From contig DLKD01000032.1 in assembly GCA_002477755.1 (NCBI GenBank), positions 1 to 49,329 of the forward strand: DNA of 49,329 nucleotides, written 5' to 3'. The notes under the pieces were generated by a model. That model had not been told where the DNA came from, searched no databases, and was given only the letters and a program-made list of their open reading frames with translations. This stretch comes from Gordonia sp. UBA7599 (GTDB lineage Bacteria > Actinomycetota > Actinomycetes > Mycobacteriales > Mycobacteriaceae). Of this stretch, positions 1-49,329 are shown piece by piece. Within the stretch, counting starts at the first letter, position 1; every line of letters begins with the position of its first letter. The translations under genes and the position numbers were made by a program.

Positions 1-873
1 TCGCGGCGGCTGGCCGCCGGCACGATCCGCAGGGGCCCCGGCCCCGCCCGGCGTGGTCCCCGCAAGCCCCGAGAGCAGGCGGGCCACCACCAGGGTCGCG
101 ACGACGACGACAATCTGCACCACCGATAGCGCCGCGGCCTCGGGGAGCCGGAAATAGCCGACACCCTCGGTGTAGATCGCCGTCTCGACCGTGCGCACCC
201 GACCGTTGCCGAGCACCATGATCACGCCGTAACTGGTGGTGCAGAACAGGAACACCAGGGCGGCGGCGGCCGCGATCGACGGCACCAGGCGCGGCAGCGT
301 CACCGTCGCGAAGGCGCGCCACGGTGTGGCACCGCAGATCTGCGCGGCCTGCTCCAGACTCGGATCGAGCCCCGCCCACGCCGCTCCGACGACCCGCACG
401 ACGACGGCCGCGTTCAAGAACACGTGCGCGCACAGGATGGGGATCAGGCTGGGACCGGCATCGTCGAGGGCGCCGCCCATCCAAGGAGGTAGGAAACCGA
501 GCGGGCCGGTGAACACCGCCCGGAACGCCATGCCCACGACGACGCTGGGCAGCACGAACGGCAGGGTGACGACGACCAGCAGCAACCGCGAACCGGAGAA
601 GCGCACGCGCGCCACCAACCACGTGATCGGCGCTGCGACGATCAGCGTCAGCACCGTTGACGCCGCCGCCTGCGCCAGCGTGAACGCCAACAGCGGGCCG
701 GCTCCGGCACGTTGCAGGAGTTCGAGGATCCCCGCCCCGTCCCCGGTGGCCACGGCACGTCCGAACAGGGCGAGCAGCGGCCATCCGAAGAAGACCACGA
801 GGAATGCCAGCGGTATCACCGCCAGCAGTGCAACCCCCGCGCGACCGCGCAAGCGCTTAGCGTCGGACGGCAT
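1..873 (-). CDS. thiP: Thiamine ABC transporter permease, partial (3' end outside window)
   Basis: Inner-membrane permease of a binding-protein-dependent importer. My translation from the ATG at 873 stays open to base 1 (291 codons) and gives several hydrophobic segments, beginning with one near residues 12-30. The EAA-type loop reads around GLDPSLEQAAQICGATPWRA, followed by a TLPRLVPS stretch, as in the FbpB/ThiP permease class. ThiP proteins carry two such domains in about 530 residues, so only the first is present. The start overlaps the end of thiB by 17 bases, so the two are one operon. The thiamine assignment rests on the neighbour: alone it could be called an iron(III)-type permease. 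The 3' half, and any thiQ ATPase gene, lie beyond the left edge. Confidence 0.82.
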   Translation of the reverse strand, partial: MPSDAKRLRGRAGVALLAVIPLAFLVVFFGWPLLALFGRAVATGDGAGILELLQRAGAGPLLAFTLAQAAASTVLTLIVAAPITWLVARVRFSGSRLLLVVVTLPFVLPSVVVGMAFRAVFTGPLGFLPPWMGGALDDAGPSLIPILCAHVFLNAAVVVRVVGAAWAGLDPSLEQAAQICGATPWRAFATVTLPRLVPSIAAAAALVFLFCTTSYGVIMVLGNGRVRTVETAIYTEGVGYFRLPEAAALSVVQIVVVVATLVVARLLSGLAGTTPGGAGAPADRAGGQPPR

Positions 874-1912
874 CGCGCCACTGCTGCAGCCACTTCTCCC
901 GATTCGCGGCGATGTAATCCGGGGGCATGTTCACCGTCCATTCCGGAATGGGGGCGCGGGTGGCCCAACCGTCGGGCATGGCGATCCCGCGGGTGACCGG
1001 ATACACGTACATCGCCGACGGCAGTGCCTTCTGCACAGTCGGGCTCAGCAGGAAGTCGATGGCCTTGCGCGCCCCTTCGGGGTTGGCCGCGCCCTTGAGG
1101 ATGCCCGCATACTCGACCTGCCGGAAGCAGGTCTCCAACAGTGCCGCCGTCCCCGGCGTTGCGGCCGGCGACGACGCGTAGGAGATGACGATCGGCTTGG
1201 TGCCGTGACCGGCGCCCGCGCTGAACAGCTGGTTGTAGGCGATCTCCCACCCGGAGACGATCGTCGCGCCGTTGTCCACGAGGCGGCGCCAGTAGGCCTC
1301 CCAGCCACCGCGCTTCTGCCCGATCGTGGTGAGGAGGAACGAGATGCCCGGCGAGGACGTCCCGGGGTCCAGCAGCGCCGCCTGGTCGCGGTATTGCGGC
1401 TTCACCAGATCGTCGAGCGAGGTCGGCGGTGCGGCATCGCGCCGGTCGTACCAGGCCAGGTCGACGTTGAGACACACGTCGCCGCGGTTCACCGCGGTGA
1501 GCAGGTTCGACCCACCCGGCAGCGCATACTGGTCTGCTCCGTTGACTGCGGCCGGCGATATATAGCTTTCGAGCGCGCCTGCCTCGATCGGGCGCGACGC
1601 GAACGTGTTATCGATGCCGTACACCAGGTCACCCTTGGGTGATCCGGGGGTCAGCGAGATCTGCGAGGCGAGCTTCCCCGCATCGCCGGACTTCGCGATC
1701 TTCAGGGTCATCCCGGTGCTCTGGTGGAATGCGTCGATCACCGACGACGGCAGTTCGAACGAATCGTGGGTGAGCATCGTGACGGTGCGGTCGTTGTCCG
1801 GTCCGCCGCAGGCGGCCATCCCGACGGCGAGCGCTGCCGCGAGGACCACACCCGCGACTCGGCGCGGCGCAGACGTGGACACGGACTTCGACAGCGAGCG
1901 ACGCAGCGGCAT
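857..1912 (-). CDS. thiB: Thiamine-binding lipoprotein of ABC importer (ThiB/TbpA family)
   Basis: Extracytoplasmic binding protein that delivers thiamine to ThiP. The sequence follows E. coli TbpA closely along its length: a TLTHDSF-like first strand, KGDLVYGIDN, DPGTSSPGISFLL, GWEIAYNQLF, VISYASSPA and the end motif MYPVTRGIAMP. A basic n-region, a hydrophobic core and Cys in the context VGMAAC near residue 36 suggest a lipoprotein. I choose the ATG at 1912 (351 residues): the longer reading frame, to 1978, begins inside a 10-bp direct repeat and would put an atypical hydrophobic stretch before the signal peptide. No Shine-Dalgarno is obvious; a TTAGAT sequence lies 6 nt upstream of the ATG. 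I looked for the conserved TPP riboswitch core in the leader and did not find it. Confidence 0.88.
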   Translation of the reverse strand: MPLRRSLSKSVSTSAPRRVAGVVLAAALAVGMAACGGPDNDRTVTMLTHDSFELPSSVIDAFHQSTGMTLKIAKSGDAGKLASQISLTPGSPKGDLVYGIDNTFASRPIEAGALESYISPAAVNGADQYALPGGSNLLTAVNRGDVCLNVDLAWYDRRDAAPPTSLDDLVKPQYRDQAALLDPGTSSPGISFLLTTIGQKRGGWEAYWRRLVDNGATIVSGWEIAYNQLFSAGAGHGTKPIVISYASSPAATPGTAALLETCFRQVEYAGILKGAANPEGARKAIDFLLSPTVQKALPSAMYVYPVTRGIAMPDGWATRAPIPEWTVNMPPDYIAANREKWLQQWRDAVRR

Positions 1913-1957
1913 GGATCGATCTAACCACCCCGGTAGGCCGCGCGCGGCCGCCATGCA

Positions 1958-2068
1958 CGGGAACACCAACGGGAACACCTTCGTAACAATTGAATCTCCA
2001 GTAACAGTGGTTACAGATTCTTGGGGTTATGGTGCGTGCTGCGGGTTCGATGCGCTCCCGCACCCCAA
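1958..2068. promoter_or_regulatory. Structured divergent intergenic region: tandem repeat plus two dyads
   Basis: Between thiB (minus) and the secreted-protein gene (plus). Three elements are seen. (1) CGGGAACACC is repeated at 1958-1967 and 1970-1979, a 12-bp period. (2) A dyad at 1992-2020 has arms GAATCT/AGATTC enclosing GTAAC/GTTAC with the short loop AGTG. (3) A second dyad at 2021-2068 has TTGGGG/CCCCAA enclosing TGCGGG/CCCGCA. Operators or a structured leader are possible. GTAAC repeats resemble the loose repeats bound by MtrA-type regulators in actinobacteria, which is an inference. The element does not carry the TPP riboswitch core. Confidence 0.45.
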
Positions 2069-2132
2069 AGCGACCCGCATCGCGACATAGACTGACGCGC
2101 GATCGCTTTCGCCGACTGTAAGGATTCACCCC

Positions 2133-3020
2133 GTGCGACTGACGCTTCCGTTCGCCGCGGCCACCATTGCCCTGTCCGCCGCCCTCGCCGCGCCTGTCGC
2201 GGCGATCCCGGGCGCACACGCCGCCCCTGCTGCGCAGGACGGGCTGACCGCCGCACTGACGGTCGCACCGACGAAGGTCGACCAGCGCGTGCTGGACTCC
2301 CTGGGCGCATTCGCCCCCGCCATCGTGGGATCCATGGCCACTCCCGGCCCCGACGGCAAGGTCAATCCCGCCATCTTCGCCGACGCACAGACGCTCGGTT
2401 CGGATCCGTCGCTCCCCGTCGAGGTGAAGGCTGTGTGGCGCCAGATCACCGACTTCCTGACCGAGCCCGGCAAGCGCAACCTGGCCGCCTACCACCGGAC
2501 CGGCCAGATTCCGGCCGCCAAGAAGAAGACCAAGCCCGGCGACCCGGAGATCCCCCGCGGCCCCGGCGCGCCGCGCATCCAGGAGTTCCTGTACCCGACC
2601 ATCGGGATCGGCTGCATGCCCGAATCCGCCAAGGGCCCCCTCGGGTCGGCCGGTGGCGGCAACTCGCTCGGTCGTGCCCTGGTCACCGCGGGCCCCCAGA
2701 AGGCACCGGCCCCCGGACCCAAGCGCGGGCAGGCCGGCTACGTCTACACCAGCTTGGGCACCGGCCCGGCAATCACCAACCATGCGCGACCGCTCGTGGC
2801 CCAGTGGCTCAACCTCGATACGGGCCGCACCGGCAGTATCAACTTGAAGCGCAACCCGAAGATCAATGCGACCGACGGTCCAGGCACCTTCACCGCCATC
2901 GCCACCACCGGCCGCGGCCGCGTGCTGAGCGTCATCTCCGGCGCCGTGACCACCCGCACCAAGTCCAAGCGGATCGTCTCCTGCGGGATCGTGCCGGTCA
3001 TCGGCATCGCCTACATCTGA
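2133..3020 (+). CDS. Secreted protein of unknown function (paralogue A)
   Basis: A 295-residue exported protein that I cannot assign to a named family. The N terminus is a Sec-type signal peptide with probable cleavage after AHA or shortly after (residues about 28-30). A helical region (about 40-130) is followed by a Lys/Pro-rich linker and a likely beta-rich C-terminal half holding a Cys near 155 and one near 283, which could form a disulfide. The GTG start at 2133 is chosen because AAGGA at 2120-2124 lies 8 nt upstream. The C-terminal pattern (W-x-N-x(2)-T-G near 230, then TTGRGRVLSVI, then a Cys followed by a hydrophobic IVPVIG end) recurs in the next gene at 3238, so the two look like diverged duplicates. 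A surface or cell-envelope role is only a guess. Confidence 0.75.
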   Translation: MRLTLPFAAATIALSAALAAPVAAIPGAHAAPAAQDGLTAALTVAPTKVDQRVLDSLGAFAPAIVGSMATPGPDGKVNPAIFADAQTLGSDPSLPVEVKAVWRQITDFLTEPGKRNLAAYHRTGQIPAAKKKTKPGDPEIPRGPGAPRIQEFLYPTIGIGCMPESAKGPLGSAGGGNSLGRALVTAGPQKAPAPGPKRGQAGYVYTSLGTGPAITNHARPLVAQWLNLDTGRTGSINLKRNPKINATDGPGTFTAIATTGRGRVLSVISGAVTTRTKSKRIVSCGIVPVIGIAYI

Positions 3021-3094
3021 TCCCCGCGGGGCTCCGGCCCCTGTGTCCCCTTTCAAAGGCAAAGAACGGGACTTCGCCCTGAGCTGCCTTCGCG

Positions 3095-3113
3095 CCGGAG
3101 GCTTCGCCTCCGG
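3095..3113 (+). terminator. Terminator-like hairpin
   Basis: CCGGAGGC and GCCTCCGG form a perfect 8-bp stem around TTC, 75 bases after the stop of the secreted protein gene. There is no T-tract, which is common for actinobacterial terminators. A CCCCGCGGGG palindrome directly after the stop codon could contribute. Confidence 0.5.
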
Positions 3114-3205
3114 TGTCTATGCGCGGTATCAGCAGCGTCACAGCTCGGACTCACCGATTGCACTCATAGTCACATGCGTGTTGTTCTGTCACTGAAACCT
3201 CATTA

Positions 3206-3219
3206 GTAACACTGGTAAC
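3206..3219 (+). promoter_or_regulatory. GTAAC-N4-GTAAC direct repeat upstream of secreted protein gene
   Basis: GTAACACTGGTAAC lies 18 bases before the start codon of the gene at 3238. It matches the GTAACAGTGGTTAC at 2001-2014 in 12 of 14 positions, so both secreted-protein genes carry a similar box. MtrA- or GlnR-type response regulators of actinobacteria bind repeats of this general shape, so either is possible; the assignment is an inference. Confidence 0.4.
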
Positions 3220-3237
3220 ACACGACTTGGAGTGACA

Positions 3238-4095
3238 ATGTTCGGCAACCTCCCACGACCAGCCCTCACCGCGGCCGTCGGACTGCTCAGCGCGACCGTG
3301 CTGGCGATCGGCGCCCCCACCGTCCAAGCCGCGCCACAGGTGCCCGCCCTGCCCGCGGCACCGGAACTTCCGCGTGCCAACCCCGGCGGAACCAGCGTCT
3401 TGCCGATCCAGGTCCCCTTCGACAACGAACTGGCCGCGGCACTGCACTTCGTGAAGCAACTCGGCGGCGACAAGGTGCTCGTCGAGGTCCTGCAGGCCAT
3501 CATCGGCGCCGCGGGTCAGATCTCGCCGCTCACCGCCGCCGATCAAGTACCGACACCGGGCATCAAGAAGGTGGACGCCGCTGCCGACCCGTTGAGCCTG
3601 CTGCGCCAGGCTGGCGTGCACCCGCTCTCCCCGTCGGTCGCGCCGCTGTGCACCGCCCCGACGCCGGACAACCCGCTCGGGCTGGCGACCGCGGGTGCAG
3701 CCGGGATCCCCGGTCCGTGGCCGCTGCGCACGGCCAATCCCGTGAGCACGCTGCCCTTTCCCCTGCCCGGGGTGAACGTGCCCGATCCCAACGTCGTCAA
3801 GGACAAGCACACGGCGTTCGCCTTCATCCCCGCTGACGCCGGTGTCGCCGGCAAAGGCGGCAACATGCAGGTCGCTTGGTTCAACACCGCGACGATGCAG
3901 GGCGGGACGGCCGATCTCGCTCCACTGGCGGACACGAATCCGGTGCTGAAGGCGCTTCCCGGGCTGTCCGGCGCACGTCTGGTCCCGGTCGACACCGGCA
4001 AGGGGACGATCCTCGCCGCGGTCTACGGCAACGCGCCGGTGGGCGGCAACCGCGAATGCTTCTTCCTGCCGGCGGTCGGAATCATCAATTCCTGA
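3238..4095 (+). CDS. Secreted protein of unknown function (paralogue B)
   Basis: A 285-residue exported protein with a signal peptide ending near VQA/AP (residues about 28-30). The Ala/Pro-rich N-terminal region is followed by a helical part and a beta-rich C-terminal domain. The C-terminal segments (MQVAWFNTATMQGG, then VDTGKGTILAAVYG, then Cys and FFLPAVGI) line up with those of the upstream gene, and both proteins share an earlier Cys followed about 9 residues later by PLG. I use the ATG at 3238, because GGAG at 3229-3232 lies 5 nt before it and overlaps the alternative GTG at 3232. The GTAAC repeat just upstream suggests separate transcription from paralogue A. The function is unknown to me; a cell-wall or surface role is plausible. 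Confidence 0.75.
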   Translation: MFGNLPRPALTAAVGLLSATVLAIGAPTVQAAPQVPALPAAPELPRANPGGTSVLPIQVPFDNELAAALHFVKQLGGDKVLVEVLQAIIGAAGQISPLTAADQVPTPGIKKVDAAADPLSLLRQAGVHPLSPSVAPLCTAPTPDNPLGLATAGAAGIPGPWPLRTANPVSTLPFPLPGVNVPDPNVVKDKHTAFAFIPADAGVAGKGGNMQVAWFNTATMQGGTADLAPLADTNPVLKALPGLSGARLVPVDTGKGTILAAVYGNAPVGGNRECFFLPAVGIINS

Positions 4096-4126
4096 CCTCA
4101 CGGCGACCGCGGCAGCAGCCGCGTAC

Positions 4127-4642
4127 TCAGACCGCGGTGGCCGATCCCCGGCACACCGCGGTCTGCGGGTTCACACCCGGAACCGCAAGGATCGCCGTCA
4201 CGCTCTGATGAATCTCGAAGAACACCCGACCCCGACCGGGGTGCAGGACGGCCTGCCAGGTGTTTCGCGGGGCACGGGCGCGCAGTTTCACCGTTCCACG
4301 GCGACCGTTGTCGGCGTTGCGCCAGTTCACCGTGATCCACATCGAGTACTCGGTGATCGGCGTCATCGTGGTCTGTTCCCGGCGCGTGTCGGCGACCAGC
4401 GCGATGGCCGGCGGCGGCAGCCCGTCGGACGGGTAGGTAATCCGGTTCCAGACATCGACCCACGTGTGCAGGGGCGGCCCGGGCCACGGGTCGGCCACCG
4501 GACACTGCAACGTCTTGACGTAGTTGCGCCCCCCGGCGTACGGGTCGTCCCCGGGTGCCGCGTGCACCGGCGCCGCCACGGCAGCGCCCACGATCAACCC
4601 CGCCCCCAGCACGCGCAGCGCTGTCTTCACTCCGCTTGGCAT
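4127..4642 (-). CDS. Small secreted protein of unknown function (possible third paralogue)
   Basis: A 171-residue protein with a signal peptide ending at VHA/APG (residues about 26-28). It has Cys near residue 47 and a second near 165, so one disulfide is possible. A pattern reminiscent of the two genes to its left is visible: ITVNWRNADNGRRG, then HPGRGRVFFEI, then a C-terminal Cys. The similarity is weaker than between the other two and could be convergence of a beta-sandwich. The start at 4642 is supported by TAGGGT (minus strand, 4654-4649), which ends 6 nt before the ATG with no Shine-Dalgarno, pointing to a leaderless mRNA. It converges on paralogue B with a 31-base gap. Confidence 0.7.
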   Translation of the reverse strand: MPSGVKTALRVLGAGLIVGAAVAAPVHAAPGDDPYAGGRNYVKTLQCPVADPWPGPPLHTWVDVWNRITYPSDGLPPPAIALVADTRREQTTMTPITEYSMWITVNWRNADNGRRGTVKLRARAPRNTWQAVLHPGRGRVFFEIHQSVTAILAVPGVNPQTAVCRGSATAV

Positions 4643-4674
4643 GCGCCCACCCTAGCGGTCGATACACTCGGGCC
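4643..4674. promoter_or_regulatory. Divergent leaderless promoters in a 32-bp gap
   Basis: The two start codons (4642 minus, 4675 plus) are only 32 bases apart. Each has a TANNNT box exactly 6 nt upstream: TAGGGT on the minus strand (4649-4654) and TACACT on the plus strand (4663-4668). Neither has a ribosome-binding site. In mycobacteria this spacing places the transcription start at the A of ATG. Confidence 0.6.
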
Positions 4675-5262
4675 ATGGACGACTTGCCGATTTCCGCGCA
4701 GCTGACGATCGCCCAGGACCCCGACGCCGACGCGCTACTGTCCGCCGATCCGTTCGCCCTACTCATGGGGATGTTGCTGGATCAGCAGTTCCCCATGGAA
4801 CGTGCGTTCGCCGGGCCGCTGAAGATCTCCCAACGCTTCGGCACCGTCGATCCGGGCGCCATCGCCGCCGCCGACCCCGATACATTCGCGGACCTCTGCG
4901 CCACCCCGCCGGCGGTTCACCGCTACGGCCGGTCGATGGCCGGTCGGATCCAGGCGCTGGCCAACGTCGTGGTCGACGAATACGGCGGGGATGCCGCTGC
5001 CATCTGGTCCGATGCTCCCACCGGCGCCGAACTCCTCGCGCGATTGCGCGCTCTCCCCGGGTTCGGGGAGCAGAAAGCGAAGATCTTCCTGGCACTGCTC
5101 GCCAAGCAACTCGGGGTGGCACCGAAGGGCTGGACGAAGGCCGCCGGCGACTACGCGAAGAAGGGGTACCGGTCGGTGGCCGACGTCGTCGACGCCGATT
5201 CCCTCCAGCAGGTCCGAGATTTCAAGAAGGCCGCAAAGGCGGCCGCGAAGGCACAGGGATGA
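4675..5262 (+). CDS. HhH-GPD family protein (base-excision glycosylase-like)
   Basis: A 195-residue protein with the helix-hairpin-helix/GPD fold of the endonuclease III/AlkA superfamily. An early LLDQQFPMERAF segment (about residues 32-43) is typical of the actinobacterial HhH-GPD family, and a LRALPGFGEQKAKIFLALLAKQLG stretch (about 123-146) is the helix-hairpin-helix. The end is Lys-rich (KKAAKAAAKAQG). I do not see the cysteine loop of an iron-sulfur glycosylase, so it may be a non-classical member; substrate unknown. A much longer reading frame to 4555 exists, but the TACACT box 6 nt before 4675 and the family's normal length favour this ATG. It overlaps the following marR gene by ATGA, so the two are co-translated. 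Confidence 0.8.
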   Translation: MDDLPISAQLTIAQDPDADALLSADPFALLMGMLLDQQFPMERAFAGPLKISQRFGTVDPGAIAAADPDTFADLCATPPAVHRYGRSMAGRIQALANVVVDEYGGDAAAIWSDAPTGAELLARLRALPGFGEQKAKIFLALLAKQLGVAPKGWTKAAGDYAKKGYRSVADVVDADSLQQVRDFKKAAKAAAKAQG

Positions 5263-5735
5263 GTGAACCGACCGGCGCAGGCGGTGCGACCGATGAGTTG
5301 ATCGCCGAACTCGAGGCCGAGCTGACCGACTTCTGGCGACGCGGCCGGGTCCGTGCCCGCGCCCATTCCGCGGTGATCGACCCGAAGATGGACCCGTCGT
5401 GCTACCCGCTGCTCATGTCGGTTGCGCGTCGCGCACCGGTCCCGATGTCGGAACTCGTGCATGCGCTGGGCGTGGGCAAGTCGACGGTCACCCGCCAGGT
5501 CGACGCCGTGGAGAGGCTGGGCCTCGTCCACCGCTATCCCGACCCCGACGACGCACGGGCACGGCTCATCGACCTCACCGATCATGGACGCGACCGGATC
5601 CAGGAGACATTGGCGGCCGTGACACAGCGGTGGCGCAGCCGGCTTGCACAGTGGGATCCCGTCGATATCCGCACCCTGATCGACTTGCTGGGCCGCCTGG
5701 GTGCGAGCGTCGGCGACGATGCGGACCTGGAATAG
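5259..5735 (+). CDS. MarR family transcriptional regulator
   Basis: A 158-residue winged-helix regulator. The helix-turn-helix is visible in VPMSELVHALGVGKSTVTRQVDAVERLGLVHRYPDPDDARARLIDLTDHGRDR (about residues 63-115), with the usual Asp-Asp-Arg wing. The first 25 residues are acidic and likely dimerisation helices follow at both ends. It is translationally coupled to the HhH-GPD gene and stops 5 bases before a 9-bp-arm palindrome that lies in front of the exporter gene. The natural reading is a local repressor of the exporter and possibly of its own transcript; ligand unknown. Confidence 0.88.
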   Translation: MSEPTGAGGATDELIAELEAELTDFWRRGRVRARAHSAVIDPKMDPSCYPLLMSVARRAPVPMSELVHALGVGKSTVTRQVDAVERLGLVHRYPDPDDARARLIDLTDHGRDRIQETLAAVTQRWRSRLAQWDPVDIRTLIDLLGRLGASVGDDADLE

Positions 5736-5740
5736 ACCGC

Positions 5741-5763
5741 TTTAGTTGCGTGTTGCAACTAAA
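5741..5763. promoter_or_regulatory. MarR operator palindrome
   Basis: Perfect inverted repeat with arms TTTAGTTGC and GCAACTAAA separated by 5 bases, in the gap between marR and the exporter gene. Size and symmetry fit a MarR dimer site. Confidence 0.75.
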
Positions 5764-5838
5764 GTCCGCTAGAATTTGCCGGTTGCCGCAGTCGCACTGA
5801 CTCGTCCCGGCACCCCCTTTGGAGAAAGAGTTTCGTCC

Positions 5839-7554
5839 ATGACTGACGCCTCCGCCGATTCGGATCTCACTCCGATGACGCACCGCCAGAAGATCGAGGC
5901 CCTCGTCGGCCTGCTGCTGGGTATGTTCGTAGCCTTCCTCTCGTCGACGGTCGTCTCGATCGCGCTGCCCGAGATCATCAAGGATCTGCACGGCACCACC
6001 GACCAGTACACCTGGATCGTGACGGCGACCCTGCTCGCGTCGACGGCGACCACACCCATCTGGGGCAAGTTCGCCGACCTGATGAGCAAGAAGCTCCTCG
6101 TCCAGATCTCCCTGGTGCTCTTCACCATCGGCTCGATCCTCGGTGGCATGTCCACCTCGGCGACCATGCTGATCGGCTTCCGCGTGATCCAGGGCATCGG
6201 CCTGGGCGGCCTGCAGGCCCTAGTCATCATCGTCATCGCGTCCATGTTCAGCCCCCGTGAGCGCGGGCGCTACCAGGGGCCGATCGCCGCCATCATGTCG
6301 ATCGCCACGGTCGGTGGCCCCCTGCTCGGCGGCGTCATCACCGACACCAGCTGGCTGGGCTGGCGGTGGACCTTCTACGTCTGCGTGCCCTTGGCGATCA
6401 TCGCGCTGATTGTGATCCAGCAGACCCTCAACGTGCCGACGATCCGCAAGCCCGGCGTCAGCATCGACTACCTGGGCGCGTCGCTGATCGCCGGCGGTGT
6501 CGTCATCCTGCTGACCTGGGTCACGCTGGCCGGCAAGTCCTTCGCCTGGGCCTCGGGCCACTCCTACGGCCTCGCCGCGCTGGGCGTGGTCCTCCTGGTC
6601 CTGGCCGTGTTGGCCGAGGGCAAGCTCCTCAACCGCTTCCTTCCGCAGTTCTTGAAGGTCGAAGACCCGATCATCCCGCTGCACCTGTTCCGCGACCGCA
6701 CGACCGCACTGGCCACCCTCGCCAGCATCGCCGTCGGCGTCGCCCTGTTCGGCTCGGCGGTGTTCCTCGGGCAGTACTTCCAGCTCGGCCGCGGCTACTC
6801 GCCCACCATCGCCGGTCTGCTGACCCTGCCGATGGTGCTCGGATCGCTGGTGTTCGCGACGATCTCGGGCGGGCTGATCACCAAGTACGGCCGCTGGAAG
6901 ATCTTCCTCATCGCCGGTGGTGTGCTCCTGACCACCGGTTTCGCCCTGCTCGCCACGATCAACGCGCACACGAGCATGTGGCTGATCGGGCTCTACCTGT
7001 TCATCCTCGGCACCGGCATGGGCATGACCATGCAGAACCTCGTCCTGCCGGTCCAGAACGCGGTGGCCGCGGAGAACCTCGGCGTCGCTACGTCGACCGT
7101 CACCTTCTTCCGCTCCCTCGGCGGTGCGGCGGGCGTCTCGGTGCTCGGTGCGGTGCTGTCGACGCACGTCAAAGACCTCACCCTGTCCGGACTCACCGCA
7201 CTGGGCCACTCGCTGGTCCCGACGCTGGGCGCGCAAGGCGCCATGGAGAAGGTCACCGAGTGCGGCAAGCTGTTGAAGGCGGGTATCGCGGGCAACCTCA
7301 CCGAGGAGTGTGCGGCCGTCCAGCAGAACGCCTTCGGCGACGGTGTGCCGACCATCTTCGCCATCGCCGCGGTCATGGGCGGCCTCGCATTGGTCGCGAT
7401 CCTCTTCATCAAGGAGGTCAAGCTCAAGACCATGACTCCGCTGGAGGAACAGCAGCAGCGCGCCGCCGAGGCGATGGCCGGCCTGGCTCCCGACGAATCG
7501 GTCGACGTCGTCGAGGCGGAGCGTCGCGCCGACGGGACGGCACCGACCCGGTAA
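5839..7554 (+). CDS. MFS drug exporter, DHA2 family (EmrB/QacA type)
   Basis: A 571-residue major facilitator superfamily proton antiporter with about 14 membrane segments. Motif C-like sequence (GGPLLGGVITD) follows the fourth segments, and motif A-like GKFADLMSKKLL sits after the second. A soluble C-terminal tail of about 50 residues, rich in Glu/Ala, ends the protein. A Cys-containing periplasmic insert (KVTECGKLLKAGIAGNLTEECAA) precedes the last segment. I start at the ATG of 5839, because the earlier in-frame ATG at 5776 overlaps the leader; the purine-rich GGAGAAAGAG at 5821-5830 serves as the ribosome site. The operator at 5741-5763 and the adjacent marR gene indicate substrate-inducible export of a toxic or hydrophobic compound that cannot be named from sequence. 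Confidence 0.88.
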   Translation: MTDASADSDLTPMTHRQKIEALVGLLLGMFVAFLSSTVVSIALPEIIKDLHGTTDQYTWIVTATLLASTATTPIWGKFADLMSKKLLVQISLVLFTIGSILGGMSTSATMLIGFRVIQGIGLGGLQALVIIVIASMFSPRERGRYQGPIAAIMSIATVGGPLLGGVITDTSWLGWRWTFYVCVPLAIIALIVIQQTLNVPTIRKPGVSIDYLGASLIAGGVVILLTWVTLAGKSFAWASGHSYGLAALGVVLLVLAVLAEGKLLNRFLPQFLKVEDPIIPLHLFRDRTTALATLASIAVGVALFGSAVFLGQYFQLGRGYSPTIAGLLTLPMVLGSLVFATISGGLITKYGRWKIFLIAGGVLLTTGFALLATINAHTSMWLIGLYLFILGTGMGMTMQNLVLPVQNAVAAENLGVATSTVTFFRSLGGAAGVSVLGAVLSTHVKDLTLSGLTALGHSLVPTLGAQGAMEKVTECGKLLKAGIAGNLTEECAAVQQNAFGDGVPTIFAIAAVMGGLALVAILFIKEVKLKTMTPLEEQQQRAAEAMAGLAPDESVDVVEAERRADGTAPTR

Positions 7555-7615
7555 CGGTCCGGCCGACCACGGCGCCCGCGAAGCCAATGTCGCAGGTGGA
7601 TCCGACGCCGTGTCC

Positions 7616-7621
7616 TAAGCT
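7616..7621 (+). promoter_or_regulatory. -10 box of leaderless promoter
   Basis: TAAGCT ends 6 nt before the ATG at 7628, with no ribosome site between. It favours ATG 7628 over the GTG at 7622 as the start. Confidence 0.5.
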
Positions 7622-7627
7622 GTGCGC

Positions 7628-8389
7628 ATGGATACGCCCAACCTGACTGCCCAGACGGTGATCGGCCTGCCGATCCGCCTCGGCTTCGCCATCACCGGCG
7701 TCGCGCTCAGTGCCGTCGAGTCCGCCGTCGCGGTCGCCCGCGTCAGCGCCGAAGGCGTGCAGAACGAGATCAACCACGCCCTGGGGATCAACTCCGACCT
7801 GCTCGCCGACACGCGTTCGCCGCTGGAGATCCTCAGCCACGTCGCCGAACTCCTCGGACCCGACCGCCCGATCGGTCGCGCTCTCGAGGCCGGCGGCCCG
7901 GTCGACCGGCTGTTGCGCCACAACGGCGTCGTGGACCGGCTCACCGGCAGCGACGGCATCCTCGAGCGGCTCACCGCCAAAGGCGGGCTACTCGATGCGA
8001 TGAGTGAAGAGGGCGGGATCCTGGAACGGCTCACCGCCGACGGCAGCGTCATCGACAAGCTCACCCAACCCGGCGGCGTGCTCGACAAAGTCGCCGAACC
8101 GGGCGGCATCATCGACCGCCTCGCCGACGACGACGGCCTGCTCGACCAACTCCTCGGCGACCAGGGCGCCGTCGAACGCGCCATCGCGCCGGGCGGCCCG
8201 TTGGACCGCGTCGCCGAACTCACCGAGAACATGAACGAGCTGACCCCCAGCCTCATGGCGATGCAAGAGGCGGTCAGCGACCTGCGCGCCACCGTGGAAC
8301 TCCTCAACGCCTCGGTCGCACCGCTGGGCGGGCTGGCCGAGCGCCTGCCCAAGCGGCTCACCCGCGGTCGGCCGGTCCTCGAGCAATAG
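7628..8389 (+). CDS. Decapeptide-repeat protein of unknown function
   Basis: A 253-residue protein with three parts. Residues 1-60 are mostly helical and include a weakly hydrophobic stretch (LPIRLGFAITGVALSAVESA) that could be amphipathic or membrane-associated. Residues 89-198 consist of eleven consecutive 10-residue repeats of the form (G/D/N/Q)-G-x-(V/I/L)-(D/E)-(R/K)-L-x-x-x, for example GGPVDRLLRH, DGILERLTAK, GGILERLTAD. Residues 199-253 hold a heptad-like helix (MNELTPSLMAMQEAVSDLRATVELL) and a basic tail. I cannot name the family. The repeats suggest a regular solenoid or a helix-turn stack. The 3' end overlaps the convergent acyltransferase gene by 32 bases. Confidence 0.8.
   Translation: MDTPNLTAQTVIGLPIRLGFAITGVALSAVESAVAVARVSAEGVQNEINHALGINSDLLADTRSPLEILSHVAELLGPDRPIGRALEAGGPVDRLLRHNGVVDRLTGSDGILERLTAKGGLLDAMSEEGGILERLTADGSVIDKLTQPGGVLDKVAEPGGIIDRLADDDGLLDQLLGDQGAVERAIAPGGPLDRVAELTENMNELTPSLMAMQEAVSDLRATVELLNASVAPLGGLAERLPKRLTRGRPVLEQ
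7892..8221 (+). repeat. Eleven 30-bp coding repeats
   Basis: In-frame tandem repetition with a period of 30 bases encoding the decapeptide units. Conservation is at the protein level (Gly-x-aliphatic-acidic-basic-Leu); the DNA copies have drifted, which argues for an old, selected array rather than recent slippage. Confidence 0.7.
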
Positions 8390-9659
8390 CTTCGGCCAGA
8401 ACCGGCAGGTAGGCGGCGACGTCGACGACGTCGGGATCGGCAAGCACCGACACCGTCACCGCGTCCCCGATGCCGTGGACCCCGTGGGTCAGGGCATGCA
8501 CGGCCGACAGAGCGGGGAAGCCGGCCGTGAGCCGGACCCGACCACCGGCAAGGAAGAGATCAGCCGCGCCACGGTTCACCGACGACACGACCGAGTGACC
8601 GGTCACCGCGTCCGCCACCGGTGACGCGAATCCAGTGGTGGCCCAGTGCATCAGCACTGCGGGTGTCGCGTCCTCGGCACGCCTGGCGGCCACCCGGTCC
8701 CGGGCTCCGTCACGGGCGCGGGCGGCGTCGATCTGCTCGACGATCACCCGACGACGAGCCTCGTCGGGCAGGTCCGTGCGGGTGGCGATACCGGCCATGA
8801 AGAAGTCGTTGGCCGGCCTGCCACCGTTCGCTGCCCCGCGACCGACGGTGAGTTCGACGACGGGATCGCCGTCGACGAGGCCCGCGGAGGCCAGCGCGTC
8901 CCCGATAGCCGCGATGGCACTCGGGGTCACCCGGCCGGGAAAGACACTGCGCTCGACGGTGAGTGTGCGCAGGACGCGCCGTGGTCCGGGCGTGCAGTTG
9001 ATCGACGCCGGGGCCACCGGCCCAAGACCGTCCGGATCCTCGCCGCGGGACCGGGCGTAGGACCGCACCCCGCCGACGACGAGCCCGGCAATCTGTACCG
9101 GCAGCCGGACCAATCCGCCCAACGCCCGCAGCGGAGTTGGGATGAGCCGGGTCGACGGTCCCGCGGTCGTCGGATCGGCGGGTGACCCGCCGAACAGCTG
9201 GCGCGCCAGCTCGCTGGCACCCCGACCGTCAGCCAGTGCGTGCGACACCTGCAGCACCGCCGCCCGCACTCGCGCGGCGGCGCCTGGGATACCGGGAGGC
9301 GGTGCCACACCGTCGAACAGGTGCAGCCGCCAGGGATGCTCGCGCGGATCGACCTGGTCGGCCAGCAGGACGCCGATCTCCTCGAGCAGCCCGGTCCACG
9401 ACCGATCGGCAAGGCGATGGATGACGACCTGGTCCCCGGCGACCGCCGAGTGTCCCCAGGCCGGGTAGTCGAGGTGGCCGGGCACCTCGCGAACCGCGAC
9501 GTTGCACCGCGGGATATCCGCGGCTCGCGCCAGCACCTGCGCGCGCACGGCGTCGGCGGACGCCTCGGTTTCGTCGAAGGCATACAGCAGGAACTGGTCG
9601 CTGTGCGCGGCCGGTGCCGCCCACAGCATCCGGGCGTCGACCGGGGTAAGGCGGGTCAC
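8358..9659 (-). CDS. WS/DGAT-like acyltransferase (condensation superfamily)
   Basis: A 433-residue member of the wax ester synthase/diacylglycerol acyltransferase superfamily, which transfers acyl groups from CoA to alcohols or diacylglycerol. The catalytic HxxxDG is at His140-Asp144 (SHALADG). The start (TRLTPVDARMLWA) and the late SSVNRGAADLFLAGGRVRLTAGFPAL region match the family's N terminus and its NVPGP-type C-terminal segment, though the canonical first His of HHxxxDG is Ser. The GTG at 9659 overlaps the stop of the GH3 gene (GTGA), so it is the downstream gene of that operon. The family suggests lipid storage or envelope lipid synthesis; acceptor unknown. A divergent catalytic motif means activity is not certain. 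Confidence 0.75.
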   Translation of the reverse strand: MTRLTPVDARMLWAAPAAHSDQFLLYAFDETEASADAVRAQVLARAADIPRCNVAVREVPGHLDYPAWGHSAVAGDQVVIHRLADRSWTGLLEEIGVLLADQVDPREHPWRLHLFDGVAPPPGIPGAAARVRAAVLQVSHALADGRGASELARQLFGGSPADPTTAGPSTRLIPTPLRALGGLVRLPVQIAGLVVGGVRSYARSRGEDPDGLGPVAPASINCTPGPRRVLRTLTVERSVFPGRVTPSAIAAIGDALASAGLVDGDPVVELTVGRGAANGGRPANDFFMAGIATRTDLPDEARRRVIVEQIDAARARDGARDRVAARRAEDATPAVLMHWATTGFASPVADAVTGHSVVSSVNRGAADLFLAGGRVRLTAGFPALSAVHALTHGVHGIGDAVTVSVLADPDVVDVAAYLPVLAEAIARGPADRG

Positions 9660-11914
9660 GCTTTGGCCAATACGCCCTCGAGTTCGGGGGCGTTCAAACC
9701 GAGCATCGGCGCGATGCGGCCCAGCGGGATCGAACCGATCAACTTTTCCAGGGTCGGGTCGAGTTCGGTGATGCCCATCGACTTCTCCAAGGCGCCGAGC
9801 ACAATCGGCCGGGTCGCCTTGTCGGCGAGCAGCTCCGACAGCGTCGAGGCGAGCCCGGCGGTCTTCGTCGAGGGATCGGCGGCCACCGTGGCCGTCGTGG
9901 TGGCGACGATGTCGCGACTGCTGTGCCCGATGTCGATGCGGTACTCGCCGCCCTCGACCACCCAATCGCCGGACTGCCCGGCGGGTCCGGCGGCGTCTCG
10001 GTCCCAGTACGCCAGCTCGGCGCGCGGGACGTGTACCGCGACGCTCGTGCTCTCCCCGGCGGCGAGTCGGACCGCGGCCATTCCCTTCAGCTCGCGGGGT
10101 GGGCGCGCCACCACCGAGGTGTCCAGGCCGGTGTACACCTGCACCACGGCCCGGCCGTCGCGTCCGCCGGTGTTGGTGGCGGTGAGCGTCACGTCGATCC
10201 CGTCGTCGGTCACCACCGCCGACACGTCGGTGAACTCCGTGGTCGTGTAGGACAGGCCGTGGCCGAACGGGAAGCGGACTTCCAGACCGCGGGCGTCGTA
10301 GTAGCGGTGCCCGATGAACACGCCCTCGCCGTAGCGCACGTGCAGCAGCTCGCCCGGGAAGTCGAGGTAGGCGGGGGTGTCCTGCAGACGCAGCGGCACC
10401 GTCTCCGCCAGTCGGCCCGACGGGTCGTCGAGGCCGTAGAGGATGTCGGCGACTGCGGCGCCGCCGCCCTCCCCGAGTAGCTGGCCGTCGACGACGGCCG
10501 GTGCCGCGACGACCTCGGCGAGGTCGAGGACCGCGCCGTGCGACAACACGACGGCGGTGCGCGGGTTGACTTCGAGCACCGCGGCCAACAAGTCCAGTTG
10601 CGCCCGCGGCAATTCCCACCCGGTCCGGTCGAAGCCCTCGGACTCCGCCCCATCGGGGACCCCGAGGAACAGCACCGCCACATCGGCGTCGCGCGCCGCG
10701 GCAACGGCTGCCGCCGCCAGGCCAGCGTCATCGCCGTCGCCGTCGGTGGTGAACCCGGGCTCGAAGACGACGTCGGTTTCGGCGAGGACGCTGATCTGCT
10801 CGAGTGCGGCGTCGACCTGTGTCGGGTTCACCTTGGAGCTGCCACCGCCCTGGTAGCGCGGGGTGCGGGCGAACTCGCCGATGACGGCAACTTGCTGCGC
10901 GGGCGCCAGCGGCAGAACGGGTGCGTCACCGACCGGCTCGTTGCGGAGCAGGACGATACACCGCCGCGCAATCGCGACCGCGAGATCATGCTGAGCCTGC
11001 TTGTCGTAGTCGGTGTCGACGGCATTATCGGCTGCGGTCAGGGCGAGGGCGATGACGCGCTGGGCGACCTCGTCGAGCGCACCCTCATCGAGGGCACCGT
11101 GCCCGACGGCGGCGACGACGGCCGCCGGGCCCAGACCGGTGCCGCCGGGCATCTCCAGGTCGAGGCCGGCCGCCACGGAGGCCACCCGGTCGTCGACCGC
11201 GCCCCAGTCGGAGACGACGAGGCCCTCGAACCCCCACCGGCCCCGCAGCGTATCGGTGAGCAACCACCGGTCCTGCGTCGCGTAGACGCCGTTGATCTTG
11301 TTGTAGGCGGCCATCACCGACCACGGCTGCGCTGCGCGCACCACGTGCTCGAAGGCGCGCAGGTACGTCTCGTGCAGCGGCCGCGGATCGATATCGGCGC
11401 TGTAGCGGAACCGCTCGGTCTCCTGGTTGTTGGCTGCGAAGTGCTTGAGCGAGGTGCCCACGCCGTGCGCCTGCACGCCGTTGACGTAGGCCGCCGCCAT
11501 GCGCCCGGCGAGGAACGGGTCCTCGGAGTAGTACTCGAAGTTGCGCCCGCCCAGCGGGGAGCGCTTCATGTTGATCCCCGGCCCGAGCAGCACGCCGATC
11601 TTCTCGGCGAGGCACGCCCGCCCGAGCGCGTCACCCACCTGTGCCGACAGGTCCGTGTCGAAGGTCGCCGCCATCGCGACCGCCGGCGGGAAGCACACCG
11701 CGACCACCGAGTCGTTGAGGCCCAGCGCGTCGCCATCGCCGGTCTGCTTGCGGATACCGTGCGGTCCGTCGGTGAGGGTGAACGCGGGGGCACCGTCGAC
11801 CCCGACCGTCTCCCAGAAGCTGGCACCGGTGGTGACCGCCGCCTTCTGCTCCAGGGTCAACGACGCGACGATGTCACAGGCACGGGACAGGTGATCGGAC
11901 GGCTTGGAAGGCAT
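9656..11914 (-). CDS. Glycoside hydrolase family 3 (beta-glucosidase type)
   Basis: A 752-residue GH3 enzyme that cleaves beta-linked glucose or related sugars by a retaining mechanism. The N-terminal barrel has the LTDGPHGIR and GPGINMKRSPLGGRNFEYYSEDP segments, KHFAANNQE near 157-166, and the nucleophile Asp236 in VVSDWGAV. The alpha/beta sandwich domain follows with the ...FDRTGWELP region, and a fibronectin III-like domain begins after FPFGHGLSYTT (around 545). A C-terminal helical tail of about 90 residues is extra. No signal peptide is present, so it is probably cytoplasmic. The longer frame to 12031 is rejected: TAGATT ends 7 nt before the ATG at 11914. It is followed by the coupled acyltransferase gene. 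Confidence 0.9.
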   Translation of the reverse strand: MPSKPSDHLSRACDIVASLTLEQKAAVTTGASFWETVGVDGAPAFTLTDGPHGIRKQTGDGDALGLNDSVVAVCFPPAVAMAATFDTDLSAQVGDALGRACLAEKIGVLLGPGINMKRSPLGGRNFEYYSEDPFLAGRMAAAYVNGVQAHGVGTSLKHFAANNQETERFRYSADIDPRPLHETYLRAFEHVVRAAQPWSVMAAYNKINGVYATQDRWLLTDTLRGRWGFEGLVVSDWGAVDDRVASVAAGLDLEMPGGTGLGPAAVVAAVGHGALDEGALDEVAQRVIALALTAADNAVDTDYDKQAQHDLAVAIARRCIVLLRNEPVGDAPVLPLAPAQQVAVIGEFARTPRYQGGGSSKVNPTQVDAALEQISVLAETDVVFEPGFTTDGDGDDAGLAAAAVAAARDADVAVLFLGVPDGAESEGFDRTGWELPRAQLDLLAAVLEVNPRTAVVLSHGAVLDLAEVVAAPAVVDGQLLGEGGGAAVADILYGLDDPSGRLAETVPLRLQDTPAYLDFPGELLHVRYGEGVFIGHRYYDARGLEVRFPFGHGLSYTTTEFTDVSAVVTDDGIDVTLTATNTGGRDGRAVVQVYTGLDTSVVARPPRELKGMAAVRLAAGESTSVAVHVPRAELAYWDRDAAGPAGQSGDWVVEGGEYRIDIGHSSRDIVATTTATVAADPSTKTAGLASTLSELLADKATRPIVLGALEKSMGITELDPTLEKLIGSIPLGRIAPMLGLNAPELEGVLAKA

Positions 11915-11921
11915 GCGCCCA

Positions 11922-11927
11922 AATCTA
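11922..11927 (-). promoter_or_regulatory. -10 box of leaderless promoter (GH3 gene)
   Basis: On the minus strand TAGATT ends 7 nt upstream of the ATG at 11914, with no Shine-Dalgarno. Confidence 0.5.
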
Positions 11928-12075
11928 TCCGGTCGCCGGTAGTGTCCACAGCGACCCGGTTCGAAATGATCCGACTCCGAAGGAGACTCCTCGTAGCGAT
12001 GCTGATGGGTGGCAGCGACACCGACCGCCAAGGCGGACGAGGCGGCCGCGGCGTAGCCGCAGCAGGTGCGATTCC

Positions 12076-12351
12076 ATGACGCCGACGGTCACGATCACCT
12101 ACTGCACGCAGTGCAACTGGTTATTGCGCGCGTCCTGGATGGCTTCGGAGCTCCTGTCGACCTTCGGATCCGAACTGGGCCGCGTCACGCTGGTGCCCGG
12201 CACGGGCGGGGTGTTCACGGTCGACGTCGACGACGAGCGGGTCTGGGACCGCGCGAGCGACGGCGGCTTCCCCGACGCCGCAACGCTGAAGCGGCTGGTG
12301 CGCGACTCTGCGCTACCCGACTGGAACCTCGGGCACGGCGAACGCCCGTGA
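12076..12351 (+). CDS. SelT/SelW/SelH (Rdx) family CxxC protein
   Basis: A 91-residue thioredoxin-like protein. The N-terminal strand is followed by CTQC (residues 10-13), the position of the CxxU redox motif in selenoprotein W, then a helix (NWLLRASWMASELLSTF), a hairpin (GRVTLVPGTGGVFTVDVDD) and a short helical end with the sequence FPDAATLKRLVRD. This is the Cys form of the Rdx family; redox partners and role are unknown. The ribosome site is weak. A 26-codon frame (11999-12079), preceded by AAGGAG at 11980-11985, ends with ATGA at this gene's start and could be a translated leader, though its spacing of 13 nt is poor. A cutinase gene follows 25 bases downstream with its own promoter. Confidence 0.82.
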   Translation: MTPTVTITYCTQCNWLLRASWMASELLSTFGSELGRVTLVPGTGGVFTVDVDDERVWDRASDGGFPDAATLKRLVRDSALPDWNLGHGERP

Positions 12352-12364
12352 ACGCTCGGCGCGC

Positions 12365-12370
12365 TACCCT
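12365..12370 (+). promoter_or_regulatory. -10 box of leaderless promoter (cutinase gene)
   Basis: TACCCT ends 6 nt before the ATG at 12377, without a Shine-Dalgarno. Confidence 0.5.
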
Positions 12371-12376
12371 GGGCCG

Positions 12377-13084
12377 ATGATCGCACGCCTTGCCGCCGCA
12401 GGACTCTGCGCACTCGCCGTCGCCTCCGGTGCAACGCTGACCGCCCCCGCCGCCTCCGCGGCGCCGTGTGCCGACGTGGAGGTCCTCTGGGCCCGCGGTA
12501 CCGCCGAACCCGGCGGACCCGTCGGCTTCACCGGTCTCGCGTTTGTCGAGGCGCTCCGCTTGCGAACCCAGGGCCGGTCACTGCGGGTGCGGGCCGTGCG
12601 CTACGCGGCCAGCGACAACTTCGGCAATCCGGCGAAGATCGTCGAGACGATCAACGACGGCGTGAAAACGTCCCAGGCCGATATCCAGCACATCGCCAGG
12701 GCGTGTCCGCGCAGCCGCATCGTCTTCGGCGGCTACTCCCAGGGCGCCGTCGTCTCCGGCTACGCCCTGGTCGACCATCTCCAGATCCCGCGCAAGTACC
12801 AGGAGTACGCGGCGCTGGCGCCCCGGCCGCTGCCGACGTTCGTCACTCCGCACCTCGCCGCGGTGGTGTTCTTCGGCGCACCGTCGGCGCGGTTCATCCG
12901 CGATACCGGGGCACCGCCGATCACCATCGGCGCGCGGTTCGTCCCCAAGGTCGCGAGCTATTGCGCGCCGGGCGACACCATCTGCAACGGCGCCCCGATC
13001 GGCCAGCCGAGCATCCAACACGCGCTTTACCCGTTCAACGGCATGACCTTCGCCGCGGCCGATTTCGCCGCGCGGCGACTATAG
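12377..13084 (+). CDS. Secreted cutinase-family serine esterase
   Basis: A 235-residue exported alpha/beta hydrolase. Signal peptide to about residue 29 (AASAAP). The nucleophile is Ser121 in GGYSQGA, the acid Asp200 in CAPGDTICNG and the base His215 in IQHALYPF, giving the complete catalytic triad of the cutinase/CULP family. Cys31 and Cys110 and the pair Cys196/Cys203 can form the family's two disulfides. The strand order and VLWARGTAEPGG opening match mycobacterial Culp proteins, which hydrolyse esters, phospholipids or polyesters. Substrate cannot be told from sequence. It is transcribed from its own leaderless-type promoter and converges with the peroxiredoxin gene. Confidence 0.9.
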   Translation: MIARLAAAGLCALAVASGATLTAPAASAAPCADVEVLWARGTAEPGGPVGFTGLAFVEALRLRTQGRSLRVRAVRYAASDNFGNPAKIVETINDGVKTSQADIQHIARACPRSRIVFGGYSQGAVVSGYALVDHLQIPRKYQEYAALAPRPLPTFVTPHLAAVVFFGAPSARFIRDTGAPPITIGARFVPKVASYCAPGDTICNGAPIGQPSIQHALYPFNGMTFAAADFAARRL

Positions 13085-13104
13085 CTAGCCCCGCACGTCA
13101 GACC

Positions 13105-13130
13105 CGCGCGTCAGTCCCGCGCGACGCGCG
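13105..13130. terminator. Inverted repeat between convergent genes
   Basis: CGCGCGTC and GACGCGCG form an 8-bp stem with a 10-base loop in the 46-base gap between the cutinase and peroxiredoxin genes. It may act as a terminator in both directions. The sequence also contains short CCCGC(A/G)CGTCAG repeats. Confidence 0.45.
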
Positions 13131-13589
13131 CTACGACTTGCCCAGCGCCCGCAGCGCCCGGTCGGCGTGCACCGACATGTCGATCTCCGAGGCGATGACG
13201 TCGGCCACCGTGCCGTCGGGCGCGATGGCGAAGGTGGTGCGCTTGGTGGGCATCCCGACCTTGGCAAGAAGGCCGCGGCGAACGTCGTAGGCCTGCGCGA
13301 CCGCACCGTCGACGTCGGCGAGCAGCGGATAGTCGAGATTGTGGGTGTCGGTCCACCGCTGCTGCTTCTCGACGGCGTCGCGGCTGATCCCGACGCGCTG
13401 CACGCCGGCCGCGGCGAATTCGGCGGCGAGATCGCGGAAGTGGCAGGCCTCCTTCGTGCAGCCCGGCGTGAACGCCGCCGGGTAGAAGAAGAGCGCGACC
13501 GGACCGTCGGCGAGGAATTCCGAGAGCCGCCGGGTCGTGCCGGTCTGATCGGGCAGGGCGAAGTCGGGTGCGGTGTCACCGGGTTTCAT
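13131..13589 (-). CDS. bcp: Peroxiredoxin, BCP/PrxQ type
   Basis: A 152-residue thiol peroxidase. Starts with the typical GDTAPDFALPDQTG, with the peroxidatic Cys44 in FYPAAFTPGCTKEACHF and a second Cys49 five residues on, the resolving Cys arrangement of PrxQ/BCP proteins. Cytoplasmic; reduces hydrogen peroxide and organic hydroperoxides using thioredoxin-like donors. ATG 13589 is preferred over 13613 because the shorter form begins at the conserved first strand; a GGGGGT purine run lies just upstream. Confidence 0.9.
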   Translation of the reverse strand: MKPGDTAPDFALPDQTGTTRRLSEFLADGPVALFFYPAAFTPGCTKEACHFRDLAAEFAAAGVQRVGISRDAVEKQQRWTDTHNLDYPLLADVDGAVAQAYDVRRGLLAKVGMPTKRTTFAIAPDGTVADVIASEIDMSVHADRALRALGKS

Positions 13590-13644
13590 ACCCCCAGTCT
13601 GCCAGCCACCCACTTGCCGCGCGGTTGCCCGGTCGCGCTCGAAG

Positions 13645-15426
13645 TCAGGGCGGCGGCGCGAGGTCGCGCTTCAAACCCACGTGGTTGGCCGTGTAGCCGA
13701 GGCGGGCGTAAAACTCGCGGGCCCGCTCACGGGTCTCGTCAGTGGTCACCTGGGCCAGCGTCGCGCCGTGCGACCGACCGTGTGCGTGTGCCCAGGTGAG
13801 CATCGCCGTGCCCAACCCCCGCGACCGGTCGGCCCGGGCCACCCGCAAGCCCTCGATCTGCAGCCGCGTCGTGCCCCGCCGCGACAGGCCCGGCAACACG
13901 GTGAGCTGCATGGTGCCGACCACCCGCCCGTCGTCGGCGCGCACCACCGCGAGGTAGTGCGACCGGTCGCGGGCAACGACGTCGTAGGCGGCCTCGTAGG
14001 GGGCGTACTCGGCGACCTCGCGAGTGGCGCCGATCCGATCGTCCAGCAGCAGTCCGACGATCGCGGGCACATCGGCACGGGTCGCGCGCTGCACGCGGAA
14101 CGTCTCACCGTCGCGGTTGACCAGAACTCCGCCGACTGACGAGCGGGCGCCCGCCTGCAGGGTGGCGACCAACCGGTCGAGCCACCCACCGACGTTCGTC
14201 CGGGCTTCGGGGGTGTCCGGGTAGCGGCACCGCAGGTGCAGTCCCGAGCCATCGAGGATGAACCACAGCATGACGCCGTCAGTTCGGATCGTCGCGCCGA
14301 CGTACTGGGCGCCGAGGCCGGCGGCGTCCACCCGCACCGGCAGGCGACGCAGGTCCAACCACGAGATCGCGAACATCCCGGGCGCCTCGGGCATACCGCC
14401 CCAGGGGGCGAGCACGTCGTCCAGCGGCCAGGACCCCAGCCGCACGGCCTCCCGGACCGCTGCCGATGCGGCCCGTGGCTCCGCGACGGTGGATTCGAGG
14501 ACCGAGTTGGTGATGAACCACCCGACCGAGTCGTGCCAAGTGTCGTCATAACGGCTGTGGACCGGGAACACTGCCCGTAGCGGTGCATCGGCCATCTCTG
14601 CGGTGACCGCCGTCATCGCGGCGACGGCCAGCGCCAACGTCGACACCCCGTCATCGCGCGCCTGTGCCGAGAACGCGGCACTGTCGTCGACGTCGAACAC
14701 GTCGCGGACCTCGACCCGCTCCTCGTGCGGATCGGCGGTGCCCAGCGGCAGGGGGAACAGCGGCATCACGCCGCCACTGTCGTCGATGATCTCGGCCCAG
14801 CGTCGCCGCACATCGTCGGGGGCAGCCGCCCTCTCGCGCAATGCGCGCGTGTGCGCGACGAAGGGCGGCACCTCGTCCAACCCGGACGCCTCACCGGCCT
14901 CGACGCGCCCGAGTGCCGCCAGGAAGTCACGCAGGATCAGCAGCATCGACCACATGTCGACGTGCGAGTGGTCGGCGGCGACGACGATCGTCGGCCCGGC
15001 CGCCGTCTCCAGGACGCACAACCGGTGCGAAGGGCGCGAGTACGGGGTGCACGTGCGGTCGAGCACGTCGCGCAGCGCGTCGTTGACCGCCTCACCGGGG
15101 GCGACCGGGTGTTCAATCCACTCCCCCGCGCTGATCTCGACGTCGGCGAGTTCGGGCTCGTCGTCGGATCCGGGCGTGAAGACCGTGCGCAGCGTGCCGT
15201 GGCGGGCGATGACCGCGAGCCACGCCGCCGCGAGCTCGTCGAGGCCGACGGAGTCGGTCAGTCGGAACGACAATGCCATCCACGAACCGCCGCGCTCACC
15301 GGCACCGACGTGACGCCGCTGATCGAAGGACACCGGCAGGACCGCACCGGGCTCGGAGACGGTGACGTCGTAGCCCATCAACCGGCCGAACGGGAGGCGC
15401 AGGTGGGCGACGTTGGTGAGCCGCAT
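13645..15426 (-). CDS. Condensation-domain protein fused to GNAT acetyltransferase
   Basis: A 593-residue two-domain protein. Residues 1 to about 430 form a condensation-like acyltransferase fold: DHSHVDMWS holds the HxxxD pair His153-Asp157, and later segments (SVGWFITNSVLE, TIRTDGVMLWFILDG) resemble the PapA/NRPS condensation group. Residues about 435-593 are a GNAT N-acetyltransferase domain with the acetyl-CoA pyrophosphate loop RADRSRGLGTAML and an ending like ...ARLGYTANHVGLKRDL. The motif is DH rather than HH, as in several PapA-like enzymes. Substrate unknown; envelope lipid or a small amide product is possible. TAGGGT ends 6 nt before the ATG at 15426, supporting the start. It may be transcribed with peroxiredoxin downstream (55-base gap). 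Confidence 0.78.
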   Translation of the reverse strand: MRLTNVAHLRLPFGRLMGYDVTVSEPGAVLPVSFDQRRHVGAGERGGSWMALSFRLTDSVGLDELAAAWLAVIARHGTLRTVFTPGSDDEPELADVEISAGEWIEHPVAPGEAVNDALRDVLDRTCTPYSRPSHRLCVLETAAGPTIVVAADHSHVDMWSMLLILRDFLAALGRVEAGEASGLDEVPPFVAHTRALRERAAAPDDVRRRWAEIIDDSGGVMPLFPLPLGTADPHEERVEVRDVFDVDDSAAFSAQARDDGVSTLALAVAAMTAVTAEMADAPLRAVFPVHSRYDDTWHDSVGWFITNSVLESTVAEPRAASAAVREAVRLGSWPLDDVLAPWGGMPEAPGMFAISWLDLRRLPVRVDAAGLGAQYVGATIRTDGVMLWFILDGSGLHLRCRYPDTPEARTNVGGWLDRLVATLQAGARSSVGGVLVNRDGETFRVQRATRADVPAIVGLLLDDRIGATREVAEYAPYEAAYDVVARDRSHYLAVVRADDGRVVGTMQLTVLPGLSRRGTTRLQIEGLRVARADRSRGLGTAMLTWAHAHGRSHGATLAQVTTDETRERAREFYARLGYTANHVGLKRDLAPPP

Positions 15427-15432
15427 GGCCGT

Positions 15433-15438
15433 ACCCTA
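15433..15438 (-). promoter_or_regulatory. -10 box of leaderless promoter (condensation-GNAT gene)
   Basis: TAGGGT on the minus strand ends 6 nt before the ATG at 15426; no Shine-Dalgarno. Confidence 0.5.
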
Positions 15439-15511
15439 CTGGCTGCAGACGTGCTCCGCTCGCACCGGCCGCACGGCCTTCGTACGATGACAACGACATG
15501 AGAGGAACCCC

Positions 15512-16291
15512 ATGACGGTCTTCGAGTTGCCCGGCGCGGCATTGTCTGTCGAGCTGAGCGACGAGGGCGGGCACCCGGTCGTCCAACTGCACGGCCTCAC
15601 GTCCAGCCGGGCGCGCGACCGCGTGCTCGACCTAGACCTCGGCCGCGGCCTGTCGGGCACGCGGCTGCTGCGCTATGACGCACGCGGTCACGGCCGCTCA
15701 ACGGGCAGCCGCAATGCCGACGACTACCTGTGGCCCAACCTGGCCGGTGACCTGTTGACCCTGCTGGACGGGTTCTTCCCCGGCGAGCGCGTGTACGGCG
15801 TCGGCACGTCGATGGGTTCGGGCACCCTCATGCACGCGGCCATCAAAGACCCAGATCGTTTCGCCGGACTGACACTACTGCTGCCACCGACCGCGTGGGA
15901 GACCCGTGTCGCGCAGGCGCAGCAGTACCTCGCCAATGCCGCACTCATCGAAGAGCAGGGTGAGAGCCCCTTCCTCGCGGCCGGTCGCGACGCCCCGCAG
16001 CCACCCGCGGCCGTCGGCCATCCCGAGACGCTGCCCGAGGTCGCCGAGGCCCTCCTGCCGTCGGTGTACCGCGGTGCCGCCGGCAGCGACCTCCCCGACC
16101 CCGCCGACCTGGCCCGCATCGACATTCCGGTCCGCATCCTCGCCTGGGTCGACGACCCGTCGCACCCGATGTCGACGGCCACGACCCTGGCCGACGTGTT
16201 CGGACAGTCCACGCTCACCGTGGCCGAGAGCCCCCGCGACGTCCGCCGCTGGCCTGGTCTACTCCTCTACGACGTCAGCCGGTTGAACTGA
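15512..16291 (+). CDS. Alpha/beta hydrolase
   Basis: A 259-residue alpha/beta-fold hydrolase. VVQLHGLTSSR holds the oxyanion-hole HG, and GVGTSMGSG the nucleophile Ser100. Asp154-157-type acid and a His-containing DDPSHPMS segment (around 212-219) fill the other positions, so the triad is probably intact. AGAGGAAC before the ATG at 15512 is the ribosome site. No signal peptide, so it is cytoplasmic. Esterase, peroxidase or C-C hydrolase activities are all possible; I do not assign one. A 125-base gap separates it from the tau operon. Confidence 0.72.
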   Translation: MTVFELPGAALSVELSDEGGHPVVQLHGLTSSRARDRVLDLDLGRGLSGTRLLRYDARGHGRSTGSRNADDYLWPNLAGDLLTLLDGFFPGERVYGVGTSMGSGTLMHAAIKDPDRFAGLTLLLPPTAWETRVAQAQQYLANAALIEEQGESPFLAAGRDAPQPPAAVGHPETLPEVAEALLPSVYRGAAGSDLPDPADLARIDIPVRILAWVDDPSHPMSTATTLADVFGQSTLTVAESPRDVRRWPGLLLYDVSRLN

Positions 16292-16404
16292 CAACTGGAC
16301 TGAAACGGGCATCGGCCCAGAGCGGGCCATACCCGATATGGCCGCGGGTCCGGAGGGTTTCGCTCAGCGAGATTGCGGCATAGGGAATTGCCCGCCGGAT
16401 CGGC

Positions 16405-16410
16405 GATTAT
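16405..16410 (+). promoter_or_regulatory. Probable -10 of leaderless tau promoter
   Basis: GATTAT ends 6 nt before the ATG at 16417 and no Shine-Dalgarno is seen. It departs from TANNNT at the first position. Confidence 0.35.
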
Positions 16411-16416
16411 CGTGCA

Positions 16417-17277
16417 ATGGCAGGCGAACCCCCGCTGTTGCGGGTCAAGAATGCGGTGATCGAGCCGCTACCCCACGCCGTTCGGGCGTGGCTGGTCCGA
16501 TTGGCCGCACTCATCGCGTTTCTTCTGGTGTGGTGGCTGATCACGGCGCTGCACCTCGTCGACGAGAAGTTCCTCCCGACACCGGCGGCGGTGTGGCGCG
16601 CAGCCGTGCGCGCGAGCACCTGGCACCAGGTCGCGCCGGGTGTGCCCCGCGAGGTACTCGGCGAACAGAACTACTTCCTGTGGGAGCACCTCGTCGCCAG
16701 CCTGCAGCGGATCGGCGCCGGCGTCGGTGCCGCGATCATCCTCGGACCGATCGTCGGCTTCCTCATGGGCACGTCCAAGACGTTCGGCACGATCGTCGAG
16801 CCTTACATCAACTTCCTGCGCGCACTTCCGCCGCTGGGCTACATCGGCCTGCTGATCGTCTGGTTCGGTATCGGCGACACCTCGAAGATCTGGCTGCTGT
16901 TCCTCGCCGCGTTCCCCGCGATCGCGATCTCGACTGCCGACGGCGTGCTCTCGGTCAAGCAGGACCAGATCAACGCGGCCCGCGCACTCGGCGCCAGCCG
17001 GTCCCAGACCGTGACTCGCGTGGTGCTCCCGGCGACCGCTCCGGAGGTCATCAACGGCATCCGGATCGCCGTCGGATTCGCGTGGACGACCGTCGTGGCC
17101 GCCGAGTTGAACAACGGCATCCCCGGCATCGGCGGGTTAGCGTACCTGTCGGGCCAGCAGCTCAACACCGCGCTGACGATCGCCTGCATCGTGGTCATCG
17201 GCATCACCGCCCTGGCGCTCGACGCGCTGATCAAGTGGATCGGCGTGCTCCTCGTGCCGTGGAAGGGAAAGGCATGA
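16417..17277 (+). CDS. tauC: Taurine/sulfonate ABC transporter permease
   Basis: A 286-residue inner-membrane permease of the TauC/SsuC type with about six membrane segments. The early FLPTPAAVWRA stretch and EAA loop INAARALGASRSQTVTRVVLPAT (about 187-209) are the hallmarks of this class. It begins the operon tauC-tauA-tauB and overlaps tauA by ATGA. The permease imports sulfonates together with the ATPase and binding lipoprotein. No Shine-Dalgarno is visible, and a GATTAT box 6 nt upstream suggests a leaderless transcript. Confidence 0.87.
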   Translation: MAGEPPLLRVKNAVIEPLPHAVRAWLVRLAALIAFLLVWWLITALHLVDEKFLPTPAAVWRAAVRASTWHQVAPGVPREVLGEQNYFLWEHLVASLQRIGAGVGAAIILGPIVGFLMGTSKTFGTIVEPYINFLRALPPLGYIGLLIVWFGIGDTSKIWLLFLAAFPAIAISTADGVLSVKQDQINAARALGASRSQTVTRVVLPATAPEVINGIRIAVGFAWTTVVAAELNNGIPGIGGLAYLSGQQLNTALTIACIVVIGITALALDALIKWIGVLLVPWKGKA

Positions 17278-18386
17278 CCACCACCCCACACACCAACAGC
17301 CCGCGCACCAGCAGCCTGCGCACCGTCGCACGGCGCACCGCCGTCGTCTCCGCTGCGGCCCTGCTCGTCGTCGGCCTCGGTGGTTGCGTGAAATCGGGCC
17401 GCCCCGAGCAGTCGCGGGCCATCGGCGGCGCCGTCGCATGCCCCGTGGCCCCCGACCCGTCGGTCACCGGCACCATCCGCATCGCGTGGCAGGAGATCCC
17501 CAACGGCGACCTCATCGTCAAGGACGCCGGTCTCCTCGAGACGTGCCTGCCGAAGGCAAAGCTGGTGTGGAGCAAGTTCTCCTCCGGCGGTGACGTGATC
17601 CAGGCTTTCGGTGCGAACTCGCTGGACCTCGGGCTCCTGGGCAGCGCGCCGGCCTCAAAGGCACTGTCCCTGCCGCTGGACATCCCGATGCGGGTGGTGT
17701 GGGTGCAGGACCAGATCGGGGCGGCGGAATCCCTGATCGCCCGCGAACCGTCCATCAAGACGATTGCCGACCTCAAGGGCAAGCGCATCGGCGTGCCCTT
17801 CGCATCGACCGCGCACTTCAGCCTCCTCACCGCCCTGGAGAAGGCAGGGATCGCCGGTCAGGCACAGGTCCTCAACCTCACCCCCGATGCGATCCGCGGA
17901 GCCTGGTTGGGCAAGCAGATCGACGCCGCCTACATCTGGGAACCGACATTGGCAGAGCTGCACACCGAGGGCGCGCACGTGCTGACTGACAGTGCCCGGG
18001 TCGGCGAGCAGGGGTCGCCGACCTACGACTTGAGCGGCGCCCGTGCCGATTTCGTCGCGCAGAATCCGCGCTTCTTCGCGGTCTGGGCCGCGGCACAGGA
18101 TTGGGCCGTCCGACTGCTCGCCAGCAAGCCCGACGAGGCCGCCCTGCACATCGCCGGACAGCTCGGCGTGCCGGTGGAGCAGGTGTTGACGCAGATCAAG
18201 GGTTACCAGTACTTCGACGCGGCGGCGCAGGCCGCTCCACGACTCCTCGGCGGACAGCTCGGTTCCGACCTGCGCAACACCGCACAGTTCCTGTTGTCGC
18301 AAGGGCAGGTCGATGCGGTTCGTCCCGTTGAGGCGTACATCGCCGCGTTGTATCCCGACGCGGCCCGATCGGTGGGTGCACGATGA
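17274..18386 (+). CDS. tauA: Taurine-type substrate-binding lipoprotein
   Basis: A 370-residue extracytoplasmic binding protein. Signal peptide with a lipobox VVGLGGC near residue 40, so it is lipid-anchored. Strong motif-by-motif correspondence with E. coli TauA: GLLGSAPASKALSL, VVWVQDQIGAAESLIA, LKGKRIGVPFASTAHFSLLTALEKAGI, IDAAYIWEPTLAEL and LTDSARVGEQGSPTYDL. The alignment points to taurine or a related sulfonate as ligand; alkanesulfonates cannot be excluded. The ATG at 17274 overlaps the permease stop codon; a longer upstream frame (16338) is an overlap artefact. It is followed by tauB with ATGA overlap. Confidence 0.9.
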   Translation: MTTTPHTNSPRTSSLRTVARRTAVVSAAALLVVGLGGCVKSGRPEQSRAIGGAVACPVAPDPSVTGTIRIAWQEIPNGDLIVKDAGLLETCLPKAKLVWSKFSSGGDVIQAFGANSLDLGLLGSAPASKALSLPLDIPMRVVWVQDQIGAAESLIAREPSIKTIADLKGKRIGVPFASTAHFSLLTALEKAGIAGQAQVLNLTPDAIRGAWLGKQIDAAYIWEPTLAELHTEGAHVLTDSARVGEQGSPTYDLSGARADFVAQNPRFFAVWAAAQDWAVRLLASKPDEAALHIAGQLGVPVEQVLTQIKGYQYFDAAAQAAPRLLGGQLGSDLRNTAQFLLSQGQVDAVRPVEAYIAALYPDAARSVGAR

Positions 18387-19204
18387 CTGAAATTGAAACG
18401 GTAGACACGGCACTGAGTACCGGCGGTGCTGAGAAGGTCGTGCTGACCGGTGCGTCCAAGACCTACGACACCGCATCGGGGCCGACGATCGCGCTGCAGG
18501 CCACCGATCTGACCATCGAGCCGGGCGAGTTCGTCTGCATCGTCGGACCGTCGGGCTGCGGTAAGACGACGCTGCTGCAGTTGCTCGCCGGATTCCTCGA
18601 GCCCACCGACGGCACCGTCGAGGTCGGCGGGAAGATCGTGCGCGGTCCGGCCGTCGACCGCGGCGTGGTGTTCCAGGCGCCGACGCTCTACCCGTGGCTA
18701 TCGGTGCGCGGCAACGTGGAGTTCGGACCGTCGGTGCGCCGCGTCCCCAAGGCGCAGCGACGCAAACAGTCCACGGCGATGCTCGAGAAGGTCGGTCTGG
18801 GCGACTTCGGCGACAAGCGACCCTATGAGCTGTCCGGCGGCATGCAGCAGCGCGCCCAGATCGCCCGGGTCCTCATCAACGATCCGGCGATCATCCTGAT
18901 GGACGAGCCCTACGGCGCGCTGGACCAATTGACGCGCGAACGCCTCCAGGTGGACCTGTTGAAGATCTGGCGACAGGCGCGCAAGACGATCGTGTTCATC
19001 ACCCACTCGGTCGAGGAGGCCACGTTCCTCGCAACGCGTGTGCTGGTCATGAGTGCCCGCCCCGGTCGTGTCATCCTCGACCGCCGCGTCGAGCTACCCG
19101 GCGACACCCCCGACGGGGTGCGCGACCCGTCAGTCCTGGGCACGCCGGAGTTCGCCGCCCTCAAGGCTGAGCTGTCGAAGGCGATCTACGACGCGCACGG
19201 CTGA
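18383..19204 (+). CDS. tauB: Taurine/sulfonate ABC transporter ATPase
   Basis: A 273-residue nucleotide-binding subunit. Walker A at GPSGCGKTT (about 55-63), Q-loop at FQAPTLYPW, signature LSGGMQQRAQIAR (about 150-162), Walker B IILMDEPYGALD and the switch His in FITHSVEEA. All catalytic elements are present. It acts on the cytoplasmic face of TauC. It ends 9 bases before the convergent permease gene, leaving no room for a separate terminator. Confidence 0.9.
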   Translation: MTEIETVDTALSTGGAEKVVLTGASKTYDTASGPTIALQATDLTIEPGEFVCIVGPSGCGKTTLLQLLAGFLEPTDGTVEVGGKIVRGPAVDRGVVFQAPTLYPWLSVRGNVEFGPSVRRVPKAQRRKQSTAMLEKVGLGDFGDKRPYELSGGMQQRAQIARVLINDPAIILMDEPYGALDQLTRERLQVDLLKIWRQARKTIVFITHSVEEATFLATRVLVMSARPGRVILDRRVELPGDTPDGVRDPSVLGTPEFAALKAELSKAIYDAHG

Positions 19205-19213
19205 TCGTCGAGC

Positions 19214-20512
19214 TCACTGGGCCGCGACGCGCAGGCGTCGGCCCGTCGCACGCCGATACGCGTACTCGAAGGCGAAGCTCGCGACGAGGACCAGCAGCAG
19301 AGTGGTCGCTGCGGCGGTCGACCCTTCGGTGACCGAGTAATAGAGCAGCAAGGCGAACAGTCCTGCGTTCAAGACGACCGAAGCGATCAGCAGCGGCGCT
19401 CGGGCACCGGTCTCGCGTCGAACCCGCAGGTGCCCGAAGCTGACGGCACCGTAGACGATGAGAAACGCCATACTGGCCATCTGCCCGACCGACGACAACG
19501 GGAACGCGACGACGAACAGACAGGTCAGCGCGGCGGCTGCCACCAGTCCCCAGGTGCCCGAACGCCATACTCCCCGCGCGAAGTCTGCGGGCATCTCGCC
19601 GGTCTTGGCCACGGTGTAGGCCAGGTTGGCGTTGCCGTAGAGGGTCGCGTTGACGCCCGAGGCCGTCGCAAGCAGTGCCGCGACCCCGATGATGATGAAG
19701 CCGGCCTGTCCCGCGGCAGCGCGGCCCGCCTCGGAGAGTACGTGTCCGGCATTCGCTTCGACGATCGCCAGCGGCAACACCATGAGGATCATGATCGCCA
19801 CGACCACGTAGACGGTCACGACGATCCCCAGCGCGAGGTACATCGCGCGCGGCAGCTGCTTGCGCGGGTCCGCCATATTCCCCGCGGAGTTGGTGACCAC
19901 TCCGAAGCCCTCGTAGGTCACATACAGCAGGCCTGCCGCGATCAACATGCCGAGCAGGCCGTCGCCACCGGTGTCCTCGCTGAAGTTCGACGGCGTCGCC
20001 CGCAGTGCCGCGGCCACCACGAACCCGACGATGATGACCAGCTCGATCCCGACGACCACGAGCTCGGCCCGGCCCACCGCTTTGGCCCCGATGAAGTTCG
20101 CCCCCATCAGGAAAAGGACGAGGCCGACGCCGATCGCTTTGCCGACCCAAGCGCTGCCTTCGTGTCGAACAAGGTGCAGGACGTAGCCGGAGAACCCCGT
20201 CGCGTACAGCGCCATCGCGATGATCCAACCGAGGAATTGGAAGATGTTGAGCCCGCCCGCGACGAGACTGTCGCCGAAGCATCGGATGAGGAATTCGGCG
20301 GCGCCGCCGCGGCTCGGGTAGCGGGCGCCGAGTTTGGCGTAGGAGTAGACGCTGAACACCGACACCACGCCGCCGACGAGGAATGACGCCCAGATCCACA
20401 CGCCGGCGGTATGGGCTGCGAGACCGACCAGTGTGTAAAGCCCGGCGCCCATCATGCCGCCGACGCCGATCGCGGTCGCGGCCGCCACTCCGATGTCGCC
20501 CGTGCGTGCCAA
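19214..20512 (-). CDS. APC superfamily amino acid permease
   Basis: A 432-residue cation/amino-acid transporter of the APC superfamily with about 12 membrane segments. The first segment contains GVGGMMGAGLYTLVG, the Gly-rich unwound region typical of the superfamily, and GLLYVTYEGFGVVTNSAGNMADPRKQLPRAM marks the sixth-segment region. Substrate not predictable. The start is a TTG at 20512, chosen because AGGAGG lies 5 nt upstream, a strong site. It is divergent from the CHAT protease gene (59-base gap). Confidence 0.85.
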   Translation of the reverse strand: MARTGDIGVAAATAIGVGGMMGAGLYTLVGLAAHTAGVWIWASFLVGGVVSVFSVYSYAKLGARYPSRGGAAEFLIRCFGDSLVAGGLNIFQFLGWIIAMALYATGFSGYVLHLVRHEGSAWVGKAIGVGLVLFLMGANFIGAKAVGRAELVVVGIELVIIVGFVVAAALRATPSNFSEDTGGDGLLGMLIAAGLLYVTYEGFGVVTNSAGNMADPRKQLPRAMYLALGIVVTVYVVVAIMILMVLPLAIVEANAGHVLSEAGRAAAGQAGFIIIGVAALLATASGVNATLYGNANLAYTVAKTGEMPADFARGVWRSGTWGLVAAAALTCLFVVAFPLSSVGQMASMAFLIVYGAVSFGHLRVRRETGARAPLLIASVVLNAGLFALLLYYSVTEGSTAAATTLLLVLVASFAFEYAYRRATGRRLRVAAQ

Positions 20513-20571
20513 AGAGGCCCTCCTGAGGTCATGGGGAACGTTACCCGCGGCTACCTGGCAGACTGCCGACT

Positions 20572-21756
20572 ATGGCTACAACGCCGACGCTGCTGGTCAA
20601 GTACGCGCAAGCCGGCGACGGGTACCTCACGTGGCGATGGGTGGACAACGATGGGCCCCACGACTTCGCAGGTGTCGCGCGGATTGCCGCCGCCGATCTG
20701 GCGGTGGTCGCAGACGCGTTGGCCGACGCGGTCCCCGACCCGTTGTCGGGCGAGTCCATTGCCGACGGCGTCCAACGGGCGCTCTTGCGCGGCCCTCTGG
20801 CACACCCTGAATCCACTGCGCGCCTCACCCGCCAGCTGGGCGACATCCTGTTGCCTGACGAGCTGCTGGCGACACTGTGCGACGCCCCGACGCGCCCACT
20901 GGTCCGGATCCAGCCGAGCGCCTCGCTGACCCGGGTCCCGTGGGAGATGCTGCTTCTCGACGACCTTGCCGACATCGTCGGCTCGGCCCCGGCGACCGTG
21001 CGCGGGAGTCACCGTGACGACTCGGGCGCAATCGCGCCATCCGCCGGGCCACCCGAGGGCCCCGTCGTCGTCGTGGTGGACCCAGTGGTGCCCGGGCAGT
21101 CGGCGACATCGCCACTCGGCTCGGTGCTGGGCCGCCCGAGCAACGGCTCGCCATTGGCCGCACTCCTTTCCGGCTCGGCTGCGGTGCGTCCGGCCGTGGC
21201 CGAGTATCGCGATCTGGCCCGCCGCACCGACGTCGATCGCGACTGGCTGCGCCACCACCTCGACGGCGCCGCGCGACTCCTCTACGTCGGACATGTCACC
21301 GCGGCGTCGGTCGACGGGGAAAGCGTCGACGCGGCCCTGCACCTGTGCTGCACCGGCCCCTCCGGGGCAGCGCTGCCGCTACGGGCCGCCGACCTGCTGT
21401 CCGGCGGCTACCACTTCCCGCCGCGCACCGCGTTGATCGGCTGCAACTCCGGCGGCGACCTGCGCCACCCCGACGCGATGGGACTGTCCATGGCGGCGTT
21501 GACCATCGGCGCGAAACTCGTGACGGCGACGCGGTGGGCGGTACCCACCAATCGCGCACTGGCCGTCGCCGGCGAGCTGGGCAACCGCCAACCGCTGGAG
21601 GAGTTGATCCTCGCCGTCGACGAAGCACATCGCAGCACCGATCCGATCCCCACCTTGGGGCGCTGGCAACGCGAACGGCGCGCACGCTGGTACGCCGAGG
21701 GCCATGTGGCCGACAGCCCACTGCTCTGGGCGGCGCTCACCACCACCGTTGGCTGA
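20572..21756 (+). CDS. CHAT-domain protein (caspase-like cysteine protease)
   Basis: A 394-residue protein. The C-terminal two-thirds is a CHAT peptidase domain: VRIQPSASLTRVPWEML (about 111-127) is the family's entry motif (the lPWElL segment), LLYVGH contains the catalytic His241, and ALIGCNSGGD holds the catalytic Cys291 in the G-C-x-S-G context. LPLRAADLL lies between them as usual. The N-terminal 110 residues are a separate alpha/beta region without recognised repeats. So the His/Cys dyad is intact and a proteolytic role is plausible. CHAT proteins act in eukaryotic separase-like roles and in bacterial defence systems such as TPR-CHAT of type III CRISPR. No effector or CRISPR locus is in view. 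The substrate is unknown. Confidence 0.8.
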   Translation: MATTPTLLVKYAQAGDGYLTWRWVDNDGPHDFAGVARIAAADLAVVADALADAVPDPLSGESIADGVQRALLRGPLAHPESTARLTRQLGDILLPDELLATLCDAPTRPLVRIQPSASLTRVPWEMLLLDDLADIVGSAPATVRGSHRDDSGAIAPSAGPPEGPVVVVVDPVVPGQSATSPLGSVLGRPSNGSPLAALLSGSAAVRPAVAEYRDLARRTDVDRDWLRHHLDGAARLLYVGHVTAASVDGESVDAALHLCCTGPSGAALPLRAADLLSGGYHFPPRTALIGCNSGGDLRHPDAMGLSMAALTIGAKLVTATRWAVPTNRALAVAGELGNRQPLEELILAVDEAHRSTDPIPTLGRWQRERRARWYAEGHVADSPLLWAALTTTVG

Positions 21757-21848
21757 TGCGACTTGTGATCGGTAGACAGATGCCGCGCGTAGGTTCGCCT
21801 TCAGCAGCCCACAAGGGGCGGCTTCAGTCAGAACCACAGGAGCAAGTC

Positions 21849-22298
21849 ATGCGAAAGACCATCACCACCACCGTTGTCGCCGGCATCAGCGCTCTCGGCC
21901 TCATCGGCGCTTTGGGAGCGTGCTCGTCGGACAACGGCTCGAAGACGGGCGGCGAGGCAACTGTCACCGTCGACGGCAAGCCGTTGGACCTGGGGTCGCG
22001 GACCGTCGCCTGCACCACCCATGACGGCAAGGTCCTCATCGCCGTCGGCGACAACGGCGGGAACGCCGGCGTCGGCGCCACCGTGACCGAGGGCGACAAG
22101 CCGGAGGCACAGGCTGTGGGTCTGGGCAACGCCAACGGCCAGGCACTCGGATGGACCAAGGGTGTGCCCGGCGGGGAAGCCACCGCCACCAAGGACGGCA
22201 AGTCGTACACCATCACCGGCAAGGTGAGCGGTGTCGACATGGCCAATCCGACGGCGGTCTCGACCAAGTCCTTCGAGATGAAGGTCACCTGCCCCTGA
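21849..22298 (+). CDS. LpqH-type lipoprotein antigen
   Basis: A 149-residue exported lipoprotein resembling the mycobacterial 19-kDa antigen LpqH. Signal peptide with lipobox LGAC followed by SSDNGSKTGG linker, then a beta-rich domain beginning TVTVDGKPLDLGSRTVACTTHDGKVLIAVGD and ending FEMKVTCP. The two Cys (near 55 and 148) match the LpqH disulfide. RBS is AGGAG about 7 nt before the ATG at 21849. LpqH-like lipoproteins are found in the cell envelope; ligand and role not known from sequence. It lies between the CHAT gene and the TPR gene but I see no reason to link it to them. Confidence 0.85.
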   Translation: MRKTITTTVVAGISALGLIGALGACSSDNGSKTGGEATVTVDGKPLDLGSRTVACTTHDGKVLIAVGDNGGNAGVGATVTEGDKPEAQAVGLGNANGQALGWTKGVPGGEATATKDGKSYTITGKVSGVDMANPTAVSTKSFEMKVTCP

Positions 22299-22316
22299 CG
22301 CCTTGACCGTCGGTAC

Positions 22317-23921
22317 CTACCAGGTAGTCACCGGCGGTCGGTCGTCGACAAGTCCGTACCGTTGCTCGGCGACGTCGAATGCGTCGCCGAGCACGACGGT
22401 ATTCGCGTCCAGGAGCAGCCGCGGCGGCGCGGCCACCACCAACGTCGGGTACTCACCTGCATCGGGGCTGCGTCCGTCACCGGCCATGACCTCGACAAGA
22501 CCGTCGGACCACGCGGTCTCGCTCAGCACGGAATCCACTGAGGCGGACACCGCGGGCCGAGAGAAGGCAGCTGATGAAACGGCTGGGGTTGCACTGCGCA
22601 TTTCCACGAGTTGCGCGACGACACCGGTCTCACCCATTCGAGCGGCCAGGTCAAACGCCAAATTGAACGCCTCATCGCTGCGCTCGGCGCAGAAGTGCCG
22701 CCGCTGTACATGTTTGGAGGAGGCGAAGCCCACGTGAAGCAGGTACACCGCGGCGGCGAGCACCGTGTCGAGGGCTTCGCGCAGGACGCGCCCGTTATCC
22801 ACCGTCACGCGGGGGTGGGACTGGACGACGTAGCGCACGCGCGTCAGGTCGCACACCGCCGCCATGGCGAACCGGTGTTGGGCGAGCGACACCTCCGCCG
22901 CCTCGTCGACCAGCGCCACGGCATGGGCGTGCAACGCTTCCGCCTCCGCACCGTCCAGGGCGGCCAACGCACAATCCTGGGTGGCCCCGGACGCCTGGAT
23001 CAGTGCTGCCACGAGAGTCATCGGCGAGGCTGCTCCTCGCTCCTGTTCCACGACGGCGAGGAAATGCTCGCGCGCGGCGTCGGGATCGTGGGCGTGCAAC
23101 CCGATACCGAGCGCCTTCGCCGATTCGCTGCGGTGGTGCGGTTCCAGGAAGTCGGCGTGTGCTCGCGCCGTGGCTGCGTACTCGCCGAACAATTCCGCCG
23201 CTCGCTCGGCATCTTTGCGGCCCATGGCGATGTAGCCGCGGAGATGGGCAAGTGCGGCCTGCGACGACACGTCCTCGACGACTCCTTCGGCGCGGTCGGC
23301 GACGCGCTCCGCCTCGTCGTAGTCGCCGATCCGCGCATGCGACTGTGCGAGGTTCAGCAACGCCACCCCCAGCGACTCCGGACTGTGCGCGGCGCACTCG
23401 TCGACGGCTTCCCCGGCGAAGCGCAGCGCACGACCCCACTGCTCGCGCTCGACGGCGATCGCCGCCACCGAACACAGCGTCATCGCGCGATTCCGCTGCG
23501 CATCGGTCGTGTTCGACGCCAACTCGAGCGCAAACACCACCTCGGCGTCGGCGCCGTCGATGTCGTCCATCGCCTGCAACACCTGACAGCGGTTGAGGCG
23601 CAGCCCCCACTCCTGCTCGTCGAGCCGACGGTGATCGGCCTCCCCGACGTCGATATCCCGGGCCTGCGCGACCAGTCCCAGACAGCGGTCCAGATGGGCC
23701 AGTGCCGCCCCGACGTCGCCGGAGTTGAGGCTGAGCACGTGATCGATGTTGGCCACGCGCATCTGGGCATCGATCCGCGACCTCGGATCGGCCACGACGT
23801 CGGCGATGGTGCGGGCACGCGCCAACGTCGCCGTCCACTGCGGATCCCCGGACTGCAGTTGGACGGCCAGCTCCTCGATGAGCCCGCGGACCTCGATCGC
23901 GTCGTCGTCAAGGTGGACCAT
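22317..23921 (-). CDS. Alpha-solenoid TPR-like protein next to CHAT gene
   Basis: A 534-residue protein, almost entirely helical, with TPR-like units. Typical sequences are ALRFAGEAVDECAAHSPESLGVALLNLAQSHARIGDYDEAERVADRAEG (about 166-214), and repeats continue on both sides. The last 45 residues (PTLVVAAPPRLLLDANTVV...) are different and may be a beta-rich end. No catalytic motif is seen. It lies opposite the CHAT protease gene, facing the lipoprotein, and diverges from the operon at 23976. TACCGT ends 6 nt before the ATG at 23921, supporting this start over the longer upstream frame. The role could be to sense or recruit a partner for the CHAT protease. Confidence 0.7.
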   Translation of the reverse strand: MVHLDDDAIEVRGLIEELAVQLQSGDPQWTATLARARTIADVVADPRSRIDAQMRVANIDHVLSLNSGDVGAALAHLDRCLGLVAQARDIDVGEADHRRLDEQEWGLRLNRCQVLQAMDDIDGADAEVVFALELASNTTDAQRNRAMTLCSVAAIAVEREQWGRALRFAGEAVDECAAHSPESLGVALLNLAQSHARIGDYDEAERVADRAEGVVEDVSSQAALAHLRGYIAMGRKDAERAAELFGEYAATARAHADFLEPHHRSESAKALGIGLHAHDPDAAREHFLAVVEQERGAASPMTLVAALIQASGATQDCALAALDGAEAEALHAHAVALVDEAAEVSLAQHRFAMAAVCDLTRVRYVVQSHPRVTVDNGRVLREALDTVLAAAVYLLHVGFASSKHVQRRHFCAERSDEAFNLAFDLAARMGETGVVAQLVEMRSATPAVSSAAFSRPAVSASVDSVLSETAWSDGLVEVMAGDGRSPDAGEYPTLVVAAPPRLLLDANTVVLGDAFDVAEQRYGLVDDRPPVTTW

Positions 23922-23927
23922 GTCCCC

Positions 23928-23933
23928 ACGGTA
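23928..23933 (-). promoter_or_regulatory. -10 box of leaderless promoter (TPR gene)
   Basis: TACCGT on the minus strand ends 6 nt before the ATG at 23921. Confidence 0.45.
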
Positions 23934-23975
23934 GATTCTCCGACACAGTCCCGCACACGCCACCGAAGGACGCCG

Positions 23976-25337
23976 ATGCCCGTGACCGCGCTGCGCCCAC
24001 GTCTCGCGGTGATCGATGAGGCGTGGCGAGCGGCGGCTATGGCGACACGCGAATCCACCGGCATCACCCCGTTGGCCGTGATGAGTGGCCGTGACGGCGG
24101 TCCGCTGGCGCGAACCGTCAAATGCCTCATCGATCCGCTGGTGCTCCGATTGCGGGCCGCTCCCGGCCTCGGCAAACCGCTCCTCGACGAGGAGGCCGCG
24201 GTACAGGTGATAGATCTCGTGGTTGCAGCGGCACCGACGATCGCCGACGCCGCCCGTTGGTTCGTGGAGTTGAAGGCCTCCCGTCGCTCGGCCGGAATCA
24301 CCGGCGGCAACATCCAGGAGCAGTACCTGCCACGCGCGTTCGAGCTCGCCGTCGTCCACGGCCGCCCGGCCGGGAACGCTGCCGCAATCGCGGCGGAGAT
24401 GATCGACGACATCCACCGGCCTCGGTCGGGTAAATCGGTCGACGATCTCGCCGCCCACATCGACCGCCACCGGTCCGAGTTGCAGACGGCGCTCGACGCG
24501 GTGTGGGCAGGCGCCGCCCCGACGCGACACATCGGCGCCGATCACAGCGCCGCAGAACTGCTGGACGTCGTGCTGGACGACGATTCCGGGGTCGGCGAGC
24601 GCAATCGAAGCTGGGCCGGCCTGTCGTCGTCAGAGGTGCCGGGGCGGTGCGGACTCGCCTTGTTCGACCGGGACTCGCTTGTCAGCGAGATTCTCGGCAC
24701 GTACTTGGTCACCGCGCCAAATCAGGTGCCGGCGCTGTCGCAATCGGTCCCGCCGGGAAAGCCGTCGTTGCAGGGCAAGGACGGCGATGCACCCCTCGAC
24801 CGATCCATCGCCACGCGGGTGGCGACCACGCTGCGTCGCACCGCCGACCGCGAAGACCTGCCCGAGGTCGCCGAACTCGTCGACGCCGAGATCGAGCGGT
24901 CCCGCGCGCCGTGGGCGCTCGACGGTCCGCTCTGGCACGCTGTGATGCTCGTCGGCGTGGTCGTCGCCGCACAACTACACCCGCTGACTCCTCAGCCGTG
25001 CCGACACGGATACGCGCAGGCCCTGTCCCGCCGCCTGGCCGCGCAGGCGCACATCCTGTACGCCCGACGCGTCCTCCTCGGCGACGACCCAGCACCCGAG
25101 CCCGCGGCCGAAGACACTGACCATCCCGGACTCGCAACCAATCTGCGCGAATTCTGGCGGCCCTACCTGGGCCGCCTGTGGGTGCGGCTGCACGGGCGGT
25201 CGGTCGTCGAACCGTTTACCGACGCTGCGGACTTCGATTCCGACGCACTTCGCGACCTCTTGGACGGAATCGCCCGCTCGGTGAGTTACGACCAGCGCTC
25301 ACGGATCCGAGCCGCGATCGAAAGGGCGGAACGATGA
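23976..25337 (+). CDS. Unknown helical protein, first gene of two-gene operon beside CHAT/TPR genes
   Basis: A 453-residue protein that I cannot assign. Composition is mostly helical, with an Arg/Asp-rich C-terminal half. No signal peptide, and only short hydrophobic stretches (LWHAVMLVGVVVAAQLH, about 330-350), so probably soluble. No ATPase or nuclease motif is recognised. ATG 23976 is chosen because GAAGGA lies 5 nt upstream; the long frame to 22611 overlaps the divergent TPR gene. It overlaps the next gene by ATGA, so the two products are likely to act together. Proximity to the CHAT and TPR genes is the only clue to function. Confidence 0.68.
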   Translation: MPVTALRPRLAVIDEAWRAAAMATRESTGITPLAVMSGRDGGPLARTVKCLIDPLVLRLRAAPGLGKPLLDEEAAVQVIDLVVAAAPTIADAARWFVELKASRRSAGITGGNIQEQYLPRAFELAVVHGRPAGNAAAIAAEMIDDIHRPRSGKSVDDLAAHIDRHRSELQTALDAVWAGAAPTRHIGADHSAAELLDVVLDDDSGVGERNRSWAGLSSSEVPGRCGLALFDRDSLVSEILGTYLVTAPNQVPALSQSVPPGKPSLQGKDGDAPLDRSIATRVATTLRRTADREDLPEVAELVDAEIERSRAPWALDGPLWHAVMLVGVVVAAQLHPLTPQPCRHGYAQALSRRLAAQAHILYARRVLLGDDPAPEPAAEDTDHPGLATNLREFWRPYLGRLWVRLHGRSVVEPFTDAADFDSDALRDLLDGIARSVSYDQRSRIRAAIERAER

Positions 25338-26380
25338 GGATTTCGCCGACGGCCACCGCCACATCCGGTCCCCCGTGGGCGGAACTGACCCTGGAGGTGG
25401 CCGGCGGCACGCTGCGCTGGGGGCTGCTAGATGGCGCCGACGCGCAACCGCGCCTGCATGCGTGGGCGCCGGAATCGGCGACGTGGCTGTGGCGCATCGT
25501 CGGCGAGCAGGGGCACGTGAATGCACTCGAGACGCTGACCGATCACCGTGAACTCGACGTCGCCACAGCGGCGACCGAAGAGCTCGCACTCCTGCGGCGG
25601 CTGGCATGGGGACACTGGTTGCGACGGTGGTGGCCGACGAGCGTGGTCGACGGCATCGACGCCCTACCGGCGGTCGTGCTCGACGTCGAGGTCGCGCTGC
25701 TGACAGGAAACTGCGACGCCTACTTCGACGAGACCAGCTTCGACGGTGATCCGCACGCCGTGCTCGTCGGGCACGACGAGGAAGCGATAACCGCCCTGGC
25801 CATACATTCGCGAGCGGACGTTCGGGACCTGCACCGCCGGTGGCTCGACTATGAAACCGGTGAGACGGAGCCCGCCGTAGACGTACCCGCCGCAGCCGAC
25901 GACTACGCGTTGGCCGCAGGTCCGGGTGCCACGGCCACGCCGCCCTCCGGGATCTTCCACGGCCGGGCGTCGGTTGCCTGGGAGTCGGTTCCCGCCCACA
26001 CCTTCGACGCGGCCGAGGACACGATCAGTTGGACGGTCGATGCAGCGCCCGACGCCGTCATCATCGTCGAGGTCGCGCTGCTGCCGGACCGGGCGGCAAC
26101 CTCCGTGCGAGTGGCTCTGTCGCTGGCCGACCCGCCGGTAGAGGTGTCGAGAGACCTGGATCCCAAGGGGCGGGTGCGCATCGAGTTGCCGATCACCGCC
26201 GCGCAGGCGTGGCAGGCCGACTGGTCGGGACTCGTCTGCACCGCGGGTGGCGTGGCCGGCGCCCGGGATCGCGACCTGCGCGACCGTGTACGCGCATTGG
26301 TTCGCCGGCGGATCGGAGGAGTCGCCGATCCGGTGCCGCTCTACGTCGCCGAGCAGATCGTCGCTGACGCGAACTACTGA
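25334..26380 (+). CDS. Unknown protein, second gene of the operon
   Basis: A 348-residue protein of unknown family. It starts with a beta-rich section (WAELTLEVAGGTLRWGLLDG), then a Trp-rich helical part (ALLRRLAWGHWLRRWWPTSVVDGI, about 96-119) and a C-terminal half (from about 205) predicted to be beta-sandwich-like, with the stretch DAVIIVEVALLPDRAATSVRVALSLAD. No transmembrane segment or catalytic motif is evident. ATG at 25334 overlaps the preceding stop, with GGGCGGA as ribosome site. The C-terminal half could be a ligand- or partner-binding domain. The gene ends 9 bases before a strong inverted repeat. Confidence 0.65.
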   Translation: MRISPTATATSGPPWAELTLEVAGGTLRWGLLDGADAQPRLHAWAPESATWLWRIVGEQGHVNALETLTDHRELDVATAATEELALLRRLAWGHWLRRWWPTSVVDGIDALPAVVLDVEVALLTGNCDAYFDETSFDGDPHAVLVGHDEEAITALAIHSRADVRDLHRRWLDYETGETEPAVDVPAAADDYALAAGPGATATPPSGIFHGRASVAWESVPAHTFDAAEDTISWTVDAAPDAVIIVEVALLPDRAATSVRVALSLADPPVEVSRDLDPKGRVRIELPITAAQAWQADWSGLVCTAGGVAGARDRDLRDRVRALVRRRIGGVADPVPLYVAEQIVADANY

Positions 26381-26389
26381 ATCCCGCCT

Positions 26390-26433
26390 CGTTTCGGCAA
26401 ACCATCACCGACTGACGCCGGATTGCCGAAACG
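26390..26433. terminator. Bidirectional terminator-like inverted repeat
   Basis: CGTTTCGGCAA (26390-26400) and TTGCCGAAACG (26423-26433) form a perfect 11-bp stem around 22 bases, in the 88-base gap between the convergent operon end (26380) and lipase gene end (26469). Confidence 0.6.
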
Positions 26434-26468
26434 GTGTGGGGTACGGGGCTCGATTGGCGCCGGTCGGG

Positions 26469-27392
26469 CTACCCGATGGGACCGATGAACGGCAGGACGG
26501 TCGTGCATCGGGCCGGTACCGCGGTGGCCGGGTGCAACGCGTTGAGGATCTCGCGGACCGCGATGGGGTCGGCCGTCATCTCGGAGTGCTCGGTGTAGTC
26601 GGTGGCGCAGCGATCCTGCAGCACGACATTGCGGACGTTGCGGCCGCGGAGTAGTCCCGTTGTGTACGGCGTGGCGATCTCGTCGTAGCGCGTGACGATC
26701 ATCGTGAAGTCGATGTCGGGAGCGATGGCCGGATCGGGGTTGAGCACCTTGAGAAACGGCGAACCCGGGTTCAACTGGCAGGGGCCCCCACACTGGCGGC
26801 TGACCTCCGGGCCGACGCCCGGAATCCCCAGGACTCCGGCAAGAGCCGTTTGCACACCACTCAGATCCGAGCCGTGCAGCGGCGCACCGAGCGCGATGTA
26901 GTCGTCGATCTTCCCGATGCCGCCCATGTGATTGAGGTAGTAGAACGGGATCGCACCGCCCATCGAATGCCCGACCAGGTCCACCTTCGACACACCGGTC
27001 GCGGCACGCACCCGCTCGATGAACGCGGCGATCTGGCGCGCGCTCTCCTGCACGGTGGCGACCGCACCGATCGGACCGAGCAACCCGCGACCGTAGGTGG
27101 TCGTGAACACGCAGTACCCCGCGTCGGCCAACACGGGCGACAACGTGTTCCACGTGATGGTGTCGTTGGACAGCCCGTGCAGGAGGACGACGGGGTTCGG
27201 GTGGGCGGCGTCAGGCCGGCAGCGCCAATCGTTGGCCCCCGGCGGCGGCCCCGGCGCGGTCAGCTGCGCAGCCAGCCCGCTGAGGTAGCTGTACGACGGC
27301 GCTGCGCTCGCCGCGCCGGTCCCATGCGTGGCGATGAGGGCGCCCGCGACGACGGCACCTGTCGCAGCCGCGATCCTCTTCAAGGCAGACAT
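26469..27392 (-). CDS. Secreted triacylglycerol lipase/esterase
   Basis: A 307-residue exported alpha/beta hydrolase. Signal peptide ends about residue 31 (AASAAP). PVVLLHGLSND is the oxyanion-hole region and DLVGHSMGGAIPF holds the nucleophile Ser143; the acid and base are probably in the TRYDEIATPY and DYTEHSEM segments (about 245 and 277). Cys58 with Cys94 and Cys190/Cys194 may make disulfides. This is the lipase class with lipase/GHSMG motif found in actinobacteria and streptomycetes. ATG 27392 is chosen for AAGGAG 6 nt upstream, and it leaves the TetR operator outside the gene. It diverges from a TetR gene that shares the intergenic palindrome, so that regulator probably controls it. Confidence 0.85.
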   Translation of the reverse strand: MSALKRIAAATGAVVAGALIATHGTGAASAAPSYSYLSGLAAQLTAPGPPPGANDWRCRPDAAHPNPVVLLHGLSNDTITWNTLSPVLADAGYCVFTTTYGRGLLGPIGAVATVQESARQIAAFIERVRAATGVSKVDLVGHSMGGAIPFYYLNHMGGIGKIDDYIALGAPLHGSDLSGVQTALAGVLGIPGVGPEVSRQCGGPCQLNPGSPFLKVLNPDPAIAPDIDFTMIVTRYDEIATPYTTGLLRGRNVRNVVLQDRCATDYTEHSEMTADPIAVREILNALHPATAVPARCTTVLPFIGPIG

Positions 27393-27418
27393 GCCATGCT
27401 CCTTCTCGTCGTGGTGAA

Positions 27419-27436
27419 TGACCGACCGGTCGGTCA
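27419..27436. promoter_or_regulatory. TetR operator
   Basis: Perfect 18-bp palindrome TGACCGACCGGTCGGTCA between the divergent lipase and tetR genes. It fits a TetR dimer site and is 26 bases from the lipase start. Confidence 0.8.
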
Positions 27437-27496
27437 CACCGTAGCATGGGAGGATCGACGCATCAGGATGCGGCCGCACACCAGGAGGAACCGCTG

Positions 27497-28045
27497 ATGG
27501 CACGACCTGCCGAGCCCGGCCGCAACGCCTTGCTGTCAGCCGGATTCGAGGTGGCCGCTGCCCGCGGGCTCGCCGGGCTGTCGGTCAACGCGGTCGTGGA
27601 CACCGCGGGGATGGCGAAGGGTAGCTTCTACAACCACTTCCCCACCCGGCGCGACTACCTCGTCGCACTCCATCGCGACTATCACGAAAGGCTCAACGCC
27701 GACGTCGCCGAGGCGATCGGCGACATGGCACCCGGCGCAGCGCGGCTGCGCACGGGCGTCGAGGCCTTCCTCGACGGATGCCGGCGCACACGCGGGACCA
27801 AAGCGTTGCTGGCGCAGTCACGCACCGACGCCGACCTGCTGCCCGAGGTTTCGGCGCGCAACGACGACGCCGCCGCCCTGATGACTCCCGACATGGCCGA
27901 ACTCGGCTGGCCCGACCCGGGCGCAGTCGCCGTACTCACCGTCGCAATGATCGCCGAGACCGCACTGATCGAGCTCTATGACGACTCGGAACGCCGCGAC
28001 CTGCGCGACACGATCATGGCGATGGTCACTCGACTTCCGTCCTGA
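27497..28045 (+). CDS. TetR/AcrR family regulator
   Basis: A 182-residue TetR-type repressor. N-terminal helix-turn-helix: GLAGLSVNAVVDTAGMAKGSFYNHFPTRRDYLVAL (about 22-56), with the SFYNHF recognition helix of the AcrR class. The C-terminal ligand-binding domain is less conserved. Start ATG 27497 with AGGAGG 8 nt upstream; the longer form to 27446 would overlap the strong site. It probably controls the divergent lipase gene through the palindrome at 27419-27436, and itself. Ligand unknown. It ends 9 bases before the convergent CMD gene. Confidence 0.9.
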   Translation: MARPAEPGRNALLSAGFEVAAARGLAGLSVNAVVDTAGMAKGSFYNHFPTRRDYLVALHRDYHERLNADVAEAIGDMAPGAARLRTGVEAFLDGCRRTRGTKALLAQSRTDADLLPEVSARNDDAAALMTPDMAELGWPDPGAVAVLTVAMIAETALIELYDDSERRDLRDTIMAMVTRLPS

Positions 28046-28054
28046 CCGATGGAA

Positions 28055-28615
28055 CTAGGGCGATTCCGGCAGCGCTGGCGCGCCGGGCTCGCGCGGAATC
28101 TCCAACACGCGGCACAGCGCCGAGATCCCCAGGTAGAGCGATGCGACGGAGAGGAACTCGACGCGCTCCGCGTCGGTGAGGACCGCACGAATGGCAGCAT
28201 CTTCGTCGTCGGTGAACGGCCGTTGATCGGCGATGGCGTCGGCAATGCCGATGATCGCCCACTGCCGCGGCGACCATGCGGGGTCGGGCGCCTCGTCGGT
28301 GACCGTCGCGGCTTGCTGACTCCGCGTGAGCCCCGAGGTTCTGCCGAAGTAGGCGACGTGCACGCCCCACTCGTGCTCGGCGCGGCGGCGGCCGGTGACC
28401 CGCAGGATCACCAGTTCGCGGTCAGCCGGATCGAGTTGACCGGTGTGCAGCAAACCGTGCAGCCCAAGGATCGGCCCCTGCGCGTAGGCCCGCAGGACGG
28501 CCGGATTGGCCCCCATGGCCAGATACAGCAGCGGCGCACGGTTCGGCGGCGGCACGACCGCGTCCAGAATCGCCTTCGACTCGTCGGGCAGTTCCGGCAG
28601 CACGAACTCCACCAT
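28055..28615 (-). CDS. Carboxymuconolactone decarboxylase family protein
   Basis: A 186-residue member of the CMD/AhpD-like family. The key segment RRRAEHEWGVHVAYFGRTSGLT (about 77-98) has Glu80, His81, Glu82 and His86; the CxxC of AhpD is absent, so a peroxidase function is unlikely and a lyase/isomerase or hydrolase-like role is possible. ATG 28615 is used rather than the longer frame to 28720. It is the last gene of the operon adh-tautomerase-CMD (2-base gap to the preceding gene) regulated by the TetR at 30273. Confidence 0.78.
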   Translation of the reverse strand: MVEFVLPELPDESKAILDAVVPPPNRAPLLYLAMGANPAVLRAYAQGPILGLHGLLHTGQLDPADRELVILRVTGRRRAEHEWGVHVAYFGRTSGLTRSQQAATVTDEAPDPAWSPRQWAIIGIADAIADQRPFTDDEDAAIRAVLTDAERVEFLSVASLYLGISALCRVLEIPREPGAPALPESP

Positions 28616-28617
28616 TG

Positions 28618-29043
28618 TCAGCCCTTCGGACCCTTGGCGAGCGCGACCAGATCGGAGTAACGGAAGATATGCCCGCCGGCTCCCCAGGTCCCGTCGGCCT
28701 GCTCGTGGATCAACACCCACACCCGCAGCGCCTGATCAGCGCCCAGCCCGGCTGCGGCCAGCACCACCTCGGTGGCTTCCTTGACCAGCCCAGCGCGGCG
28801 CTCGTCGTTGAGGGCACCGGCCGGCACGGTGACATCGACGCGGAACCGCGGCTGCGCATCAGCCGCGGTGATCTGGCTGCCCGCGGGCAGTTGATGCAGG
28901 TAGGCCCAGGCGAGACTACGGAAGAACTCATTGTCGGGCGCGCCCTCCCACTTGAGCAGGACGGCGGCCAGGTCGTTCTGGACGGTGACGCCCCCGTCGA
29001 CGGTGAGGGCACCCTCGGGCACGGTGAGCTGGATCTGCGGCAT
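28618..29043 (-). CDS. Tautomerase family protein
   Basis: A 141-residue protein of the 4-oxalocrotonate tautomerase/MIF-type superfamily. The catalytic Pro2 follows the initiator Met (MPQIQLTVPEGAL), and the protein has the two beta-alpha-beta units of the longer tautomerases, with FRVDVTVPAGALNDERRAGLVKEATEVVLAAAG as the second unit (about 66-98). Such enzymes isomerise dienols or dehalogenate. The operon with alcohol dehydrogenase and CMD points to a catabolic pathway for a small hydroxylated or aromatic compound, which is inferred. Confidence 0.85.
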   Translation of the reverse strand: MPQIQLTVPEGALTVDGGVTVQNDLAAVLLKWEGAPDNEFFRSLAWAYLHQLPAGSQITAADAQPRFRVDVTVPAGALNDERRAGLVKEATEVVLAAAGLGADQALRVWVLIHEQADGTWGAGGHIFRYSDLVALAKGPKG

Positions 29044-29070
29044 CGGATTCTCCTTCGGTGTTGTTGTCGG

Positions 29071-30216
29071 TCAGGACAGGTCGAGCGGGTCGCGGTGTAG
29101 GACGACCTTGGTGGTGTGCGACTGGTAGGCATCCGGAGCGTCGTCCCAGTCCGCGAGCAAGGAGGTAACCCGCTCGGCAGGGAATCCGGTGGTAGCCACG
29201 AAGTCGAGGAGTGCGGGCAGCACCGGGCGCACGTTCGACACCCCGACGTGCAGCGTGGCGCTGGTGGCGTACATGTCCATCACCGGGATCTTGGTGCCGG
29301 TGTTCACGTAATAGCCGGTGCCGGTGCAGATGCCGCCCGGGCGCAGGGCCCGTAGCGCATCGCGCAGCCCCTGTGCATTCGACGACGCCTCCACCACGAC
29401 GTCGTAGCGGTCGGGCACGGACCCCAAGATCGACTTCCGGCGGTTCTTGCCGATGGTGTGGGCCGAAGCACCGAACCCCTCGGCGACGTCGAGTCGGGCC
29501 TCACGATCGTCGAGGTAGTCGACCACCGAGGCACCGTGTGCGACGGCGAGCCCAGCGGCGTAGAGGCCGATGCTCTGGCCGCCGCCGCCGATGACGAGGA
29601 CCTTCCCGCCGGGTCGCGATTGCAGTGGCGGCACGACGGCACGCCATGCGTCGGCGAGGTTGTCACTCGCCGCCGCCACCCGTAGCGGGTCTACCCCGTC
29701 GGGCACTTTGACGAGGTTGAAGTCGGCGAACGGGATCCGCAGGGAATCGGTCACCATGCCGCCGAAGGATCCGCAGGACGGGCCGAACCCGAACGCGGCG
29801 AGCGTCTTGCCGGGGCTCTGCGCGGTCATCGTCGAGCATTTCGCCGTCAACCCCAGACCGCATTCGTAACAGGTGCCGCACGCCATCGCCCACGGCACCA
29901 CGACGATGTCGCCGACACGCAGACCCGACACCTCGGAGCCGATCGCCGTGACCTGCCCGATCGCCTCGTGCCCGATGCCGAACGGCCCTTGGAATGGGAC
30001 ACCACCGACGATCGAGGCCACGACGGGGTCGATCATGCCCACCTTGATCCCCGCCTGCATCGGTCGTGACACATTGCTGTGCAGCGGAAGGGTGTCACCG
30101 TCGCAGCGGCTCGCGACGAACGGCCGCACCAGTGCGTCCGACGGGTCGACGAGCGTCGGCTCCGGACGGTCCCGCCATTCCAGCTGCCCGGTGCGGACGA
30201 AGGTAAGTTCCTGCAT
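29071..30216 (-). CDS. Zinc-dependent alcohol dehydrogenase
   Basis: A 381-residue medium-chain dehydrogenase/reductase. Catalytic zinc ligands: Cys38 (ASRCDGD) and the GHEAIGQV motif with His83-Glu84. Structural zinc: CGTCYECGLGLTAKC (about 112-126). Rossmann nucleotide site at VLVIGGGGQSIG. The chain ends with TKVVLHRDPLDLS. It oxidises an alcohol to an aldehyde or ketone with NAD(P). ATG 30216 is chosen; the longer frame to 30321 overlaps the tetR gene. First gene of the operon with the tautomerase and CMD; the 27-base dyad 30232-30258 lies just upstream. Confidence 0.87.
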   Translation of the reverse strand: MQELTFVRTGQLEWRDRPEPTLVDPSDALVRPFVASRCDGDTLPLHSNVSRPMQAGIKVGMIDPVVASIVGGVPFQGPFGIGHEAIGQVTAIGSEVSGLRVGDIVVVPWAMACGTCYECGLGLTAKCSTMTAQSPGKTLAAFGFGPSCGSFGGMVTDSLRIPFADFNLVKVPDGVDPLRVAAASDNLADAWRAVVPPLQSRPGGKVLVIGGGGQSIGLYAAGLAVAHGASVVDYLDDREARLDVAEGFGASAHTIGKNRRKSILGSVPDRYDVVVEASSNAQGLRDALRALRPGGICTGTGYYVNTGTKIPVMDMYATSATLHVGVSNVRPVLPALLDFVATTGFPAERVTSLLADWDDAPDAYQSHTTKVVLHRDPLDLS

Positions 30217-30231
30217 GAGAGTGGTCCTCGC

Positions 30232-30258
30232 TACTATTGTATGTAGCAGAGCATAGTA
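30232..30258. promoter_or_regulatory. TetR operator dyad
   Basis: TACTAT (30232-30237) and ATAGTA (30253-30258), 15 bases apart, lie between the divergent adh and tetR genes. It fits a TetR/LmrA-type site. Confidence 0.6.
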
Positions 30259-30272
30259 CCTGGAGGTCGCCC

Positions 30273-30839
30273 ATGGGTGCCAAAACGGATACGCGGGAGC
30301 GAATGGTCGTGTCCGCCGCACTGATGCTGCGTGAGCGCGGCGTGGCCGGGACGACGGTGTCCGGCGTGTTGGAGGCGAGCGGGGCGCCGCGCGGCTCGGT
30401 CGGCTTCCACTTCCCCGGCGGGCGCGCCGAACTGCTCTCCGACGCCTTGCGTTGGGTCGGCGGTCTCGTCAGCAGCCGACTGCGAGCGGGCGTCGACGAC
30501 GGGGTGCCGGCCGCCGAGCTGTTCGGCGGAATCGGTGCCTACTACAAGCAGCAACTACTCGAAAGCGACTTCACCGCCGGATGCCCCGTCGGCGCCGCTG
30601 CCCAGGAGGGCTACGGCGACGCCGACCTCGGGCCGATCATCGCCGAGATCGTCGACGAGTGGACCGGCCTCCTCGCGGAGTCGTTGACGCGCGCCGGCCG
30701 CGAAGAAACCGACGCGCACGAGACCGCATTGGCCGCGATCAGCGCGCTGGAAGGGGCCATCATGATGGCCCGCGTGACGCGCTCGACCCGGCCCGTCGAC
30801 CTCGCGCTGGACCTCGTCCTACCGACTCTGGCGGCGTAG
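30273..30839 (+). CDS. TetR family regulator, LmrA/YxaF type
   Basis: A 188-residue regulator. The helix-turn-helix is LRERGVAGTTVSGVLEASGAPRGSVGFHFPGGRAELLSDAL (about 18-58), and the C-terminal GCPVGAAAQEGYGDADLGPIIAEI stretch (about 106-129) is characteristic of the LmrA/YxaF subgroup. ATG 30273 has GGAGG 6 nt upstream. It likely represses the divergent adh-tautomerase-CMD operon and itself via the dyad at 30232-30258. Ligand unknown. Confidence 0.88.
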   Translation: MGAKTDTRERMVVSAALMLRERGVAGTTVSGVLEASGAPRGSVGFHFPGGRAELLSDALRWVGGLVSSRLRAGVDDGVPAAELFGGIGAYYKQQLLESDFTAGCPVGAAAQEGYGDADLGPIIAEIVDEWTGLLAESLTRAGREETDAHETALAAISALEGAIMMARVTRSTRPVDLALDLVLPTLAA

Positions 30840-30859
30840 CTATTGCACCCGTTCGCCCA

Positions 30860-31822
30860 TCACGCCGGTTCACGCACGACGCCGAAGTGGCGCACACCCC
30901 CGGGGATTCCGGTGAACTCCCGCGGGCGGGTCCAGGTCCGCAGTCCGTCGCTGCTGTCGGAGTAGAGGTAACGGCCGGTCTGGTACTCGTCGAGGAACAT
31001 CCGCCAATCCCCGTCGGGAAGCTGCACAAGGGCCGGACCCTCCACGAGCGACCCCCACGCCCCTGGCGTGACGAAGGTGTACGGCCCCCGCAACGACGGC
31101 GCTGTCGCATGCTCGATGACCTTGGTGGTCTCGTTCTTGGTGAACGCGTGATAGGTCCCACCCAGTTTCACGACGGTGGTGTCGATGTGGTCCGCACGAA
31201 TCCCGAGGGGCTGCGGGAAAGTCCACGACTGCAGCGACGCATCGCGAGCGGTCATCACGTACGGGACGAAGCCGCCGCCCGTCGACATGGACAGGATGAC
31301 GTTCACCTTGCCGTCGTCGACGAACCATTCCGGCGCCCAGGCCTTCGTGGTGAACGGCGAGAGCGACGGCCCGTCCTTGAAACCGGCCGATCCGGAGATG
31401 AACGGCAGCGACGGCCCCTTCCCGTCGCCGGTCCCAGGAAGGAAGGCGCAGCACAGCGGGACCGGCCAATCCCTCAGATGTGTCCAGCTGACGCGATCAC
31501 GGCTGCGTGCGAAGCCGATGTTCGCCCCGTTCCCCGTCGTGTAGGTGACGTAGTACCAGCCATCGGTGTGCCGGAAGATGCTGGGATCGCGGACCAAGCC
31601 GACCGGCGGACGATAGGCGGCGAGCTTGAGGACGTCGAACTCCGCCGCATCCGATGACTCGAACACGTTCATGTCGCGCGCACTGGTGTTGTTGAACGCC
31701 ACCAGCGTGTACCGCCAGTCCGGTTGCGGCTCCGCGCGACTCACACCCGACGACAAGGAAAGCGCCGCTACAGCCACGACAGACGCACCGACGGCGCGCA
31801 GCGCCAACCTGGTAACTCTCAT
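30860..31822 (-). CDS. Secreted five-bladed beta-propeller, GH43-like
   Basis: A 320-residue exported protein with signal peptide (RAVGASVVAVAALSLSSGVSRAEP). The mature part has the features of the GH43/GH62 fold: VRDPSIFRHTDGWYYVTYTT (first blade with Asp), KAWAPEWFVDDGKVNVILSMS and EGPALVQLPDGDWRMFLDEY (acid residues). Residues of this kind form the three-acid site of arabinan- or xylan-cleaving GH43 enzymes. Start taken at 31822: a second ATG at 31858 exists, but a GATACT box ends 6 nt before 31822. Arabinose-containing envelope polysaccharides are possible targets. This is inference; catalytic activity not proven. Confidence 0.75.
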   Translation of the reverse strand: MRVTRLALRAVGASVVAVAALSLSSGVSRAEPQPDWRYTLVAFNNTSARDMNVFESSDAAEFDVLKLAAYRPPVGLVRDPSIFRHTDGWYYVTYTTGNGANIGFARSRDRVSWTHLRDWPVPLCCAFLPGTGDGKGPSLPFISGSAGFKDGPSLSPFTTKAWAPEWFVDDGKVNVILSMSTGGGFVPYVMTARDASLQSWTFPQPLGIRADHIDTTVVKLGGTYHAFTKNETTKVIEHATAPSLRGPYTFVTPGAWGSLVEGPALVQLPDGDWRMFLDEYQTGRYLYSDSSDGLRTWTRPREFTGIPGGVRHFGVVREPA

Positions 31823-31828
31823 CCCAGC

Positions 31829-31834
31829 AGTATC
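31829..31834 (-). promoter_or_regulatory. Probable -10 of leaderless promoter (GH43 gene)
   Basis: GATACT on the minus strand ends 6 nt before the ATG at 31822. Confidence 0.35.
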
Positions 31835-31915
31835 AATTGCCCCATCAGTAACAGCCATAGCCTGGCGATGACTGTGCGCCTTCTGTGATTCAGGCGTAGC
31901 CGATCCGAACCCGAC

Positions 31916-32278
31916 TCAGCCCTTCTTCACGACGCTGGACTTGAGTTGCATGCGGCCCAGTCCGGGAACGGTGGCGTCGATGTCATGGTCGCCGACACCG
32001 TCGGAGATCAGGCGGATGCCCTTGACCTTCGTCCCGGCCTTGATCACACCACCGCCGCCACCCTTGACCTTGACGGTCTTCACGACGGTGACGGTGTCGC
32101 CGTCGGCGAGCACGTTGCCCACCGCGTCCTTGATGACGCCAGCCTCATCCGACGCCGCGGCATCGTCGGCCGACCACTCGTGCCCGCACATCGGGCACAC
32201 CAACAACGTGCCCTGTTCATAAGTGAACGCCTCGCTGCACTCCGGGCACGGGGGCAGTTCTGGTGAGTCATCAGGCAT
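31916..32278 (-). CDS. yjdM: PhnA/YjdM family zinc-ribbon protein
   Basis: A 120-residue protein. Zinc ribbon CPECSEAFTYEQGTLLVCPMCGHEW (residues about 11-35), then the PhnA C-terminal domain with VKDAVGNVLADGDTVTVVKTVKVKG and ending LKSSVVKKG, almost as in E. coli YjdM (PhnA). Despite the name it is not shown to be part of phosphonate use. It overlaps the upstream DMT gene by 8 bases, so the two are co-translated. Confidence 0.92.
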   Translation of the reverse strand: MPDDSPELPPCPECSEAFTYEQGTLLVCPMCGHEWSADDAAASDEAGVIKDAVGNVLADGDTVTVVKTVKVKGGGGGVIKAGTKVKGIRLISDGVGDHDIDATVPGLGRMQLKSSVVKKG

Positions 32279-33191
32279 GTGCGTCGTCTCCTTGTGGTTG
32301 GTCGTGGGTGGCTGGTCCGTCGCTCTTGGCGGGCTGACCCCCGCTTCCGCTCATCCGGCCAAGCGCGAGGGTCGCAACCAGAGTCGCGACCAGCGCCGCG
32401 ATGACCACGAGGTCGCCCGCGTGCCCCGTCCGCAGGTGCTCCTGATAGATCGTCAGGCCCAGCGCCATCGCGATGATCGGCTTGAGGACGGTGACTGCCG
32501 GGAGGCTGGTCTGCACATCGCCGGCCTGATAACTCGACTGCTGCCACAGGGTGCCCAACGTCGCGGTCACGGCCATCGCCCAGAACTCCCAGCTGCTCAG
32601 GCCGTTGAGAATGCCCTGGCCGAACGCGTCGATACCGGTCTTGGTGAACGGCGCGGAGTACCCGAGCAGCATGCCCGCTCCGATGGCCAGCACGAGCGAC
32701 TTGGCCGATCCGCTCTTCATCCTGGATCCGCCGATGATGCACACGGCGACTACGGGGACGAGGATCGCGATCGGGATGATCCACGCCTTGCCCGATGGCT
32801 GCGTGATACCGGCCTCGGGCTGGCCGAGGACCATGAAGACGGTCAACGCGGCACACAGGACCACGGCCCAGAACCATTCTCTGCGGGTCAACCGCCGCTT
32901 GTGGACATACGCGGCCAGCGGAAGCGCGAAGACCAAGGTGGTGACAAGCAGCGGCTGCACCAGCAGCAGGCTGCCCACCGCCAAAGCCGCCGCCTGGACG
33001 ACAAAGCCAGCGATGTCCGTGGCGATCCCGGCGAGCCACACCTTGCGCTTGACGAGACGCGCGAAGAAGCCGACGCCGGTGGATTCCACATCGGAGTCGA
33101 CGCCCTTGGTGCCCTGCTCCTGCAATACCGCGGCCAGCGCAAAGAGCAGTGCAGCGGTCAGAGCAAGGACGATCGCCAATACGTTTCCCAC
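32271..33191 (-). CDS. DMT superfamily (EamA/NIPA-like) transporter
   Basis: A 306-residue membrane protein with about nine or ten segments and a soluble C-terminal tail of 30 residues. The N-terminal ALTAALLFALAAVLQEQGTKG and the internal LLLVQPLLVTTLVFALPLAAYVHKRRLT are typical of DMT transporters, with a closer look of the NIPA-like/DMT group. The annotated start is a GTG at 33191 with no clear Shine-Dalgarno; a TTG four codons on is an alternative. It leads the pair with yjdM. Substrate unknown. Confidence 0.78.
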   Translation of the reverse strand: MGNVLAIVLALTAALLFALAAVLQEQGTKGVDSDVESTGVGFFARLVKRKVWLAGIATDIAGFVVQAAALAVGSLLLVQPLLVTTLVFALPLAAYVHKRRLTRREWFWAVVLCAALTVFMVLGQPEAGITQPSGKAWIIPIAILVPVVAVCIIGGSRMKSGSAKSLVLAIGAGMLLGYSAPFTKTGIDAFGQGILNGLSSWEFWAMAVTATLGTLWQQSSYQAGDVQTSLPAVTVLKPIIAMALGLTIYQEHLRTGHAGDLVVIAALVATLVATLALGRMSGSGGQPAKSDGPATHDQPQGDDAHA

Positions 33192-33212
33192 GAGAAATAA
33201 ATATCAGGCCAC

Positions 33213-33228
33213 TCGGGCAAATGCCCGA
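33213..33228. promoter_or_regulatory. Inverted repeat upstream of DMT gene
   Basis: TCGGGCA and TGCCCGA around AA, in the 145-base gap between the divergent DMT and beta-lactamase-like genes. It could be an operator; no neighbouring regulator gene is seen. Confidence 0.4.
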
Positions 33229-33336
33229 TTGGCCCCGGTGTACCAGGATCGGCTTTGTCTGCCGACTCTCGCGAGAACCTCCACGACCGGGCGTCCGGGG
33301 CTAGCGTCAGCGATACCCGCTCAGTGAGGAGCAGAC

Positions 33337-34485
33337 ATGAACGTTCACGGAACATGTGATTCCCGATTCGACGATCTGCGCGAGATCTTCACAGACAACA
33401 TCGCCAGCGGCGAAGAATGCGGTGCGGCGCTGGCGATCGACGTCGACGGCGATCTCGTCGTCGACCTCTGGGGCGGTCACCGCGACGCCGCCCGCACCCT
33501 CCCGTGGGAGCGGGACACGATCGTCAACGTGTGGTCGACGACCAAGGAAGTGACGGCCTTGGCAGTGCTGCTGTTGGCCGATCGCGGACTCCTCGACCTC
33601 GACGCACCCGTCGCCACGTACTGGCCCGAGTTCGCGGCGGCGGGCAAAGAAGCAGTGACCGTCACCCATCTCATGTCGCACACCTCGGGCGTCGCCGGGT
33701 GGGACCAGCCCATCGTGACCAGCGACCTCTACGACTGGGACTTGTCCACCTCGAGACTCGCCGGCCAGGCGCCGTGGTGGGAACCGGGCACCGCGTCCGG
33801 CTACCACCTGATCAACTACGGCCACCTACTCGGCGAGGTGGTCCGGCGCGTCACCGGCAAACACCTGAAGACTTTCGTGGCCGACGAGATCGCCGGCCCG
33901 CTCGGCACCGACCTGCAGATTGGCGCCGGCCCGGCGGACGACCACCGGATCGCCGAGCTCATTCCGCCTCCGCCGCTGACTGAAATACCCCCGATGTCGC
34001 CGGATGCACCGGCATTCAAGGCCTTCACCGGACCGGCCGTCGTGGCGGAGGACGCCAACACGGTGCCCTGGCGACGCGCAGACATCGGCGGCGCCAACGG
34101 CCATTCGACGGCCCGCGCGCTCGCCCGAACGTTGTCGGTGATTGCGCGCGGGAGCGTCGGCGATCCGGCGTCGGGAACGGGACTGACCCTGTCGCCGGCG
34201 ACGATCGGGCGGATCTTCGAGGAGCAAAGCCATGGGGTCGACCTGGTGCTCGGCGTCCCCCTGCGTTTCGGGATCGGCTTTGCCCTCCCCGAAACCACGT
34301 CGGTGCCCTACATCCCGGACGGTCGGATCTGCTACTGGGGCGGCTACGGAGGATCGCAGACCGTCATGGTGCCGGAGGCCAAGACCACCATCTCGTATGT
34401 GATGAACAAGATGGGTGGCGAACTCCTCGGATCGGCCCGGACCAGCGCGTACTTGACTGCGGCTTTTGCCGCGCTAAACGCGTAA
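33337..34485 (+). CDS. Serine hydrolase, class C beta-lactamase/EstB-like
   Basis: A 382-residue protein of the beta-lactamase/penicillin-binding fold. SxxK at Ser67-Thr-Thr-Lys70 (WSTTKEV); the conserved Tyr is in SGYHLINYGHLLGEV (about 151-165); the third element is YWGGYGGSQTVM rather than KTG. This profile is typical of EstB-type esterases and D-aminopeptidases rather than true beta-lactamases. It has no signal peptide. Ribosome site GAGGAG at 33326-33331. Function: ester or amide hydrolysis, substrate unknown; it is often called 'beta-lactamase domain'. Confidence 0.83.
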   Translation: MNVHGTCDSRFDDLREIFTDNIASGEECGAALAIDVDGDLVVDLWGGHRDAARTLPWERDTIVNVWSTTKEVTALAVLLLADRGLLDLDAPVATYWPEFAAAGKEAVTVTHLMSHTSGVAGWDQPIVTSDLYDWDLSTSRLAGQAPWWEPGTASGYHLINYGHLLGEVVRRVTGKHLKTFVADEIAGPLGTDLQIGAGPADDHRIAELIPPPPLTEIPPMSPDAPAFKAFTGPAVVAEDANTVPWRRADIGGANGHSTARALARTLSVIARGSVGDPASGTGLTLSPATIGRIFEEQSHGVDLVLGVPLRFGIGFALPETTSVPYIPDGRICYWGGYGGSQTVMVPEAKTTISYVMNKMGGELLGSARTSAYLTAAFAALNA

Positions 34486-34524
34486 GAGCACTTCGCGACC
34501 CTGTACCCAGCCAGGCACCCATCG

Positions 34525-35010
34525 CTAGTGCTGGCGGCGCCGAACCCCGTCGTCGATGACTCCCAGAACCGCGGCGACGGTCGTCAGGTCGGCGTCGGAG
34601 GAGGCCGGCGAAACCGCTTCGACGGAAAGCGCGTCGCGCAGCCGGCCGGCCCAGAACTCGCGGAGTCGGGCGATGTTGTCCTCGGCGAGTGGCGTTGCGT
34701 GCAGGCGCACCGACCGGCCGTCGGCGGGGTCGGGCCGCTTCTCGACCATCCCCTTGGCGACCAACGACTTCAGCGCCGCACTCAGATTGCTCCGCAGCAG
34801 CCCGGTGGCCTCCGCTGTCGCCGCGGGCGTCGTGCCGGGGGCCCGGTGAATCCACCGCATTACCGCGGCTTCCGTTCCGGTCAGCTGCACCAGTCCGTCG
34901 ATACCGTCGGGCCCGTTCGGCTCCAAATCGCGTCCGATCCGCAGGATCAGTTCGGCGATCTCAGCGAGGGCTGCGTCACTATTGCTTGCCGGATCCACAG
35001 TAGTTATCAT
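34525..35010 (-). CDS. MarR family regulator
   Basis: A 161-residue winged-helix regulator with a recognition helix TPAATAEATGLLRSNLSAALKSLVAKGMVEKRPDPADGRSVRLHATPL (about 61-107). ATG at 35010 is used; it lies inside the palindrome with no Shine-Dalgarno, and a TATAGT on the minus strand ends 6 nt upstream (35017-35022). A leaderless mRNA is therefore likely, and it would be blocked by the regulator itself. It is divergent from the Bcr/CflA transporter gene by 11 bases and probably controls it. Confidence 0.86.
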   Translation of the reverse strand: MITTVDPASNSDAALAEIAELILRIGRDLEPNGPDGIDGLVQLTGTEAAVMRWIHRAPGTTPAATAEATGLLRSNLSAALKSLVAKGMVEKRPDPADGRSVRLHATPLAEDNIARLREFWAGRLRDALSVEAVSPASSDADLTTVAAVLGVIDDGVRRRQH

Positions 35011-35020
35011 ATCATAACTA
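35001..35020. promoter_or_regulatory. MarR operator spanning two leaderless promoters
   Basis: A near-perfect 20-bp palindrome with arms TAGTTATCAT and ATCATAACTA (one pair mismatched) covers the ATG of marR (35008-35010) and is directly before the ATG of the transporter (35022). On the plus strand TATCAT (35010-35015) and on the minus strand TATAGT (35017-35022) each end 6 nt from their own ATG. Repressor binding would shut both promoters. Confidence 0.7.
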
Positions 35021-35021
35021 T

Positions 35022-36257
35022 ATGAGTGCGACGCTGAACCCACAGAACTCCGCCGACGCGGCCACCCCCCATCGCGAGATCACCACGCCGCTGTTGCTGG
35101 TGCTGGCGCTGTTGTCGGCTGTGGCTCCCTTCGCCACTGACCTGTACCTTCCCGCCTTCCCGGAGATGACCGGTGACCTCCACACCTCGGCGACCGCCGT
35201 CCAGCTCACCCTGACGGCATTCCTGCTGGGTGTGACACTGGGACAGCTGGTCTTCGGCCCACTGTCCGACCGCTTCGGCCGCGTGAAGCCGCTCCTCGCC
35301 GGCGCCGCGCTGTGCGTCGCCGCGGGTGTTGTCGCCGCACTCGCCCCCAACGTCGGCATCCTGGTGGCGGCACGATTCGCCCAAGGCCTTGGCGGCGCGG
35401 CGGGCATGGTGATCGGCCGCGCGATCATCTCCGACCTATCGACCGGCAAGCGGGCAGCCCAGGCATTCAGCCTGATGATGATTGTCGGCGGCGTCGCACC
35501 CGTTATCGCCCCCATGGTCGGCGGCTTCCTCGTCGGACCGATCGGCTGGCGCGGCATCCTCGTCGTCGTGCTGGCGATCTCGGTGGTCATGCTTATCGCC
35601 GTCGCCGGTGTCGTCCGGGAGACCCTGCCCCGCGAGAAACGCGACGCTCACGCCGCGGAGGACGACGCCCAATCTGCGTGGACAACGCTGCGCAACCCCG
35701 CGTTCCTGGGCTACTGCTGCGCCTTCGGATTCGCCTTCGCGACGATGATGGCCTACATCGCCGCTTCGCCGTTCGTGTACCAGGACATGATCGGACTGAG
35801 CAGTGGTGGGTACGGAATCGCATTCGGTATCAACGCCTTTGCGCTGATGGTCGTCAGCGCCGTATCCGCGAAACTCGTCGCGTCACACGCAGTCGAGAGC
35901 CTGGTGGCCGTCGGCCTGTCCATCATCGGCGTCGCAACCATCGCCTTCGCCGTCCTCGCCTTCACCGGGGCACCGGCCTGGTCACTGGCCGCGCCGCTGT
36001 TCGTGATCGTGGGCGCGCTCGGCCTGGTCTTCGGCAATGCAACCGCACTGGCCATGTCCGCGGTGAGTTCCCACGCCGGCGGCGCCTCGGCGATCATCGG
36101 CGCCCTGCAGTTCGGCCTCGCGGCAATCGTCTCGCCGCTGGTGAGCATCAAGGGCGAGGACACCGCCGGACCGCTGGCCGTCGTGATGCTGTGCACCGCG
36201 GCCATCGCCGTCGCCACGTTCCTCTTCGCGCGGCACAGCGACCGCAGCGACCGGTAG
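35022..36257 (+). CDS. Bcr/CflA family MFS drug transporter
   Basis: A 411-residue MFS exporter with 12 segments. The N-terminal LLLVLALLSAVAPFATDLYLPAFPEMTGDL (about 25-54) and GPLSDRFGRVKPLL (motif A, about 81-94) are signatures of the Bcr/CflA subfamily, which export bicyclomycin, sulfonamides and similar compounds. Motif C-like GVAPVIAPMVGGFLVG follows. Leaderless start as described for the operator. The convergent ilvX-type gene ends 19 bases downstream, with no clear terminator between. Confidence 0.88.
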   Translation: MSATLNPQNSADAATPHREITTPLLLVLALLSAVAPFATDLYLPAFPEMTGDLHTSATAVQLTLTAFLLGVTLGQLVFGPLSDRFGRVKPLLAGAALCVAAGVVAALAPNVGILVAARFAQGLGGAAGMVIGRAIISDLSTGKRAAQAFSLMMIVGGVAPVIAPMVGGFLVGPIGWRGILVVVLAISVVMLIAVAGVVRETLPREKRDAHAAEDDAQSAWTTLRNPAFLGYCCAFGFAFATMMAYIAASPFVYQDMIGLSSGGYGIAFGINAFALMVVSAVSAKLVASHAVESLVAVGLSIIGVATIAFAVLAFTGAPAWSLAAPLFVIVGALGLVFGNATALAMSAVSSHAGGASAIIGALQFGLAAIVSPLVSIKGEDTAGPLAVVMLCTAAIAVATFLFARHSDRSDR

Positions 36258-36276
36258 ATGAACCGGTCCCGTCGTC

Positions 36277-37833
36277 TCAGAGGAGCGGCGGGATCCGTGC
36301 GTCGATGAGGTGTGGCCCGGGTGCGGCCACTGCGGCACTGAACTGTTCGGCGAGTTCCTCGCAGGTGGTGGCGACGCTGGACGGCACCCCGAATCCGTCG
36401 GCGACCTTGGCGAAGTCCATGTCCGGATTGGCCAGGTCGAGAAGCTGCTGGGCCTTGGGGCCGCCGGTTCCGGCACCGGTTCGCATCAGCTCCAGCCGCA
36501 GAATCGCGTACGCATGGTTGTTGATCAGCACCACGGTCACGTTCAGGTTCTCCCGGGCCATCGTCCACAGTGCCGAGATGGTGTAGGCGGCGCTACCGTC
36601 GGCCTGCAGGGCGATCACGGGGCGGTCCGGGGCGGCGATCGCCGCACCGACCGACACCGGCAGCCCCTGTCCGATCGCCCCACCCGTGAGGGTGAGGACA
36701 TCGTGGCGCGGAGAGCCTGCAGTCGCCGCGGGCAGCATCACCCCGGAGGTGTTGCTCTCGTCTGAGACGATGGCATTCTCCGGCAGCAGCGCGGCGACCA
36801 CCTGCACCCAGTTCTGCACGGTGAGGTCACCCGTCGGCAGTTCGACGGCGGTGGGCTGCGCCAGCCGCGGCTCAACGTCGGGGGCCACCAACTCAGCGAG
36901 TTGCTCGAGCGCGGCGACCACATCGGTGTCGGGGCCGGCGAGGGTGTGCACATGCGCGCCGTCGGGCACCAGGCTGCTGGCCTTGCCCGGGTAGGCGAAG
37001 AACGACACCGGCGCACCAGTCCCTGCGACGATCAAGTGTTCGACGCCCTCGAGTTGCGCCATCGCCGCCTCGGCCAGGTAGCCGAGACGGTCCAGCGCCG
37101 GAACACCGGCGCCACGAGTGTGCCGGGCCGGGAACGTCTCCACCAAAGCGGTGGCGCCGGTGGCAGCAGCGATCCGGTCGGCCGCGCGCTGCCCCGCCTC
37201 GCCGTTGGCCGCGCCACCGATCAGCAGGACGGCGCGCTCCCCGTTGCGGAACACCTCGGCGATTGCGGCAACCGCTGACGCGTCCGGACTGGCCGGCGGC
37301 GCCGGGTCGACCGGACCGGCCGGTTCCCCACCGTCGCTCCAGGAGATGTCGGCGGGCAGGATCAGCGTCGCCACCTGTGCAGGCGTGGCCTGTGCGGCGG
37401 CCACCGCATCAGCGGCGTCGGCGCCTATGCTCGCCCCCGATCCGATGCGCCGCACCCAGCCATGGGTCCACTGCGCGAGCGCCTCGATGTCGGATTCCAA
37501 TGGTGCGTCGTACTGCTTGTGGTAGGTCGCATGGTCGCCGACCACATTGACCAGCGGCACGTGAGCACGACGCGCATTGTGCAGATTGGCCAGCCCATTT
37601 CCCATGCCCGGGCCAAGGTGCAGCAGGGTCGCCGCCGGGGTACCGGCGATGCGGGCATAGCCGTCCGCCGCGCCAGTCACGACGCCTTCGAAAAGGCACA
37701 GCACGCCGCGCATCTCGGGCACGTCGTCGAGCGCGGCGACGAAATGCATCTCCGACGTTCCTGGATTGGCGAAACACACTTCCACGCCCGCATCGAGCAG
37801 GGTGAATATCAGTGCCTGAGCGCCAGTGGTCAT
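36277..37833 (-). CDS. ilvX: ThDP-dependent enzyme, IlvX-like acetohydroxyacid synthase homologue
   Basis: A 518-residue ThDP enzyme of the acetolactate synthase/benzoylformate decarboxylase superfamily. Glu49 in FEGVVTGAADGYA is the ThDP-activating Glu; the Mg/ThDP motif ADGSAAY...INN (about 424-453) is A-D-G rather than G-D-G. The arrangement and length match mycobacterial IlvX. Whether it makes acetolactate is not certain, as IlvX homologues lack parts of the regulatory or FAD site; decarboxylase activity is an alternative. ATG at 37833, with AGAGGA about 9 nt upstream. It follows the methyltransferase gene by 11 bases and is likely co-transcribed with it. Confidence 0.8.
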   Translation of the reverse strand: MTTGAQALIFTLLDAGVEVCFANPGTSEMHFVAALDDVPEMRGVLCLFEGVVTGAADGYARIAGTPAATLLHLGPGMGNGLANLHNARRAHVPLVNVVGDHATYHKQYDAPLESDIEALAQWTHGWVRRIGSGASIGADAADAVAAAQATPAQVATLILPADISWSDGGEPAGPVDPAPPASPDASAVAAIAEVFRNGERAVLLIGGAANGEAGQRAADRIAAATGATALVETFPARHTRGAGVPALDRLGYLAEAAMAQLEGVEHLIVAGTGAPVSFFAYPGKASSLVPDGAHVHTLAGPDTDVVAALEQLAELVAPDVEPRLAQPTAVELPTGDLTVQNWVQVVAALLPENAIVSDESNTSGVMLPAATAGSPRHDVLTLTGGAIGQGLPVSVGAAIAAPDRPVIALQADGSAAYTISALWTMARENLNVTVVLINNHAYAILRLELMRTGAGTGGPKAQQLLDLANPDMDFAKVADGFGVPSSVATTCEELAEQFSAAVAAPGPHLIDARIPPLL

Positions 37834-37844
37834 CTGTGGTTCCT

Positions 37845-38486
37845 CTACTCCGCCGCTGGCAACTCACACACGAGAAGATGGAAGGCGCCGGGTCCGTCCC
37901 CGACGCGCCTATCGTCAACCCGCTCAAAGCCCGCCTCACGGATCGCCGACACCAGTTCGCTGATGGGGCGCAACCGGAATCCGTGGCGCGTGAAGGGCAT
38001 CTTCGACATCTGGTCCGGATCTCCGACGCCGAGAACCAACCGCCCGCATGGGCGAAGCACCCTCGCCAACTCCCTCAGAGCGGCGGCAAGGTCGGGCACG
38101 AAGTAGATCGTGTTCGTCGAGATGATGGCGTCCAACGCTGAGTCGTCGAGGGGCAGGCTCTCCAACCGACCGGCATGCAGGCACAACCGGCCGCCGGCAA
38201 TGTCGTCGGAGAACCGGTGATTCGCTTCGATGAGCATCGTCTCGGACATCTCGACGCCGTGCACAACCGCAGCGCCGCTGTCGAGCAACAGGCCGAGCCC
38301 GACGCCGCCGCCAAATCCGATGTCAGCGACTTCGGCCGTGGGTCCGCAATCTGCGACGGCAACAGCCGCGACGACTAGCGGGCGATTCCCACGGTTGAGT
38401 ACGCGTCCGACAACCCGACCCGCAAACCCCGTTGGTTCGCCGAGCTGACGCGCGATCCCAGCCAGTACACGATCAGCAATCGCCAT
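37845..38486 (-). CDS. Class I SAM-dependent methyltransferase
   Basis: A 213-residue methyltransferase. Motif I is VADIGFGGGVGLGLLLDSG (about 55-73), the acidic motif II falls at VVHGVEMSETM, and the post-motif region contains LDAIISTNTIYFVPDLAAALRELARVLRPCGRLVLGVGD. The substrate is unknown; a small molecule or quinone-like acceptor is usual for this class. Start ATG 38486 with GAGG close upstream; the longer frame to 38735 begins in GC-rich non-conserved sequence. The next gene on the same strand, the ThDP enzyme, follows after 11 bases. Confidence 0.82.
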   Translation of the reverse strand: MAIADRVLAGIARQLGEPTGFAGRVVGRVLNRGNRPLVVAAVAVADCGPTAEVADIGFGGGVGLGLLLDSGAAVVHGVEMSETMLIEANHRFSDDIAGGRLCLHAGRLESLPLDDSALDAIISTNTIYFVPDLAAALRELARVLRPCGRLVLGVGDPDQMSKMPFTRHGFRLRPISELVSAIREAGFERVDDRRVGDGPGAFHLLVCELPAAE

Positions 38487-38535
38487 TGCCTCATTCAACC
38501 AGCCGCCGCGCAACTCCACACGCCCTGATTTCTGT

Positions 38536-38565
38536 GGCCAGGTTCGATTCCAGCGTTCACTGGCC
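38536..38565. terminator. Inverted repeat after the Imm-5-like gene
   Basis: GGCCAG (38536-38541) and CTGGCC (38560-38565) enclose 18 bases in the 89-base gap between the Imm-5-like gene end (38576, minus) and the methyltransferase start (38486). On the minus strand it lies 11 bases after the stop, consistent with a weak terminator. Confidence 0.3.
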
Positions 38566-38575
38566 GTCCTTGGCG

Positions 38576-39112
38576 TCAACCAACAGCTATCTCGACTTGT
38601 AGCTCGCGGATGGTCGCGCCGAGGATGCCCCGCGACAGCAACCCCTCCGCGAGCGGACCCGAGCGGTCGGCGCCGAGCGGCGGCAACAGGCGCAGGATCG
38701 ACCGTTCCTCGTCGGTCAATTCCGCCACCTGCCATCGCACTTCTGCGTCGACGACCTCCGGTGCGTCGGGATGGGCCAGCGACACCGCCTTCACCGCGTA
38801 CGCCGCGGCACCCAACGCGTGGGCACCCATGTGAGCCACTCCCGACGCCTGCGCGACCGACCTCGCCGCAGCCGCACCCGCCGGAGTGACTGCGGCACTC
38901 GCGGCCTTCACTGCGACGAACCTCTGCCGAATCTCCTCCTTCGCGCTGCTCCGGCCTGCGCTGTAGGCACGCGTTCGTTCGACCGCATCGTCGAGTGCGG
39001 CCGAAGCTTCAGCAGGACCGTCGAACAGGGGTCGCACCCGCTGCGCGCACGCTATCGCCCACCGAGCGACGATTCGCCGATCCGCGTCGCTGAGCGTCTG
39101 GGGCGAGGTCAC
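38576..39112 (-). CDS. Imm-5-like (putative immunity) protein
   Basis: A 178-residue helical protein. The pattern WAIACAQRVRPLFDG near the start and the segment ASGVAHMGAHALGAAAYAVKAVS (about 90-112) match the Imm-5-like domain of proteins annotated as 'putative immunity protein'. Immunity to a toxin is the family name rather than a demonstrated function; no toxin gene for it is seen beside it. The GTG at 39112 is the only good start in the frame, with a weak ribosome site. It lies 21 bases after the stop of the toxin gene on the same strand, so it may be read through from the vapBC promoter. Confidence 0.72.
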   Translation of the reverse strand: MTSPQTLSDADRRIVARWAIACAQRVRPLFDGPAEASAALDDAVERTRAYSAGRSSAKEEIRQRFVAVKAASAAVTPAGAAAARSVAQASGVAHMGAHALGAAAYAVKAVSLAHPDAPEVVDAEVRWQVAELTDEERSILRLLPPLGADRSGPLAEGLLSRGILGATIRELQVEIAVG

Positions 39113-39133
39113 TACACCATCATCGTCGATCGA

Positions 39134-39556
39134 TCATCGACCGTTCCAGGGGTCGACGAGTTCGAGGCCGGTGCACTCGAAGTCCTTGAGGTTGCGGGTC
39201 GCAAGCGCGGCGTGGTGCACCCGACAGATCGCCGCGATCTGTGCGTCGGCGGTGCTGATCGGCAACCCGGCCGCGTCACGAACGACGAGAACCTGCGCGT
39301 ACTGACGAGCCGCAGCATCGTCGAAGGCGAGAATGGACCGCCCGTCGCGATACGGTTCCACCGCCTCTTCGATCACGGCCAACAGCGTGGTCTTGCGACG
39401 ACCATCCGGGAGACGACCAACTCCCGCCAATAACTCGGCGAGGGTCACGGACGTGATGGCGACATCGCCAACGAGCGAGGCGAGCCACGCGACCACGGCG
39501 GCGTCGGGTTCGCGCCGAAGGGCTTCTGAAATGACGTTGGTATCGAGGATGATCAA
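39134..39556 (-). CDS. vapC: VapC/FitB-type PIN toxin
   Basis: A 140-residue PIN-domain ribonuclease. The four acidic/metal positions are clear: Asp5 (MIILDTN), Glu41 (TLAELLAG), Asp104 (STADAQIA) and the TRNLKDF end with Asn122 and Asp125. Such toxins cleave RNA, often tRNA or rRNA. The arrangement is closest to FitB, with the AALATRNLKDFECTGLELVDPW end. It overlaps the antitoxin gene by ATGA. It is intact, so the pair may be functional. Confidence 0.92.
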   Translation of the reverse strand: MIILDTNVISEALRREPDAAVVAWLASLVGDVAITSVTLAELLAGVGRLPDGRRKTTLLAVIEEAVEPYRDGRSILAFDDAAARQYAQVLVVRDAAGLPISTADAQIAAICRVHHAALATRNLKDFECTGLELVDPWNGR

Positions 39557-39786
39557 CCGAAGTCCGCGGCTCGGGCGACGTCGCTGCGTTCCGGAATGAG
39601 AAGATCGTCGACGCTGTCGACCTCGGAAGCGGCACGCATAAGCGCAATCCCGATGTGAGGTCGACGCACCGCCGAAGAAAGGATGTCCCTGACTTCAGCC
39701 TCCATCGACCGGCCGTTCTCTTTTGCTTGCTCTGCGAGCCGCCTCTTGACGGATTCGTCTAGCCCTCGCACGACGATGGAGGCCAT
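39553..39786 (-). CDS. vapB: VapB/FitA-type antitoxin (ribbon-helix-helix)
   Basis: A 77-residue antitoxin. Residues 1-40 (MASIVVRGLDESVKRRLAEQ...) form the ribbon-helix-helix DNA-binding domain, with SMEAEVRDILSSAVRR as helix 2. The C-terminal part (ALMRAASEVDSVDDLLIPERS) fits the toxin-binding extension of FitA-like proteins. ATG 39786 has AAGGAG 6 nt upstream; the longer frame to 39852 is not needed. It overlaps the toxin gene by ATGA and likely represses its own promoter through the palindrome at 39808-39825. Confidence 0.9.
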   Translation of the reverse strand: MASIVVRGLDESVKRRLAEQAKENGRSMEAEVRDILSSAVRRPHIGIALMRAASEVDSVDDLLIPERSDVARAADFG

Positions 39787-39807
39787 CGGAGACTCCTTTC
39801 CGAGATT

Positions 39808-39825
39808 GCTATCAAGCATGATAGC
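39808..39825. promoter_or_regulatory. Antitoxin operator (FitA-like half-sites)
   Basis: GCTATCA and TGATAGC, 4 bases apart; with the preceding T the left half reads TGCTATCA. From memory, Neisseria FitA binds TGCTATCA...TGATAGCA half-sites at a longer spacing, so the half-sites agree but the spacer is shorter. Confidence 0.6.
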
Positions 39826-39848
39826 GCCGGAGTCTTCTGTCCGACCAA

Positions 39849-40367
39849 TCATCTGATTGTGTAGGCCATACCCCGGCCACTGCCGACAAGGCCACGCATG
39901 AAGGTGCGCGCTCGTTCCAAGTAGTCAAGCGCGTACGAAAGATCGTCGCCATGAGTGGGGCCGTAGAACTTGTGCGCGTGCAGCCGGTCCGCGACCTCCT
40001 GGTCGCTGATGTCGGCAAGGTCTTTGGCGACATCGACCACCTCGGCCGGCGTCAGCACTCGCACAAACGGCAGGTGCCCCATGCCAGTTTGGGTGACCTG
40101 CCCCTCGAACATCCGAAAGGCCGGACGAGCCGGTTCCCCCTCGTTCGGTTCGGTCGCACATTGGAGGAGACTCCACGCCTTGTCGAGGTACAGCATGTCG
40201 GCCTCGGGGACCGACTGCTCGAACGTCGCGTTGATCACCCCGTACGTGTGCGGTTCGAATCCCCAAGCGTCAGCGAGCGGATCATCACTGATGACGCTGG
40301 CCGGATTGGCAACAGCTTGTTCTACGTTCTCTGCCTCGTACGCATATGCGTAATACCTGATTCCCAT
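39849..40367 (-). CDS. DUF1877 family protein
   Basis: A 172-residue protein resembling DUF1877 (YfbM-like). LDKAWSLLQCAT (about 61-72) is the family hallmark, and the later part (DVAKDLADISDQEVADRL) is also typical. Function unknown. It lies upstream of the toxin-antitoxin pair on the same strand (gap 62 bases, with the operator between). Two inverted DnaA-box-like sequences sit 51-88 bases upstream of its start. Confidence 0.82.
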   Translation of the reverse strand: MGIRYYAYAYEAENVEQAVANPASVISDDPLADAWGFEPHTYGVINATFEQSVPEADMLYLDKAWSLLQCATEPNEGEPARPAFRMFEGQVTQTGMGHLPFVRVLTPAEVVDVAKDLADISDQEVADRLHAHKFYGPTHGDDLSYALDYLERARTFMRGLVGSGRGMAYTIR

Positions 40368-40418
40368 GGATCGAGTTTGGGGCCGGACTCAACCCCGAAT
40401 CGGCCTGTTTGAGACCGT

Positions 40419-40455
40419 TGTGGACAACCTCGACTGGCATCCGCAGTTGTCCACA
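40419..40455. other. Two inverted DnaA-box-like 9-mers
   Basis: TGTGGACAAC (40419-40428) and GTTGTCCACA (40446-40455) are perfect inverted repeats with a 17-base spacer. Each contains TTGTCCACA, which is the common actinobacterial DnaA box. They lie in the 97-base gap between the DUF1877 gene and the ABM gene. Confidence 0.6.
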
Positions 40456-40464
40456 CTGCCTACT

Positions 40465-40752
40465 TCAATCGGCAATTCTGAGTATGTAGTCGCGTTCGAT
40501 GTGTTTCGTCGCGCGACCCCATTCGCTGACAGAGACTCGACGTTGATGGGCTTCGAAAGCGGCGGTAGCGGTGAACCGTTCGTCAACCTGCCAAACGCGA
40601 GGATCGTCGGTCTGCACGACGGAGAACTCAAGGCATCCCGACTCCGCTCGGGTCAACTCGGTGTGGCGCGGTAAGTGCTCCACGACGATGGCGATCTGCT
40701 CGTCGTCAGCGCAAATGAGGCGCCCGGTCAGCGAGACCTCGCCAATGCTCAT
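40465..40752 (-). CDS. ABM-domain (antibiotic biosynthesis monooxygenase) protein
   Basis: A 95-residue dimeric alpha/beta-barrel type protein. The pattern ...TRAESGCLEFSVVQTDDPRVWQVDERFTATAAFEAHQRRVSVSEWGRAT... (about 33-80) agrees with ABM monooxygenases, including the usual E-x-G-C-L-x-F motif. Such proteins oxidise aromatic or heme-like substrates or only bind them; the exact role is not clear. ATG at 40752 overlaps the stop codon of the carboxylesterase gene, so it is co-translated with it. Confidence 0.8.
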   Translation of the reverse strand: MSIGEVSLTGRLICADDEQIAIVVEHLPRHTELTRAESGCLEFSVVQTDDPRVWQVDERFTATAAFEAHQRRVSVSEWGRATKHIERDYILRIAD

Positions 40753-42293
40753 TCGTCGCCAGCGTCCCGCACGGAGTAATACCGCTCCCATGCCAGCCGA
40801 CGGTCCCGGTGCGGGTCGTCGACCACTCGGAAGATCTCGTCGAGGATCATCGTCGGCCTGTGCGCCGCGTCGTAGCGCGGCCACGCCGAGTCGTCGGCGG
40901 GAGATCCATCGTGCGCGAATCGCGTCCACGCGGTCATCATGGCACCGGCGAACTCCGCATCACGAGCGGTCCCGGCGGGCTGACGGCCGGTTGCCGGTGC
41001 CCCCGACCACCCCATCATGTGCGGGATCTCCTGTCCGTGCGTCGGTCCCAGCGCGCCGAATCTGCGGTCGTCCGATGTGTACTCGAACAGGTAGACCCAC
41101 GTCGACGCGACCGACGAATGCGCCCCCGCGGCCACCGTCGACGGATACCAGAACAGGCGGTCGCCGCCCACCCGTGCAGCAACCGGACCATCGGGATATC
41201 CCGGATAGGCGTCGAGCAACTCCTTGCGCGCGGCATCCCCGACAAGCACCCGTTCCACCGTCTCGGGCAGCACCGCGAGTGTTTCACTCCCACTCATCTG
41301 GGCACCGAACATGAACAGCAGGCCCTCATTGTCATTCGTGCCGATCAGCAGCGGCACTTTCGCCTGCTGCCCGTCGACGATCGTCGCCATCGGCGACCCG
41401 AACAACGAGACGTCGTCCACACAGGGCCCGAATGGCATCGCGCCGGCATCCTCCTGGGCCACCCGCTGGGAAAAGGCGACCATCGCGGCCAAGATCTCAT
41501 CCGCCGACGCGGCCTTCAACACGGCCGCCTCGTCCCCGGGTGCTGCTCCGAGGGTCGCAGCGAAGTCCGACGCCCAGTGCGCCAGCTCGGAGGTCCTGTT
41601 GGCCTGGGCAGGTGCCGGGGACTGGGCGATGGCCTTGTGGAACAGTCCGGCGGCGTCCAGCATGCTCATCAGCGCCATCACCGACATCGCCCCCGCCGAT
41701 TCCCCGAAGATCGTGACGTTGTCCGGATCACCGCCGAATGCCGCGATATTGTCGCGCACCCACGACAAGGCGAGGATCTGGTCGTAGAGGCCGACGTTGG
41801 TGTCGAACACCGCCTCATCGCTGCTCAAGCTGCTCAGGTCGAGGAATCCGAATGCGCCGACCCGGTAATTCATGCTCACGAACACGACGTCACCGTGCTC
41901 CACCAGCCGCCGAGCGTCGTAGTTGCGCGACGCGCCGATGGTGAATGCGCCGCCGTAGATCCACACCATTACCGGGAGCGGACCGATTGCTCCGGCCGGG
42001 CGGACGACGTTGATCGTCAGGCAGTCCTCAGACCAGTCCCCTGCGTCGCCGATGCCGCCGAACGGCTGCGGCATCGGCGGCTGGACAGGCGGTGCCCCCC
42101 ACGACGTGGCGAGGAATGTCTCGTCGCGAGGAGCCGCTGCAGCCGGGCGGCGAAAACGAAGCTCCCCCATCGGCGGTTGCGCGTACGGAATGCCGTACCA
42201 GGCGAGCGTCGCACCCTGGTCGACTCCGCGAACAACACCCTCCGTCGTGGTGATATCGAGTTGCCCCGACTCCGAATCGCCGTCACGCGCCAT
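40749..42293 (-). CDS. Type B carboxylesterase
   Basis: A 514-residue serine esterase of the carboxylesterase type B family. Nucleophile Ser199 in FGESAGAMS; the early YGIPYAQPPMGELRF (about 33-47) and MVWIYGGAFTIG (about 109-120) are family motifs; the catalytic His is in THGQEIPHMMG (about 415-425), and a Glu near 310-330 is the acid. No signal peptide, so cytoplasmic. GGGAG about 8 nt upstream of ATG 42293 serves as ribosome site; the longer frame to 42623 is a shadow. It is followed by the ABM gene. Confidence 0.9.
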   Translation of the reverse strand: MARDGDSESGQLDITTTEGVVRGVDQGATLAWYGIPYAQPPMGELRFRRPAAAAPRDETFLATSWGAPPVQPPMPQPFGGIGDAGDWSEDCLTINVVRPAGAIGPLPVMVWIYGGAFTIGASRNYDARRLVEHGDVVFVSMNYRVGAFGFLDLSSLSSDEAVFDTNVGLYDQILALSWVRDNIAAFGGDPDNVTIFGESAGAMSVMALMSMLDAAGLFHKAIAQSPAPAQANRTSELAHWASDFAATLGAAPGDEAAVLKAASADEILAAMVAFSQRVAQEDAGAMPFGPCVDDVSLFGSPMATIVDGQQAKVPLLIGTNDNEGLLFMFGAQMSGSETLAVLPETVERVLVGDAARKELLDAYPGYPDGPVAARVGGDRLFWYPSTVAAGAHSSVASTWVYLFEYTSDDRRFGALGPTHGQEIPHMMGWSGAPATGRQPAGTARDAEFAGAMMTAWTRFAHDGSPADDSAWPRYDAAHRPTMILDEIFRVVDDPHRDRRLAWERYYSVRDAGDE

Positions 42294-42339
42294 GAGTCCA
42301 ACTCCCTTCCGGTAAGTCGGCTCACGGTACCAACGGCCG

Positions 42340-42939
42340 CTATTGCGACGCGACGAGTCGCGCGGTGTAGGTCCCGAGGCGGAACCCTTGGTGTTTGGCA
42401 GCAGCCAGCACTGCTTCGTCGGGCAGTCCGGATCCGGCGGTGTGGGCGACACCGTAAGGTGCCTGGCCGCCGCCGGCGACATTGGGCTGCGTGTAGCCGG
42501 GCGCCACCACGATCGAGCCCCAGTGGAACATCGTCTGATAGAGCGAGAGGATCGTCGCTTCGGCGCCCCCGTGCAGCGTGCCCGTACTGGTGAACGCGGT
42601 CGCGGTGCGGCCCGGCAACTCACCGGCCATCCACAACGGGCCGGTGCTGTCGAGGAACTGCTTCATCTGCGCACTCACATTGCCGAATCGAGTCGGGGTT
42701 CCCAACGCCAGACCGTCGGCCCAGCGCAGGTCGTCGTTGGTCGCCACCGGGACATCGGAGGTGGCCTCGACATGAGCACGCCATTCGGGCCGGGAGTCGA
42801 TGGCCACGTCGGGCGCCGTCTCGGCCACACGCAACAGCCGGACATTCGAACCGGCATCGGCCGCTCCTTCGGCCACAGCTTGGGCGAGTCGGTAGACGTT
42901 GCCGGTCGCGGAGTAGTAGATGACGGCGATATTGCTCAT
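42340..42939 (-). CDS. wrbA: NAD(P)H:quinone oxidoreductase, WrbA type
   Basis: A 199-residue flavodoxin-like protein. FMN phosphate loop at YYSATGNVYRLAQ (about 8-20), the conserved PTRFGNVSAQMKQFLDSTG (about 81-99), and ATAFTSTGTLHGGAEATILSLYQTMFHWGSIVV with the typical WrbA FMN region. It makes two-electron reductions of quinones. The start ATG 42939 lies 120 bases from the sigma factor gene in the opposite direction; a perfect 16-bp palindrome is in that gap. Confidence 0.92.
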   Translation of the reverse strand: MSNIAVIYYSATGNVYRLAQAVAEGAADAGSNVRLLRVAETAPDVAIDSRPEWRAHVEATSDVPVATNDDLRWADGLALGTPTRFGNVSAQMKQFLDSTGPLWMAGELPGRTATAFTSTGTLHGGAEATILSLYQTMFHWGSIVVAPGYTQPNVAGGGQAPYGVAHTAGSGLPDEAVLAAAKHQGFRLGTYTARLVASQ

Positions 42940-43011
42940 GGGGTAGATGTTCCTGCCTCGTAGTGTGGGGGGCGATTGCCCTTTCAAGAACCAGACCCGC
43001 CCACGACGAGA

Positions 43012-43027
43012 AACGTGACGTCACGTT
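43012..43027. promoter_or_regulatory. Perfect 16-bp palindrome
   Basis: AACGTGACGTCACGTT in the gap between divergent wrbA and sigma factor genes; could be a repressor operator. No cognate regulator gene is next to it. Confidence 0.55.
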
Positions 43028-43059
43028 CGGGGGGCGGCTCGGGTCTAGGAGACGTGGAG

Positions 43060-43935
43060 ATGTACGACGACGTCGCGGCGGAGTTTGAAACGCACCGGCC
43101 GAAGATGAAAGCCGTCGCGCGACGGCTACTCGCCTCCGACGCGGACACCGATGACGCGGTCCAAGAGGCGTGGGTGCGGCTTCAGCGCACCGACCGCGCA
43201 TCGATCGACAACCTTGAGGCGTGGTTGATGACGACGGTCGGGCGGATCGGACTCAACCAGCTGCGCTCGCGCGCGACCAGGCGAGAAATGCCGTTGGATC
43301 ACGTTTCCGAGTCGAGCGATCCGCTGGCGCACCCGGATCCAGAGATCGACGTGCTGCTGGCGGAGACCGTCGGTTCGGCCCTGCAGGTCGTCGTCGACAC
43401 GCTGACCCCGGCCGAACGGGTCGCGTTCGTGCTGCACGACGCATTCGGTTTCCCCTACGCCGAGATCGGCCGGGTGCTGAATCGTTCGTCGGAGGCGGCC
43501 CGCCAGCTGGCCAGCCGTGGGCGTGGCCGGATCCGCCACACCGATCCCAGCGACCTTGATTCTGCGATCCCGGCCGCCGAACAGATCGTCGTCGACGCGT
43601 TCCTCTCTGCGGCGAAGGGCGGTGACCTCAACGCCTTGGTAGATGTTCTCGACCCGCAGATCGTCGAACGCATCGCGGTCGCCGGGCAACCGGTCATCGA
43701 GGTGCGCGGCGCCGAGTCAGTCGCGAGCCGGGCCCGAGAATTCTCGTCGAACTACACCGACGCACGCCCCGCAATCATCAACGGCCGGCCGGGCTGGATC
43801 GCGTACCGCGATTCAGCGGTCTACAGCGTCGGCGCGCTCGCCATCACCGACGGCCGAATCGACCGGATGGACGTCATCCTCGACCCAGCACGGCTGAGGC
43901 AGTTCCACATCAGGACACCGGCAACCGGCTCATGA
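43060..43935 (+). CDS. ECF RNA polymerase sigma factor with SnoaL-like C-terminal domain (ECF41/SigJ-like)
   Basis: A 291-residue extracytoplasmic-function sigma factor. Region 2 is YDDVAAEFETHRPKMKAVARRLLASDADTDDAVQEAWVRL (residues 2-41); region 4 is DTLTPAERVAFVLHDAFGFPYAEIGRVLNRSSEAARQLASRGRGRI (about 112-157). The C-terminal 120 residues form a SnoaL-like domain (VDAFLSAAKGGDLNALVDVLDP), as in the ECF41 group, where it regulates the sigma part without a separate anti-sigma factor. ECF41 genes often sit next to an oxidoreductase or carboxymuconolactone decarboxylase; here WrbA is the divergent neighbour. ATG 43060 has AGGAG 8 nt upstream; the GTG at 43054 is too close to it. Confidence 0.88.
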   Translation: MYDDVAAEFETHRPKMKAVARRLLASDADTDDAVQEAWVRLQRTDRASIDNLEAWLMTTVGRIGLNQLRSRATRREMPLDHVSESSDPLAHPDPEIDVLLAETVGSALQVVVDTLTPAERVAFVLHDAFGFPYAEIGRVLNRSSEAARQLASRGRGRIRHTDPSDLDSAIPAAEQIVVDAFLSAAKGGDLNALVDVLDPQIVERIAVAGQPVIEVRGAESVASRAREFSSNYTDARPAIINGRPGWIAYRDSAVYSVGALAITDGRIDRMDVILDPARLRQFHIRTPATGS

Positions 43936-44015
43936 GGAAGTCGATCTGGTCGCGAGGGGTCCCGCACGGCCCTTCAAGCCGACGCCGATAGGCGGTTCGG
44001 GCAGATCAGGTTTCC
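43936..44015 (+). ncRNA. Candidate cloverleaf-like structure upstream of fdh operon
   Basis: The 100-base gap before the formate dehydrogenase gene can fold as a closing stem GATCTG (43943-43948) with CAGATC (44002-44007), enclosing three short hairpins: GCG(A)GG-CCCGC (43952-43965), CGGC-7nt-GCCG (43967-43981) and CGCC-GATA-GGCG (43983-43994). An outer GGAA (43936-43939) pairs with TTCC (44012-44015). It resembles a tRNA cloverleaf but lacks a T-arm and a proper anticodon loop. If the promoter at 44024 is used, this RNA is not part of the fdh transcript. High GC makes short stems easy to find by chance. Confidence 0.25.
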
Positions 44016-44023
44016 GCACCGGA

Positions 44024-44029
44024 TACTCT
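44024..44029 (+). promoter_or_regulatory. -10 box of leaderless promoter (formate dehydrogenase)
   Basis: TACTCT ends 6 nt before the ATG at 44036 and there is no Shine-Dalgarno, only GGA. Confidence 0.5.
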
Positions 44030-44035
44030 GGACAC

Positions 44036-47000
44036 ATGGCGAGGTTCAGCCCCCTCGAGTGGCCGGTCATCCGGCAGCTGCGGTCCGGTGACAAGCTCGG
44101 GCGCGGTCCTGCAGTCGAATCGCCACGCACCAAAGCCCTCGAGTCCCGGTTGGTCTCGGCCGATCGTGTCGCTCAGAGCGTCTGTCCCTTCTGCGCTGTC
44201 GGATGCGGCCAGAAGGTGTATGTCAAGGACGAGCGTGTCATCGCCATCGAGGGTGACGAGGATTCGCCGATTTCACGGGGCCGATTGTGTCCGAAGGGCT
44301 CATCGAGCGAGCAGTTGGTCAACAGTCCCTTGCGGCAGACCAAGGTTCGCTATCGCGCACCGTATGCCACCGACTGGCAGGATCTCGACCGCGACCGCGC
44401 GATCGACATGATCGCGGATCGATTCATCCAAGCGCGCCGCGAGCACTGGCGCGACACCGATGAGCACGGGAGGCCGCTGCGGCACACCCTTGGAATCGCC
44501 TCGCTGGGCGGCGCCACGCTGGATAACGAAGAGAACTATCTGATCAAAAAGCTCTTCACCGCGGCCGGGGCCATCCAGATCGAGAATCAGGCCCGCATTT
44601 GACACTCCGCCACGGTTCCCGGTCTGGGAGCCTCGTTTGGCCGCGGTGGCGCCACCCAGTCCCTGCAGGACATGGCCAATGCCGACTGCATTGTGCTCAT
44701 GGGCGGCAACATGGCGGAGGCGCACCCCGTCGGATTCCAGTGGGTCGCTGAAGCGAAGGCCCGCGGTGCACGCGTGATTCACGTCGATCCGCGTTTCACA
44801 CGGACCTCAGCGGTGGTCGACAAACACATCCCGATGCGGGTGGGTTCGGACATCGTGCTGCTCGGTGGGTTGATCAACTACGTGCTGACCCATGACAAGC
44901 ACTTCCACGATTACGTCGTCGCGTACACCAACGCGGCAGCTCTGATCGACGCCGATTTCGTCGGCCCCGAAGACCTCGACGGACTGTTCTCCGGCTTCGA
45001 CCCGGAGACCGGAACGTATGACACGGCCAGTTGGCAGTACTCGGGCGGCCGGGACGAGACGCTCACCGATCCGCAGTCGGTGTTCCAGCTCCTCAAGCGG
45101 CACTTCGCCCGCTACACGCCGGACATGGTCGAGCAGATGTGCGGCGTCTCGGCGGCCGATTTCGACTACTTGGCGCGGTCGCTGACCGACAATTCCGGCC
45201 CCGAGCGCACCGGTTGTTTCGGGTACGCGACCGGCTGGACCCAGCACACGATGGGTGCTCAGGTGATCCGCACCGCGGGCATCCTGCAACTTCTGCTAGG
45301 CAATGTCGGACGCCCGGGCAGCGGCATCATGGCGCTGCGGGGTCACGCCAGCATCCAGGGGTCGACCGACATCCCGACCCTGTTCAATCTGCTGCCGGGA
45401 TATCTGCCGATGCCGTCAGTGGGTAAACACGACACCTTCGCCGATTACGTGCGGGCGGTCACCCCGGTCACCGGAAAGGGCTACTGGGCATACGCCGACG
45501 CCTACACCGTCAGCCTGCTCAAGGCGTGGTGGGGTGATGCGGCGACCGCGGAGAACGATTGGGCCTACGACTACCTGCCCCGCCTCAACGGCCCGGCGGG
45601 GACCTACCAGACGGTCGTGAACATGCTGGAGGGCCAGGTCGACGGCTACTTCATCATCGGCCAGAACCCGGCCGTCGGTTCGGCGAACGCCCGTCAGCAG
45701 CGCCTGGCGATGGCCAAACTCAAGTGGCTCGTGGTGCGCGACCTCAACATGATCGAGAGCGCGACCTGGTGGAAGGACGGACCGGAGATCGCGTCAGGCG
45801 AACTCAAGACCGAGGAGATCGGCACCGAGGTGTTCTTCCTGCCTGCCGCGACGCACGTGGAGAAGTCGGGCAGCTTCACACAGACCCAACGCATGGTCCA
45901 GTGGCGGCACCAGGCGGTGTCGCCCCCCGGAGACGCACAGAGCGAACTGGACTTCTACCACGATCTGGGCGTACGGATCCGGGCGCGACTGGCTGATTCG
46001 GACGATCCGCGTGATCGGCCGATCTTAGATATGACCTGGGATTATCCAGTGAACGACCACGGTGACATCGACCCCGAAGCGGTGCTCGTCGAGATCAACG
46101 GGCGGTATGCGACGGGGCCCGACGCGGGCGCCCCGCTGGACTCGTACACCCAGCTCAAAGCAGACGGCTCGACCTTGGCCGGGTGCTGGATCTATACCGG
46201 CGTCGCCGCGGGCGGCGTCAATAAGGCGGCCCGCCGGGAACCGCAGGGCGGCCCCAGCGTGACCCAATCGGAGTGGGGATGGGTATGGCCGGCCGATCGC
46301 CGGATCCTCTACAACCGTGCCTCCGCCGATCGGCAGGGCCGTCCGTGGAGTGAGCGCAAGAAGTACGTCTGGTGGGACGAAGCGGCCGGCCGCTGGATCG
46401 GCGACGACATTCCCGACTTCCCGGCGACGACCCCGCCAGGGCGGCAGCCGGAGCCCGGTGCGATAGGCGCCGATGCGATCGGTGGCGACGACCCGTTCAT
46501 CATGCAGTCCGACGGCAAGGGCTGGCTCTTCGCACCGAGCGGGCTGGTCGACGGTCCGCTGCCCACGCACTACGAGGCGCAGGAGTCGCCGGTACGCAAT
46601 GCGCTGTACCAGCAGCAGCAGGCGCCGGCTCGCGTGATGATGCCGCGCGCGGACAATCTGGATGCGCCCAGCGCCGGCGACCCGGGGGTGGAGGTGTACC
46701 CGTACGTCTTCACGACCTACCGGCTCACCGAGCACCACACGGCTGGCGGAATGAGTCGATGGTCGCCCTATCTCGCGGAACTGCAGCCGGAAATGTTCTG
46801 TGAGATCTCACCGGCACTGGCCGCGGAGGTCGGAGTGGTCAACGAGGGCTGGGCGACGATCATCTCGCCCCGCGCGGCGATCGAGGCGCGGGTGCTGGTC
46901 ACCGACCGGCTGCGGCCGCTCGACATCAACGGGCGCGCGGTCCACCAGATCGGTCTGCCGTATCACTGGGGGCAGGGCGGTGACGCCGTCGTCACCGGTG

Positions 47001-47242
47001 ACGCGGCGAACGACCTGATCGGCGTCACGATGGACCCCAACGTGTTCATCCAGGAGTCCAAGGTCGGGTCATGTGCAATGATCGCCGGCCGGCGTCCGCG
47101 GGGTGGCGCCGCACTCGATCTGGTTCGTGAGTACCAGCGACGCGCGGGTGTCACGATGGAGACGGACAATGAGAGAGTGACTGCGACCGACGATGCCGAT
47201 GGACCCCGGGTGCAGGAAGGAGACCGGCAATGGGACAGTTGA
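44036..47242 (+). CDS. fdhA: Formate dehydrogenase catalytic subunit, selenocysteine-containing (UGA recoded)
   Basis: Molybdenum/tungsten-bis-MGD enzyme that oxidises formate to CO2. Reading through the TGA at 44600-44602 gives one 1068-residue chain; without it the frame breaks into 188 residues and a downstream piece starting in the conserved region. The TGA is residue 189, in IENQARI-U-HSATVPGLGASFG, aligned with the Sec and following His of E. coli FdnG. The N-terminal [4Fe-4S] site is Cys50, Cys53, Cys57 and Cys85. Downstream segments (AEAHPVGFQWVAEAK, IHVDPRFTRTSAVVD, YATGWTQHTMGAQVIRT, LRGHASIQGSTDI, RRILYNRASADRQGRPW, TYRLTEHHTAGGMSRW) follow FdnG. There is no Tat signal, unlike FdnG, so the subunit should remain cytoplasmic. 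It overlaps fdhB by 13 bases. A TACTCT box 6 nt before the ATG suggests a leaderless mRNA. Confidence 0.93.
44600..44602 (+). other. In-frame UGA encoding selenocysteine (residue 189)
   Basis: Frame is continuous on both sides (23 codons from the TGA to the next ATG in the same frame), protein similarity runs through it, and a SECIS-like hairpin follows at the proper distance. Confidence 0.92.
44614..44632 (+). promoter_or_regulatory. Bacterial SECIS element
   Basis: A 7-bp stem GGTTCCC/GGGAGCC (one G-T wobble) with the loop GGTCT. Eleven bases separate the TGA and the stem; 18 bases separate the TGA from the GGTCT. By memory the E. coli fdhF SECIS has the same 18-base distance and the same GGUCU loop that SelB recognises. 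This supports insertion by SelB. Confidence 0.9.
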
Positions 47243-48249
47243 CCGGCCCCACCGACCCGAGCGCCGACGCCGCCTGGCCGATACTCGAGGAGCGGCGCGG
47301 CTTCTTCACCGACACGTCGATCTGTATCGGCTGCAAAGCCTGCGAGGTGGCGTGCAAGGAGTGGAATGGCAATCCGCGCGACGGCGACCTGGAGTTCACC
47401 GGGATGTCGTACGACAATTCGGTGGCGCTGGGCGCCAGTACCTGGCGTCACGTCGCCTTCATCGAGCAGGATGCCGAGCGGATCGAGACCGCACGTGAAT
47501 CCGGCGCGCGGCTCGTCGGGCTGGGAATGCCGCAGTTGCGCACGAGGGTCGACGCCGAGCCTGCCGCCGCCGAACCCACCGGGGACTCGACACCTCCGGA
47601 CACGCCCGAGTTTCGCTGGCTGATGTCGTCGGACGTGTGCAAACACTGCACGCACGCCGGCTGCCTCGACGTGTGCCCGACCGGCGCGATGATGCGCACC
47701 GAGTTCGGGACCGTGGTGGTGCAGTCGGACATCTGCAACGGCTGCGGAACCTGCGTGGCGGGCTGCCCGTTCGGCGTGGTCGAGCGGCGCAGCGATGGCA
47801 CCGTCGCGCCGACCACTCGCGACGGCGAGCGCAAAGGTGAGCAGCCCGCTGTGCCGAAGCGGGGCGTCGCGCAGAAGTGCACTCTCTGCTACGACCGCCT
47901 GCGCGCGAACGAGACCCCGGCCTGCGCCAAGACCTGTCCGACGACGTCGATCTCGTTCGGTGATCGGGCGGAGATGGTCGCCAAGGCGCACGACCGGGTG
48001 GCGCAGCTGCACACGGCCGGCATGACCGAAGCGCGGCTGTACGGAGCCAACGAGAACGACGGCGTGGGCGGCACCGGTTCGGTGTTCCTCCTGCTCGATG
48101 AGCCGGAGGTGTACGGACTGCCGCCGGATCCGCGGGTGCCGACAGCAGATCTGCCGACCATGTACAAGCGGGCCGGGCTCGCGGTGGCGGGAATGGCCGC
48201 CGCAGCGGCCGTCTCGTTCCTGGGTTCATCGAGGGACCGGCGCCGATGA
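47230..48249 (+). CDS. fdhB: Formate dehydrogenase iron-sulfur (electron-transfer) subunit
   Basis: A 339-residue ferredoxin-like subunit of the FdnH/HybA type. Four [4Fe-4S] motifs are clear: CIGCKACEVAC (about 32-42), CKHCTHAGCLDVCP (about 137-150), CNGCGTCVAGCP (about 169-180) and CTLCYDRLRANETPACAKTCP (about 217-237). A C-terminal hydrophobic stretch (AGLAVAGMAAAAAVSFLGSS) may anchor it, ending in a basic tail. No Tat signal. It links FdhA to the membrane subunit. It overlaps fdhA by 13 bases and fdhC by ATGA, so the operon is tightly coupled. Confidence 0.93.
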   Translation: MGQLTGPTDPSADAAWPILEERRGFFTDTSICIGCKACEVACKEWNGNPRDGDLEFTGMSYDNSVALGASTWRHVAFIEQDAERIETARESGARLVGLGMPQLRTRVDAEPAAAEPTGDSTPPDTPEFRWLMSSDVCKHCTHAGCLDVCPTGAMMRTEFGTVVVQSDICNGCGTCVAGCPFGVVERRSDGTVAPTTRDGERKGEQPAVPKRGVAQKCTLCYDRLRANETPACAKTCPTTSISFGDRAEMVAKAHDRVAQLHTAGMTEARLYGANENDGVGGTGSVFLLLDEPEVYGLPPDPRVPTADLPTMYKRAGLAVAGMAAAAAVSFLGSSRDRRR

Positions 48250-49329
48250 CCAGCTCCGAGTACGACCAGTTCCGGCCGCCTCGGCCCGATCGTCGAGGCG
48301 GCCGGAAGGACAAGGGCCGCAAGGGATCCGGGTGGAGCCGGGGCGCCGATCTGATGGTGCCGACAGTGGAGGTGGCCAAACTCGACGAGCACGGCTACTA
48401 CGGTCGCCCGGTGGTGAAGGCACCGCCGTGGGAGTGGCCCATCGGCCTCTACCTGTTCCTCGGCGGCGTGGCCGGCGGATCTGCGGTGCTGGGGGCCGGA
48501 GCTCAGCTCACCGGCCGGGAGACCCTGCGCCGAAACACCCGTCTTGCCGGGCTGGGTGCCGCGTCGCTGGGCGCCCTTGCGCTGGTGGCGGACCTCGGCC
48601 GTCCCGAACGCTTTCTGCACATGATGCGCACCTTCAAGGTCACCTCACCGATGAGTGTCGGCTCCTGGATTCTGACGGGGTACAGCGGACTCGTCGGCGT
48701 TGCCGCCGTCGGCGAGGTGGACCGGATGACCGGCGACCGACTGCCTCTCGGTCCGTTGCGGCCGGTGCTGCGGACCGCGGAACCGATGTCCGGGCTCGGC
48801 GCCGGCCTGATGGGCGCACCGCTGGCCGCGTACACGGCGGTGCTGCTCGGGGACACCGCGATGCCGACCTGGCACGCCGCGCACCGCGATCTGCCTTTCG
48901 TCTTCGTCAGTTCGGCGAGCCTGGCCGCGGGCGGGTTGGGCATGATCACCACCCCGGTCGAAGACGCCGGGCCGGCGCGGGCGCTGGCCGTGATCGGCTC
49001 GGCGTGCGAACTGGCGGCCACCGAGTTGATGGAGCACTCCATGGATCCGGTGGCGGCCGAACCGCTGCACCAGGGCACGCCCGGCAAGCTGCTGGAGTGG
49101 AGCAAGCGGCTGGTCGCGATCGGCGGCCTGGCGGCGTTGGTCGGCGGCCGCAACCGGACGGTCGCCGCACTGTCGGGTGTCACGTTGCTGACCGCCTCGG
49201 CGCTGACCCGGTTCGGTGTGCTGCACGCCGGCATTCACGCCGCCAACGACCCCCGCTACACGGTGGTGCCGCAGAAGAACCGGCTCGCCAAGCGCCGCGC
49301 CGAAGGAATCGTGGACGACTCGATCACCA
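48246..49329 (+). CDS. NrfD/PsrC-family membrane subunit of formate dehydrogenase, partial
   Basis: The first 361 codons of a membrane protein; it runs off the right edge. After a basic soluble N terminus of about 60 residues (KDKGRKGSGW...), WPIGLYLFLGGVAGGSAVLGAGAQL (about 62-86) is the first segment of the NrfD family, with LGRPERFLHMMRTFKVTSPMSVGSWILTGYSG as the following signature region. Several more segments follow. This family is a quinone-linked membrane anchor different from the cytochrome b of E. coli FdnI. With a cytoplasmic FdhA, the complex may be a quinone-reducing formate dehydrogenase. Further genes (for example maturation factors) are outside. Confidence 0.87.
   Translation, partial: MTSSEYDQFRPPRPDRRGGRKDKGRKGSGWSRGADLMVPTVEVAKLDEHGYYGRPVVKAPPWEWPIGLYLFLGGVAGGSAVLGAGAQLTGRETLRRNTRLAGLGAASLGALALVADLGRPERFLHMMRTFKVTSPMSVGSWILTGYSGLVGVAAVGEVDRMTGDRLPLGPLRPVLRTAEPMSGLGAGLMGAPLAAYTAVLLGDTAMPTWHAAHRDLPFVFVSSASLAAGGLGMITTPVEDAGPARALAVIGSACELAATELMEHSMDPVAAEPLHQGTPGKLLEWSKRLVAIGGLAALVGGRNRTVAALSGVTLLTASALTRFGVLHAGIHAANDPRYTVVPQKNRLAKRRAEGIVDDSIT

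Follow-up and report, generated by a model that had tools for sequence, protein, structure and literature searches.

Sec-containing formate dehydrogenases of Actinobacteria, where Sec is selenocysteine, have been described from Corynebacterium aurimucosum and from A. chiangmaiensis DSM 45062, whose genus we take to be Actinomycetospora. For the former, the part of the published account that we draw on describes an fdnG gene bearing a UGA, with fdnG-fdxH clustered with selD, selC, selA and selB, as well as a second formate dehydrogenase gene, of the thiol type (PMC2830990). For the latter, the corresponding excerpt gives an FDH1 cluster that codes for a Sec-FdhA of 1078 residues, FdhB, FdhC, SelA and SelB, SelD being unlisted there; formate removal was selenite-dependent and Sec-FDH proteins were detected (PMC7176365). 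Moreover, UAG-decoding formate dehydrogenases are recorded for Geodermatophilaceae in the extract used here (PMC5330540), and a table in a further source, likewise used in extract, has the Sec trait transferred into Arthrobacter from other Actinobacteria (PMC5029168). Going by these excerpts, the gene order, the Sec and the selenium dependence are already published for other Actinobacteria (PMC2830990, PMC7176365). A literature search combining Gordonia, selenocysteine and formate dehydrogenase surfaced only work on oil-spill bioremediation.

The system analyzed here comes from Gordonia sp. UBA7599 and lies at the right end of a stretch of 49,329 nucleotides (contig DLKD01000032.1), which we call the window. 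It shares with C. aurimucosum a UGA-bearing formate dehydrogenase gene, but belongs to another genus, and it is known from its genes, whereas the excerpted report on A. chiangmaiensis covers three Sec-FDH systems with experiments (PMC7176365). Its features are as follows.

44036..47242, + strand: fdhA, alpha subunit of a formate dehydrogenase, predicted to contain Sec; 1068 residues; NF041513, TIGR01553.
44600..44602, + strand: in-frame TGA, codon 189, probable Sec; aligned with the Sec of 1kqf and 1h0h; TGA in 80 of 80 named loci.
44614..44632, + strand: SECIS-like hairpin with a 7-bp stem and a GGUCU loop at 44621-44625, from pair counts, invariant positions and synonymous conservation.
47230..48249, + strand: fdhB, 4Fe-4S ferredoxin-type beta subunit; 339 aa; Fer4 domains.
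48246..49329, + strand: fdhC, NrfD-like membrane anchor; PF03916 NrfD; passes the window's right end.

Directly upstream of fdhA, on the same strand (42976-43935), is a gene for a SigJ-like ECF sigma factor that scores under the cut-off of the SigJ model.

On translation, the frame at 44036-47242 holds a single internal TGA, at 44600-44602, and ends with the TGA at 47240-47242. Read through, it yields 1068 residues, the approximate size predicted from the letters of the window without database searches (the sequence-only reading). A table-11 list of open reading frames cuts the same frame into 188 and 856 aa. The expectation that automated annotation splits the gene is thus true of such a list, but not of annotation at large, because the NCBIfam model NF041513 (formate_DH_Act) exists and because the gene tables of two plasmid records (L167 and L168) list the orthologue, whose Sec site is TGA, as a single full-length CDS. 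FdhA belongs to the NF041513 family (1846.6 bits, cut-off 1400), also exceeds the cut-off of TIGR01553 (918.7 bits against 814.2), and contains the domains PF04879, PF00384 and PF01568. In sequence alignment, residue 189 is matched with Sec (shown as X) in E. coli FdnG (1kqf, 'ARVXH') and in 1h0h ('ARIXH'), and a His follows directly (TGA-CAC), just as had been proposed; a stop at the Sec site and then a His is likewise a trait of the NF041513 family. The codon is TGA in all 80 named loci, which are the best-matching 80 of at least 587 confirmed loci, that is, the closest ones and no sample of all formate dehydrogenases. They include L021, from a Gordonia MAG with an FdhA 97% identical to the window's. 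In these respects the window's fdhA is an ordinary member of its already described family.

E. coli FdnG, of formate dehydrogenase N, has a Tat signal, and its partner FdnI is a cytochrome b. FdnG is homologous to FdhA over residues 33-998 and shares with it the Sec followed by His. Reading the translation of FdhA, on the other hand, reveals no RR pair upstream of the first Cys of the cluster; in 14 of the 80 named loci an RR occurs within the stretch of up to 60 residues that precedes the cluster, and the highest 15-residue hydropathy mean is 1.39. Unlike the cytochrome b gamma subunit of FdnGHI, FdhC matches NrfD PF03916 (63.8 bits, gathering score 25.8). The sequence-only reading was therefore right to take FdnG as a homologue sharing Sec and His, but the complex is another one, without a visible Tat signal and with an NrfD-like partner, and the comparison may mislead on the Tat signal and the membrane anchor. 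The best family of FdhB is TIGR01582, at 161.6 bits and under the cut-off of 334.7.

A hairpin starts 11 nt after the TGA and places its GGUCU loop 18 nt after it. The SECIS hairpin with a GGTCT loop that had been put 18 bases downstream is found, loop included, but the 18 bases separate the TGA from the loop, and the stem begins after 11. In the part of the literature source used, nucleotides 15-31 of the bacterial SECIS form the upper stem-loop, U17, G23 and U24 are its fixed positions, and in the E. coli element U17 is placed outside the paired stem (PMC8659212). Counted from the T of the TGA, these positions correspond to 44616, 44622 and 44623, and all three are invariant in 111 loci, a set that includes the window's gene, counts it twice (L102, L103), probably counts G. 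hirsuta twice (L022, L104), and amounts to 84 distinct 60-nt segments. Within 36 chosen sequences U17 faces a single nucleotide, which is G in 20, A in 12 and another in 4. U24 is the wobble position of codon 196, which reads GGT in 42 of the 80 relatives and AGT in the other 38, never GGC or AGC, even though these genes use GGC more than any other Gly codon. Synonymous variability across the same relatives (780 codons scored) is lowest at codons 188-200 among all stretches of ten scored codons.

Pairing in the 36 sequences points the same way in part. Standard pairs fill 96.4% of the pair cells, a share that drops to 71.4% or below once the partner is shifted, and none of 500 shuffles reached the covariation score. 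Two of the seven pairs changed on both sides and three never vary; the number of such double changes was matched by 125 of 500 shuffles and position 15 is unpaired in 5 of the 36, both of which count against the hairpin. Pair 18:30 occurs as U-A, C-G and U-G in TGA loci and additionally as G-C and G-U in loci where the codon is TAG. Fold energy of the 56-nt stretch gave no signal relative to dinucleotide shuffles (z = -0.47; 53 of 200 fold equally well or better), so that the case for the hairpin rests on comparison and not on energy. For the window's 24-nt hairpin, 3.65% of 2000 synonymous recodings fold at least as well; for the 84 distinct segments the median z is -1.98, and as many as 24% of recodings do equally well. 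Rfam searched over the whole window at gathering scores gave no match, and the search with a SECIS model that the sequence-only reading had recommended fell short: SECIS_3 reached 28.9 bits, below its gathering score of 63, with an E of 9.7e-5 in a 251-base search at lax thresholds. A model built from the 36 sequences (R1) returned fdhA from its own genome with 72.3 bits (E 3e-12), and the next four matches had E 0.22 and worse, with 150 of 3061 first-look candidates scored; on this account that genome gives no hint of a further selenoprotein with an fdhA-type hairpin. Two of the weak matches, L170 and L171, were viewed as bare sequence.

That the organism should possess SelA, SelB, SelD and tRNA-Sec, none of them in the window, had been deduced from the TGA alone, and the absence of selB and selC from the genome had been named as fatal to the idea. 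The assembly, a draft of 3.80 Mb in 173 contigs and 93.91% complete, contains all four genes together on another contig, C118: selB (278.3 bits, curated cut-off 242.25), selA (406.4 bits, 267.9), selD (299.3 bits, 125) and selC, a tRNA-Sec with anticodon UCA (69.8 bits, against a cut-off of 47 that is imperfectly specific, one tRNA-Ser passing it in each of four relatives at 47.6-51.5 bits). ARAGORN finds no tRNA within the window, as expected with selC on another contig. Unlike the cluster of C. aurimucosum, as that source presents it, the sel genes are thus on a separate contig of the draft. Mapped on L021, however, the window's right end falls at 15315 and the right end of C118 at 15538, 222 bp apart; the sel genes therefore probably lie just beyond the window's right edge. 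Judged from this relative, the order is most likely fdhA-fdhB-fdhC, then a convergent selD, then selC-selA-selB directly outside the window. The selD gene contains a run of N near the end of C118, the two sides of which overlap by 22 bp on L021.

The same association recurs in relatives. In 67 of the 80 named loci selA, selB, selC and selD are all within the fetched locus, in 6 some are and in 7 none; six of these last seven are on contigs that are short or that stop about 2.5 kb or less downstream of fdhA, and L088 is on neither kind. In several Mycobacterium loci (L030, L038, L055 and similar ones) the sel genes are upstream of fdhA and, except for selD, on the opposite strand. SelB of those loci is about 47-49% identical to that of the window's genome (62% over a short piece in L075), compared with about 60-66% where Mycobacterium and Mycolicibacter loci have their sel genes downstream. 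It may be that similar FdhA proteins are served by two sel lineages.

Across the order, 168 of 249 genomes hold the N-terminal part of FdhA at E 1e-70 or better. Every one of the 150 matches listed, from 140 genomes, has an in-frame stop, TGA only in 115, TAG only in 34 and both in 1; all 34 TAG-only matches among those listed belong to one family, f16, probably Geodermatophilaceae. In L156 (G248:C4) a second in-frame stop, TAG, is present besides the TGA in the N-terminal part. Examples of the TAG type in f16 are L148-L153, L158 and L159-L162. In the seven stretches read, from six genomes, TAG is at the Sec site and all seven hairpin pairs form, and the tRNA-Sec has anticodon CUA in the four TAG-type genomes examined (ARAGORN labels the CUA tRNA-Sec of f16 genomes tRNA-Pyl). 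These orthologues thus have the same Sec site and hairpin as the window but a different codon and anticodon, and match the Geodermatophilaceae of the extract cited above (PMC5330540). The comparison with Cys-bearing relatives that the sequence-only reading had called for was run on six homologues (L141-L146) and agreed with it: they have TGC or TGT, form 3-4 of the 7 hairpin pairs and lack G23-U24, and a selA search of their genomes found none, G219 giving only a background match of 9.3e-4.

A SelB HMM was over its cut-off in 150 of the 249 genomes, with at most five candidates scored per genome, a procedure in which EF-Tu and related proteins can crowd out SelB. SelB matches of about 1e-65 or better (exponents judged by eye) occur in 147 of the 168 FdhA-holding genomes; because of the possible misses, the remaining 21 were re-checked with selA. 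Leaving G153 out of the classing, 8 were above the cut-off, 2 partial (G096, G054), 6 were the Cys forms without selA, and four TGA-type genomes (G136, G068, G117, G167), all drafts of 80 to 440 contigs, had no selA above background (8.8e-5 for G117), while all three control genomes (G074, G190, G016) had it. G136 is apparently the same as record L022 of G. hirsuta, with a TGA-type fdhA and a draft marked 100% complete; it gave no tRNA-Sec above the cut-off, no SelB-grade match among the candidates scored, and no selA. Since the L022 contig stops inside fdhC, a loss of the sel genes looks the same here as an assembly gap. TGA genes without selA in these four drafts are what could be expected if the stop were read as another residue, by near-cognate read-through with Cys or Trp and without Sec machinery. 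We consider this distinctly improbable, because the CUA anticodon of the tRNA-Sec in TAG-type relatives ties the codon to tRNA-Sec and because it is the six Cys forms that go without selA.

A sequencing or assembly error that made a Cys codon a TGA, which the sequence-only reading had itself named as its possible undoing, is conceivable in a draft of 173 contigs and for a family with Cys homologues, but is close to negligible in view of the same-codon TGA throughout the named loci, the 97%-identical Gordonia MAG included, the 7 of 7 hairpin pairs here against 3-4 in the six Cys forms read, and the full sel gene set. Next to no credence is due either to a pseudogene stopped at codon 189, for which the two ORFs of the plain table-11 reading might speak: the stop is kept across genera, and among the codon differences 3' of the TGA synonymous ones predominate over non-synonymous ones (88 to 23 against L021, 248 to 123 against L022), so that the part behind the TGA is under selection as protein. 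Error and pseudogene are both very unlikely.

The observation of a Sec-site TGA is thus confirmed and its interpretation supported: fdhA almost certainly codes for the catalytic subunit of a Sec-containing, membrane-bound molybdopterin formate dehydrogenase, FdhABC, with UGA-189 decoded by the Sel machinery via the hairpin. As predicted from the genes, SelA and SelD would make Sec-tRNA-Sec with anticodon UCA, and SelB, bound to the hairpin (U17, G23, U24) just 3' of the UGA, would bring it to the ribosome, which would read UGA-189 as Sec. Sec-189 would then coordinate the metal cofactor, with His-190 as the adjoining active-site residue. Electrons would presumably pass from FdhA to FdhB, on to the NrfD-type anchor FdhC and to the quinone pool. 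The active site may face inward, in keeping with the lack of a visible Tat signal.

A further suggestion, less likely than not to be right, is that fdhABC with selD, selC, selA and selB travels between Actinobacteria as a self-contained module and supplies the 21st amino acid to one enzyme only. In Arthrobacter, a plasmid of 130 kb that is typed as conjugative (L168; NZ_CP110115.1, plasmid pYA7-1a, 10001-19874) carries fdh with TGA at the Sec site, the 4Fe-4S subunit, nrfD, selD, tRNA-Sec (16613-16707), selA and selB, adjoining a Tn3 transposase; a mobile element here holds a Sec-decoding module in full. DNA similarity between the window and L021 ends 57 bp upstream of fdhA (from window position 43979 leftwards), so that the left neighbours of the block differ in two close Gordonia. 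In a quick tree of FdhA, rooted at the midpoint and without bootstrap, the window's Gordonia group branches with Tsukamurella, separately from G. amicalis and G. namibiensis. It is on the conjugative plasmid with its Tn3, the differing left neighbours and this grouping that the suggestion is based. The same block as in L168 is present in L167 (NZ_LR134459.1, 10001-19553), a record labelled Tsukamurella tyrosinosolvens plasmid 17; this plasmid is typed non-mobilizable, and the record might be a mislabelled chromosome. Of 72,556 plasmid records searched for selA, 148 had a match, in most cases at less than 60% identity, with Sinorhizobium in the lead.

For annotation, a plain ORF caller splits fdhA, and reading through the TGA corrects the gene. 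In this Gordonia, the oxidation of formate by FdhA is suggested to be selenium-dependent. For the family, the set of orthologues with UGA, UAG and Cys, with matching tRNAs and sel genes, provides a tidy natural test of Sec recoding, a phenomenon that is itself known.
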